From Chloroflexota bacterium (GTDB lineage Bacteria > Chloroflexota > Chloroflexia > Chloroflexales > Chloroflexaceae), in the NCBI GenBank assembly GCA_030550625.1, contig JAUQOZ010000056.1:1-44936 (forward strand): 44,936 nt of DNA, in the 5' to 3' direction. Numbering within the stretch: the stretch's first letter is position 1; every line of letters starts with the position of its first letter. The notes under the pieces are model-generated. The model was not told the origin of the DNA. It did not search any database and worked only from the letters and a program-made list of their open reading frames with translations. A program made the position numbers and the translations under genes. This document shows, one piece after another, positions 1-44,936 of this stretch.

Positions 1-20
1 TCTACTGCGTTCTTGGCGGA

Positions 21-38
21 GCCGGACAGCCGTCCGGC
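21..38. repeat. Short extragenic hairpin, AGCC loop
   Basis: A perfect 7-bp inverted repeat (GCCGGAC / GTCCGGC) closes a 4-base AGCC loop and is followed by TCTACTG. The same layout, with different stem sequences, lies at 171-192, 2235-2253 and 4303-4322. The first 191 bases of the window hold no gene that I can support. Confidence 0.7.
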
Positions 39-95
39 TCTACTGCGCCTGTGCGTTTGAAACCTCTGCGCCTTTGTGTTTGCCCCCACCCCCAG

Positions 96-118
96 CCCCT
101 CCCCCGCTGGGGGAGGGG
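96..118. repeat. GC-rich hairpin of the CCCCTCCCCC family
   Basis: A 10-bp perfect stem (CCCCTCCCCC / GGGGGAGGGG) with a GCT loop, embedded in a CCCCCACCCCCAGCCCC context. Close relatives lie inside 33846-33978 and at 44893-44913, so this is a dispersed extragenic repeat. Confidence 0.75.
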
Positions 119-170
119 TGATGGGGAGCGCAGCACGGGGCTTTTCGGCATTGCACAGCGATCAACGGTG

Positions 171-192
171 GGGGCGGATTGCCATCCGCCCC
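171..192 (-). terminator. Hairpin touching the stop codon of the first propeller gene
   Basis: GGGGCGGAT / ATCCGCCCC form a 9-bp stem with a 4-base loop, ending on the last base of the TAG stop of the minus-strand gene. It has no T-run, so it may be a repeat that protects the 3' end rather than a classical intrinsic terminator. Confidence 0.5.
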
Positions 193-2084
193 TACTGGGC
201 CCACAACGGCCAGCGGTCTTGGGCAGTGTTTTGGGTGACTTGTTGGGTGATCGTCCCATCGCTGACGTTCAGGATATAAATCTCGAAGTCACCGTCGCGG
301 TCGCTGGCGAAGGCCAATTGGCGGCCATCGGGTGACCACGTGGGGGCATCGTCGGTGGCAGCGTGGTTGGTCAGGCGGCGGACATTGCTGCCGTCGGCGT
401 TCATCACGTAAATCTCCCAGTTGCCGTCGCGGTCGCTGGCGAACGCGATCTGCTTACCGTCGGGCGAGACGCGGGCAAAGCGGTCGTTGGCCGGATTGTT
501 GGTCAGGTTGCGAATGTTGGTCAGTTCAGCGAAGAGTTGGACGACCACCTGCCGCCGCACAATTGGCTGGTAGCGCAACTCGGCGCGGTAAATCTCGAAA
601 TTGCCGTCACAGTCGCTCACCCAATAGACCATGCGCCCGTCTGGCGACCATGCCGGCGTTTCGGAGCGGCAGGCTGGCAGGTCACGGGTTAAGCGCACAG
701 CGATAGGCAAACTGCCGGGGGCCGGACCTGACCACACATTGAGGTCTGGGCGTCCGGTGCGCTCTGAAATAACGAGAAGCTGGGTGCCGTCAGGCGATAC
801 CATCGGGTTGAATTCATTGACGGGTTTGGTGAGAAATTCCGGTAATATGTCTGGTGGCTGTTCGAGCTGATCGCGAACGTCGATAGAGCTTATGCGAGTG
901 GCTAACGCACCCGGCGCTGTCTCTCCGATGCTAGCAGCGATGCTGTTGAGTGCATACACTTGGCGGTAGGCTGGTTGATCGCGCCGCGAGTCGACCGCCA
1001 ACATCTGTTGGGTAGGATCCCAACTGCGCAGCCACGAATAGGCAACCGTTTCGGCATTGTTGAAGGTGAGCCGCTCGCCGCTGCCGTTGAAATAGGCCCG
1101 GTAGACTTCCCAGTGGCTGCCGGTGTCGATATTCGAGGCGTAGAGCAGCGGTGTGACCGGCTCGCTCCCGGCCCACGGCATACCGAGATGCGGGTAACGC
1201 CACTGGAAGTAGTGCTGGCCGGCATTGCCCATCTCGACCTGATAAGCGGGCGGGTTATCAGGGGTGTAGGTCAGCACGCGCCGCTCGAAGAGCTGAACCA
1301 GCACATCGTGCTCGGTATCACCGACGACGGCACGGACCCAGTAGGGATCGGTGATCGGATAGCCGATCGCAAACAGCCAATCCACAATCGGGCCGGTGGT
1401 GACGCGGCCATTCTCGATCACGCGCCCGCGTTGATTCATGAAATCCCAAAAGATGCGCGGAATATTGTGACCAGTGATGGTGTTGTACTGCACAATCGTA
1501 GTTTCAGGGCGGGCCAGATCGGGCCGTTCGCCGAGATTGCCGTTGATATCGATTGTGGCGCTGACCCGTTCTTTCAGCCGTTCGGGATCGCGGTAGGCAG
1601 GCCGGTATATGTCAGGAAAGGTGGCGCGATTCATAAATTGGCAATAGCCGGGTGCAGCCGGATTGGCACGGCGCGGATTACCGGCGACGGGAACGTCTGA
1701 ACAGTGATACTGGCGTGAATGGCCGGGCAGATCACCTAACTGGATCCGGCCACTCACCATTTCCACCACCAATAGCCCATTGGTAACAATCCCATCGTCT
1801 GGCCGATTAATCTCCATCCGCGCTTTATCGAAATATTGCACGGTACGGAGGCCATTGGGGCTGTCGACGTAGAACTCAGCGTAATCAAACCATGGCGCTG
1901 GCCCCCAGTACCACGTGCGCCCGCCGCGCACCGCCTCGCTGTCGGTGCGGGTCCAGATCGCGGCAAAGCGTGGATCGGCGAACTCGTGGCGGTTGGTGAA
2001 GGGTGCGGCTGCCAGCGGAGTGGTGTTGGCGAGCATAGTGGCGATCAGCGCGAGGATCGGCATCACGCGATGAACGGCTCTCAT
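192..2084 (-). CDS. Secreted protein: Chloroflexota-type N-terminal domain plus C-terminal PD40/TolB-like propeller (paralogue 1)
   Basis: About 630 residues. The start is the ATG at 2084 because a GGAGGT site lies six bases upstream, and this start gives a clean signal peptide (MRAVHRVMP, hydrophobic core, cleavage near PLAAA/PF). Residues about 30-310 form an uncharacterised domain with the motifs RTWYWGP, VQYFDKARMEI, VTNGLL, DWLFAIGYPITDPYW and ERRVLTYTPDNP. I associate this domain with secreted Chloroflexota proteins; its function is unknown. Residues about 320-630 carry PD40/WD40-like blades (SPDG, FASDRDGDFEIY), the last two being the clearest. It is probably a cell-surface or periplasmic binding protein with no visible catalytic motif. 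It is the first of three tandem paralogues and its 3' end is nearly identical to that of the third. Confidence 0.85.
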   Translation of the reverse strand: MRAVHRVMPILALIATMLANTTPLAAAPFTNRHEFADPRFAAIWTRTDSEAVRGGRTWYWGPAPWFDYAEFYVDSPNGLRTVQYFDKARMEINRPDDGIVTNGLLVVEMVSGRIQLGDLPGHSRQYHCSDVPVAGNPRRANPAAPGYCQFMNRATFPDIYRPAYRDPERLKERVSATIDINGNLGERPDLARPETTIVQYNTITGHNIPRIFWDFMNQRGRVIENGRVTTGPIVDWLFAIGYPITDPYWVRAVVGDTEHDVLVQLFERRVLTYTPDNPPAYQVEMGNAGQHYFQWRYPHLGMPWAGSEPVTPLLYASNIDTGSHWEVYRAYFNGSGERLTFNNAETVAYSWLRSWDPTQQMLAVDSRRDQPAYRQVYALNSIAASIGETAPGALATRISSIDVRDQLEQPPDILPEFLTKPVNEFNPMVSPDGTQLLVISERTGRPDLNVWSGPAPGSLPIAVRLTRDLPACRSETPAWSPDGRMVYWVSDCDGNFEIYRAELRYQPIVRRQVVVQLFAELTNIRNLTNNPANDRFARVSPDGKQIAFASDRDGNWEIYVMNADGSNVRRLTNHAATDDAPTWSPDGRQLAFASDRDGDFEIYILNVSDGTITQQVTQNTAQDRWPLWAQ

Positions 2085-2104
2085 TGCAGCACCTCCGTGG
2101 TGGT

Positions 2105-2125
2105 GGGCAGGTGGCAAACCTGCCC
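2105..2125. repeat. Hairpin in the leader of paralogue 1
   Basis: GGGCAGGT / ACCTGCCC form an 8-bp stem with a 5-base loop, 20 bases upstream of the start codon and ahead of the ribosome binding site. A related, longer hairpin occupies the same place ahead of paralogue 2 (4096-4128). Confidence 0.6.
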
Positions 2126-2169
2126 GTACTCGTGTGTTATCCGTCCCTTCGGGTGGGGGCGGATTGCCC

Positions 2170-2253
2170 TCCGGGGGCGCACCGCCGTGCGGGGGCGCAC
2201 AGCCGTGGGTGGGAGACGCACAGCCGTGGGTGGGAGACGCAAGCCGTGCGTCT
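2170..2253. repeat. GC-rich minisatellite between paralogues 1 and 2
   Basis: About four degenerate units of 18-21 bp built on GCACMGCCGTG followed by either CGGGGGC or GGTGGGAGAC. It ends in a hairpin at 2235-2253 (AGACGCA / TGCGTCT) that directly precedes CTACTGG. It fills the 239-bp gap between paralogues 1 and 2 and looks non-coding. Confidence 0.7.
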
Positions 2254-2330
2254 CTACTGGGCCCACAACGGCCAGCGGTCTTGGGCGGTGTTCTGCGTCA
2301 CTTGTTGCGTAATGACTCCATCGCTAACGT
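2254..2330 (-). pseudogene. Orphaned 3' end of paralogue 2
   Basis: In another minus-strand frame this stretch matches the C-terminus of paralogues 1 and 3 (the QQVTQN..DRWPLWAQ region) and ends in the same TAG followed by the same hairpin. It was disconnected from its gene by the deletion near 2356, so it is a remnant and not a gene. Confidence 0.7.
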
Positions 2331-4063
2331 TCAAGATATAAATCTCGAAATCGCCGGCGCACGTTGCTGCCGTCGGCGTTCATCACGTAAAGCTCCCAGT
2401 TGCCGTCGCGGTCACTGGCGAACGCAATCTGCGCGCCGTCGGGCGAGACGCGGGCAAAGCGGTCGTTGGCTGTGTTGTTGGTCAGGTTGCGGATATTGGT
2501 AAGTTCAGCCCGAAAACCCACTAATAAAACCACACCACGCGAAAAGAATGGGATATAACGAAGGTCGGCGCTGTAGATGTCGAAATGCCCATTGCAGTCG
2601 CTGACCCAGTAGATCGTTCTGCCGTCAGGTGACCATGCCGGAGTTTCATAGCGACACGCGGGTTGGTCGCGTGTCAGGCGCGTCGGACGCATCAGGTTGG
2701 CAGTTTCCGGTGTTGAAGCCGGCCACAACATCAAATCCGGACGCCCCATCCGTTCTGAGATTACCAGTATTTTCGTACCGTCAGGCGATATCATCGGATT
2801 GAACTCATGTACGATCCTGTTCACGAATTCGTCGCGTTCCCATGGCGGGATAGAGATTCCGTCGCCACTATCAATGTAGCTCAGCCGGGTAGCGCTGGCA
2901 TTGGACGCGATTTCGCCTACACTCGCGGCGATGCTGTTGAGCAGATACACTTGCCGGTATGCGGGTTGCTCGCGCCGTGAGTCAACAGCGAGCATCTGTT
3001 GGGCGGGGTCCCAACTTCGTAGCCACGAGTAGGCGACGGTTTCGGCATTGTTGAAGGTAAGACGCTGGCCGCCGCCGTTGAAATTGGCCCGGTAGAGTTC
3101 CCAGTGGCTGGCGGTGTCGATGTTCGAGGCATACAGCAGAGGCATGACCGGATCGAGCGCGGCCCACGGCATACCGAGATGCGGATAGCGCCACTGGAAG
3201 TAATGCTGACCAACGTTGCCCATCTCGACCTGATAACCGGGCGGGTTGTCGGGGGTGTAGGTGAGTACGCGCCGCTCGAAGAGCTGCACCAGCACGTCGC
3301 GCTCAGTGTCGCCGACCACTGCCCGCGTCCAGTAGGGATCGGTGATGGGATAGCCTATTGCAAACAGCCAGTCTACAATCGGGCCGGTGGTGATGCGGCC
3401 ATTCTCGATCACGCGCCCGCGTTGGGTCATAAAATCCCAGAAAACTTGGGGAATGTTGTGACCGGTCATCGTGCTGTATTGCACGATAGTCGTTTCAGGG
3501 CGGGCCAGATCGGGCCGTTCGCTCAGATTGCCGCCGGCATCGATCGCGGCGCTGACGCGCTCTTTGAGGCGCACCGGATCGCGATAGCCGTTGTCGAGCG
3601 TGGCGATGGCGCCAAATTGGCAATAGCCGGGTGCGATCGGGTTGGCGCTGCGCGGATTGCCAGCGACCGGCACATCGGAGCAGCGTTGCCAATATAGCAG
3701 ATTGTACGCATCTCCTGCTTGTAATCGACCACTGATAAGCTCTTTCACAAGAAGGCCATTGGTAACAATGCCGTCGGCAGGCCGGTTCAACTCCATCCGC
3801 GCTTTATCGAAATATTGCACAGTACGGAGACCGTTAGGACTATCGACATAATGTTCGGCATAATCAAACCACGGCCCCGGCCCCCAATACCACGTGCGTC
3901 CGCCGCGCACCGCTTCGCTGTCGGTACGGCTCCAGATCGCGGCGAAGCGCGGGTCGGCGAACTCGTTACGATTCGCGAAGGGCGCTGCTGCTAGGAATGT
4001 GGTGTTTGTCAGCATCGCAGCGCCCAGTACAAGGATAGCAATCAGTCGGTGAATAACTCTCAT
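2324..4063 (-). CDS. Secreted N-terminal domain plus PD40 propeller protein, C-terminally frameshifted (paralogue 2)
   Basis: About 579 residues. The start is the ATG at 4063, preceded by GGAGGT, and gives a signal peptide (MRVIHRLIAI, cleavage near LAAA/PF). Domain order matches paralogues 1 and 3: the YFDKARME / ERRVLTYTPDNP domain, then PD40 blades. After SNVRR the reading frame differs from both sisters and ends in RFRDLYLER. Aligning the DNA by eye shows about 83 bp missing near 2356, which removes most of the last blade and shifts the frame. The natural last codons and stop remain, out of frame, at 2254-2330. The protein may still fold with one blade fewer, or be a decaying copy. Confidence 0.8.
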   Translation of the reverse strand: MRVIHRLIAILVLGAAMLTNTTFLAAAPFANRNEFADPRFAAIWSRTDSEAVRGGRTWYWGPGPWFDYAEHYVDSPNGLRTVQYFDKARMELNRPADGIVTNGLLVKELISGRLQAGDAYNLLYWQRCSDVPVAGNPRSANPIAPGYCQFGAIATLDNGYRDPVRLKERVSAAIDAGGNLSERPDLARPETTIVQYSTMTGHNIPQVFWDFMTQRGRVIENGRITTGPIVDWLFAIGYPITDPYWTRAVVGDTERDVLVQLFERRVLTYTPDNPPGYQVEMGNVGQHYFQWRYPHLGMPWAALDPVMPLLYASNIDTASHWELYRANFNGGGQRLTFNNAETVAYSWLRSWDPAQQMLAVDSRREQPAYRQVYLLNSIAASVGEIASNASATRLSYIDSGDGISIPPWERDEFVNRIVHEFNPMISPDGTKILVISERMGRPDLMLWPASTPETANLMRPTRLTRDQPACRYETPAWSPDGRTIYWVSDCNGHFDIYSADLRYIPFFSRGVVLLVGFRAELTNIRNLTNNTANDRFARVSPDGAQIAFASDRDGNWELYVMNADGSNVRRRFRDLYLER

Positions 4064-4095
4064 CGCAGTACCTCCGTAGTTGGTGGCGGGGCAGA

Positions 4096-4128
4096 GGGTA
4101 TGGGCAGGTGTGAAAACTGCCCGTACCC
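4096..4128. repeat. Hairpin in the leader of paralogue 2
   Basis: A 12-bp stem (GGGTATGGGCAG / CTGCCCGTACCC, one T-G wobble) with a 9-base loop, about 33 bases upstream of the start codon. It occupies the position of the hairpin ahead of paralogue 1. Confidence 0.65.
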
Positions 4129-4206
4129 TCGTGTTATTCGCCCGTATGGGGGCATAGGTGATGCACTGCCGTGGTCCCACTGATGGTGGGCGGATTGCCA
4201 TCCGAG

Positions 4207-4322
4207 GGATACACCGCCGTGCGGGAGCGCACCGCCGTGCGGGGGCGCACCGCCGTGGGTGGGAGATGCACCGCCGTGCGGGGGCGCACCGCCGTGGGTG
4301 GGAGACGCACAGCCGTGCGTCT
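4207..4322. repeat. GC-rich minisatellite between paralogues 2 and 3
   Basis: Six units of 18 or 21 bp share the core GCACCGCCGTG and alternate between a CGGGGGC and a GGTGGGAGAY tail. The last unit forms an 8-bp hairpin (AGACGCAC / GTGCGTCT, loop AGCC, 4303-4322) that abuts the stop codon of paralogue 3 at 4323. The repeat is contiguous without spacers, so it is not a CRISPR array. Confidence 0.8.
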
Positions 4323-6182
4323 CTACTGGGCCCACAACGGCCAGCGGTCTTGGGCGGCGTTTTGGGTCACTTGTTGCGTAATGACTCCATCGCTAACGTT
4401 CAAGATATAAATCTCGAAGTCACCGTCGCGATCGCTGGCGAAGGCAAGCCGGCTGCTATCGGGCGACCACGTGGGGGCGTCGTCGGTGGCGGGATGGTTG
4501 GTCAGGCGGCGAACATTGCTGCCGTCCGTATTCATCACGTAAATCTCCCAGTTGCCGTCGCGGTCGCTGCCAAAGGCGACCAATTTGCCGTCAGGCGAGA
4601 CGCGGGCGAAGCGGTCGTTAGCGGCGTTGTTGGTCAGATTACGGATGTTTATCAACTCAACACCGGCATAGAGTGTATCGATGTAGTAGTAGCGCACATC
4701 AGCCCGGTAGATCTCGAAGTTACCCTCGCAGTTCGTGACCCAGAACAGATTGCGGCCATCGGGTGACCATGTTGGCGTTTCAACGTTGCAGGCTTGGGTA
4801 TAGTTGGTGATCGGTTGGGCAAAGCCGCGCAATGGGATATTGAAGCGGCGCAGATAGAGTTGCGGAATGCCCTGCCGCTCAGAGACGAAAGCCAGCAAGT
4901 TGCCGTCAGGCGAGGCCATTGCGTTGTACTCGCTGCCGGCGATCATTGAGTAATCATTATCCGGCGGCGGGTAAGCGCCATCGTTGTTACTGTAGCTAAT
5001 GCGGAGGACGCCAGCTCCCGGCGCTTGCTCGCCCGCATCGGCGGCAATTGGGTTGAGGGCGTAGATCTGGCGATAGGTAGGGCTATTGCGCCGCGAGTCA
5101 ACGATCAGGTATTGTTGGGATGGTTCCCAACTGCGCCGCCACGAGAAGGCCACTGTCTCGCCATTGTTGAAGGTCAGCCGTTGGCCGCCACCGTTGAAAT
5201 TGGCCCGGTAGAGTTCCCAATGGCTGCCGGTGTCAATATTCGAGGCGTAGATCAGCGGTGTCACAGGATCAGGCGCGGCCCACGGCGTGCCGAGGTGCGG
5301 GTAGCGCCACTGGAAGTAGTGCTGGCCGACGTTGCCCATCTCGACCTGATAGCCAGCCGGGTTGTCAGGGGTGTAGGTCAGCACGCGCCGCTCGAAGAGC
5401 TGCACCAGCACGTCGCGCTCAGTGTCGCCGACCACTGCCCGCGTCCAGTAGGGATCGGTGATCGGATAGCCCATCGCAAACAACCAGTCTACGATCGGCG
5501 CCGTTACGACGCGGCCATTCTCCATCACTCGCCCACGTTGGTTCATGAAGTCCCAAAAGACTTTCGGAATGTTGTGACCGGTGACGCTGTTGTACTGCAC
5601 GATGGTTGTTTCAGGTTTGGCGAGGTCATCGCGCACGCTGAGGTTGCCGCTGCGCGAGATGACGGCATTCACCCGCTGGTTGAGGCGCGACGGATCACGG
5701 TAGCCATTGTCGATCGTGGCAATGCCGGCGAAGTCACGATAGCCGGGAGCAATCGTGTTTGCTGCGCGCGGGTTGCCGGCCACCGGCACATCCGACCCTT
5801 CGCGATAGCTCACATCGAAGGGATCGTCACCGAGCTGCATGCGCCCGCTAATGAGTTCTTTCACCAGCAAGCCATTGGTAACAATACCGTCAGCCGGATT
5901 ATTGATCTCCATCCGCGCCTTATCGAAATACTGCACGGTGCGCACACCATTCGGGCTTTGCCGGTAAAATTCGCCGTAATCAAACCACGGCCCCGGCCCC
6001 CAATACCACGTGCGCCCGCCCCGCACTGACTCGCCGTCGGTGCGGGTCCAGACTGCCGCAAAGCGCGGGTCGGCAAAGGTGGTGCGACCAGAGAAGGGCG
6101 CTGCTATCAGTGGTGTCGCGCCGCTGATCATCAGCGCTACCATCAGGGTGATCGCACTCCAGAGGATTCGCAGCCGGTTCAT
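4323..6182 (-). CDS. Secreted N-terminal domain plus PD40 propeller protein (paralogue 3)
   Basis: About 619 residues. The start is the ATG at 6182, with GGAGG about six bases upstream; it yields a signal peptide (MNRLRILWSA, cleavage near LIAA/PF). The N-terminal domain carries FADPRFAAVWTRTDGE, VQYFDKARMEINNP, VTNGLLVKELISGR, DWLFAMGYPITDPYW and ERRVLTYTPDNP. The C-terminal half has PD40 blades with SPDG and GSDRDGNWEIY. It is a complete copy and is followed downstream by its two paralogues at 240-260 bp spacing. Its 5' side is the AT-rich stretch 6225-6490, which probably carries the promoter for at least this gene. The ligand is unknown. Confidence 0.85.
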   Translation of the reverse strand: MNRLRILWSAITLMVALMISGATPLIAAPFSGRTTFADPRFAAVWTRTDGESVRGGRTWYWGPGPWFDYGEFYRQSPNGVRTVQYFDKARMEINNPADGIVTNGLLVKELISGRMQLGDDPFDVSYREGSDVPVAGNPRAANTIAPGYRDFAGIATIDNGYRDPSRLNQRVNAVISRSGNLSVRDDLAKPETTIVQYNSVTGHNIPKVFWDFMNQRGRVMENGRVVTAPIVDWLFAMGYPITDPYWTRAVVGDTERDVLVQLFERRVLTYTPDNPAGYQVEMGNVGQHYFQWRYPHLGTPWAAPDPVTPLIYASNIDTGSHWELYRANFNGGGQRLTFNNGETVAFSWRRSWEPSQQYLIVDSRRNSPTYRQIYALNPIAADAGEQAPGAGVLRISYSNNDGAYPPPDNDYSMIAGSEYNAMASPDGNLLAFVSERQGIPQLYLRRFNIPLRGFAQPITNYTQACNVETPTWSPDGRNLFWVTNCEGNFEIYRADVRYYYIDTLYAGVELINIRNLTNNAANDRFARVSPDGKLVAFGSDRDGNWEIYVMNTDGSNVRRLTNHPATDDAPTWSPDSSRLAFASDRDGDFEIYILNVSDGVITQQVTQNAAQDRWPLWAQ

Positions 6183-6788
6183 ACAAGCCTCCTTCGCTGA
6201 GACCGCTGCTGCTGTTACGTATAGGATACGACGCAAAAATGAAAAAAGTTCCTATGTTTTGCTGAGAATTTCGTAGAAAGATGGTGATAATGAGCTGATA
6301 GTTGATAACAGAAGTGGTTAAATAATTGATTTTTTGAGTTCATTTGTTTGATTTTGGTAAATAAAATTGTTGTGGATGTCATTTTATGGTTTTTATCTCG
6401 TGATTTGTGAAGTGGAGTGCGATTTATTGATGTGTAAAAAATGAGAAGATTCGTGTCGGGCAGGTGATTTTATTCGATAAGATTAAAAACTATGGCGGCG
6501 GAAGAGAGGTGCGGGGGTAGGAGGTTTCAGGTGTCATTGCTAAGCTACGGTAGCAGGTCCTAAGTGCGAGTCGCTCAGCTATTGTGCCTTACGTTCCCAT
6601 CCTAAGTGAGCGTTGAGCGATCGGCGGGGTATCGTCAAATGTTGTGGAAGTATGGTTGCGGTTGGGAACATTCCGTGGGACATTGTAGGGTCGAACGGAA
6701 ATGTTGCGCAATCACCCGGCTATATTATTAAGCGCGGCAGTGTGACAGCCGCACTCCATAGCTAGGGCAAGCTGCATAGTACCACAGA
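6183..6788. other. Gene-free interval with an AT-rich island
   Basis: No supportable gene. About 6225-6490 is strikingly AT-rich compared with the rest of the window, with many T- and A-runs and repeated GATAA/TTATC words. The remainder (6490-6730) is of normal composition and holds nothing I recognise. It probably contains the promoter of paralogue 3, but no clear -35/-10 pair could be chosen. Confidence 0.6.
6733..6760. repeat. Imperfect hairpin of the GGAGTGCGGC family
   Basis: GCGGCAGTGTGACAGCCGC continues into ACTCCATA. It is a degenerate, half-length relative of the perfect hairpin at 14059-14095 and lies downstream of the flippase gene stop. Confidence 0.55.
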
Positions 6789-8414
6789 TCACGATGCCCG
6801 CCCCATAATCCGGCGCGCGAGCGCTACCTCTTCCGCGCCGATGGCGCCGATCAGCCACAAGGCAATGCCGTACACTGGCGGGCCGAGCAAGATGGCGCAC
6901 AGGCTGCCGATCCATCCCGGCAGCCAAAGGATGGCTGGCAGCATCGCGGCAGCCATCGCGAGACTGGCAAGCGCCGGTTGCCACATGAGCTTCAAGATGC
7001 CCGGCGGCAAGCCTTCTTGATGCAGCACGGGCCGGAAGACGGCGTACAGCACGACTTCCGACATGATGGTGATGATGGCCGCCGCTAACAAGGCGTCTTC
7101 GGGCCGGCCCAGCCGGATGGCGAGCGGGATCGCGATCAGGTTGGCGGTCAGATTAAAGATTGCGCCGGCGACGAAAGCGCGGGTGATGGCGGTCTGACGT
7201 TCGATGGCGATCAGGACGTATTGCAAGAGACCGTTGGCAAACGAGAGCGGCAAGAACCACGCCAGCACCGCGAGCACCGTCACCGAGGGCAGGTATTCGG
7301 CAAAGCGGCGGCGGGCGAAGATCCAGACCAGATCATCAGCCAGTAGGGTCATGCCCATGGCTAGCGGGAACGCTATGAAGAGTAACAGGCGGAGCGTGCG
7401 TTGTTGGGCGCTGGCCAGTTCGCTGCGCGCCCCACCGGCTCGCCGCGCCAAGAGCGGGAACACAGCGAAGGTGATGGCCGGCGGCAGCACCAGCGCGATG
7501 TTGAGCAATTGGTAGGGCAAGACGTACTGCTGCACCAGTAGATCGGCGTTGCTGCCGCCAAAGGCGCGCACGATGAAGAGGTCGAAGCGAAAAAAGATTA
7601 CGCTGAGCAGGTTGTTGAGCATCAACGGCAGTGCCTGCGGCACAAGAGCGCGGATCGCGGCGGCATCGAAGCTAAGGGAGGGAGCAAAGAAGGTACGCAC
7701 TTGCAAGCCGAAAAAGATCACGGCGGTGATTGAGCTGACTAGTACCGCTGCCCATGCCAATCCGATCACGCCCCATCCCAATACAAGCACGGCGATGCGG
7801 GCTAGAAAGCTGAGCAGCGCGGTCAATACTTCCACCGCCGCCGGCACTTCCATTCGTTCGGCAGCATTATAGAGCGCCGTGACCGCACCGCTATAGGCGC
7901 TCGGCACGAGGGTTAGCAACAAAATCCAGATCGCCAACTGGCCGTCGGCGGTGAGCGGTTCGCTTAGTCCAACGGCGCCGATGAGGTTGTAGCTGGCGAT
8001 AACCAGCCATGCCACCGGCGCAGCCGCCGCGATGATGAGCAGTAGGCGTAGAGCTAGCGTGACGCCGAATAATCGGCGGGCGGCGTCGGGATGGCGGGCC
8101 ACTTCGCGGGTGAGCAAGATGCCAAGGCCGAATTCAGTGAAAGTTGCGAGGTATTGCGCCACGAGCAGCGCCGCCGTGTTGTACGCTCCCAGCGCCGCCG
8201 GATCGAGCGCGCCGACCAGCAAAAACAGGATAACGGTGTCCAACCCGCGCACAAACATGCGCAAGCCAAAGGTGACGGCGCTATTTTTGAAGATGCGGCG
8301 GGCCGCATTTGCCGGATCGTCGCGGTAAAACCGCTGCCAGAGAAACGCGCCTGCGCCGAGCAGCGCGAGGGCCGCGCCGATGAGGAATAAGACTAAGCCG
8401 AGACGGTCGTTCAT
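6789..8414 (-). CDS. Polysaccharide flippase-like membrane protein (MOP/Wzx-type)
   Basis: 541 residues with roughly 12-14 hydrophobic segments over the whole length, as expected for the polysaccharide transport (PST) branch of the MOP exporter superfamily. The N-terminal part (KNSAVTFGLRMFVRGLDTV, LGAYNTAALLVAQYL, FGLGILLTREVAR) resembles the first helices of Wzx-like lipid-linked oligosaccharide flippases. The probable role is to translocate a lipid-linked glycan or a similar amphiphile across the inner membrane; the substrate cannot be told. The start codon overlaps the stop of the upstream ComEC-like gene by four bases (ATGA), so the two are probably translationally coupled. No glycosyltransferase lies beside it, so it is not in a conventional capsule cluster. 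Confidence 0.8.
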   Translation of the reverse strand: MNDRLGLVLFLIGAALALLGAGAFLWQRFYRDDPANAARRIFKNSAVTFGLRMFVRGLDTVILFLLVGALDPAALGAYNTAALLVAQYLATFTEFGLGILLTREVARHPDAARRLFGVTLALRLLLIIAAAAPVAWLVIASYNLIGAVGLSEPLTADGQLAIWILLLTLVPSAYSGAVTALYNAAERMEVPAAVEVLTALLSFLARIAVLVLGWGVIGLAWAAVLVSSITAVIFFGLQVRTFFAPSLSFDAAAIRALVPQALPLMLNNLLSVIFFRFDLFIVRAFGGSNADLLVQQYVLPYQLLNIALVLPPAITFAVFPLLARRAGGARSELASAQQRTLRLLLFIAFPLAMGMTLLADDLVWIFARRRFAEYLPSVTVLAVLAWFLPLSFANGLLQYVLIAIERQTAITRAFVAGAIFNLTANLIAIPLAIRLGRPEDALLAAAIITIMSEVVLYAVFRPVLHQEGLPPGILKLMWQPALASLAMAAAMLPAILWLPGWIGSLCAILLGPPVYGIALWLIGAIGAEEVALARRIMGRAS

Positions 8415-9214
8415 GGTGGTTGCGTGGTTATTGTTGCGCGGCGGCCATCACTGATCAGATGGATCGCGCCGTCGAGTTTGGGATGGTACAAGTGTGGCGC
8501 TAGTTGTCGCCGATCATGAAAGCTGTAAAGAGCTGGCTCAGCCGCTTCGTAGCCGGCGCTGAAGGCGACGGCCCGAATGCGCAGATCGCGCAGGGCCGGC
8601 GTCGTGATCGGGCGTTGCCACGGATAGATGAGCAGATCAATTGTTTGCCCGGCCAGTGCGGCGAGGGCCGCATCGCCAGCGCTACCGCCGTGGTGAATGA
8701 GCACACGGGTTGCGCGATATTCAATCAGCAACACCGCACCGCCGTCATCGCCATCATTCGTCGCCAGCACGCGCAAGCGCGCCCCGCCCAGATTGATCTG
8801 TTGCCCGGCTTGCAATTGGCGAACCGGCGTTGCCATGCCGTACATGAGATCGCGCCATTCCCCCTTGGGTATGGTTTGCGCCAGCGCCAGCGCAGGCCGG
8901 TATCGCCGCAGCGCACCCAACTGGCCGGGCAGATTGCGCTCAACGGCGCGCGTCAGCACCGTGGCTGCGAGATGGCGTTGCCAAAACGGCAGATGTGTGC
9001 CCAATTCCACCGCCAAATCGGTCGGATCGCGCCCGCCGTCAATTAGCGTAAACGAACCAGCGGGTGATTGGATGAGAATTGCATCGCCGGCAGTCGGGAG
9101 CAGGATGACATGCAATTTGCCGTCGGGACGCTGGAGCCACGCGATGGTGACGAGCGTCCCAACCAAGATAGCGATAAAAAGTGTGCGCTGTCGCATCCGG
9201 TCGTTCCAATCCAC
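8411..9214 (-). CDS. ComEC C-terminal-like metallo-beta-lactamase-fold protein, metal site apparently lost
   Basis: 267 residues from a GTG at 9214, or 261 from the ATG at 9196; neither has a convincing ribosome binding site. One N-terminal transmembrane anchor (residues about 10-27) is followed by a soluble domain. That domain resembles the C-terminal domain of the competence protein ComEC: GDAILIQSPAGSFTLIDGG at 43-61, then a later LRVLATNDGDDGGAVLLIEY block and VLIHHGGSAG. In active family members the strand after the first block ends in a histidine-rich metal-binding HxHxDH-like motif. Here the corresponding place reads ATVLTRAVERNLPG, without those ligands. It is probably a non-catalytic exported relative. 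It is coupled to the flippase gene, and no ComEC channel domain is present. Confidence 0.65.
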   Translation of the reverse strand: MDWNDRMRQRTLFIAILVGTLVTIAWLQRPDGKLHVILLPTAGDAILIQSPAGSFTLIDGGRDPTDLAVELGTHLPFWQRHLAATVLTRAVERNLPGQLGALRRYRPALALAQTIPKGEWRDLMYGMATPVRQLQAGQQINLGGARLRVLATNDGDDGGAVLLIEYRATRVLIHHGGSAGDAALAALAGQTIDLLIYPWQRPITTPALRDLRIRAVAFSAGYEAAEPALYSFHDRRQLAPHLYHPKLDGAIHLISDGRRATITTQPP

Positions 9215-9283
9215 TGCGGGAAGGCAATGTGATCATCTCATCATGAATACCGCGCGACAGCGGCAAACGATGCGCGTGAATTA

Positions 9284-9664
9284 TTACGCCAACGCAATAA
9301 CTTCAATTTCGATCCGGGCATCGCGGGGTAACCGGGCCACTTGCACAGTTGAACGGGCCGGCGGCGCGTCGCCGAAATGCTCGGCATACGCGGCATTCAT
9401 CGCAGCAAAATCGTTCAGATCGGCTAGAAAGACGGTCGTCTTCACGATCCGGTCGAGCGAGCTGCCCGCCTCGTGCAAAATAGCGGCAATATTCGCAAAG
9501 ATCTGCCGGGTCATCGCGCCGATGTCGTCAGTGATCATCTCGTTGGTGGCCGGATTGATCGGCAACTGCCCGGACACAAAGATCAGGTTACCCGCCCGGA
9601 TGGCTTGCGAGTATGGCCCAATCGCTGCCGGAGCAGCTTCGGTAGCGATACGGATGCGATCCAT
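9284..9664 (-). CDS. ridA: RidA family reactive imine deaminase
   Basis: 126 residues from the ATG at 9664; AGGGG lies nine bases upstream. A TTG two codons earlier would sit too close to that site. It is a full-length YjgF/YER057c/UK114 protein: GPYSQAI near the N-terminus, FVSGQLPINP, and the C-terminal STVQVARLPRDARIEIEVIA signature that contains the substrate-carboxylate-binding arginine. The family hydrolyses 2-aminoacrylate and other enamine/imine intermediates released by PLP enzymes such as threonine dehydratase, in the cytoplasm, as a trimer. It lies 58 bases downstream of the large membrane protein gene and may share its transcript. Confidence 0.93.
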   Translation of the reverse strand: MDRIRIATEAAPAAIGPYSQAIRAGNLIFVSGQLPINPATNEMITDDIGAMTRQIFANIAAILHEAGSSLDRIVKTTVFLADLNDFAAMNAAYAEHFGDAPPARSTVQVARLPRDARIEIEVIALA

Positions 9665-9722
9665 TGTCAATATCCCCTCTACATTATTCTGAATACCACC
9701 AAATAGTTTGGCAACGCCAATC

Positions 9723-11672
9723 TTACCGTAACAGCCAGAATCCCACCATCACAAAAAGCTGCCAGATCGCCGGCAGCAGACCACCCAGAATCACCTGCGC
9801 ACCTTCCCACTCGTACACATCCACCCAGAGCGCTGCTGTCACCCAGTAGGCAATCGCGAGGGAAGCAAGCCAGAGGATGGCGGCCAGCCATGGCAGATTG
9901 ATAATGAGGCACATCAAGGCCAGTAGCAGCGGCAACAGGCGCGGCATCTGCACCAGCGGATAGAAGGTGAAAATATGCGCCTGCTCTTGGTCGTTGTCAA
10001 GCGCACCGTGAATGATCAGCGAAATCAGTACAACCAGCGGCCATTCGAGCAAGCCAGCCAGCCAAAAGCCAATTCCGCCCAAGATCATGCCGAAATCTGG
10101 CCAGCGATCGCCGTCAATCAAGGCCGGAACGGCAAACATTAACCCCAGCGGCAACGATACCACGATCATCGCCCTGCCAGCTCGCCACAGCAGATCGGTT
10201 GTCGTTGCACCGGTGGCGGCCAATTCCGCTTTCAGCGCGGTGATCGTTGCCACCGGCTGGCCAATCAGTTGCAGATTGGGCATAAACGCTGCTGGTTGGA
10301 AGCGGGGCGTATCGTGGATTGGCGGCAGATGGCTCAAGCGTTCTTCGCACCGTTCGATCAACGCTGACCAGTTCTTCATCGTGCCGATCAAGATGGTTCC
10401 CGGCGTCCATTTCCCTGTCACCACCAAGCCGCACAACCGGCTAAGCCACGGCAGCGCCGGTGATTGGACAAAAGCGATGCTACGGCCAAAGCCGAGATCG
10501 ATCACCTGAAACGCATTGATACTTGCCCATGGAAGAGTGTGCGCGAATCGAAACGGGCGGGGGAGAAAGCGGACGATCATCCCGTTTTGACCAGCAATGA
10601 CTGACGAGGGGATAGCGATCAGCAGTGCGAAGGCTATAGCAATGACGAGCGCAAGCAGCAGATGGGCAGCGATCAGCAGCCACATTGGGGCTGGCAGATC
10701 GGGCCGTCCGGCGAAGCCGAAAAAGGGCGCACTGGCGCCTTGATAGGCATTAAAGATCGCGCGATAAACTGGATCTTGGCTGACCCACAGCAGCGAAGGG
10801 TTGCTGCGCAACTCTGGAACCATGAGGGTGAGCGCTCGATCCCAGTAACTGCGATAGTGCAGCAGACCAAAGATCAGCACAAGCACTATCAGGCTGAGAT
10901 GAGCGATCCTAACCAATGACCATAGGGGGAGAGTAGCCGTCACCTCTGGCGCAGTCGTTGGCGGCAAGACGGCATTGGCAGCCGATGGTTCGGCTGCAGC
11001 GCCGCGCAAGAACAGGCCAAACAATGGCGAGCGGCGTTGTTCGTCAACCACCACCGGCTGCGCTCCTTCGACACCGCGGATCGCGCGGCTGTTTTCGTGC
11101 AAGATGGTGTTGAGCAAATGGTCAAACTCATCGATCGATGATGACACGAGAAATGCTGGCCGGATCGTGGTGCCGTACAACAAACCATACACACGATGCC
11201 AACCGGTCAGGCGCTTGGCTTGTTTGGCGGGGATCACTAGCAATACAAAGCGCTGGCCGCCCTCATCGCCGGTGACGTGGATCTGTTGCACGTCTTCCCA
11301 AGCCACCGGCAGCCAGCCGCCGGCAAACTCGACGAGCAGGCCACGGGCGCTGGTTCGGATAGCCGGCAGTGCGTTGAGGAGAACTAACGCAATAAACAAG
11401 CCAACTGCGGCCCACAGCAACATCCCTAGCGCTTCTGAAAGCCATAAGCTCAGATCGCTTGGCAGCGGTGAAAGTCCATCGTAGAGCGGGCGTAGCCATG
11501 GCGTGCGGCGCAGCCAGAGCGCCACAGGTTCGCTAGCGGTTACAATACCGCGGAGAAGCTGGTACACAGTGATGCCAAGGCTCGCGATCACCAGCAGATT
11601 ACCTAGTGTCGCGCGCCACCATCGCTGGCGAAGCGGGTAACGATAGACTTTTTCCGCGATTGAGACGCTCAT
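9723..11672 (-). CDS. Multi-pass membrane protein with two PH-like segments, function unknown
   Basis: 649 residues. Two hydrophobic helices near the N-terminus (about 24-44 and 83-105) are followed by a soluble segment (ARGLLVEFAGGWLPVAWEDVQQIHV) that looks like a bacterial PH-type strand pattern. Further helices and a second, similar segment (GMIVRFLPRPFRFAHTLPWASINAFQV) follow, and the C-terminal third has about six more helices. I see no catalytic motif or transporter signature. The start (ATG at 11672) has a GGAG nine or so bases upstream. It follows xseB by 17 bases, so it is probably in the accB-xseA-xseB transcript. No function is proposed. Confidence 0.75.
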   Translation of the reverse strand: MSVSIAEKVYRYPLRQRWWRATLGNLLVIASLGITVYQLLRGIVTASEPVALWLRRTPWLRPLYDGLSPLPSDLSLWLSEALGMLLWAAVGLFIALVLLNALPAIRTSARGLLVEFAGGWLPVAWEDVQQIHVTGDEGGQRFVLLVIPAKQAKRLTGWHRVYGLLYGTTIRPAFLVSSSIDEFDHLLNTILHENSRAIRGVEGAQPVVVDEQRRSPLFGLFLRGAAAEPSAANAVLPPTTAPEVTATLPLWSLVRIAHLSLIVLVLIFGLLHYRSYWDRALTLMVPELRSNPSLLWVSQDPVYRAIFNAYQGASAPFFGFAGRPDLPAPMWLLIAAHLLLALVIAIAFALLIAIPSSVIAGQNGMIVRFLPRPFRFAHTLPWASINAFQVIDLGFGRSIAFVQSPALPWLSRLCGLVVTGKWTPGTILIGTMKNWSALIERCEERLSHLPPIHDTPRFQPAAFMPNLQLIGQPVATITALKAELAATGATTTDLLWRAGRAMIVVSLPLGLMFAVPALIDGDRWPDFGMILGGIGFWLAGLLEWPLVVLISLIIHGALDNDQEQAHIFTFYPLVQMPRLLPLLLALMCLIINLPWLAAILWLASLAIAYWVTAALWVDVYEWEGAQVILGGLLPAIWQLFVMVGFWLLR

Positions 11673-11689
11673 GACGACTCAGGCTCCGT

Positions 11690-11887
11690 TTACGCGCTAT
11701 CGAGCTGGCGCACGCGCAATTCGGCGGCATCGAGTAATTGCTGGCACGCCGCAGCTAGTTCAGCGCCGCGTTCGTAGAGGCGCAACGCTTCGGCAAGCGA
11801 TAGCTCGCCGCGCTCGAGCCGTTCTACCACTGCCTGCAACTCGGCCAGCAACGTTTCGTATTGTTCAACGGCAGTTGGTTCACTCAT
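11690..11887 (-). CDS. xseB: Exonuclease VII small subunit
   Basis: 65 residues, typical length. The pattern YETLLAELQAVVERLERGELSLAEALRLYERG is split by the family's diagnostic spacing (YE..L..L...V..LE.G.L.L..AL..YE.G), followed by a second helix, CQQLLDAAELRV. It forms the small coiled subunit that binds several-fold to XseA to make the single-strand exonuclease. The ATG at 11887 lies inside the 3' end of xseA (8-base overlap) with GAGGAT as binding site, so expression is coupled. Confidence 0.96.
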   Translation of the reverse strand: MSEPTAVEQYETLLAELQAVVERLERGELSLAEALRLYERGAELAAACQQLLDAAELRVRQLDSA

Positions 11888-13073
11888 GGGAATCCTCTAC
11901 AGCGACAAGCAGCGTACCGGCGCGTAACGTGAGATGGAGTGACTCGCCCGCTTGCACCTGCGCCGGATCGGTAACGACATGCCCATCGGCGCGTTGTGCG
12001 ATCGCATAGCCACGGGCCAGCGTCGCTTGCGGGCTGAGGGTTTGCAGGCGAGCCTGCAAGCCCTGCAAGCGGGTTTGTTCGAGGGCCAGCCATCGCTCGA
12101 ATGCGCGCTCAGCTCGCCGGGATAGTTCATCAACCGTTTGGCGAGCGGCATCGAAGCGGCGGCGGGGATGGTTGCGTTGGAGTGCGCTGGCCTGCTGGGC
12201 AATTGTGCGGCGTTGCTCATCGAGGTAGGCCAGCATGGCGTTTGCAGCACGTTCGCGCAACTCGGCAACCCGCTGGCGGAGATCGACTACTGCCGGGGCA
12301 GCCTGCTCGGCGGCGGCGGAAGGGGTGGGGGCGCGCAAATCGGCTACGGCATCAACCAAGGTGGTGTCGGTCTCGTGACCAACACCGGTGATAATCGGCA
12401 CCGGGCTAGCAGCAACCGCCCGCACCACCTGTTCATCGTTGAATGCCGCCAGATCCTCGCTGGCGCCGCCGCCACGGGCCAAAATCACCAGATCGACTGG
12501 CTCGGCATAGACGCGGCGCAGGGCGGCAACAATGCTCGCCGGGGCCAATTCGCCTTGCACCAGACACGGCGATAGTACGATTTCGGCGAGCGGGTAGCGG
12601 CGGCGGAAAATGGTCAGCATATCTTGCAACGCCGCTGCCTGAAGCGAGGTGACGATCCCGATCCGGCGCGGCAGGAGCGGTAATGGGCGCTTGCGGCGCT
12701 CATCGAACAACCCTTCAGCTTCGAGGCGGGCGCGCAGTTGTTCGAGTTGCGCGTTGAGCAAGCCTTCCCCTGCCGGCACGATCTGATCAACGACGAACTG
12801 CACTTCGCCACGGGCTTCGTAGAAGCCAACCCGGCCATGGGCAAGCACCGCCTCGCCGTTGGCCGGCAGCTTCGCCAGCCGGTCGGCGGCACTGCGCCAG
12901 AGCACGGCGCGAATGCTCGCTTGCTCATCTTTCAGGGTAAAGTAGCAATGCCCTGAAGGGTAGCGACGGAATTCCACGACTTCAGCTAGCAGCCAGAGGT
13001 CGAAGAACAAACCCTCGCCTTCCAGATGAGTGCGTAGAGCGCTATTCAAGTCAGACACCGAAAAAGCGCGCAT
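11880..13073 (-). CDS. xseA: Exonuclease VII large subunit
   Basis: 397 residues from the ATG at 13073. It starts with an OB-fold nucleic-acid-binding domain (residues about 4-100, SGHCYFTLKDEQASIRAVLWR). The catalytic domain (about 125-330) carries GIVTS..AAALQDML, ILARGGGASEDLAAFNDE and VGHETDTTLVDAVADLRAPTPSAAAE, followed by a coiled-coil region and a conserved LARGYAI near the end. The enzyme degrades single-stranded DNA from both ends and acts in mismatch and damage repair. Its start shares one base with the accB stop (TGATG), so translation is coupled. Length and motifs are normal. Confidence 0.96.
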   Translation of the reverse strand: MRAFSVSDLNSALRTHLEGEGLFFDLWLLAEVVEFRRYPSGHCYFTLKDEQASIRAVLWRSAADRLAKLPANGEAVLAHGRVGFYEARGEVQFVVDQIVPAGEGLLNAQLEQLRARLEAEGLFDERRKRPLPLLPRRIGIVTSLQAAALQDMLTIFRRRYPLAEIVLSPCLVQGELAPASIVAALRRVYAEPVDLVILARGGGASEDLAAFNDEQVVRAVAASPVPIITGVGHETDTTLVDAVADLRAPTPSAAAEQAAPAVVDLRQRVAELRERAANAMLAYLDEQRRTIAQQASALQRNHPRRRFDAARQTVDELSRRAERAFERWLALEQTRLQGLQARLQTLSPQATLARGYAIAQRADGHVVTDPAQVQAGESLHLTLRAGTLLVAVEDSHE

Positions 13074-13612
13074 CAAAGCGGTTCAATCACCATCAGCGGC
13101 TGGCCGTACTCAACTGGCTGCCCATTCTTGACCAGAATGCGCGCCACTCGTCCGGCGACGTCACTCTCGATCTCGTTCATCATTTTCATTGCTTCAACAA
13201 TGCCGACGGTATCGCCAACCCGCACCTCATCGCCTTCCTGCACGAACGGCTTGTCTTTGGGTGATGGCGCAGCATAGAAGGTGCCGACCATCGGTGCAGT
13301 GATGGTATGGCCAGCCGGCATCTCGACCGGCGGCCCTTCCGGCGCCGGTGGCGGCTGGACGAAGGGAGTCACTGGCGTGGTAGGCAAGGGGGTTGCCAGT
13401 GGTGCGCTCAGCGGTGCTGCGGGTAGTGGCGCAGAATAGATTACGCCGCTGGGGCTGGGCTGGCCGCGTTTGACATGCAATTTGGCATTGCCGCGCTCGA
13501 TCGTGATCTCATACACATCACTCTGCTCGAGCATGTGCAACAGATCGCGCACGGCAGCCAGACCGAACGGATCATTTTGATCAACAGGCATTTCGGTGGT
13601 TTCGTCCTTCAT
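13073..13612 (-). CDS. accB: Biotin carboxyl carrier protein of acetyl-CoA carboxylase
   Basis: 179 residues from the ATG at 13612; an ATG at 13627 would add five residues, and neither has a well-placed ribosome binding site. The N-terminal part ([29 protein letters not shown]) is typical of AccB. A Pro/Ala-rich linker (about 60-100) leads to the biotinyl domain with [13 protein letters not shown] and EAMKMMNEI; Lys about 143 is the biotinylation site. It carries biotin between biotin carboxylase and carboxyltransferase in malonyl-CoA synthesis, which also feeds the 3-hydroxypropionate cycle in Chloroflexus. accC is not adjacent; xseA follows with a one-base overlap instead. Confidence 0.95.
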
Positions 13613-13647
13613 AGCTCCCCACAGCATAGTCTCGGCGAAACTGCCTT

Positions 13648-13656
13648 ATTGTAGCA
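13648..13656 (-). promoter_or_regulatory. Extended -10 promoter for accB-xseA-xseB
   Basis: On the minus strand TGCTACAAT gives an extended -10 element about 20-35 bases before the possible accB starts. No good -35 hexamer was seen. Confidence 0.45.
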
Positions 13657-13810
13657 CAAGAGTCAATGCTCTTTGGTATGGCATGGTTTTGGTTCGTTCC
13701 TCACAATGCAAATAAGCAATTGTTACACGTGGTAGCGAAATCTTCACCGACAATAGGAGACAAGATTGTTATGCTAGGCACGAGAAAGGTCGAGGGAAAG
13801 GATTATTGCT

Positions 13811-14029
13811 ATGCGCAATGTAGGCACGCTTGATCGCGATATTCGTCTCGTGTTAACGATGACGTTCGGGCTGATTTCGCTGTTTGGCCAGAACTTCTGG
13901 TTGCAGGTTATCACTGGTTTTCTCGCGCTGATTATGTTCGCTACGGCGGCTTTTGCGGTATGCCCGCTCTACTGGCCGTTTGGCATTAACACCTGCAAAC
14001 GGACGCAAGATCAGAAGCAGATGCGCTAA
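13811..14029 (+). CDS. DUF2892 small inner-membrane protein
   Basis: 72 residues. It matches the DUF2892 (YgaP-like membrane segment) pattern: MRNVGTLDRDIRLVL at the N-terminus, two hydrophobic stretches (about 13-27 and 30-50) and the diagnostic FAVCPLYWPFGINTC ending with its two cysteines. In some proteins this segment is fused to a rhodanese domain; here it stands alone. AAAGGA lies about seven bases before the ATG. It is a monocistronic gene facing away from accB, and its function is unknown. Confidence 0.85.
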   Translation: MRNVGTLDRDIRLVLTMTFGLISLFGQNFWLQVITGFLALIMFATAAFAVCPLYWPFGINTCKRTQDQKQMR

Positions 14030-14058
14030 GCGGCAAGATTCTTTGAGGGGGGTTATTG

Positions 14059-14095
14059 TTATGGAGTGCGGCAGTCAAACTGCCGCACTCCATAA
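14059..14095. repeat. Perfect 17-bp hairpin of the GGAGTGCGGC family
   Basis: TTATGGAGTGCGGCAGT is followed by CAA and its exact reverse complement. It sits between the convergent DUF2892 and fructosamine-kinase-family genes and could stop transcription from both sides, although it has no T-run. A related degenerate copy lies at 6733-6760. Confidence 0.8.
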
Positions 14096-14141
14096 TGATT
14101 CTGTAATGCCTAGAGCGGCGCTCGTCGCCTTGAGTGCGTTG

Positions 14142-15017
14142 CTATCCATACCGGCGTGCGACCGCATCAACCTGCGCGCCGTAGCCTTCGCCAAACAAGT
14201 TCAGATGGTTGAGCAGGTGATAAAGGTTGTAGAGATCGCGCCGGTCGCGGTAGCCGGGGTCGAGCGGCCAAGCTGCCTGATACGCGGCGTAGAAGCGGGA
14301 TGAGAAGCCGCCGAAGAGTTCGGTAAAGGCCAGTTCGGCCTCGCGGTCGCTGTACGAGATGGCGGGATCAATGAGCGCCGGCGCGCCGCCGGGGCCAGCA
14401 ATGACATTGCCGCTCCACAGATCGCCGTGAATGAGCGAGGGAACGCGCGGCACGCCGCTCAGCCACTCGTCCAGCCGGTTCACCACTCGTTCGAGCATCT
14501 GCCGGCGACGTGCCGGCAAGAGGCCGTTGCGGGCAGCTAGCTCGATCTGTGGCCACAGGCGTCGCTCGCGGAAAAAGGCGATCCAGTCTTCCATCCAGCC
14601 GTTGGTTTGCGGGGTGCCGCCGATGAAGTTATCGCGCTCAAGGCCGTAGGCAGCGCCGGTGTGGCGATGCAGCGCAGCGAGCTGTTCGCCGAGTTGGGCT
14701 GGATCGGGGGGGCGGCCATCGCCTGCGATCCATTCACTGAGCACGATGGCGGGTTGGTCGCCGTTGGCCTCGCATGCGAAGACGACCGTAGGCACGCGGA
14801 TGGCGTTAGCGGCGGCAAGGGTGCGCAGACCATGGGCTTCGGCGGCGACCATTGCTGCTGGCGGGCCACCGGAAGCCCACTTGAGCGCAAAGCGCTGTCC
14901 GCCGATCGTGACGCGGGCAAGGCGCGCGCCAAAGCTGCCGCCGAGGTGATCGACCTGCTCGATCGGGCGGCCAAGCGCGGTGGTGATCAGGTTGGCGACG
15001 GCTGTTGGCAGGGTCAT
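14142..15017 (-). CDS. Fructosamine kinase family protein
   Basis: 291 residues from the ATG at 15017. A longer reading frame upstream runs antisense-like through the PspC gene and lacks family similarity, so it was cut. The protein shows the fructosamine/ketosamine-3-kinase (APH-like) pattern: GGSFGARLARV near the N-terminus, FALKWA with the ATP-binding lysine, LHRHTGAAYGLERDNFIGGTPQ, the catalytic HGDLWSGN at 197-204 (Asp199), and LIDPAISYSDREAELAFTELFGGF with metal-binding Asp217. The family phosphorylates the sugar of early glycation products so that they break down; bacterial members often prefer ribulosamines. All key residues are present. Confidence 0.9.
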   Translation of the reverse strand: MTLPTAVANLITTALGRPIEQVDHLGGSFGARLARVTIGGQRFALKWASGGPPAAMVAAEAHGLRTLAAANAIRVPTVVFACEANGDQPAIVLSEWIAGDGRPPDPAQLGEQLAALHRHTGAAYGLERDNFIGGTPQTNGWMEDWIAFFRERRLWPQIELAARNGLLPARRRQMLERVVNRLDEWLSGVPRVPSLIHGDLWSGNVIAGPGGAPALIDPAISYSDREAELAFTELFGGFSSRFYAAYQAAWPLDPGYRDRRDLYNLYHLLNHLNLFGEGYGAQVDAVARRYG

Positions 15018-15106
15018 CGGTTTGGCGCGGTAGACACTGGCGTTGCCGGAATCATACGCTGATTGCGCCGGAACGTCAATGCGGGGAGATGGGAGACGGA
15101 AGCTGG

Positions 15107-15133
15107 TACGGGCGGGTTTCAAACCCGCCCGTA
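15107..15133 (-). terminator. Hairpin downstream of the PspC gene
   Basis: TACGGGCGGGTTT and its exact reverse complement around a single C form a 13-bp inverted repeat 15 bases after the pspC-like stop. A similar GGGCGGGTT hairpin is found at 21864-21884. There is no T-run, so it is terminator-like or repeat-derived. Confidence 0.6.
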
Positions 15134-15148
15134 TCACTCGCAGATCGG

Positions 15149-15412
15149 TTATCGGATCCGCTGGCCGGTGTACGGATCGTACTTCCATTCGCCGGTGGGG
15201 TCTTGGGCTGGCGGGGTGGGCTGCGCCAATTCCTCTTTCGGCATAATGATCCAGAGCACGATGTAGATGAGCGGGCTGAGACCGCTCAGCACCGCTAAGA
15301 CGAACACCAGCCGGACAATGGTGCTGTCGATGCCGAAATAGCGGGCGAGGCCGCCGCATACGCCGCCGATCATACTATCGGTGGCGCTGCGCGTTAAGCG
15401 AGAGGTTGCCAT
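15149..15412 (-). CDS. PspC-domain membrane protein
   Basis: 87 residues. It has the single PspC domain: LTRSATDSMIGGVCGGLARYFGID at the N-terminus, a transmembrane helix with VRLVFVLAVLSG, and a second hydrophobic stretch IYIVLWIIMPKE, then a short polar tail. In enterobacteria PspC relays envelope stress to PspA/PspF; small stand-alone copies like this are widespread and their role is less clear. AAAGGAGAA lies about seven bases upstream of the ATG at 15412. It is divergent from the secreted repeat protein gene at 15606. Confidence 0.9.
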   Translation of the reverse strand: MATSRLTRSATDSMIGGVCGGLARYFGIDSTIVRLVFVLAVLSGLSPLIYIVLWIIMPKEELAQPTPPAQDPTGEWKYDPYTGQRIR

Positions 15413-15605
15413 AGCTCTTCTCCTTTGCTATCTATCGCTGCGCGATACCTGCCTGTATGACGTTGCTGGCGCGACTTTGTTGCAGCCGTCTCCACAAGTT
15501 GCTCGTTGCCAGTTCATAATTTCTTCAAACTCTGGTGCTAAAGTACGCCTAACCCCGGAGCAGTCGGGGTACTTCGCAGCACAACGACACCACGGAGGAG
15601 ATACC

Positions 15606-16274
15606 ATGAAACGAACTCTGTTCAGTGGCCTCGCTGGCGCAGTGTTGGCGCTGACCCTGCTTTGGAGCCAACCGGCGCTGGTGAGCGCAGCGCAAGCAGT
15701 AGCACCCCATTCGACTCCGGTCGAGGCAACATACGGGAGAGGCGGTGGCGGTTGGCGCGGCGTGGGAACGGTCAACGTTGGGCAATTGATCAAAGCCCTG
15801 CAAAATCTGACCAATCTTGATGCTGCAACGATTCGCACCGAGTTGCAGAATGGCCGTAGCTTGGCTCAGATCGCCGCTGCCTACGGCAGTAGCGGTGATG
15901 CGCTGGTGCAGGCGGTGGTGGATGCGGCTAAGACGCGGCTCGATCAGGCGGTGAGTAATGGACGATTGACGCAGGCCGAGGCTGATCAGATGCTGGCCGC
16001 CATTCGCGAGCGGGCGACAACCTTGGTCAATGATACAACCGTCGGTACGCAGTTGGCCGATCGGGCGGCTAAAGCAGCCGAGCGCAGCACGCTAGGGTGG
16101 CTGATTCAGGCGGCAGCCGATCAGACCGGGCTCGATGTGGCGACTATTCGCTCGCGGTTGCGCAACGGGGAAACGCTGCGCGCGATTGTAACTTCTGCTG
16201 GGGGCGATCCGCAAAAGGTGATTGACGCTGCGGTGAATGCTTTCCGCCAAGCAGCGACTGCCGCGATGCAATAA
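15606..16274 (+). CDS. Secreted protein with a duplicated helical domain, function unknown
   Basis: 222 residues from the ATG at 15606, with a strong GGAGGAG site eight bases before it. The N-terminus is a signal peptide (MKRTLFSGLAGA, hydrophobic core, cleavage near VSAAQA). The mature part contains two related blocks. The first, about 60-140, has LDAATIRTELQNGRSLAQIAA and then LVQAVVDAAKTRL..AV; the second, about 165-222, has LDVATIRSRLRNGETLRAIV and then VIDAAVNAFRQAA. Between them is an AEADQMLAAIRER segment. The protein is Ala-rich and helical, with no cysteines or catalytic signature in the mature part. It is probably an exported structural or envelope-stress protein; I do not recognise a named family. 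Confidence 0.8.
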   Translation: MKRTLFSGLAGAVLALTLLWSQPALVSAAQAVAPHSTPVEATYGRGGGGWRGVGTVNVGQLIKALQNLTNLDAATIRTELQNGRSLAQIAAAYGSSGDALVQAVVDAAKTRLDQAVSNGRLTQAEADQMLAAIRERATTLVNDTTVGTQLADRAAKAAERSTLGWLIQAAADQTGLDVATIRSRLRNGETLRAIVTSAGGDPQKVIDAAVNAFRQAATAAMQ

Positions 16275-16302
16275 GGTGGCGATCCCTTCCTCCTCGCACC
16301 GT

Positions 16303-16329
16303 TATCCCGCAGGCGCAACCTGTGGGATA
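16303..16329 (+). terminator. Hairpin after the secreted repeat protein gene
   Basis: TATCCCGCAGG / CCTGTGGGATA form an 11-bp stem (one G-T wobble) with a 5-base loop, 29 bases after the stop. No T-run follows. Confidence 0.5.
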
Positions 16330-16356
16330 GCGGCATGTTGTCTAGCATCTCCGATT

Positions 16357-16416
16357 GTCATTGCTTCGGCCGGGCGGCTCCAGCGTTGCTGGATGCCGCC
16401 GCTCCCTCGCAATGAC
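16357..16416. repeat. Short element with GTCATTGC terminal inverted repeats
   Basis: GTCATTGC at the left and GCAATGAC at the right enclose a nested inverted repeat (GGCGGCTCCAGC / GCTGGATGCCGCC). The same terminal sequences bound the larger elements at 33556-33736 and 34009-34130, so this appears to be a 60-bp member of that family. Confidence 0.6.
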
Positions 16417-16479
16417 CGGTGGGGGAGTGGCCGCCGCCCCATCGTAATGACAGGTAGGGGAGCGCGCTACTCCTCGCGT

Positions 16480-17226
16480 TTACTTGCCAAACGCTTCCCT
16501 GACCAACCGCGGCAACACCTCGCCAGCTTTGCCGTTGATGGTGAAGAGCGGCGGGCGAGCAGCAGTGGCTTGTTCGAGATTGAGGATGAGCACTGCTGCG
16601 TCGCGGCCAAGCGCCACTCGTGGTAATGACGCCGCCGGCTCGACCACGCCTGATGTTCCGATTGACATAAAAACATCACAATCAAGCGTAGCCTCCCATG
16701 CCGTTTCCAGCGCCCGCCGCGGCAACAGTTCGCCGAACCAAACCACATCGGGCCGCAGCAGAGCGCCGCAATTCGGGCAGCGTGGCAATTCCTCGTCATA
16801 ATCCCACGTTGTATGCACCGAGCCATCGGCCATACAACGGGCGCGGTGCAGGCTGCCGTGCAGTTCGATCACGTGGGGGCTGCCGGCCCGCTGATGGAGA
16901 CCGTCAATATTTTGGGTTATCAAGGTCAATTGCGGCACGTGCTTGGCCAATTCCGCCAGTGCATAGTGGGCCGGATTAGGCTGGGCGGCGCAGGCCTTCA
17001 CCCGCCGTTCGGCGTACCAGCGCCAGACTAAAGCCGGGTTGCGGGCAAAGCCGGCGGGTGAGGCGAGTTCTTCGGGATCGAAGTGCGACCAGAGACCGGT
17101 TTGGGCATCGCGAAAGGTAGGAATGCCGCTCTCGGCTGAGATGCCGGCCCCGGTAAGCACGGCCACGTGGCGGGCAGTGCGCACGTGTGCGGCAAAAGCA
17201 GTGATCACAGCGTCAAGATCGGTCAT
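16480..17226 (-). CDS. NAD-dependent protein deacylase (class III sirtuin, CobB/SIRT5-like)
   Basis: 248 residues. NAD site: GAGISAESGIPTFR at 26-39, TQNIDGLH at 104-111, catalytic His in ELHG (His123), then GTSGVVEPAA. The Tyr71-x-x-Arg74 pair in WRWYAERR matches the SIRT5/CobB acyl-pocket motif, so removal of succinyl, malonyl or acetyl groups from lysines is likely. The zinc site looks incomplete: CPNC (150/153) is present, but the first pair has only Cys131, with Asp in place of the partner. GGGAGGG precedes the ATG at 17226. The gene stands alone between repeats. Confidence 0.92.
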   Translation of the reverse strand: MTDLDAVITAFAAHVRTARHVAVLTGAGISAESGIPTFRDAQTGLWSHFDPEELASPAGFARNPALVWRWYAERRVKACAAQPNPAHYALAELAKHVPQLTLITQNIDGLHQRAGSPHVIELHGSLHRARCMADGSVHTTWDYDEELPRCPNCGALLRPDVVWFGELLPRRALETAWEATLDCDVFMSIGTSGVVEPAASLPRVALGRDAAVLILNLEQATAARPPLFTINGKAGEVLPRLVREAFGK

Positions 17227-17440
17227 CGCTATCCCTCCCTGTTAGGCGACGGCAGCAATCTGGAACGCAGCACGAGCTGAAGATTTCCGCGCTCCCGGTT
17301 TGGCTCCGCTCAGCCATCGGATTGGTTGCTCTCATCGCTTTGCCTCGCTTTCGCGCTAAGAGCAGGCGTAGCAGCATTCCCGCATGATTCAGCGATGCAT
17401 GTCTCGAACCGAGCGCACCTACAGCGGTCTAGCGGCTACC

Positions 17441-17959
17441 CTATCCAGCAGGCTTAAACGCCAGTTCAAACCGGCAGGCGCGTTGCTGGTTGAAGGTCAC
17501 GTGCCAGACGCCGCAGGTGGGGGCAGGGTTGCCGCCTTGGTAGACATGGCCGCGCAGATCGATCTGATCGTGGCTGAGCTCAAGCAAAAACGCCCGGATC
17601 GGCGAGCCATGGGTCACAATGCCGACCCGTTGGTAGGGCGAATCGGCCAGTCCGGCCAGCAACTCGCGCACCCGCGCGCGCACATGGTCAAACGACTCGC
17701 CCGGCGCATGCTCTTGCACTAGCGCAGTGAACGTAACCGGCAAACCGAGCGCATCGACGAGCACCTCAGCCGTTTGGGTGGTGCGGGCAAACGGCGAAGC
17801 GAAGAGGATTTCGACACCTTTATCTGCTAAGAATGCGGCGACTTGCCGCGCTTCGGCGCGGCCACGTTCGGACAGATCAGGCCCCGGCGGCAATTGGTAG
17901 GGGATGGCTGGATTATGCACCGGTTGCCCATGACGAATAAGAAACAGATCAGAAAGCAC
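17441..17959 (-). CDS. Histidine phosphatase family protein (phosphoglycerate-mutase-like fold)
   Basis: 172 residues from a GTG at 17959, chosen because AAGGA lies six bases upstream. It carries the RHG motif (Arg9-His10-Gly11, with His10 the phospho-acceptor), LSERGRAEARQVAAFL, FASPFARTTQTAE (Arg59) and the second catalytic His117 in VTHGSP. These are the core residues of the branch 1 histidine phosphatases. The substrate could be a small phosphorylated metabolite such as alpha-ribazole phosphate or a sugar phosphate; the sequence does not decide. It is short for a true phosphoglycerate mutase. It is divergent from arsA, with overlapping promoters. Confidence 0.88.
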   Translation of the reverse strand: MLSDLFLIRHGQPVHNPAIPYQLPPGPDLSERGRAEARQVAAFLADKGVEILFASPFARTTQTAEVLVDALGLPVTFTALVQEHAPGESFDHVRARVRELLAGLADSPYQRVGIVTHGSPIRAFLLELSHDQIDLRGHVYQGGNPAPTCGVWHVTFNQQRACRFELAFKPAG

Positions 17960-18011
17960 TGGTAATCCTTACACCTTGATGTAGCAGTGATGATCGAGTA
18001 TCATCGTAGGT

Positions 18012-18040
18012 AGTGTACCATAGCTTATTGACGGGCTGAA
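18012..18040 (-). promoter_or_regulatory. Promoter for the histidine phosphatase gene
   Basis: On the minus strand, TTCAGC, a 17-base spacer and TACACT with an upstream TGG (extended -10). It overlaps the oppositely directed arsA promoter. Confidence 0.5.
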
Positions 18041-18056
18041 TTGCAACATATACAAT
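18028..18056 (+). promoter_or_regulatory. Sigma70-type promoter of arsA-rocF
   Basis: TTGACG, a 17-base spacer and TACAAT, giving a leader of about 60 bases before arsA. It is back-to-back with, and overlaps, the promoter of the histidine phosphatase gene. Confidence 0.75.
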
Positions 18057-18123
18057 TGATGCGGCGTCGCATCAGCAAGATGAGCGACTTTTTCGTGGCG
18101 ACAGACAGACAAAGGATGCATCA

Positions 18124-19329
18124 ATGCGGCTGATCCTCTATCTTGGCAAGGGCGGCGTCGGCAAGACCACGACCTCGGCGGCGACGGCGGTGCGGGCAGC
18201 CGAGCTTGGTTATCGCACGCTGGTCGTGAGTACCGATGTGGCGCATAGTTTGGCCGATGCCCTTGACACCCCGCTGGGGTCACTGCCGACCCAGATCGGT
18301 GAACGATTATGGGGGCAAGAGATTAATGTGCTCGATGAAGTGCGCCAGCACTGGGGCGAACTGCGCGTCTATTTGAGCAATCTGCTGCGGCGGCGCGGGG
18401 TTGATGAAGTTGCTGCCGAAGAATTAGCGATCATTCCCGGCATGGAAGAGGTTGTGAGCTTGCTCCACATCCGCCGGCAAGCTCGCGAAGGCAACTTTGA
18501 TGTTGTGATTGTTGATGCAGCGCCAACTGGGGAAACGGTGCGCTTACTGACGATGCCGGAGACCTTTCAGTGGTATGCGGCGCGGGTGATGGACTGGGAA
18601 CCGACCACGTTGAAAGTGGCCCGCCCGCTGGTCAAACAATTGGTGCCGGCGACTGATGTCTTTGCGAAACTTGAGCGGCTGACGAAAGGTGTGGAAGCGT
18701 TGCGGGCGACGCTGACCGATCCGCAGGTCAGCTCGTACCGGCTCGTCGTCAACCCGGAACGGATGGTGATCAAAGAGGCGCAGCGCGCTTCGACCTATCT
18801 GGCTCTGTTTGGGTATCCGGTTGATGGCGTTGTGCTCAACCGGGTGTTGCCGGTCGATCAGGTCGAAGGCGCGTTTATGCAAGAGCTGGCCCGCATCCAG
18901 CAGGGTTATCGCCAGATGGTCTATGACCTTTTCCGCCCGCTGCCGATCTGGGAAAGCCCCTACTATGCGCGTGATTTGGCCGGGATCAAAGACTTGTCAA
19001 TGGTTGGTCAGCAATTGTTTGGCGATGATGACCCGGTCAAGGTGCATTTTATCGGCAAAACGCAAGAGATTGTCAAGCAAGGTGACGAATACGTCTTGCG
19101 CTTGCCGTTGCCGCACGTCGAGATTGGCAAAGTTTCGATGACCAAACGCGGCGATGAGTTGTTTATCGAAATTGGCAACTTCCGGCGTGATATGCTCTTG
19201 CCCACCACTCTCGCCGAGCGACCAGCGCGGCGGGCGTACTTCCGCAATGGGGTGCTGGAGGTCTTCTTTGGCCCGCCAGAGGCATTGCCGCTGACAACCG
19301 ACGAGCAAGAGGAGCCGGCCACCTCATGA
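18124..19329 (+). CDS. ArsA/GET3-family ATPase with C-terminal HSP20-like domain
   Basis: 401 residues. The deviant P-loop GKGGVGKTT (8-16) and STDVAHSLADAL, VIVDAAPTGETVRLL and VVNPERMVIKEAQR identify the ArsA/GET3 group of SIMIBI ATPases. Only one ATPase half is present, unlike the duplicated ArsA of the arsenite pump. After about residue 310 a beta-rich segment follows (VLRLPLPHVEIGKVSMTKRG, LFIEIGNFRRDMLLP, ARRAYFRNGVLEVFF) that matches the alpha-crystallin/HSP20-like domain found at the end of ArsA proteins in Chloroflexota and cyanobacteria. No arsB or arsR is nearby, so a chaperone or targeting role is more likely than arsenite export. AAAGGA precedes the start. It overlaps the arginase gene by four bases. 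Confidence 0.9.
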   Translation: MRLILYLGKGGVGKTTTSAATAVRAAELGYRTLVVSTDVAHSLADALDTPLGSLPTQIGERLWGQEINVLDEVRQHWGELRVYLSNLLRRRGVDEVAAEELAIIPGMEEVVSLLHIRRQAREGNFDVVIVDAAPTGETVRLLTMPETFQWYAARVMDWEPTTLKVARPLVKQLVPATDVFAKLERLTKGVEALRATLTDPQVSSYRLVVNPERMVIKEAQRASTYLALFGYPVDGVVLNRVLPVDQVEGAFMQELARIQQGYRQMVYDLFRPLPIWESPYYARDLAGIKDLSMVGQQLFGDDDPVKVHFIGKTQEIVKQGDEYVLRLPLPHVEIGKVSMTKRGDELFIEIGNFRRDMLLPTTLAERPARRAYFRNGVLEVFFGPPEALPLTTDEQEEPATS

Positions 19330-20234
19330 CTAGCGAAACGCGGGTTGCTATTCTCGGTGTGCCAATCGATCTCGGCGCGGGGCGGCGCGGCGTAGATATG
19401 GGGCCGAGCGCGATACGCTATGCCGGTCTCAGCCGCCGGTTGCACGACCTTGGCCATCAGGTGGTTGATTTCGGCAATTTGACCACGCCAATGGTCGAAA
19501 CAACGCCGCTGCCGCCGCCTGAATCACGGCTTCGTTACCTCGAACCGATTGCCGAAGTGTGCCAGCGCCTCGCCGAGTTGGTGAGCGACATTGCCGCGCA
19601 AGCGATGCTGCCGCTGATCCTCGGTGGCGATCACAGTCTTGCGATCGGCTCGGCTAGCGGCAGCGCGCGCGGTCGTCGCCTTGGCCTCATCTGGATTGAC
19701 GCGCACGCCGATTTTAATGACGAAACCACGACCCCTAGCGGCAATATCCACGGGATGCCGTTGGCTGTGCTCACCGGACGCGGTCACCCCCTCTTGACCG
19801 GGCTGGCCGGGAAGACGCCGGCGTTCGATCCGGCGCGAGTGGTGTTGATCGCAGTGCGCGATCTCGATCCGCTTGAGCGGGAAGCGTTGCGCACCTCTGC
19901 TATCACCGTCTTTACCATGCACGAGATTGACCGGCGCGGGATGGCGGCGGTGATGGAGCAGGCGTTAATGATAGCGACCAGAGGCACCGACGGCTTTCAC
20001 CTCAGCTTTGACCTCGACGTAGTTGACCCCCGTGAAGCTCCCGGCGTTGGTACGCCGGTCAGCGGCGGCATCTCGGCGCGTGAAGCACATTTAGCGATGG
20101 AGCTGATCGCCGAGAGCGGCGCGTTACGTAGCCTCGATATCGTTGAAGTAAACCCCATCCTCGATGAGCGCAATGCCACCGCCGAGCTGGCCGTCGAATT
20201 GGCGTTGTCGGCGTTGGGCAAACGGATTTTGTGA
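19326..20234 (+). CDS. rocF: Arginase
   Basis: 302 residues, normal length. Ureohydrolase manganese ligands are visible in GGDHS (100-104), DAHADFN (125-131) and SFDLDVVDP (227-235, Asp229 and Asp231). The N-terminal GVPIDLGAGRRGVDMGPSAIRYAGL signature and SGNIHGMPLA favour arginase over agmatinase or formimidoylglutamase; EVNP (Glu274) is the usual catalytic-site glutamate. It hydrolyses L-arginine to ornithine and urea in the cytoplasm. The start codon overlaps the arsA stop (ATGA), so the two are translationally coupled, an unexpected partnership. Confidence 0.93.
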   Translation: MTSETRVAILGVPIDLGAGRRGVDMGPSAIRYAGLSRRLHDLGHQVVDFGNLTTPMVETTPLPPPESRLRYLEPIAEVCQRLAELVSDIAAQAMLPLILGGDHSLAIGSASGSARGRRLGLIWIDAHADFNDETTTPSGNIHGMPLAVLTGRGHPLLTGLAGKTPAFDPARVVLIAVRDLDPLEREALRTSAITVFTMHEIDRRGMAAVMEQALMIATRGTDGFHLSFDLDVVDPREAPGVGTPVSGGISAREAHLAMELIAESGALRSLDIVEVNPILDERNATAELAVELALSALGKRIL

Positions 20235-20271
20235 ATGGATGCCGGATCATCCTCACGCAATTCGTTTCTTG

Positions 20272-20280
20272 TGTTATAAT
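20272..20280 (+). promoter_or_regulatory. Extended -10 promoter of malQ
   Basis: TGTTATAAT (TGn followed by a consensus TATAAT) lies 48 bases before the malQ start, between the rocF stop and malQ. No -35 hexamer of quality was seen. Confidence 0.6.
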
Positions 20281-20327
20281 TGCGCATACAACGAAATAGT
20301 GGCATTGCGCGCTTCCGAGGTGGCACC

Positions 20328-21851
20328 ATGTATGATCGGCGGGTCAGCGGCATTCTGTTGCATCCCTCGGCGTTGCCGGGCGCTGGAGGGATTGGCGATA
20401 TTGGCGATACAGCTTATCGCTTTGTTGATTGGTTAGTGGCGGCGAAGCAGCGGCGGTGGCAGATTATGCCACTCGGCCCGACGAGTTACGGCGATTCGCC
20501 GTATGCCGGTCTCTCGGCGCTGGCCGGCAATCCATTGCTGATTTCACTGGAACAATTAGCGCGGGCGGGCTGGCTCGATGAGGGATCGTTGCAGGGTGCG
20601 CCGGGCGCATACAGCGACTGGATTGACTATGGCGCGGTCATTCCATGGAAGCTGACCCGGCTCGAATGGGCCTTTGCCCGCTTTACCGCGCAGGCTGACA
20701 GTCAGCAACGCGCCGCTTTTGAACAGTTCTGCGCCGAACAGCAAGCATGGCTCGACACCTTCGCCCTATTTGCCGCGCTGAAAGAGGCCTATCACGGCGA
20801 GCCATGGAACCGTTGGGAGACAGGGCTGGCCCGGCGCGAACCAGTGGCGATCGAGACGGCGCGCCGGCGATTGGCCGACCGAATCCGGTTTCAGCAGTTC
20901 TTGCAATGGGTCTTCTTTACCCAGTGGGCGGCGTTACGCCGCTACGCCAACGAACGCGGCGTGCAGATTATCGGCGACCTGCCGATCTTTGTCGCCTATG
21001 ACAGCGCGGATGTCTGGGCTAACCCTGAAATCTTCCACCTCGATGCTGACGGCAATCCCACGGTAGTCGCCGGCGTGCCGCCGGACTACTTCAGCCCAAC
21101 CGGCCAGCGCTGGGGCAACCCGCTCTACCGGTGGGATGTCTTGGCCCAACGCGGCTACGATTGGTGGATCGAACGCTTCCGGCTGCTGTTTCGCCTCGTT
21201 GATATTGTGCGGATCGACCACTTCCGTGGTTTTGCCGCCTACTGGGAAGTGCCGGCGCAGGCCGCTACCGCTATCGAAGGCCGTTGGGTTCCCGGCCCCG
21301 GTGCGGCGCTGTTTGCAGCGGTGCGCGCGCAGTTGGGGCCAGTGCCGATCATTGCCGAGGATTTGGGCTTGATCACGCCGGATGTGGACGAGCTGCGCCG
21401 GCAACTCGGCTTTCCGGGGATGGCAGTGTTACAGTTTGCGTGGGGCGGCGATGCAACCAGCAACTATTTGCCGCACAACTACACCCGCGATCTGGTGGTC
21501 TATACCGGCACCCACGACAACGACACCACGGTGGGATGGTGGTCGACCCTCGATGAGCATACTCGCCAGCATGTGCGCAACTACCTCGGCGCGCGCGACG
21601 AAACGATTGCATGGGATTTCATTCGGGCGGCGTTGATGTCGGTCGCCGACACGGCAATCATCCCGATGCAAGACGTGTTGGGGTTAGGATCGTGGGCGCG
21701 GCTGAATCTGCCGGGGCGGGCCGAAGGCAATTGGGCATGGCGGATGCGGCCAGAGCAACTTAACCTTGATCACGCATACCATCTGGCCTACCTGACGGCG
21801 CTGTACGGGCGAGAACCGCTGGCAGAGCAGGAGCCGGCGACGTATCAATAG
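20328..21851 (+). CDS. malQ: 4-alpha-glucanotransferase (amylomaltase)
   Basis: 507 residues from the ATG at 20328, with GAGGTG seven or so bases upstream. It is a glycoside hydrolase family 77 protein: SGILLHPSALPG..GIGDIG near the start, QIMPLGPTSYGDSPYAGLSALAGNP, IIGDLPIFVAYDSADVWANP, the nucleophile region DIVRIDHFRGF, the acid/base region IIAEDLGLITPDV, and the transition-state region YTGTHDNDTTVGWW. It transfers maltooligosaccharide segments between alpha-1,4-glucans in glycogen or starch breakdown. All catalytic regions are present and the length is that of the short, thermophile-type enzymes. It has its own -10 element. Confidence 0.96.
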   Translation: MYDRRVSGILLHPSALPGAGGIGDIGDTAYRFVDWLVAAKQRRWQIMPLGPTSYGDSPYAGLSALAGNPLLISLEQLARAGWLDEGSLQGAPGAYSDWIDYGAVIPWKLTRLEWAFARFTAQADSQQRAAFEQFCAEQQAWLDTFALFAALKEAYHGEPWNRWETGLARREPVAIETARRRLADRIRFQQFLQWVFFTQWAALRRYANERGVQIIGDLPIFVAYDSADVWANPEIFHLDADGNPTVVAGVPPDYFSPTGQRWGNPLYRWDVLAQRGYDWWIERFRLLFRLVDIVRIDHFRGFAAYWEVPAQAATAIEGRWVPGPGAALFAAVRAQLGPVPIIAEDLGLITPDVDELRRQLGFPGMAVLQFAWGGDATSNYLPHNYTRDLVVYTGTHDNDTTVGWWSTLDEHTRQHVRNYLGARDETIAWDFIRAALMSVADTAIIPMQDVLGLGSWARLNLPGRAEGNWAWRMRPEQLNLDHAYHLAYLTALYGREPLAEQEPATYQ

Positions 21852-21863
21852 GGTGAATCATAA

Positions 21864-21884
21864 GGGCGGGTTGCAAACCCGCCC
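21864..21884. terminator. Shared hairpin between convergent malQ and sigma factor genes
   Basis: GGGCGGGTT / AACCCGCCC with a GCA loop, 12 bases after the malQ stop and 19 bases past the sigma factor stop. It belongs to the same repeat type as 15107-15133 and may serve both genes. Confidence 0.6.
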
Positions 21885-21903
21885 GTGCATCTGTACTGGT
21901 GTC

Positions 21904-22980
21904 TCAATCCAGATATCCATACAGCCGGTGCCCGACGCTGGGATGGCGCAAGCGGCGAAGGGCTTCAGCCTCGATCTGGCGCGTGCGTTCGCGGGTGATG
22001 CCAAAGGTAGCGCCAACCTCTTCGAGGGTGCGGCGCTGGCCGTCGAGCAAGCCGTAGCGCAATTGCAAAATCTTGCGTTCGCGTTCGGGCAACTCATTCA
22101 GCGCCGCCGTGATCTCGGCCTGCAACATATTCTGCTCGGCAATTTCCATCGGCGAAGCCGCCGTCTCGTCGGCCAGCGTCTCGCTCACGCGGCCCTCTTG
22201 CTCGTTGTTGAGCGGCTGCTCGAGCGAAATTGGCTGGGTTGAAGCGCGCAACAGCCGCTTCACCTTACGCAGACTCATATTGAGGGCGTGAGCCAGCTCT
22301 TCGGCGGTCGGCTCGCGCTCAAGCTCTTGCTCAAGCCGGTAGATGGCGCGGCGCAGATGGACGATCGACTCGCTAAGATGAACCGGCAGCCGGATGAGGC
22401 GGCTCTGCTCGGCGATGGCGCGCGTCACCGCTTGCCGGATCCACCACGTGGCGTAGGTGCTGAAACGGTTGCCCTTGGTGTAGTCAAACTTCTCGACGGC
22501 GCGCATCAGGCCGATATTGCCCTCTTGCACCAGATCCATAAAGGCCATCGGGCTGCCGATATACTTCTTCGCCACGCTAACGACCAGCCGCAGATTAGCC
22601 TGAATCAACCGGCGGCGCGCCTCCTCGCCGCGGGCCACTTCCATCTCTAGCCGCATCCGCTCGCGGTTGTTGGCGTACTGCTCGTGTTGCAACCGCAGGC
22701 GCGCCTCTTTGCCGCGACTGTACTGCCGGGCCAGCTCGACCTCTTCTTCGGCGGTCAAGAGCGGTACTTGCCCAATCTCTTGCAGATAGAGCTGCACCGA
22801 ATCCTCGACCGGCTCAAAATCGCTCTCATCACTGAGGTCTTCGACTGGCTCGATCAGCTCCTCGTCTTCCACGACGAGTTCTACATCGCCATCCCACTCA
22901 GCATCGAGTTCGGCGGCCTCAGCGGACTCTTCCGGTTCGATTTCACTGTCGGCTGGGTGATTCTGAGGGAAGGCTTTCAC
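21904..22980 (-). CDS. RNA polymerase primary-type sigma factor (RpoD/SigA family)
   Basis: 358 residues from a GTG at 22980, with AAGGAG seven bases upstream. An acidic N-terminus (about 10-58) replaces a classical region 1.1. Region 1.2 begins at [25 protein letters not shown]. Region 2 has [39 protein letters not shown] and the promoter-melting and -10-reading [17 protein letters not shown]. Region 3 is [10 protein letters not shown]...LRRA. Region 4 has [12 protein letters not shown] and the -35-reading [27 protein letters not shown]. It directs housekeeping or group 2 transcription. Chloroflexus-type genomes can encode several such factors, so the exact gene symbol is left open. Confidence 0.94.
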
Positions 22981-23092
22981 GGCAGTACTCCTTGTCTCCG
23001 GCTGGCAGCGACAGCGCGGATGCTGTCTCTTTGGGGGGCGTTGATTATTCTCTGTCTAGATATACGCCGCCTCAAAGATTTCGGATGTGTAT

Positions 23093-23121
23093 ATTTTCGA
23101 TCTTTGCACAGGTTTTGTCAA
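23093..23121 (-). promoter_or_regulatory. Possible promoter of the sigma factor gene
   Basis: On the minus strand, TTGACA, a 17-base spacer and GAAAAT, giving a leader of about 105 bases. The -35 is consensus and the -10 is weak. Confidence 0.4.
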
Positions 23122-23134
23122 GACCATGAACAGA

Positions 23135-23857
23135 CTAATTTTGCGCCAATTTGCGCGCGTGGGCATCGATGGTCTGGCCGGTTTGGCTGCGCGGTGGTAG
23201 TGCTGCGAGTTCGACGACCGCCGGCCCGATCTCGTCGGGGCTCAGCAAACCGGTGCGCACTTCAGGAACGGTGGTGCGCACCATCTGGGTATCGGCAAAG
23301 CCGCCGGGGTGGACGAGATTGACATTGATGCCAAAGCGCCGGAGGTCTTTCGCCATCACCCGCGCCAAGCCGTCAACGCCAGCTTTGGCGGCATAGTAAG
23401 CGGCAAAGCCGGGCACGGCGATGCGGTCGAGCGGCGCGCCGACGATGATGATATTGCCGCCGCCGGCTTCGATCATGTCGGGGATGACAGCCCGCGCGCT
23501 GAGAAACACTCCCTTGAGCACGGTGTCAACCACTGCATCCCACTGCGCTTCGCTAGTTTCGTAGATGGGTGCGCGCAGGCCAATGCCGGCAGCAGCGACC
23601 AAGACCCGGATCGGGCCGAAGCGGGCGCGGGCTTGGGCAACGGCTTGTTCAAGTTGACCACTCTCGCGCACATCGGCGGTAAGGGCCAAGCCCTCCCTCC
23701 CGCTCTCTTCAATTAGCCAGACCGTTTCGGCAACTTCATCGGCGCTGCGAGCCAGCACCGAAACCGTTGCACCGGCCTTCGCCAGTGCGAGCGCGCTGGC
23801 CCGCCCTAATCCGCGACCGCCGCCGGTGACTAACGCATGCATTCCGGTGAGAGTCAT
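23135..23857 (-). CDS. Short-chain dehydrogenase/reductase family protein with altered active site
   Basis: 240 residues from the ATG at 23857, with AGGAG seven bases upstream. The Rossmann signature TGGGRGLGRASALALAKAGA is intact and suggests NAD(P) binding. YYAAKAGVDGLARVMAKDL supplies the Tyr and Lys of the catalytic tetrad. The serine expected 13 residues before that Tyr is Ala (IVGAPLDRIAVPG), the Asn of the central helix is Val (DTVLKGVF) and the NNAG motif reads AAAG. It is therefore either a reductase with an unusual mechanism or a non-catalytic relative. FabG-like enzymes are the closest general match. Two TTTGCAAA palindromes lie just upstream. Confidence 0.82.
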   Translation of the reverse strand: MTLTGMHALVTGGGRGLGRASALALAKAGATVSVLARSADEVAETVWLIEESGREGLALTADVRESGQLEQAVAQARARFGPIRVLVAAAGIGLRAPIYETSEAQWDAVVDTVLKGVFLSARAVIPDMIEAGGGNIIIVGAPLDRIAVPGFAAYYAAKAGVDGLARVMAKDLRRFGINVNLVHPGGFADTQMVRTTVPEVRTGLLSPDEIGPAVVELAALPPRSQTGQTIDAHARKLAQN

Positions 23858-23877
23858 GGTGTTGCTCCTGTCAAAGC

Positions 23878-23896
23878 TTTGCAAAACTTTTGCAAA
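23878..23896. promoter_or_regulatory. Paired TTTGCAAA palindromes, candidate operator
   Basis: Two copies of TTTGCAAA start 11 bp apart (23878 and 23889), about one helical turn, between the SDR start codon (23857) and its likely -10 (23906-23911). This placement suits a repressor site. Confidence 0.45.
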
Positions 23897-23905
23897 CCTA
23901 TCATG

Positions 23906-23914
23906 GTTATACCA
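23906..23914 (-). promoter_or_regulatory. Possible -10 for the SDR gene
   Basis: On the minus strand TGGTATAAC gives an extended -10-like element 50 bases before the start. No clear -35 was found. Confidence 0.35.
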
Positions 23915-23983
23915 CACTTCGCCTCGTTGTCGCGAGCCAGATCGACTGGCAATTCAGATACACCGGGCGATCGTAGACTGCGT

Positions 23984-23989
23984 TATAAT
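23984..23989 (+). promoter_or_regulatory. Possible -10 for the PAS-STAS gene
   Basis: A consensus TATAAT stands 37 bases before the chosen start codon; no -35 hexamer at 16-18 bases was found. Confidence 0.4.
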
Positions 23990-24025
23990 GCAGAGGTGTC
24001 ATCCGCGCTTACACGATCGCTTCCT

Positions 24026-25171
24026 ATGACCAACGAGAGCTATGCAATGCTAGATGCGCTGCCGTTGCCTACCGCGTATGCGCCGGCGGACGGGCCGGTG
24101 CAGTGTAATCGTTTGTGGTTGGAGTTAAGCGAGACGGGTGATCAGCCACATGATCTGATTGCTGCTTGCGCCAGCGTCTTGGCGTGGGAAGAGCACGAAC
24201 TGGCTGCGGCCCGATCGTGGGTAGCAGCGCTCGCGCCGGATGATCCGCCCTTGCAATTGGCCGCACCGCTGCGCCGCGATCGGTCGCGGCACGCGCAGGT
24301 GGCGATCCGGCGCAGTTCAACAGCATTGACAGCCCAAGTGGTTGAGGTCACGGCGTTGTTGACGGCGCAGCGCGCCGCCGAGCAGCGGTTGGAAGCAATC
24401 TTAAGCGCGCTCGATAGCCTTGAAGAGGGCTTTCTCTTGCTCGACGCCGAGGATCGGATCGTCTTCTGCAACCGGCGTTACCGCGAACTCTACGCCATCA
24501 GCGCCGATCTGATCACGCCGGGCCGTCCGTTTGCCGAGTTTATCCGGCTGGGCGCCGAGCGGGGCCAATACGCGAATGCGATTGGGCGGGTCGAAGAGTG
24601 GGTTGCTGAGCGGTTGCGATTGCACGCTGAGCTAGCGCCGATTGAGCAGCGCCTTGCCGATGGGAGATGGATCCGGATCGTTGAGCGGCGCACGGCTGAT
24701 GGCGGCGCGGTTGGATTGCGGATCGATATTACCGACATTAAACAAGCCGAAGAGCTGCGCCGGCAGTTGGCGATCCGCGAAGAGGTAATCGCAGCGCAAG
24801 CCGCGTTGTTAGCCGAGCTTTCAACGCCGCTGCTGGAAGTGGCGCCGCGGGTGCTGCTGGCGCCGATGGTAGGCGCCTTTGACAGCGCGCGCGTGGCGAT
24901 GCTGATTGAGGCGTTGCTGCATGCGGTGCAGCAGCGGCACGCGCGCGTGGTCGTGCTTGACGTGACCGGAGTGCCGGTGATTGATACACAGGTGGCGCAT
25001 GCCATCTTGCAATGCGCCACCTCGGTGCGCTTGCTGGGGGCGCAATTGGTGATGACCGGCATTCGCCCTGATGTCGCGCAGACATTGGTTGCGTTAGGAG
25101 TTGATTTGAGCACCATCATCACCCGCGCCGATCTGCGTGATGGCGTGCGCTATGCGTTGCGGCAGGAATAG
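24026..25171 (+). CDS. PAS-STAS regulatory protein (RsbR-like)
   Basis: 381 residues from the ATG at 24026; a second ATG seven codons later is possible and neither has a strong ribosome binding site. After a helical N-terminus, a PAS domain spans about 120-235 (LDSLEEGFLLLDAEDRIVFCNRRYRELY, then GLRIDITDIKQAE). A STAS domain spans about 265-375, with the conserved VTGVPVIDT ending in Thr321, the position phosphorylated in RsbS/RsbR-type proteins. The family senses a signal through PAS and switches through STAS phosphorylation, classically in the stressosome with RsbS and RsbT. Neither partner is adjacent here. It converges on the polyprenyl synthase gene with 13 bases between stops. Confidence 0.85.
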   Translation: MTNESYAMLDALPLPTAYAPADGPVQCNRLWLELSETGDQPHDLIAACASVLAWEEHELAAARSWVAALAPDDPPLQLAAPLRRDRSRHAQVAIRRSSTALTAQVVEVTALLTAQRAAEQRLEAILSALDSLEEGFLLLDAEDRIVFCNRRYRELYAISADLITPGRPFAEFIRLGAERGQYANAIGRVEEWVAERLRLHAELAPIEQRLADGRWIRIVERRTADGGAVGLRIDITDIKQAEELRRQLAIREEVIAAQAALLAELSTPLLEVAPRVLLAPMVGAFDSARVAMLIEALLHAVQQRHARVVVLDVTGVPVIDTQVAHAILQCATSVRLLGAQLVMTGIRPDVAQTLVALGVDLSTIITRADLRDGVRYALRQE

Positions 25172-25184
25172 CGGCGACGCTTGC

Positions 25185-26270
25185 TCATACCGTGCGCTCA
25201 ATCACAAAGCGGGCAATATCGATCAGCGCCTGCCGGGCCGGGCTGGCGGGGAAGATGGCGAGATGGGCAATTGCCTGCTCGATATAGCGTTCAGCCTCGG
25301 TTTGGGCAGCAGCCACGCCGCCAACGGCGATCACCTCGCGGATCACGTCGGCCACCAGCGCATCGTCCGGCGGGGTCTGGGCAAGCACCTCGCGCAGCAA
25401 CGGGCTTGGCGAAGCAGCAGTGGCATAAATGAGCGGGAGCGTAATCGTGCCTTGGCGCAAATCGTTGCCGGCTGGCTTACCGAGCGTCCGCTCATCGCCG
25501 ATAAAGTCGAGCACGTCATCGACAATTTGGAACGCCATCCCCAGATCATAGCCATAACGGCCGAGGGCCGCGATCTGCTCATTGCTACCGCCGCCAGCCA
25601 CCATCCCGGCCTTGCAAGCCGCTTCAAACAGCACTGCCGTCTTGGCGCCGGTCTTGTAGAGATACTGGCGCAGAGCGCGGTCAAACGGTTCGGCAACCGT
25701 TACCGGGCTCAACTCACCCTCGCAAATGGTTTGCACCGCTTCGGCGTAAAAGGTGATAATGCGCGGGTCGGGGCTAAGCGCCATCTCGGCGGCGGCGAGG
25801 GCAAAGAAGTAGTCGCCGACCATCAACGCCACGTCGTTATCCCAGCGGGCATGGACGGTGATTTGGCCCCGGCGGCGGTTGGCCTGATCGACCAAATCGT
25901 CATGCACGAGCGATGCGGCGTGAATCAATTCGGCGGCGGCTGCCGGGTGCAATACGCGGTCGAGCTGATAGTGACCAAGGCGGGCAGCTAAGACGGCCAG
26001 CGCCGCGCGCAGCCGCTTGCCGCCGGAACGCACCGTGTGCGCGCCGGCGGCGCTGATCACTGCCACTCGCGAATGGGTGCGCTCAAGGAGCCGTTGTTCG
26101 ATCGCGCCGAGATCAGCCAAAATATTGGCGCGGTGAAAGATGCTGGCCAACCCGCCGGCAGTTTGTGGCGGCAACTCGCCGGCGCTGTGGTGGCTATTGG
26201 TTGTTGGTATGCGAGCCTCGGGCAACGAAACCGATCCCGACGGATTGAGTTGCGGTTGGTAGCCGGCCAT
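25185..26270 (-). CDS. Long-chain polyprenyl diphosphate synthase
   Basis: 361 residues from the ATG at 26270, with GGAAGG nine bases upstream. It is an all-helical trans-prenyltransferase: GGKRLRAALAVLAA, the first Asp-rich motif DDLVD (124-128) followed by RRRG, and the second motif DDVLD (251-255) in MAFQIVDDVLDFIGDE, then LGKPAGNDLRQG. Small residues stand at the fifth (Ala) and fourth (Ser) positions before the first motif, leaving the product pocket deep, as in octa- to decaprenyl synthases. It probably makes the side chain of menaquinone. The N-terminal 50 residues are extra and low-complexity. A strong TTGACA-TATAGT promoter precedes it. Confidence 0.93.
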   Translation of the reverse strand: MAGYQPQLNPSGSVSLPEARIPTTNSHHSAGELPPQTAGGLASIFHRANILADLGAIEQRLLERTHSRVAVISAAGAHTVRSGGKRLRAALAVLAARLGHYQLDRVLHPAAAAELIHAASLVHDDLVDQANRRRGQITVHARWDNDVALMVGDYFFALAAAEMALSPDPRIITFYAEAVQTICEGELSPVTVAEPFDRALRQYLYKTGAKTAVLFEAACKAGMVAGGGSNEQIAALGRYGYDLGMAFQIVDDVLDFIGDERTLGKPAGNDLRQGTITLPLIYATAASPSPLLREVLAQTPPDDALVADVIREVIAVGGVAAAQTEAERYIEQAIAHLAIFPASPARQALIDIARFVIERTV

Positions 26271-26358
26271 GCGGCTGTTCCTTCCTAGGATCGCCGAGCC
26301 GGTCTGGCGCCGGAGGCGACGACGATCCGGCGATTGTGGCGCGCCTTGCCAGAGAGAC

Positions 26359-26377
26359 AGGTGATATATCATCACCT
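26359..26377. promoter_or_regulatory. Inverted repeat in the polyprenyl synthase leader
   Basis: AGGTGAT / ATCACCT with a 5-base centre, between the promoter (26400-26427) and the start codon (26270). It could be an operator or an RNA hairpin. Confidence 0.35.
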
Positions 26378-26399
26378 TGTGATATTCGCCACAACCTGA

Positions 26400-26427
26400 A
26401 CTATAACATATTCAGTACGGCTGTCAA
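26400..26427 (-). promoter_or_regulatory. Sigma70-type promoter of the polyprenyl synthase gene
   Basis: On the minus strand, TTGACA, a 16-base spacer and TATAGT preceded by TGT. It yields a leader of about 120 bases. The 345-bp interval 26271-26615 holds this, the inverted repeat at 26359 and the ECF sigma promoter, and no gene. Confidence 0.75.
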
Positions 26428-26502
26428 ACATGTGGCTCAATTCAATATAACTGTACCATATCTAGGGTGAAAACGCACGGGTGATGCGCAGTAAGACGCT
26501 GT

Positions 26503-26532
26503 TTTCCGAAAAGCGTTTGCGCCGTGTATAAT
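26503..26532 (+). promoter_or_regulatory. Promoter of the ECF sigma gene
   Basis: A consensus TATAAT at 26527-26532 with TTTCCG 18 bases upstream. Transcription would begin near 26539, which rules out the in-frame GTG at 26535 as start codon. Confidence 0.55.
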
Positions 26533-26615
26533 AGGTGCGTGGAATCTTCGCACATCACCGGATTGAGAGGCATCCAATCCGGGGTGGTGAGCGTATATCT
26601 TATGAGGGGTTGGCT

Positions 26616-27215
26616 GTGGTCCAACCGCACGATACGGCCCGTTTGGCCCGGTTGAGCGATGAAGCACTAATGGAATTAGTCGCGGCTGGCGACAGCGCAG
26701 CGTTAGCGCAGCTCTACGATCGGCACTCGCGGGTAGTGTACGGTCTCGCGCTGAGGATGCTCGGTGCGGCTGAGCCGGCGGAAGAGGTTGTGCAAGAGAC
26801 GTTCTGGCGGATTTGGAAACGCTCGGCGACCTTTCAAGCCAATAGCGCCTTTTTACCATGGATGTTCGGGATTACGCGCAATCTCTGCATTGACGAATTA
26901 CGGCGGCGACAGGCACGGCCAATGGCGGCTGGCAGTGACGACGATCTGCTATCATCACTGCCTGATCAGCAGCAGAATGTTGAACAAGCGACAATTGAAA
27001 CCGAACGGCGCCGATTGATCACTGATGCGTTGGCCGATTTACCGGCTGATCAGCGTGAAGTGATTGAACTGGCGTATTTCGGCGGGCTATCGCAGCGCGA
27101 GATCGCCGATCATCTCCAAAGCCCGCTGGGAACGATCAAAACCCGGATCCGGCTTGGATTGCAGAAATTGAAGCAAGCATTGCTTCACTACGGCATAGAC
27201 CCGCACGACCACTAG
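26616..27215 (+). CDS. ECF-type RNA polymerase sigma factor
   Basis: 199 residues from the GTG at 26616, chosen because GAGGGG lies six bases upstream and an in-frame GTG at 26535 overlaps the probable promoter region. Region 2 (about 15-90) contains LYDRHSRVVYGLALRML, EEVVQETFWRIWKR and FLPWMFGITRNLCIDELRRR. Region 4 (about 133-187) contains LPADQREVIELAYFGGLSQREIADHLQSPLGTIKTRI. There is no region 3, so it is a group IV sigma. The anti-sigma gene follows after 14 bases. The pair likely responds to an envelope signal and may autoregulate. Confidence 0.92.
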   Translation: MVQPHDTARLARLSDEALMELVAAGDSAALAQLYDRHSRVVYGLALRMLGAAEPAEEVVQETFWRIWKRSATFQANSAFLPWMFGITRNLCIDELRRRQARPMAAGSDDDLLSSLPDQQQNVEQATIETERRRLITDALADLPADQREVIELAYFGGLSQREIADHLQSPLGTIKTRIRLGLQKLKQALLHYGIDPHDH

Positions 27216-27229
27216 AAAAGTAGCCGGCA

Positions 27230-28108
27230 ATGCACGACTCTGATCGCGAAAACGAACAATCATTGCTCGCTGCCGCAGCGTTAGGCAGTCTTGATCCTGT
27301 CGATCTGGCGGCGCTTGAGCAGCTTCTGAACACGTCGCCCACTGCGCGCGCCGAGTTGCAACAGTTGCGCGAAACGGTCGCCCTGTTGCCGTATGCAGCA
27401 CCGCCGGCTACGCCGCCGGCCCGTGTACGGGCAAGGCTGATGGAGCGAATCGCTGCCGATCAGGCGCAGCGCGCGCCGGTTGCCCGTCCTGCTTCATCGC
27501 GCCGCACCGGTTGGCTGGCGCCAGCGATGGTCGCCATATTGGCAGTGGTGGTATTCTTTCTCGGCGGCTTGACCGTATCGCTACAGGGGCAGGTGGCGAC
27601 CCTCGCTGAGACGAACCAGCAACTGGCGGCGGCGGTCAACGATTTGCGCCAAGCAGTGGCGGCTAGTGAAGCGCAGCAGGCCCAGTTGGCCGCCCAGTTG
27701 ACCCGCTCCGAGCAGCAGATTGCGCGCCTGAATGAGCAGATTGCCCACGAGCGGCTGTTGGTGTCGTTTGTCAGCGCCCCCGGTGTGGCGACTCGTGAGC
27801 TGCGCCCGGCAAAGGCCAATCTCGCGGCGCGGGGGGAGATGTATATGTACCCCGGCGAGTCGCAAGCCGTGGTCGTCTTTAGCGGGTTGCCGCCGTTGCA
27901 GCCCGATCGAGTCTACCGCTTCTGGCTGAGCGATGGCGTGCAGCGGATCGCCGCCGGCACCTTCCAAGTTGATGCGGCTGGGTTAGCCACGCTCGTTGTC
28001 AATGCGCCGCGCGAAGTCAATGCCTTTACCGAGGTGATGGTGACGGTCGAGCCGGCAACCGACGCGGTACCGGGTGAGGTTGAGGTGATCTTGACCGGGA
28101 CGTTGTGA
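27230..28108 (+). CDS. Membrane anti-sigma factor (RskA-like)
   Basis: 292 residues. An N-terminal cytoplasmic helical domain (about 8-75: LLAAAALGSLDPVDLAALEQLL) is the sigma-binding part; it has no His or Cys zinc motif (no HxxxCxxC). One transmembrane helix lies at about 92-115. A coiled coil follows at about 118-172, then an extracytoplasmic RskA-type C-terminal domain (GEMYMYPGESQAVVVFSGLPPL, VYRFWLSDGVQRIAAGTF, VMVTVEPA). It should hold the upstream ECF sigma factor at the membrane until degraded. The pairing and spacing are typical. The ribosome binding site is weak, as expected for coupled translation. Confidence 0.88.
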   Translation: MHDSDRENEQSLLAAAALGSLDPVDLAALEQLLNTSPTARAELQQLRETVALLPYAAPPATPPARVRARLMERIAADQAQRAPVARPASSRRTGWLAPAMVAILAVVVFFLGGLTVSLQGQVATLAETNQQLAAAVNDLRQAVAASEAQQAQLAAQLTRSEQQIARLNEQIAHERLLVSFVSAPGVATRELRPAKANLAARGEMYMYPGESQAVVVFSGLPPLQPDRVYRFWLSDGVQRIAAGTFQVDAAGLATLVVNAPREVNAFTEVMVTVEPATDAVPGEVEVILTGTL

Positions 28109-28129
28109 GTGGCGCCACGCCGTTAGGTT

Positions 28130-28165
28130 TGCCAAAAATAAAGCAACCCGCCCTTGAGGGCGGGT
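28130..28165 (-). terminator. Intrinsic terminator of tRNA-Arg (also follows the anti-sigma gene)
   Basis: ACCCGCCC / GGGCGGGT (28146-28165) with a 4-base loop; on the minus strand it is followed by TGCTTTATTTTT. It therefore terminates the tRNA transcript and may also block readthrough from the anti-sigma gene. Confidence 0.75.
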
Positions 28166-28173
28166 CTCATATT

Positions 28174-28250
<77 letters not shown>

Positions 28251-28407
28251 GTTCCGGCCTAAAGTATACTCGATTGGCGGCGAGCTGTCAACGTGACAGT
28301 GAGTCTAGCGCAGCGGTCGCTGAGGAACGCAGTGGGTGTTTTTGTGGACAGCTCCATTCCGCTGCGGTACGTTTGGGGGTGAGAGAAGCAGAGGAGCGAG
28401 GTGGCGC

Positions 28408-29298
28408 ATGCAACGATTGAGCCGGGTGCTGGGATGGATCGTAGGCGTAATCGTGGTGGCGGTCGCAGGGCTAGCATTGAGTATTCCACTGGACGCGCTG
28501 ATTGGAGCAGGACGAGTTGAGGCATTGACCAACACCGTCATTCCCGGCCCCGCCGGCCCAATCCGGGCCTTTGTCGCCGAACCGGCCACCCCCGGCCCGC
28601 ATCCCGCCGTGATCATGATCCACGAATGGTGGGGATTACGGCCTGACATCATCGAAAAGGCGACCGCGCTCGCCGCTGATGGCTATGTGGTCGTCGCCCC
28701 CGATACCTTCCGCGGCGCCAGCACGACGTGGATCCCGCGTGCGATCTATCAAGTGTCGACCACACCGCCGGCGCAGGTGCAAGCCGATCTTGATGCGGTC
28801 TTCGCGTGGCTAACGGCGCGGCCCGATGTGCTGGCCGATCGGATTGCGGTGATGGGTTTTTGTTACGGTGGCCGCACGTCGCTGCTCTACACTTTGCACA
28901 ACCCGGCGGTAGCGGCAACCGGCATCTTCTATGGCATGGCCGACGTTGATCCTGAGGAGCTACGCCAGATTCGTGGCCCGGTGCTGGGCATCTTCGGCGG
29001 GGCCGATGCCTCGATCCCGCTGAGTGAGGTCGAACAGCTTGAGCGCAATCTGATCGCGGCGGGGGTTGACACCCGCTTTACCGTCTTCCCCGGCCAGCCG
29101 CATGCGTTTGTCGGCGGGATCGAAGCGATCAACGCCGGCGGCGCTGCCGGCGAGGCATGGCAGGTGTTGCGCGCGTTTCTGGCCGAGGCGCTGCACGGCC
29201 AACCGTCTTCATCGCGGCGGCTGCCGGAACGCTCCGCCCAAACCCAGCCGATCACCTTTTTCGGCGCGCTGCACCACCGCTTTGTCTGCGGATGGTGA
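28408..29298 (+). CDS. Membrane-anchored dienelactone hydrolase family protein
   Basis: 296 residues from the ATG at 28408, preceded by GAGGTG. An N-terminal hydrophobic helix (about 6-27) is an uncleaved anchor or signal, so the enzyme probably faces the outside. The alpha/beta-hydrolase domain shows the dienelactone hydrolase set: HEWWGL (Glu73), nucleophile Cys152 in GFCYGG, Asp200 in FGGADASIP and His232 in PGQPHAF. Such enzymes hydrolyse lactones or esters; export makes it unlike the cytoplasmic chlorocatechol-pathway enzyme, and the substrate is unknown. About 30 residues after the catalytic core form an odd basic tail. It lies downstream of the tRNA on the opposite strand. Confidence 0.87.
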   Translation: MQRLSRVLGWIVGVIVVAVAGLALSIPLDALIGAGRVEALTNTVIPGPAGPIRAFVAEPATPGPHPAVIMIHEWWGLRPDIIEKATALAADGYVVVAPDTFRGASTTWIPRAIYQVSTTPPAQVQADLDAVFAWLTARPDVLADRIAVMGFCYGGRTSLLYTLHNPAVAATGIFYGMADVDPEELRQIRGPVLGIFGGADASIPLSEVEQLERNLIAAGVDTRFTVFPGQPHAFVGGIEAINAGGAAGEAWQVLRAFLAEALHGQPSSSRRLPERSAQTQPITFFGALHHRFVCGW

Positions 29299-29319
29299 AC
29301 AGTGTTTGCAAAGATCCTC

Positions 29320-29348
29320 TTGACGAAACTCGTGCCGCGTGGTACACT
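29320..29348 (+). promoter_or_regulatory. Sigma70-type promoter of the TrmB-metal ATPase operon
   Basis: TTGACG, a 17-base spacer and TACACT, with only about 20 bases between the likely transcription start and the ATG at 29374. Confidence 0.75.
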
Positions 29349-29373
29349 TTTAGTAGTTCGGAAATGAACAACT

Positions 29374-30156
29374 ATGGTAGAAACGAACTTACTCGAACAA
29401 CTTACGGCGCTGGGGCTAACCGAGTACGAAGCGCGGGTCTATCTCGCTTTGCTGACCGAGTATCCGGCCACCGGCTATCAGATCAGCAAGCTGGCCGGCG
29501 TGCCGCGGTCGATGGTCTACGAGGCGTTGGGGCGGCTGGAAGCACGCGGCGCGGTGCTGAAATCGGTTGAAGAGAAGGCGACGTTGTATCGCCCGATCTC
29601 GCCGGCAATCCTGCTCGACCGTTACGAGCGCGAGGCGCGCGAGCGAGCCGAGACGTTGCGTAACCAATTGATGCCGCTCTTCCGCCACGAGGAGAGCGAT
29701 CGGCTGTGGAATTTTAGCGGGAGGCGCGAAGCGTTGGCGGCGGCGCGCGATCTGATCGAAGGCGCTGAGCGTGAGTTGATGCTGGTGCTGACCGATCCCG
29801 ATGTCGAAGCGCTCTATCCGGCGTTGGCTGATGCCCATGCGCGTGGTGTGGCGTTAGGGGTGATCCTCACTGGCGAAGCGCCGTTTTCGTTTGGCCAAGT
29901 GGTGCGCCATCCCAAACGCGAGACCGAGCTGCACGGCATGGTCGAGACGCTGATCGTCGTGGCCGATGAACGCGAGTTTCTGATCGCTTCCGGCCATGTG
30001 GCGACGACGGCGACCGTCACCACCAACCGCAATATGGTCTTGATCGCGCGCCAGTTTATCTGGATGGAATTATTCGCACAGCGCATTTTTGCCCGTCTCG
30101 GCGACGATCTGCTGGCCCGCCTCGATCCCGAAGATCGGCAGGTGTTGCATTCGTAA
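29374..30156 (+). CDS. TrmB-family transcriptional regulator
   Basis: 260 residues. An N-terminal winged helix (about 8-75) reads LGLTEYEARVYLALL, SKLAGVPRSMVYEALGRLEARGAV and YRPISP, the classical TrmB pattern. A short coiled coil (about 83-103) is followed by the PLD-like C-terminal domain (about 112-250: SGRREALAAARDLIEGAERELMLVL and ADEREFLIASG). TrmB proteins are best known as sugar-responsive repressors in archaea; bacterial members vary. It sits 37 bases upstream of a metal-transporting ATPase, so it probably regulates that gene, either with metal as effector or indirectly. Confidence 0.88.
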   Translation: MVETNLLEQLTALGLTEYEARVYLALLTEYPATGYQISKLAGVPRSMVYEALGRLEARGAVLKSVEEKATLYRPISPAILLDRYEREARERAETLRNQLMPLFRHEESDRLWNFSGRREALAAARDLIEGAERELMLVLTDPDVEALYPALADAHARGVALGVILTGEAPFSFGQVVRHPKRETELHGMVETLIVVADEREFLIASGHVATTATVTTNRNMVLIARQFIWMELFAQRIFARLGDDLLARLDPEDRQVLHS

Positions 30157-30193
30157 CTCGGAGACTTAACCCGGCGGCGGAGAGGAGATTGTC

Positions 30194-32116
30194 ATGACCA
30201 CCATTTCTAACACAGCACCCCGGCAGCGCCTGACGCTGCTGCTCAACGACGAGATCCTCGAACCGGCCTTTGTCGCTTTGACCCTGATCGGTATCGTCAC
30301 CGGTCTGATATTGGAAGGATCAGGCGCGCCGGAGTCGATTACGCTGGCCGTCCATCTGGCGACCTATTTCTTTGGCGGTTTTTACGCCGTGCGCGCCATT
30401 ATCGAGGCGTTGCGCCATTGGTCGATCGAGGTCGATCTGCTGATGGTGCTGGCCGCGTTAGGGGCAGGCTATCTCGGCGAGTTTACCGAAGGCGCGATTT
30501 TGCTCTTCCTCTTTTCGCTGAGCAATGTCTTGCAGGCCTACGCTATGCGGCGCACTGAGCAGGCGATTACCGCGTTGATGGAGCTGCGGCCTGACACAGT
30601 GACGGTCCGCCGCGATGGACGCGAACTCGATCTGCCGGTTGAGTCGGTGCAAGTGGGTGATGTGGTGCTGCTCCGTCCCGGCGATCGGGTGCCGCTCGAC
30701 GGTGTGATCGAGCGAGGCAGCGGCACATTTGACGAATCGGCGCTGACCGGCGAGTCGATGCCGGTGCAGAAGGGGCCGGGGATGGCGGTGCTGGCCGGTA
30801 CGCTTAACCAGACTGGCGCGCTAGAGGTGCGGGTGACCAAACCGGCCAGCGAGAGCACCTTGGCCCGCATTATTACGATGGTGAGCGAAGCGCAAGCGCG
30901 CAAGGCGCGGTCGCAGAGCTTCCTCGAATATTTCGAGCAGCGCTACGCGATTGGCGTGATCGTGGCAGTGGCGCTCTTCATTCTCGCGATGCCGGTGTTG
31001 ACCGGCGCGCCATTCGCCGATATCTTCTACCGCGGCATGGTGCTGCTGACGGTTGCTTCACCGTGCGCATTGGTGATCAGCGTGCCGGCTTCGCTGCTGA
31101 GCGCGATTGCGGCTGGGGCGCGGCGCGGGGTGCTGTTCAAGGGTGGCGTGCATCTCGAAGAATTGAGCAAGGTGCGGGTGATCGCCTTTGACAAGACCGG
31201 CACCTTGACCTTTGGCAAGCCTACACTGGCCGATCTCGTGCCGGCGGATGGCGTGGACGAGGCGGAGTTGTTAGCGATCGTGGCCCGCGCCGAGCAGCCG
31301 TCAGAGCATCCGATCGCGCGCGCGATTTTGCACGCCGCCGAAGAGCGCGGTATGACGGTCGCACCTCCCGATCAGTTTACCGCCGTCACCGGTATGGGGG
31401 TGCGGGCCACGTGGGACGGGGTTGAGACGCTGGTCGGTTCGCCGCGCCTGTTTGCCGAAGCCGGCATAATTGTACCGCCAGAGTTGTTGGCCCGCGCCGA
31501 TGAGTTGATGGCGCAAGGCCGGGGCACTGTGCTGCTGGCCCGGCGCGGCAAGCAGTGGTTGGGATTGGTGGCGGTGATGGATCGCGAGCGGCCCGACGCG
31601 GCCCAACGCATTGCCGAGCTGCGCGCTGCCGGTATCGAGCGGATCGTGATGCTGACCGGCGATAACCCGCAGGTGGCCGAAGCGATGGCGCGCCGGCTGG
31701 GGATTGATGAAGTGCATGCCGGCTTGTTGCCTGCCGACAAGTTGCGCATTGTCGAGCAGTTGCGCCAGCGCTACGGCGCTGTGGCGATGGTGGGAGACGG
31801 TGTGAATGACGCGCCGGCGTTGGCGGCGGCGACGGTCGGCATTGCTATGGGAGCCGCCGGCACCGACGCTGCGCTCGAAACCGCTGATCTGGTATTGATG
31901 CGCGATGACTTAGGCGCGATTACCTACGCGCTGCGCCTCAGCCGCCGCACCCAGCGCGTGGTCTGGCAGAATATCACCTTCGCGCTGGCAGTGGTGGTGG
32001 TGCTGGTGTTGACCACATTGACCATCGGCGTGCCGTTGCCGCTTGGCGTGGTCGGGCACGAAGGCAGCACGATCATCGTGGTGCTCAACGGCTTGCGGCT
32101 GCTGATGTTCCGCTGA
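30194..32116 (+). CDS. P1B-type heavy-metal ATPase, probable P1B-4 (Co/Fe/Zn) exporter
   Basis: 640 residues with a strong GGAGAGGAG site before the ATG. It has no N-terminal metal-binding domain and about six membrane helices. Actuator: TGES. Transport motif SPC at 289-291. Phosphorylation site DKTGTLT (Asp333). Nucleotide domain SEHP, then TGDN and GDGVNDAP near 534. The last helix carries HEGSTIIVVLNGLRLL from 622. SPC plus HEGS/T without a terminal metal domain is the P1B-4 combination (CoaT, CtpD, PfeT), which exports Co2+, Fe2+ or Zn2+. It forms an operon with the TrmB regulator, and a strong hairpin follows. Confidence 0.92.
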   Translation: MTTISNTAPRQRLTLLLNDEILEPAFVALTLIGIVTGLILEGSGAPESITLAVHLATYFFGGFYAVRAIIEALRHWSIEVDLLMVLAALGAGYLGEFTEGAILLFLFSLSNVLQAYAMRRTEQAITALMELRPDTVTVRRDGRELDLPVESVQVGDVVLLRPGDRVPLDGVIERGSGTFDESALTGESMPVQKGPGMAVLAGTLNQTGALEVRVTKPASESTLARIITMVSEAQARKARSQSFLEYFEQRYAIGVIVAVALFILAMPVLTGAPFADIFYRGMVLLTVASPCALVISVPASLLSAIAAGARRGVLFKGGVHLEELSKVRVIAFDKTGTLTFGKPTLADLVPADGVDEAELLAIVARAEQPSEHPIARAILHAAEERGMTVAPPDQFTAVTGMGVRATWDGVETLVGSPRLFAEAGIIVPPELLARADELMAQGRGTVLLARRGKQWLGLVAVMDRERPDAAQRIAELRAAGIERIVMLTGDNPQVAEAMARRLGIDEVHAGLLPADKLRIVEQLRQRYGAVAMVGDGVNDAPALAAATVGIAMGAAGTDAALETADLVLMRDDLGAITYALRLSRRTQRVVWQNITFALAVVVVLVLTTLTIGVPLPLGVVGHEGSTIIVVLNGLRLLMFR

Positions 32117-32140
32117 TAGAGCTGGTGGATGAATGAAGAT

Positions 32141-32171
32141 GAAAGCGGGCCGCCAAACTGACGGCCCGCTT
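32141..32171. terminator. Bidirectional hairpin between the metal ATPase and small membrane protein genes
   Basis: AAAGCGGGCCG / CGGCCCGCTTT with a 9-base loop, 24 bases after the ATPase stop. The flanking A and T runs allow use on both strands, matching the convergent gene ends. Confidence 0.8.
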
Positions 32172-32192
32172 TGTGTTGCCATCGTGATCAAT

Positions 32193-32381
32193 TTAGAGAT
32201 GCAACCCGAACGTATTCCGCAGCCATTCCACCACCAAGCCGACTACCGTCAAGGCCGCCGCCGCTACCAGCGAATCACGCCAGCCAAATTCGAGCCAAAT
32301 CCCCATCGCAAAGATAAAGACAAAGATGATCACCCCCACAACCACGTAGACGTTTTTGAGTAGATTCATTGTCGTGAGCAA
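32193..32381 (-). CDS. Small two-helix membrane protein, function unknown
   Basis: 62 residues if translated from the TTG at 32381, or 58 from the ATG at 32369. AAAGGC abuts the TTG and is about 13 bases from the ATG, so the start is uncertain. It consists almost wholly of two hydrophobic helices (VYVVVGVIIFVFIFAMGIWLEF and DSLVAAAALTVVGLVVEWL) joined by FGWR. I recognise no family. It is flanked downstream by a hairpin terminator. Upstream, a very good minus-strand promoter (32554-32581) gives a leader of about 170-180 bases, suggesting that the gene is real and perhaps regulated post-transcriptionally. Confidence 0.65.
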   Translation of the reverse strand: MLTTMNLLKNVYVVVGVIIFVFIFAMGIWLEFGWRDSLVAAAALTVVGLVVEWLRNTFGLHL

Positions 32382-32455
32382 GCCTTTCTAACTGGTGGAT
32401 GGTGAAACCGCGATGGAAAGCATATCTGGCCTATGGCAGCTAAGAACAGAGGTTA

Positions 32456-32469
32456 TTTTACTAGTAAAA
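32456..32469. promoter_or_regulatory. Perfect 14-bp palindrome in the leader of the small membrane protein gene
   Basis: TTTTACTAGTAAAA, a perfect palindrome downstream of the minus-strand promoter at 32554. It may be a protein-binding site or part of the leader RNA structure. Confidence 0.35.
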
Positions 32470-32474
32470 GATGA

Positions 32475-32494
32475 CGGTATGCCACAGCATACCG
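32475..32494 (-). other. Hairpin in the leader of the small membrane protein gene
   Basis: CGGTATGC / GCATACCG form an 8-bp perfect stem with a 4-base loop. It lies within the predicted 170-180-nt 5' leader and has no T-run directly after it. Confidence 0.45.
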
Positions 32495-32553
32495 GACAGG
32501 CTTGGTAACGTGATTGCCGAACATGGGCCAAGGGATAGTGAAAACTCCAGTTG

Positions 32554-32581
32554 ATTATACAATGCCGCTGGCAACTGTCAA
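32554..32581 (-). promoter_or_regulatory. Strong sigma70 promoter, minus strand
   Basis: TTGACA, a 16-base spacer and TATAAT: both hexamers are consensus. The nearest gene downstream is the small membrane protein, 173-185 bases away. The 380-bp gap 32382-32761 holds this promoter, the palindrome at 32456 and the hairpin at 32475, and no supportable gene. Confidence 0.75.
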
Positions 32582-32761
32582 AGAGGCAAAAATAGCGCGC
32601 TCTCTGCATAGCGTTGGCAGGAAGAAAGAGACAATGCCAAGATGCGGCTGCGCCGGTCAATATGACTCAGAGTAGGACTGATTTCTCTCTGGTGAGAACA
32701 TCGAGTTCCTATTACACTAAGCTATTGTAGACCTAGCAAAACTCAGTCGCGTGAGGATCGT

Positions 32762-33535
32762 ATGCGTGCTCGATATGCAGTTGCCCTGCTGTTCCTCCTT
32801 AGCCTGTGGTGCGCAACCATAGCGACGCCGCCGGCGCCGCTTGCAGCGCAAACCGACGTTCGCCAACAAGTGATCGAATTGACCAACCAGATCCGGATGG
32901 CCAACGGCCTGCCGCCGCTCAAGCGCAACGATAACCTGCAAGCCGCCGCCGATTGGATTACGCAAGACAATGCTAGCCATAATACGCTGTCGCACACTGA
33001 TAGCCTTGGGCGCGGTATTGACCAGCGGTTTCCTTATTTCGAGTACAACGACTATGCGCTGGCCGCCGAGAATCTAGCGGCAGGGTACACAACGCCAGAT
33101 GCGGTTATGGATGGTTGGATGAACAGCGGCGGCCATCGCGATAACATCCTGCGCGCCGGCCTCTGTGAAATCGGCGCCGGCTACACCTATCAGAGCACGA
33201 CTATCTATAAACACTATTGGTCGCAGACCTTTGGCTGTCGCTGGAATACCTACCCGGTTGTGATCAACGGTGAAGCAGCAGTGACCGGGTCGGTGCATGT
33301 CAACCTCTACATCTACGGCGCCGACTGGGCGCAACAGATGCGGCTGAGCAACGACGGCATCAACTGGACGGATTGGATGCCGTATCAATCCACCTATAAC
33401 TGGACGCTGCTCGATGGCAGCGGCGAGCGCACGGTCTTCGTAGAGATACGCAACGGCACAACCGTCTATCTCAATAGTGACACGATTATCTTGATTGGCC
33501 CGCACCGGTTGTTTGTGCCGTTGGTGGTGCGGTAG
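32762..33535 (+). CDS. Secreted CAP (SCP/PR1-like) domain protein
   Basis: 257 residues. A signal peptide covers about 1-30 (cleavage near PLAAQ/T). The CAP domain spans about 35-160: LTNQIRMANGLPPLKRN, LQAAADWITQDNASHNTLSHTDSLGRG, AAENLAAGYTTPDAVMDGWMNSGGHRDNIL and EIGAGYTY. The histidine and glutamate cavity residues of the family are visible (LSHTD, AENL and GHRDNIL). A C-terminal beta-rich segment of about 85 residues (NLYIYGADWAQQMRLSNDGINWTDW) is extra and may bind to the surface. Bacterial CAP proteins are extracellular and their activity is mostly unknown. GAGGAT precedes the ATG. Confidence 0.9.
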   Translation: MRARYAVALLFLLSLWCATIATPPAPLAAQTDVRQQVIELTNQIRMANGLPPLKRNDNLQAAADWITQDNASHNTLSHTDSLGRGIDQRFPYFEYNDYALAAENLAAGYTTPDAVMDGWMNSGGHRDNILRAGLCEIGAGYTYQSTTIYKHYWSQTFGCRWNTYPVVINGEAAVTGSVHVNLYIYGADWAQQMRLSNDGINWTDWMPYQSTYNWTLLDGSGERTVFVEIRNGTTVYLNSDTIILIGPHRLFVPLVVR

Positions 33536-33555
33536 CGAGTGATCATCTGTCGTTT

Positions 33556-33736
33556 GTCATTGCGAAGGAGGAGCGGCCCGCGCCGAGCGGGGGCCGCCCG
33601 ACCGCAGCAATCTCCTGCCTAGGCGGAAGGAATGCCTGAGTGGGATGGTATCGCTGCTGGGGGAAATTGCTTCGCCGCAGGGGGCATAGCAGCGCTTTGC
33701 CCCTACGTGTTGCCCCTCCGCGCGGATCGCAATGAC
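33556..33736. repeat. Dispersed non-coding element, copy A
   Basis: About 180 bp bounded by GTCATTGCG and CGCAATGAC (9-bp terminal inverted repeats). It contains GGCCCGCGCCGAGC and AATTGCTTCGCCGCAGGGGGC blocks, also seen in copy C. It has no coding potential that I can support. The interval 33536-34320 consists almost entirely of such repeats and contains no gene. Confidence 0.7.
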
Positions 33737-33845
33737 CAACGGTGAGCGGGGTGGCATCACCCCTCCCCAGCCATCCTGCGCTGGGTTCAAGGGCGGCCCT
33801 GAAGAGCTGGGCTAGGGTTACGAATCCCACTGTGTGGACTGTAAG

Positions 33846-33978
33846 CCCTCACCCCCAGCCCCTCTCCCACCGCACGGCGGGAGAGGGGGATCTGCTGAGT
33901 GGGTGGAACAGGCACTGCTCGCACTGAAAGCAGCAGCACCCCTCTCCCGCAACGCGGGAGAGGGGACGGGGGTGAGGG
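33846..33978. repeat. Non-coding element with CCCTCACCCCC terminal inverted repeats
   Basis: About 133 bp flanked by CCCTCACCCCC and GGGGGTGAGGG. Each end contains an inner hairpin (CCTCTCCC / GGGAGAGG and CCCCTCTCCCGC / GCGGGAGAGGGG). It lies between copies A and B of the GTCATTGC element. Solo hairpins of this family occur at both ends of the window. Confidence 0.7.
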
Positions 33979-34008
33979 TAAACCGGCCTCGTAAAGTCGT
34001 CAACCGCT

Positions 34009-34130
34009 GTCATTGCGAAGTGGTGCAGTCCCCGCCGTAATCTCCCGCTGAGGCGCGAATGAACACTGTGCGGGTGCGTTCCGTGCTCGGAGGAGATTGC
34101 TTCGCCGCGCTCCGCGCGGCTTGCAATGAC
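34009..34130. repeat. Dispersed non-coding element, copy B
   Basis: About 120 bp bounded by GTCATTGC and GCAATGAC, with the internal GGAGATTGCTTCGCCGCGCTCC block shared in part with copies A and C. Confidence 0.65.
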
Positions 34131-34150
34131 AAACGGTGAGCGGTCTATCT

Positions 34151-34318
34151 GTCATTGCGCGGGAGTGGCGGCCCGCGCCGAGCCGGGGCCGCCCGACCGG
34201 CGCAGTCTCCCGCTTGGGCGGGAGGAAAAACTGAGAGGGATGATACCGCTGATGCAGGAGATTGCTTCGCCGCAGGGGGCAGAGCAGTGCTCTGCCCCTG
34301 CTGCCGGTCTGCGATCAC
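34151..34318. repeat. Dispersed non-coding element, copy C
   Basis: It starts with GTCATTGCGC and shares GGCCCGCGCCGAGC and GGAGATTGCTTCGCCGCAGGGGGC with copy A. Its right end is degenerate (GCGATCAC) and lies only a few bases before the mgtE promoter. Confidence 0.65.
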
Positions 34319-34320
34319 AA

Positions 34321-34349
34321 TTGACAAATCCCCGCTTCAGGCGTATAGT
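34321..34349 (+). promoter_or_regulatory. Strong sigma70 promoter of mgtE
   Basis: TTGACA, a 17-base spacer and TATAGT. Transcription would start near 34356, producing a 250-nt untranslated leader. The -35 begins directly at the edge of repeat copy C. Confidence 0.8.
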
Positions 34350-34355
34350 AATGGA

Positions 34356-34549
34356 GCCTATCAGGCACCGGTAAGACACGATGAGGAACGGAACCGCTAT
34401 GGATAGTAGTCATTCTCGTCAGCGGCAGAGTGTGGTGATAACAATCAACGCATCCACCGGCCTCATCGGTATGTTGCGCCGGCATGAATAGGCTTGCGGC
34501 CTAATCATTGCAACGCACCCCGGTGAGGTTTTCCCCGCCGGGTTTTTCT
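34356..34549 (+). promoter_or_regulatory. Structured mgtE leader with intrinsic terminator, candidate attenuator or riboswitch
   Basis: The leader ends in an intrinsic terminator: CCCGGTG (34519-34525) pairs with CGCCGGG (34536-34542), followed by TTTTTCT, 58 bases before mgtE. Just before it is a long hairpin: GTTGC (34473-34477) with GCAAC (34510-34514), ATGA with TCAT, and TAGGC with GCCTA. CACCGG at 34455-34460 can pair with CCGGTG at 34520-34525 and so could act as an antiterminator. I do not see the conserved core of the Mg2+ M-box or another class that I know. The interpretation as a regulated leader is inference from promoter, terminator and alternative pairing. Confidence 0.55.
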
Positions 34550-34606
34550 GTGTTTGCGTTGCGGTTGTCGCCCCTATGCCGCTGTCAAGATGCGCAGGGG
34601 GTGACA

Positions 34607-35959
34607 ATGACCACGTTTCCAACTCCCCGCCTCGATGAGGTACAGGCGCTTATCGCCGAACAGCGCTGGCTCGATCTGCGAGAGCAACTGTCGCGCTGGC
34701 CCGCCGCAGAAATCGCCGATCTGTTACGCGAGCTTTCCGCTGCCGAGCGGATGCTCGTTTTTCGCGTCTTGCCGCGCGCATTGGCGGGCGAGGTGTTCTC
34801 TTATCTCGAACACGACGATCAATACGAACTGCTCACCAGTCTGAGCTTGGATGAGACGCGCTTGCTGCTCGCCAACCTTAGCCCTGATGACCGCACCCAG
34901 CTATTTGAAGAGCTGCCCGGTCAGGTGACGCAGAAGCTGCTTAATCTGCTCAGTCCCAAGGATTTGCGCGAAGCGCGCCAGTTGCTCGGCTATCCCGAAG
35001 AGAGCGTCGGGCGGTTGATGACGCCTGATTATGTGGCGGTGCGGCCCAATTGGACGATTGCGCGCGCGCTGGAGCATATCCGGCTGCGCGGACGTGATAG
35101 CGAAACGATTGATATCATCTACGTCACCGATGAACAGTGGCGATTGCTTGACGCAATCGAACTGCGCCGCTTTATTTTGGCCGAGCCAACCCAGACTGTG
35201 CGCAGCTTGATGGATGAGAGCTATGTGGTGTTATCGGCCTTCGATGATCGTGAGCGGGCGGTTGAGGCGTTGCGCCGGTACAGTTTGCCGGCGTTGCCAG
35301 TAGTTGACTCGGATGGAGTGTTGGTTGGGATTGTCACCTTCGACGACTTGATCGATGTAGCAGAAGAGGAAGTGACCGAAGACTTCCACCGCAGCGCGGC
35401 GGTTGAGCCATTGCGCGGCAGCTATCTCGAAACGCCGGTGATTGAGTTGGTGCAGAAGCGGGTGCCTTGGCTGGTGGCGCTGGTCTTTGTCAATGTTTTT
35501 TCAGGAGCGGCCATCGCGGCTTTTGAAGAGACGATTGCCGCAGTGGTAGCACTTGTTTTCTTTTTGCCATTGCTGATCGGCAGCGCTGGAAATGCTGGAT
35601 CGCAGTCGGCGACGCTGACGGTGCGCGCCTTGGCGACCGGCGATATTGAGTCGAGTGACTGGTGGCGTTTGCTACTCAAGGAACTCTTGGTTGCAGCCTT
35701 GCTGGGTAGCGCAATGGCCATTGCGGTTGGCTTCCTCGGCGTCATTCGCGTAGGCTGGGAAGTGGCCTTGGTCGTATCGCTGACGATGATTGTACTCGTG
35801 CTGATGGGAAGTTTAATCGGGATGTCTTTGCCCTTTCTGTTACGCAAATTTGGTCTCGATCCAGCAACGGCCAGCGGCCCGCTGGTCACGTCATTGTCGG
35901 ATATTGGCGGGGTGCTGATCTATTTCTCAATTGCAACATGGTTGTTGGGGTTGGGATAA
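34607..35959 (+). CDS. mgtE: Magnesium channel/transporter MgtE
   Basis: 450 residues from the ATG at 34607, with AGGGGG about seven bases upstream. The N-terminal helical domain (about 5-125: LFEELPGQVTQKLLNLLSPKDLREARQLLGYPEESVGRLMT) is followed by two CBS domains (about 130-255; PALPVVDSDGVLVGIVTFDDLIDV), which sense cytosolic Mg2+. About five membrane helices follow, with the pore signature GSAGNAGSQSATLTVRALATGD and the conserved aspartate in TSLSDIGGVLIYF. It imports Mg2+ down its gradient. It sits behind a long leader with a terminator, so expression is probably attenuated. The ABC permease gene starts 111 bases later. Confidence 0.95.
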   Translation: MTTFPTPRLDEVQALIAEQRWLDLREQLSRWPAAEIADLLRELSAAERMLVFRVLPRALAGEVFSYLEHDDQYELLTSLSLDETRLLLANLSPDDRTQLFEELPGQVTQKLLNLLSPKDLREARQLLGYPEESVGRLMTPDYVAVRPNWTIARALEHIRLRGRDSETIDIIYVTDEQWRLLDAIELRRFILAEPTQTVRSLMDESYVVLSAFDDRERAVEALRRYSLPALPVVDSDGVLVGIVTFDDLIDVAEEEVTEDFHRSAAVEPLRGSYLETPVIELVQKRVPWLVALVFVNVFSGAAIAAFEETIAAVVALVFFLPLLIGSAGNAGSQSATLTVRALATGDIESSDWWRLLLKELLVAALLGSAMAIAVGFLGVIRVGWEVALVVSLTMIVLVLMGSLIGMSLPFLLRKFGLDPATASGPLVTSLSDIGGVLIYFSIATWLLGLG

Positions 35960-36070
35960 GCGGCAAAGATGCCAAGACGCAACGGCTCAGCGGGATAGCG
36001 GTTGCTGCGGGGCGCGTGCATCCCGCGTGTCAGGCAGGTTTTCTTGATCTGAAGCAAGTGGAATCTGACC

Positions 36071-37789
36071 ATGTTCAAACCGCGTACCTTTACTCCTGCG
36101 CCGCCAGCGCAATCGATTTTGACGCGGGCCGATGTTTGGTTGTTGCTCGTACTGATCGGGTTGCTGGCGTTGGTGATCGGCGCTGCCGAAAGCGCGCCGG
36201 CGACGGTGCAGGGGCCAGAGATTGACCTCTCGCTGAGCGCATTGCCGTTTTACGCTTTGCGTTCGGTGGGACGGATGGCGTTAGCCTATGCGCTGTCGTT
36301 TTTGTTCACGATGATCTACGGCTACATCGCGGCTTACAATGCGCGCGCCGAGCGCGTGCTCATTCCGCTGCTCGATGTGTTGCAGAGCGTGCCGATCTTG
36401 TCGTTTCTACCGGTGGTCTTGCTCAGCCTGAGCACAGTGCTGCCGGAGGCGCTGGCAGTGGAGTTGACCGCGGTCGTGCTCATCTTCACCAGCCAAGTCT
36501 GGAATATGACCTTTGCGTGGTACCAGTCGCTAACCACCATCCCGCGCGAGCTGCGCGAAGCGAGCAGCATCTTTCGCTTCTCGCGCTGGCAACGCTTTAC
36601 CACGCTCGAATTTCCGTTTGGCGCGCTGGCGTTGGTCTGGAACAGCATGATGAGCTGGGCCGGCGGCTGGTTTTTCCTTATGGCCGCCGAAATCTTTACG
36701 TTGGGTGATCGCGATTTTCGCCTGCCGGGGTTGGGAGCGTTCTTGCAAACCGCTGCAAACGCCGGTGATTTGGCTGCGATTGGGTGGGGCATTCTCACGC
36801 TGGTAGCGGTGATTGTCATCCTTGACCAGTTTGTCTGGCGACCGCTGCTGGCGTGGGCCAGCCAGTTCCGGCTGGAGATGATTGAACGCGATGATGAAGA
36901 GTCACAGTCGTGGTTCTACGATTTGATCCGGCAGTCGGTAGTGGCCGGCTGGGCGGGAGGCTTGGCAGGAACGATCGATCGCTTCATTTCGCGCCGGCTG
37001 AGCCGGCGTCCAGCGCCCGATCCCTATCTCAGCGCCTCAACCCGGCGTTCGTGGTGGGGATGGGGGCTGGTTGCAGTGAGTGTGGTCTTGGTTGGCTGGG
37101 GTGGCTGGGTTGGGAGCAACTTGCTGCTGAGCGTGCCGCTAGCGCAATGGGGCGAAATAGTGCTGAGCGTGGGTGCAACGATGGTGCGCGTGGCGACGGC
37201 GATGGCCATTGCCCTGCTCTGGACGGTGCCGGTCGGGGTGTTTATCGGCACCCGCCCGCGGGCAGCGGCCATCTTGCAGCCAATCGTACAGATCGCGGCG
37301 TCGGTGCCGGCAACGGCTCTCTTCCCAGTGTTGGTGTTAGTCTTTCTGGCCCTGCCCGGCGGGCTCAACTTGGCTGCCGTCGTCTTGATGATGCTCGGCA
37401 CCCAATGGTACATCCTGTTTAACGTGATTGCCGGCGCGGCAGCCATTCCGCAAGACTTGCGATACACCAGCGAACTGCTGCAACTGCACGGCTGGGAACG
37501 CTGGCGCACGCTGATTTTGCCCGGTCTGTTTCCCTATCTGATCACCGGTCTGATCACGGCCAGCGGCGGGGCGTGGAATGCCAGCATTGTCGCTGAGTAC
37601 GTAGTCTTTAACCAGCAAACCTACCAGACGATCGGGATTGGGGCGCAGATTGCGGCGGCGACGGCTGATGGCGATTTTGCTGGCCTGTTTGCCGCCACGT
37701 TGGCCATGATTATCGCCGTGGTCGCGATCAACCGGCTGGTCTGGCGGCGCTTATACCGGCTGGCCGAAACCAAGTATCGCATGGAATAG
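36071..37789 (+). CDS. ABC importer permease with two fused transmembrane domains
   Basis: 572 residues. Two binding-protein-dependent permease domains lie in tandem (about 60-260 and 355-565). Each has the EAA-loop that docks the ATPase: REASSIFRFSRWQRFTTLEFPF and the later SELLQLHGWERWRTLILPGLFPYLITGL. A hydrophilic linker (about 268-325) joins them. The halves resemble the nitrate/sulfonate/bicarbonate (NrtB/SsuC/TauC) group, which usually forms dimers of separate chains; here one chain supplies both. Together with the ATPase 22 bases downstream it forms an importer, but no substrate-binding protein is encoded nearby, so the substrate is unknown. Confidence 0.9.
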   Translation: MFKPRTFTPAPPAQSILTRADVWLLLVLIGLLALVIGAAESAPATVQGPEIDLSLSALPFYALRSVGRMALAYALSFLFTMIYGYIAAYNARAERVLIPLLDVLQSVPILSFLPVVLLSLSTVLPEALAVELTAVVLIFTSQVWNMTFAWYQSLTTIPRELREASSIFRFSRWQRFTTLEFPFGALALVWNSMMSWAGGWFFLMAAEIFTLGDRDFRLPGLGAFLQTAANAGDLAAIGWGILTLVAVIVILDQFVWRPLLAWASQFRLEMIERDDEESQSWFYDLIRQSVVAGWAGGLAGTIDRFISRRLSRRPAPDPYLSASTRRSWWGWGLVAVSVVLVGWGGWVGSNLLLSVPLAQWGEIVLSVGATMVRVATAMAIALLWTVPVGVFIGTRPRAAAILQPIVQIAASVPATALFPVLVLVFLALPGGLNLAAVVLMMLGTQWYILFNVIAGAAAIPQDLRYTSELLQLHGWERWRTLILPGLFPYLITGLITASGGAWNASIVAEYVVFNQQTYQTIGIGAQIAAATADGDFAGLFAATLAMIIAVVAINRLVWRRLYRLAETKYRME

Positions 37790-37811
37790 TTGATAGTTAG
37801 GGAGCAATCGC

Positions 37812-39125
37812 ATGCTGCAGGCACAGCCAAAACCGCTGGTGGAATTGATGGGAGTATCGCAACGCTACGGACGGGGCGAGCGCCAGTTTACCGCCATTCA
37901 CGATATTAACCTGACGATTGCCGAAGGCGAATTTGTGGCCCTGCTCGGCCCGTCGGGCTGCGGCAAGAGCACGCTCTTGCGCATCATCACCGGTCTCAAC
38001 CGGCCCAGCGAGGGCTTGGTGCGCTATCGGGGCAAGGCGCTGGAGGGGGTGAATCCGTATGCGACGATCGTCTTCCAGACCTTTGCTCTCTTCCCGTGGC
38101 TGACGGTGGAAGAGAATGTCGCGGTGGCGTTAAAAGCGCGGGGTGCATCTGACGCGGAAGCGCACCGGCGAGCGGTGGAGTTGATCGATCTGGTTGGCCT
38201 TGACGGTTTCGAGCAAGCCTATCCGCGTGAGTTGTCGGGCGGTATGCGGCAGAAGGTTGGCATTGCCCGCGCGTTGGCGGTTGATCCAGAGCTGCTCTGC
38301 CTTGATGAGCCGTTCAGTGCGCTCGATGTGCTGAGCGCCGAGACGCTGCGCGGCGAAGTGCTGGAATTGTGGACGGGCGGTAGCTTGAAGATTCGAGCGG
38401 TGTTAATGGTCAGCCACAATATCGAAGAGGCGGTCTTTATGGCTGACCGGATCGTGGTGATGGACAAAAATCCGGGCCGGATTGTGGCCGAAGTACCGGT
38501 TAACTTGCCCCATCCGCGCGATCGCAAATCCGATGCGTTTGCTGCCTTGGTGGCGCGGGTATACGCAGTGCTGGCCGGGCAGACCCAACCCGAAGCGATT
38601 GAGTACGGCACCGAGCCGGGCCAAAACGGGCAAACGCGCTTGCTGCCGGCGGCATCGGTCACGGCGCTGGCCGGTCTGCTCGAACAGGCCAACGCCACCG
38701 ATGACGAGCGCGATCCGCTGGCGAAACTGCAAGATGAACTGGGTTTAGACCTCGACCAGATGCTGCCGCTGATCGAGGCTGCTGAGCTGCTCGGGTTTGC
38801 GCGGGTTGAGAGCGGCAATCTGATCCTGACGCCGTTGGGGGAAGCGTTTGCCGAAGCCAGCATCCAAACCCGCAAAGAGATTTTTGCCTCGCGGTTGCGG
38901 CGGTTGCCCTTCTTCCGCTGGATGCTACGCATGATCGCCGCTGCTGACAACCAATCGTTGCGCTGGGAGGTCTTGCTCACCGCGCTCGAACCGGAATTTC
39001 CGTCCGAGGTAGCCGAACGGCAACTCGACATCGCGCTGGAATGGGGGCGCTACGCTGAACTGTTTGCGTATGATGACGCAGAGGGAAGATTCTTCCTTGA
39101 AACGCCGGCAGTCACAGCGAAGTAA
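37812..39125 (+). CDS. ABC importer ATPase with C-terminal AAA-associated domain
   Basis: 437 residues with GGGAG before the ATG. The ABC domain (about 8-250) has Walker [10 protein letters not shown] at 46-54, Q-loop [10 protein letters not shown], signature [15 protein letters not shown] and Walker [13 protein letters not shown], then the H-loop MVSHNIEEA. It is of the NrtD/SsuB/TauB kind. After a linker, about 300-430 form the AAA-associated C-terminal domain ([40 protein letters not shown] and [18 protein letters not shown]) often found on nitrate/sulfonate-type ATPases; it may regulate transport. Its stop is only two bases from that of the convergent membrane protein gene. Confidence 0.92.
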
Positions 39126-39127
39126 GC

Positions 39128-42100
39128 TTATTCCACCCACAGCCGCCCAATCTGCACGTGCAACACCCGCCGGTCGGTCAGGCGGGGGTCTTCGTTGGCT
39201 GGGATCCACGCCGGGCCGGTGAGCCTGAGCAGCAACGCACCACTGGCGACAGGCGGCACTTGGGTTGGATCGAGGGTGACGCGGATGAGAGAAGGGTCTT
39301 GACCAACCTGATGGCAGCCTAGCTCGACGATAGGCGCGCTGGTGGTTGGCCACAACGTGTCTTCGGCCTGCGCGCTAACGCAGAGGGTGGCCACGCCGAG
39401 TTGGGCCGGACGCAGACCGCCGGCTACTTCGATTGCCACCGTCTGTTGCACTGCGCCTGCCGGCCACGGCAACCGGATGACCGCTTCGCCGTTGCTCCAA
39501 CTGTACTGCCAGCCGTCCTTGCGCTGTTCGGGCCGGTAGAAACCGCTGACCTGTACGGCAAATGTAGTTGGCGTGAACGGTGGCGGTGCGGTATCGACCA
39601 CCGGCGACTCGACCGGATCGAGCCGGTAGATGGCGAACGGCAGGGTCAGGCGGGAAACATTCTGCGGCTTCTGGTCGGTCAGTTGCTCGAACTCGGCCAG
39701 ATCAAGCTCCACCTCATCAATGAAGGTCAGCCGGAAGCCGGGCAGAGCGAGATTGGCGCCGCTCGCGCTGAGCATCAGATAAACGGTGCGACCGGCGGCT
39801 TGCCAGCGCTTGACCTGTTCGGCAAGTAGCGCAGCATAAGGCGCCGTAGACACACTCTTGACTGTAAAGGCATCGATGTGGTGAGCAAAGCGCAACGGCG
39901 TCGCCAGCAAGTCAGGAATATCACGAGCGTCGCTATAGATCGGCGCGCCGCCGCGCAGCAGCACAATATCGCGTTCAGGGGTGAAGTGTTGGGCAATTGT
40001 CTCAACTTGAGCCAAGGCGCCGGCGTATTCAGTGTGAACAAAATAGTAGCGTCCCGTCCAGCCAAGGAAGAGCAGCAACAGACCAGCGAGGCCAGCCGCC
40101 AACCCTTGCCGCCAGCGCGCGGCCAGCGGACGGGATTGCCATGCGCCGGCTACGGCAGCTAGCGCATACGCCGCGCTAAGCGCAAAGATCGGGTAAGCGA
40201 TCGGCACAAACCGGCGCAAAATATAGATGTAGGTTTGTTCGGAGGTGCCGTAGGTCTGGCGGAGATAAAAGAAACTGCCGAGAAAGCCAACCGTGAGCAT
40301 CAACCAACTGGCCGCAGTGAGGCCGCGCCGCCACCAGAGCGCGAACCCAATCACCGCCAACACCACGCCGAGCGGCGACAGATACCATCCCACCCGCACC
40401 AATCCGGCCAGCGGAATCAGCTCTTTTGGTTGGACGGGGGCCGGCTCGCTGGTGAAGGTGCTGGGATCGGCCAGCATGCGCTGCCACCAGCTCATACCGC
40501 GGTATTCTTGATAATAGAGCACAAGCGGTAAGCGGATCGGCGCGCCGACATACCCTTGAATGCGCAGCCAGTTGAGGGTCTGGTTCGAGAACGGCCCCTG
40601 CCACGGGCCGCGCGTGGCGGCCAGCTCGGCGCGCAAGGCGGCGGTCGCGGCGAGATCAGGCTCAGCTTCCCATGGCTTCCCCTGCAACACCACCCCCGCC
40701 TGCAAGCGCGCCTCGGTGGGAGACATCACGCCACTGCGCACATCGCCGGCCACCAGCGCCGGATCACGGGTGAGGGGGTCATTCCAGCCGCCGCGCGTAT
40801 TAAAGAGCAGATCGGCATCAATAATCTGCGGGCGCACGAAATAGGCCCAACCGGCCAAGAGCAACAAACCGAGCGCGATCGCGTTCTGCCAGCGTTGCCG
40901 GCGCGCAACCAGCCGCTGTTCGAGCCGCCCAATCCAGCCGCTGCGGCGGAGTAGAATCAAGCCGGTGATCGCAATCGCCACCAGCGCCAGCTCGATCCAG
41001 ATCCGCCACGGATCAGCCAGCGAGCTAAACCGCGAGGTAAAGTACGACTCGCGCACAGCAGGGGTGAGAAAGGGCAGCGCGATCAATGAGGTGAGGGCGA
41101 AATCTTGAAAGCGGGCAAAGCCGGTATCGAAGAAATAGGCGCGGGCGATGAAGATAATGTGCAACGCGGCATGGATCAGCATCGCCAGCATACCCAAGGC
41201 CAAGGCGGTTTGCGTTCGCTGCCAACGGCGGCTCAGCCAGCAATAGCCAAGGTAGAGCATTGCCGGTGCAAGCAAGAAGAAATCGATCCGGGCCAGCGCC
41301 ACCTGCCCAAAGGCAATCCCAGCCAGCGCCGCGTATGTGATGCGGGCGCGCGCCGGCAAGCTGTGGTCATTGAACTTGGCAAACAGATACAAACCGCCCC
41401 ACGTCAAAAACTGGGCCGTGGTTTCGGCGGTCGAATAGCGAGAAAACCAGACCTGCACCGCATTCAGGCCGAGCAGCACCATCCCTAGCCACCCTACCCA
41501 TGGCCCGGCGAGGCGGCGTCCGATCATGCCCACACTCCACACACCGAGCAAACCGAGCAAACCGGTGGCAAACAGACCGAAGAGCGGGCCGCCGGCAGCA
41601 GTCAGCAAGCCGATCCACACCGGAAAGAGATGGAAACCTTGCGGCACAATCCGGCCTTGGGGCAGTTCGCCTTCGTTAATCAAAAAACCGGCGGCGCGCA
41701 GGCGAGTGGCGATATAGCGATCACGGGCTTGCACGCCGATAAAATTGCTCAGCGCTTGTTCCGCCGGCCCGCGGATGGCCGGATCGCTGCTCTGCGCAGC
41801 TTGGCCCAGCTCAGCAACGACGGCATCGTGTTGAACGATGCTACCGGTGCGGGCGATGGCAAAGCCAGTGACCGCGTAGACGCCGGCGTCGCGCACCCCC
41901 AGAATAACCTCGAAGGGCCGGGCAACCAGCAGCGCCAGCACCAACAGCGTGGCGAACCATACCGCTGCCTCGCTCACGTTTATGCCGCGCATCGTTCCAT
42001 TCGTTGATGAACGCCGTTGCCCCAACCAGATCAAACCGGCGCTCAACGCCAGCGTGATACCGAGGTGCAGCCAGATTGAAAAGATGCCGAAACTGGCCAA

Positions 42101-42265
42101 CACCAACGCCAGCCAGCCACTCCAGAGCGCGCCGATCAAGCAGCGCTCGAAATGGCGTTCAAGGCCATCGTTGGCGCCAAGTTCCGGAATCACCCGCGCC
42201 AATGCCCATCCCGGCGCGTAGATGATGATTGGTAAGAGTAGAATGCCGACGATAATCTGTGCCAT
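39128..42265 (-). CDS. Large GT-C-like membrane protein with C-terminal extracytoplasmic domain
   Basis: 1045 residues from the ATG at 42265, which has GGAAA upstream and lies 31 bases below a consensus extended -10. Many hydrophobic helices fill about 1-460 and again 630-760. Near the N-terminus a loop reads FEVILGVRDAGVYAVTGFAIARTG, an acidic first-loop motif like that of GT-C glycosyltransferases (ArnT/PMT/OST fold). The C-terminal 280 residues are soluble and beta-rich, probably outside the membrane. The likely role is transfer of a sugar from a polyprenyl-phosphate donor to a surface glycan or protein, or another envelope function. I cannot assign a named family. It is divergent from another large membrane protein, and their promoters overlap. 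Confidence 0.72.
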   Translation of the reverse strand: MAQIIVGILLLPIIIYAPGWALARVIPELGANDGLERHFERCLIGALWSGWLALVLASFGIFSIWLHLGITLALSAGLIWLGQRRSSTNGTMRGINVSEAAVWFATLLVLALLVARPFEVILGVRDAGVYAVTGFAIARTGSIVQHDAVVAELGQAAQSSDPAIRGPAEQALSNFIGVQARDRYIATRLRAAGFLINEGELPQGRIVPQGFHLFPVWIGLLTAAGGPLFGLFATGLLGLLGVWSVGMIGRRLAGPWVGWLGMVLLGLNAVQVWFSRYSTAETTAQFLTWGGLYLFAKFNDHSLPARARITYAALAGIAFGQVALARIDFFLLAPAMLYLGYCWLSRRWQRTQTALALGMLAMLIHAALHIIFIARAYFFDTGFARFQDFALTSLIALPFLTPAVRESYFTSRFSSLADPWRIWIELALVAIAITGLILLRRSGWIGRLEQRLVARRQRWQNAIALGLLLLAGWAYFVRPQIIDADLLFNTRGGWNDPLTRDPALVAGDVRSGVMSPTEARLQAGVVLQGKPWEAEPDLAATAALRAELAATRGPWQGPFSNQTLNWLRIQGYVGAPIRLPLVLYYQEYRGMSWWQRMLADPSTFTSEPAPVQPKELIPLAGLVRVGWYLSPLGVVLAVIGFALWWRRGLTAASWLMLTVGFLGSFFYLRQTYGTSEQTYIYILRRFVPIAYPIFALSAAYALAAVAGAWQSRPLAARWRQGLAAGLAGLLLLFLGWTGRYYFVHTEYAGALAQVETIAQHFTPERDIVLLRGGAPIYSDARDIPDLLATPLRFAHHIDAFTVKSVSTAPYAALLAEQVKRWQAAGRTVYLMLSASGANLALPGFRLTFIDEVELDLAEFEQLTDQKPQNVSRLTLPFAIYRLDPVESPVVDTAPPPFTPTTFAVQVSGFYRPEQRKDGWQYSWSNGEAVIRLPWPAGAVQQTVAIEVAGGLRPAQLGVATLCVSAQAEDTLWPTTSAPIVELGCHQVGQDPSLIRVTLDPTQVPPVASGALLLRLTGPAWIPANEDPRLTDRRVLHVQIGRLWVE

Positions 42266-42295
42266 GCTCGTTTCCGGCGATCGATGCCGCGCGTG

Positions 42296-42304
42296 ATTAT
42301 AGCA
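42296..42304 (-). promoter_or_regulatory. Extended -10 promoter of the 1045-residue membrane protein gene
   Basis: On the minus strand TGCTATAAT, a consensus extended -10, 31 bases before the start. Its -35 region falls on the -10 of the divergent gene. Confidence 0.65.
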
Positions 42305-42315
42305 TAGCCTTTGCA

Positions 42316-42324
42316 TGGTACAAT
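42316..42324 (+). promoter_or_regulatory. Extended -10 promoter of the 795-residue membrane protein gene
   Basis: TGGTACAAT, an extended -10, 47 bases before the ATG. Its -35 region falls on the -10 of the minus-strand gene. Confidence 0.55.
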
Positions 42325-42370
42325 GCGGCGACGGCGAAAACGTCATTTAGACACGTAGATATACATAACG

Positions 42371-44758
42371 ATGGCTTCTTCTCTCATCAAGCGAATCAAC
42401 TTACGGGCAGCCGCTGGCAGCCAAGCGCGTCGCCTGCCCGGTGTGGCGATACCGGCCCTCTGGTTGGCAATGATCACGATTGTGACGTTGATTGCCAGCT
42501 ACGCGGTTCGACCATTCGTGATCGTTGATATTGGCGAAAACCGCGATGGCGCGTTTCTAGTCAATTTCAACGCGCGCGAGATCGATGCCGCCGGCGCGTA
42601 TGAGCGCTTTGAGTGGCCGGCAGGCGCTGCGACTGCGACGGTTCCCGGCGGGCGCAACGGGGTTTGGTTGGCGCGGATCATTGCCCGCCCGGACGCTGAT
42701 CCGATCATTCTGCAACGCGAGTCGGCGGCGGCGGTGAATGGGGTGCGGTTAGAGATGCCGCGCCGCAGCGGGACGGAGATGTTCGTGAAAATTCCGGCTC
42801 AGATTGCTGCGGCCCCGACCCTCACCTTCGAGCTGGTGTCGCCGTTGGTCGGCGGTGAAGCGCCGCCAGCCGGCGTGCCGCTCGCGGTTGAGTTGGCGCC
42901 GGCCCGCACCTACCGTTGGAGCACTGACGAGAGCCAGATTGTCTTCCCGCGTTTGGGGCAGGGCAACTGGATCGTGCGGCTCGATGCAGTGGTCGCCCAT
43001 CCCGACGGTTCGCCGGTTAATGCGCGGCTCAGCGCCAATGGCGTTGAGCTAGCGCGCTTGCCGGAACAAGCGCAATTGCGGCGCATCCAAATCCTTATTC
43101 CGGCGGCGGTAATGAATGGCGGCGATCTGAATCTGACCTTGCAAGCCGATCCGTTCCGCGATCCGCGCCCTTTGGGTATGCTGGTAGCCGATGTCTCGGT
43201 TGCGCCGGCAGCTAGTCCCGTGCTGGCAACGTTTGCGCCGCCGCCGGTGGCGTTAGGGCTGGGCCTGTTTATCGTACTGGGGATGTTTGCTTGTCTAGCG
43301 TTGCTCACGGTTGATATCAAGCGGCGCTGGTATCTCGATGCCACGAGCTGGGCGGCGGTTGGTTTGACGCTGGCTGTCATAGCGGCTGGTTGGGCGATCG
43401 TCGTCTACCGTTTCCCCAGCGGGCAGATGATCGACCGGCTAGCGGCGGTGACCTTGCTCAGCCTGTTGGTGACGGTTGCGATGCGCCCGCTCACCCGCTG
43501 GCTCATAGGTCAGACCGGTGCGCAGGTGACGTCCGAATTTACGGCGGCGCTGCTGATCGTCTTTCTGGTCGGGTTCTGGCTCAAGGCGATTGGCATGCTC
43601 TACCCCTATTACGTCGGGATCGACGTTTTCTGGCACATGGATAAGGCGCGGCGCATTATCTACGATGGCGCGTTGCCGCTCTACTACAGCGTCAATAGCC
43701 CGCTCAACGAGACGACGATGCCGGTGGCGGAGTGGGGGCGTAATCCGCCGGTGATTCCCTATTCGCCGTGGTTCCATATTTTAGCGACGAGTTATGCCAT
43801 CTTTCCATGGCCAATGGAGATGACGGCTAACTTTGTCAGCCTGCTCATGGATATGTCGCGAGTGGTACTGATCGCGGCGATTGCGCTTAAGGCGGGTTTC
43901 AGCCAGCGGGCGGCGTTGTTGGCTGCAGTGACCTACGCTGTGCTGCCGGTGACCTATCTGCTGCATATCTGGGGCAATGTGCCGACCGCTGCCGGCCTGT
44001 GGCTCAATCTGCTGGTGCAGACCACCATCTTGCTAGCGTGGGATCGGCTGGGTGAGTGGAAGATACAGCTCTGGTTTGTGCCGCTGTTAGTGTTAGCCTT
44101 CCTTGTTTACACCGTTACCGGCGTCTTTACCGGCGTGTTTTTGGTCATCTTGACCGTCCTGATCTGGCTGAATGCGCGGCGCGGGCCAGCGTGGCGCGCG
44201 CTGCTGCCGGGTCTCAAACCGCTCTGGGTGGCGGCGGGAGCGGCGATCGGCTTGGCGATCGCGATCTACTATGGCCAGTATTTCCAACCGATAGTGGAAC
44301 GCACCATTCCCTACATGATGACCGTCTTCACCCGCGGGCCAGAGACGGTTGGTGTCTCGCGACCGCCCTTCCACGAGTATCTGTGGTCGTTTGTGCCCCA
44401 TCTTGGTTATCACATCTGGCCGAACCACTACCTCTATTATGGCTTGGCAATTCCGTTGATCTTCTTCATTCCGGGGTACTGGGCAATGCGGGCAAAACCC
44501 ATGCTCTGGTTGGTGGTTTCGGCGTGGGGCACGGTGGCGCTACTATTTTTGTTAGCCGGCTACCGGATTTCGATGGTTGATAAGCAACTGTTCTATCTCA
44601 TTCCGGTGATTTGTCTAGCGTGGGCGATCATGGCTGACCGGCTGTGGGAACGGTGGGCGGGCCGGCTGTTTGTGCTGGCGACGCTGGCGTTGTCGCTCGG
44701 TAGTGCGTTGTGGTTGTGGGTGTATCGGATCAGCATTTCGCCGGTGCAGGGGAATTGA
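42371..44758 (+). CDS. Large GT-C-like membrane protein with N-terminal extracytoplasmic domain
   Basis: 795 residues from the ATG at 42371; no strong ribosome binding site is visible. One N-terminal membrane helix (about 25-48) is followed by a soluble beta-rich domain (about 49-285) that should lie outside. About twelve membrane helices follow from residue 295 on. After the third or fourth of these the loop YYVGIDVFWHMDKARRII, with DGALPLYY and NPPVIPYSPWFHILATSY, resembles the acidic first loop and downstream motif of GT-C glycosyltransferases. Substrate and family are not recognised. It is divergently paired with the 1045-residue protein, whose soluble domain is at the opposite end; the two may act together on envelope glycans. 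Confidence 0.72.
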   Translation: MASSLIKRINLRAAAGSQARRLPGVAIPALWLAMITIVTLIASYAVRPFVIVDIGENRDGAFLVNFNAREIDAAGAYERFEWPAGAATATVPGGRNGVWLARIIARPDADPIILQRESAAAVNGVRLEMPRRSGTEMFVKIPAQIAAAPTLTFELVSPLVGGEAPPAGVPLAVELAPARTYRWSTDESQIVFPRLGQGNWIVRLDAVVAHPDGSPVNARLSANGVELARLPEQAQLRRIQILIPAAVMNGGDLNLTLQADPFRDPRPLGMLVADVSVAPAASPVLATFAPPPVALGLGLFIVLGMFACLALLTVDIKRRWYLDATSWAAVGLTLAVIAAGWAIVVYRFPSGQMIDRLAAVTLLSLLVTVAMRPLTRWLIGQTGAQVTSEFTAALLIVFLVGFWLKAIGMLYPYYVGIDVFWHMDKARRIIYDGALPLYYSVNSPLNETTMPVAEWGRNPPVIPYSPWFHILATSYAIFPWPMEMTANFVSLLMDMSRVVLIAAIALKAGFSQRAALLAAVTYAVLPVTYLLHIWGNVPTAAGLWLNLLVQTTILLAWDRLGEWKIQLWFVPLLVLAFLVYTVTGVFTGVFLVILTVLIWLNARRGPAWRALLPGLKPLWVAAGAAIGLAIAIYYGQYFQPIVERTIPYMMTVFTRGPETVGVSRPPFHEYLWSFVPHLGYHIWPNHYLYYGLAIPLIFFIPGYWAMRAKPMLWLVVSAWGTVALLFLLAGYRISMVDKQLFYLIPVICLAWAIMADRLWERWAGRLFVLATLALSLGSALWLWVYRISISPVQGN

Positions 44759-44771
44759 GCGGGGGGATGTC

Positions 44772-44920
44772 ATGGCGAGGGCGCGGAGCGCCCGAAGCAA
44801 TCGCTCGCTTTGGCGAGAGCGAACGCTGAGGGGATGCTCTCGTGCTCGTGGGGCAAAGTAGCGCGCTGCCCTTCTTGGCCCCCACCCCAGCCCTCCCCCG
44901 CTGGGGGAGGGGGTCAGCGG
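44772..44920. repeat. Extragenic repeats at the right edge
   Basis: GTCATGGCGAGGG is a decayed relative of the GTCATTGC ends. A CCCTCCCCC / GGGGGAGGG hairpin with a GCT loop (44893-44913) matches the one at 96-118. No gene is seen after 44758. Confidence 0.55.
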
Positions 44921-44936
44921 GAAGGATGGCTGAGCG

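Follow-up and report, generated by a model that had tools for sequence, protein, structure and literature searches.

The window, i.e. the whole stretch of 44,936 nucleotides analyzed, contains on the forward strand mgtE (34607-35959), coding for a protein with MgtE_N, CBS and MgtE domains, followed on the same strand by the genes for a double ABC permease (36071-37789), likely in the same operon and with relatives located behind M-boxes, and for an ABC ATPase with an AAA_assoc_C domain (37812-39125). Ahead of mgtE, a promoter, a leader of about 250 nt, an interrupted hairpin and an intrinsic terminator are found in this order, and the arrangement is conserved. Conservation was evaluated on 8 genomes of the genus, the window genome included, the other seven leaders being 75-97% identical. 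A promoter had been claimed at the start of the leader in a preliminary description of this DNA, and was found: TTGACA-17-TATAGT (34321-34349, forward strand) is the sole sigma-70-like site within 0.9 kb, with 11 of 12 matches (0.1 in shuffles), and is kept in 7 of the 8 congeners. The leader RNA (34356-34556) is predicted by folding to be more stable than shuffled sequences (z -2.7). Further upstream, the intergenic region contains repeated GGAGATTGCTTCGCCGC blocks at 34090-34110 and 34257-34275, probably a dispersed repeat.

The leader has the length given in the preliminary description, but the term "untranslated", used there, does not hold, since a conserved upstream ORF (uORF), predicted to be translated and previously overlooked, lies inside it. 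This uORF (34399-34491, forward strand; leader peptide MDSSHSRQRQSVVITINASTGLIGMLRRHE, stop TAG) is composed of 30 codons and is open and in frame, from the same start to the same TAG, in all 8 congeners; the genus alignment shows no gap among its 93 columns, as against 6 gap columns in the next 27. A GAGG Shine-Dalgarno (SD) sequence is located 12 nt 5' of the start, within an invariant block, and the predicted transcription start is only about 40 nt from the uORF. The conserved peptide start corresponds to codons 2-9 (34402-34425, forward strand), D-S-S-H-S-R-Q-R with an AGT-AGT-CAT core. Codons 3, 4, 6, 8 and 9 are invariant in the genus, as are codons 20-23; codon 2 differs by a single synonymous substitution, and changes at codons 5 and 7 are confined to one or two species. 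The excess of third-position changes over the genus is modest (15 variable third positions versus 10 and 8). At the sequence level, a short leader ORF with an SD and a frame conserved in 8 of 8 genomes is consistent with an attenuator. In other genera, mgtE is preceded by the same arrangement, with diverged peptides such as MDVSSHSRRRGVAHTT.. (L011-L013), MDGSHTGQRRSGAP.. (L015) and MDSSYPPRRRRAAP.. (L018).

The intrinsic terminator, placed near 34518-34549 by the preliminary description, was located by folding at 34519-34547 (forward strand), as a hairpin followed by a U tract, with sequence CCCGGTGAGG-TTTT-CCCCGCCGGG-TTTTT; it is recovered by folding in the window and in all 7 congeners, while a pattern scanner did not list it. 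The interrupted hairpin at 34473-34514 (forward strand) also folds as had been proposed, and carries the uORF stop codon in its 5' arm. Three further forward-strand segments can be recognized. Segment 1, CGATGAGG (34379-34386), holds the GAGG of the uORF and is invariant; segment 2, CCTCATCGG (34461-34469), reaches from the end of codon 21 into codon 24, is likewise invariant and would act as the switch strand; segment 3, CCGGTGAGG (34520-34528), is the 5' arm of the terminator. Segment 2 (34461-34468) is predicted to pair with segment 1 in a protector helix, present in the minimum folding energy (MFE) structure, and, alternatively, to form with segment 3 an antiterminator helix of 9 bp, of which the interrupted hairpin is the apical part. 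All 8 genomes have both helices, perfectly paired and without any change. In the preliminary description the antiterminator role was assigned to CACCGG (34455-34460); its pairing with CCGGTG is possible, but in folding it is outcompeted by the adjacent 9-bp helix between segments 2 and 3.

Protector, antiterminator and terminator helices are mutually exclusive, as indicated by folding and by a comparison of own and swapped terminator arms. In the latter, performed over 19 lineage groups, pairing of the uORF end gave -15.9 with the own arm and -13.4 (sd 0.6) with swapped arms (0 of 2000 permutations). In most Chloroflexia loci, codons 20-23 mark the beginning of the paired segment, and most other loci examined have a terminator-like hairpin at a distance of 17-40 nt on the 3' side of the uORF stop. 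Altered yet complementary pairs are found, such as UCUCGCCAG/CUGGCGAGA (L051, L052) and GCUUACC/GGUAAGC (L050). Covariation in mgtE leaders, the check proposed in the preliminary description, was seen only in part within the genus: the segment helices, being perfect and invariant, do not covary there, whereas 4 pairs of the apical hairpin are changed on both sides (6 cells with two-sided changes versus 2.0 in shuffles, a value reached by 2-3 of 500 shuffles).

The effect of ribosome position was also evaluated by folding. The antiterminator is the MFE structure of its stretch in 8 of 8 genomes before the 3' arm of the terminator is made, with energies from -29 to -36 kcal/mol. When only the RNA downstream of the ribosome was folded, the terminator probability in the window ranged from 0.06 to 0.66 with the ribosome at codons 1-16, and from 0.99 to 1.00 from codon 17 on. 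For three of the 8 congeners (G003, G004 and G006), the terminator prevails at equilibrium for almost all placements of the ribosome, so that a switch would there need co-transcriptional folding. Moreover, in folds where pairing across a stalled ribosome was permitted, the protector helix was restored and the terminator was kept at nearly all positions. Both the equilibrium preference and the re-forming protector helix limit the attenuator model.

A pattern search identified the uORF also before an ABC-transporter operon (L041) and before a MgtE_N/CBS protein (L048). In these, as well as in L010-L013, a canonical M-box (RF00380, 107-121 bits) is located 5' of the uORF. M-boxes were then collected from 28 of 158 genomes of the class and 43 of 400 genomes of the phylum, for 51 loci altogether, and a uORF was scored when an ORF of 12-70 codons with an ATGGA start and an SD was present 30-420 nt downstream; this criterion relies on just the five initial ORF bases, and leaves aside the remaining peptide motif. 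Such a uORF is present at 36 of the 51 loci, as compared to a mean of 4.3 and a maximum of 11 in 200 simulations, and to 5 on the opposite strand. The peptides include MDAGPSSSHRR.., MDDGSHRSQRRR.., MDEGGHRSQRR.. and MDVSSHSRRR.., and most of these uORFs are then followed by a second intrinsic terminator. Because real M-boxes are directly followed by related uORFs in relatives, the link of the mgtE leader with magnesium was retained. Within the genus, three congeners carry M-box and uORF together at a second locus (L051 in G006, L050 in G003, L059 in G002); in the window genome and the four other congeners no M-box was found at all. Thermogemmatispora loci (L113, L119, L122, L125, L130) show a MDAGPSSSRR uORF, which in L113 precedes a PRC-barrel protein; L113 and L119 were checked, and gave no M-box match. 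A MAG labelled Proteobacteria (L103) contains a uORF identical to that of Chloroflexota genome G187 (L093), and is probably mislabelled or a mixed bin.

For serine close to the start, the related uORFs mostly use AGT, in frame, and this holds even for the GC-rich actinomycetes. There, AGT accounts for 55 of 79 Ser codons at positions 2-12 of the uORFs, for none of the 57 Ser codons farther downstream in them, and for 7% of the Ser codons in the longest ORFs of these loci. Of 26 [GS]H dicodons in Chloroflexota, 24 are written AGTCAT or GGTCAT. The phase with the start codon is kept at varying distances from it, for [AG]GTCA or AGT in 24 of 25 cases in Chloroflexota and for AGT in 55 of 55 in actinomycetes. 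This argues for selection at the codon level on a translated ORF, and a pure RNA motif was discarded for the same reason. A general signature of NNU wobble codons was also considered and fits only partially: Asp is mostly GAC in Chloroflexota and Pro is rarely CCT in both groups, so the bias appears specific to AGT, and in Chloroflexia to GGT and CAT too. Slow decoding of AGT at low Mg2+ would be our guess at its cause.

When 85,000 species genomes were scanned for an SD followed by MDxGPSS in AGY codons, 34 matches were obtained. About 25 of the 34 are short ORFs and, by our own reading of the loci, all but about 2 of these stand behind an M-box or before a gene for a Mg2+/divalent-cation transporter or a related gene. 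The contexts include an M-box and NRAMP in Streptomyces, an M-box and MgtE in a Bacillota MAG, NRAMP in Nitrospirota, a P-type cation ATPase in Tissierella, CorA in Ventrimonas and CNNM in a Clostridia MAG. Related uORFs free of an M-box precede NRAMP, MgtA-type ATPase, CorA, CNNM and MgtE genes. In actinomycetes, 24 M-boxes were found in 10 of 198 sampled genomes, with a related uORF, including the MSPGDSPY.. type, at about 22 of the 24, a figure less strict than the 36 of 51 because actinomycete starts were partly picked by motif search; one of these M-boxes precedes a PE gene (L171). Among 118 genomes of one clostridial class, 25 contain M-boxes, 26 altogether, about 5 of them with a related uORF, and the strict pattern ATGGAYNNNGGNCCNAGYAGY was present in 2 of 291 genomes, its exact form being rare there. 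The peptides were grouped into the types MDx[GS]SHS.RRR, MDxGPSS and MxxxDSP, and the family is proposed to be defined by an SD, an ATG-GAY start, an in-frame AGT/GGT-CAT or AGT-AGT within 9 codons, a length of about 20-50 codons and a location before a Mg2+/divalent-cation transporter gene. The mgtE uORF shows all of these features of the M-box-associated leader peptide family. The genomes sampled are a part of those known, and a search of the open-access literature produced no description of such a uORF outside mycobacteria.

On these grounds, the mgtE leader is probably a ribosome-mediated transcription attenuator built on the uORF; with somewhat less assurance, gene context and M-box association point to Mg2+ as its signal. 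The sequence itself shows the uORF, its conservation, the three exclusive pairings and the association with M-boxes and with transporters of Mg2+ or divalent cations. As long as the uORF is free of ribosomes, segment 2 would pair with segment 1, the terminator would form and mgtE would be off. A ribosome slowed or lost within the first 14 or so codons, at the MD-SSHS-R motif, would block segment 1 and leave segment 2 free to pair with segment 3 around the apical hairpin; the terminator would be prevented and mgtE would be on. A ribosome reaching the stop codon would cover segment 2 and open the apical hairpin, which contains the stop, so that the terminator would form again and mgtE would be off. 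The likeliest signal would be a low Mg2+ level that affects how the first uORF codons are translated. That the uORF is translated in the source organism, with stalling or drop-off at the motif, and that the leader responds to Mg2+ in this direction, are steps that we infer. The family of the peptide usually stands 3' of an M-box, while the mgtE copy of this genus stands alone, and the best reading of the leader would be that it belongs, although lacking an M-box, to a family of leader peptides for Mg2+ transport that extends across phyla.

The preliminary description, which had already proposed a regulatory leader with terminator and antiterminator alternatives, considered that it could be a diverged M-box or an undescribed metal-sensing leader, and an aptamer directly driving the terminator would indeed suit a location before mgtE, where relatives have M-boxes. 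The alternative structures are upheld; the diverged M-box is not. The Rfam search proposed there, M-box first, was run on 33500-34650, and neither RF00380, at any score up to E=10, nor any other plausible aptamer up to the same limit was found; it produced no significant match to any known class, in agreement with the M-box core not having been seen before. Weak matches, such as those to SAH and STnc230, are on the opposite strand and far below threshold. An M-box was also searched for in the whole assembly of the window, and none was found; the gap of about 40 nt between predicted transcription start and uORF is too short for a 167-nt aptamer, and the conserved positions track a reading frame. 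A metal-sensing aptamer of a new kind is not needed either, the conserved element being most simply a leader peptide with a putative attenuator. A direct aptamer is thus very improbable.

The same attenuator could respond to the supply of charged tRNA (Ser, His or Arg), or to the general translation rate, rather than to Mg2+. Rare AGT codons are conserved and Arg runs are present, and proline-codon uORFs of Salmonella Mg2+ transporter genes respond to proline (PMC3641672); yet the family is tied across phyla to Mg2+ transporters and M-boxes, not to amino-acid genes, and its members do not all share a run of any one amino acid, which makes this signal unlikely. Less probable still is a small protein functional in trans, the hairpins being incidental, as proposed for Rv1805A. 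The peptide start is conserved across large distances, uORFs exist without an M-box too, and a role of the peptide was suggested by the authors of PMC12810186; against this, the C-terminal halves have diverged without loss of complementarity to the terminator, and the synonymous AGT codons are preserved, as would not be expected for a protein product alone.

The attenuator reading resembles several known systems. In mycobacteria, uORF2/Rv1805A is located 3' of an M-box, has a strong SD and was called genus-specific (D'Halluin et al. 2026, PMC12810186); there, a translational platform and Rho-dependent termination are described, with no intrinsic terminator (PMC12810186). Related Chloroflexota loci share with it a small ORF encoded just 3' of an M-box, a strong SD, a conserved start and AGT in the motif, and the actinomycete MSPGDSPY.. 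uORFs include the uORF2/Rv1805A type, with its Pro7. The mgtE leader differs in having no M-box and no Pro7, residue 7 of its peptide being Arg, and in its intrinsic terminator and antiterminator. MgtL of enterobacterial mgtA, which uses a ribosome-destabilising EPDP motif and Rho (PMC11282234), is similar in outline, a leader peptide governing read-through into a Mg2+ transporter gene, whereas the mgtE leader has an intrinsic terminator and its peptide a single early Asp; some relatives have MDD, MDE, MEEGG or MDxGP starts. With one acidic residue and no proline at the start of the window peptide, the known motif for ribosome destabilisation at low Mg2+ is not evident. The tandem attenuators MgtP and MgtM of Salmonella mgtCBR respond to proline and ATP (PMC3641672); they too select alternative stem-loops by uORF translation before Mg2+ genes, with two control layers per leader, but signals, peptide and phylum are different. 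The leader therefore works like MgtL or MgtP and belongs to neither; nor is it an M-box, an element which regulates mgtE-type genes and lies just 5' of the related uORFs in relatives but is absent here. With trp-type attenuation it shares exclusive 1:2, 2:3 and 3:4 pairings and ribosome position as the putative switch; its segment 1, however, is the ribosome-binding region of the uORF and not a set of stall codons, and no codon run for a single amino acid is present.

More broadly, we would give even chances to the proposal that AGT-marked leader peptides (MDxGPSS, MDxSSHS or MxxxDSP, with an in-frame AGT within about 9 codons) are a second Mg2+-responsive control in Chloroflexota, Actinomycetota, Bacillota and Nitrospirota, usually following an M-box and sometimes on their own, upstream of MgtE, NRAMP, CorA, CNNM, MgtA-type and ABC transporters, with the ribosome as the Mg2+ sensor, through slow decoding that depends on the codon or through drop-off. 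If so, bacteria of at least four phyla would check Mg2+ twice per leader, by an RNA aptamer and by the ribosome, and the genus of the window would show the ribosome-based check operating alone. The "genus-specific" Rv1805A would become one branch of a wide family, and Mg2+ sensing by the ribosome outside enterobacteria would be directly testable with a 30-codon reporter.

The family may also help to recognize new Mg2+ transporters by sequence, the ABC system beside mgtE being a possible example. A permease 47% identical to that of the window is located directly behind an M-box and uORF (L118), and L085, L095 and L041 look alike. The ABC system at 36071-39125 is accordingly a candidate Mg2+ transporter, and its genes would probably be switched on together with mgtE.
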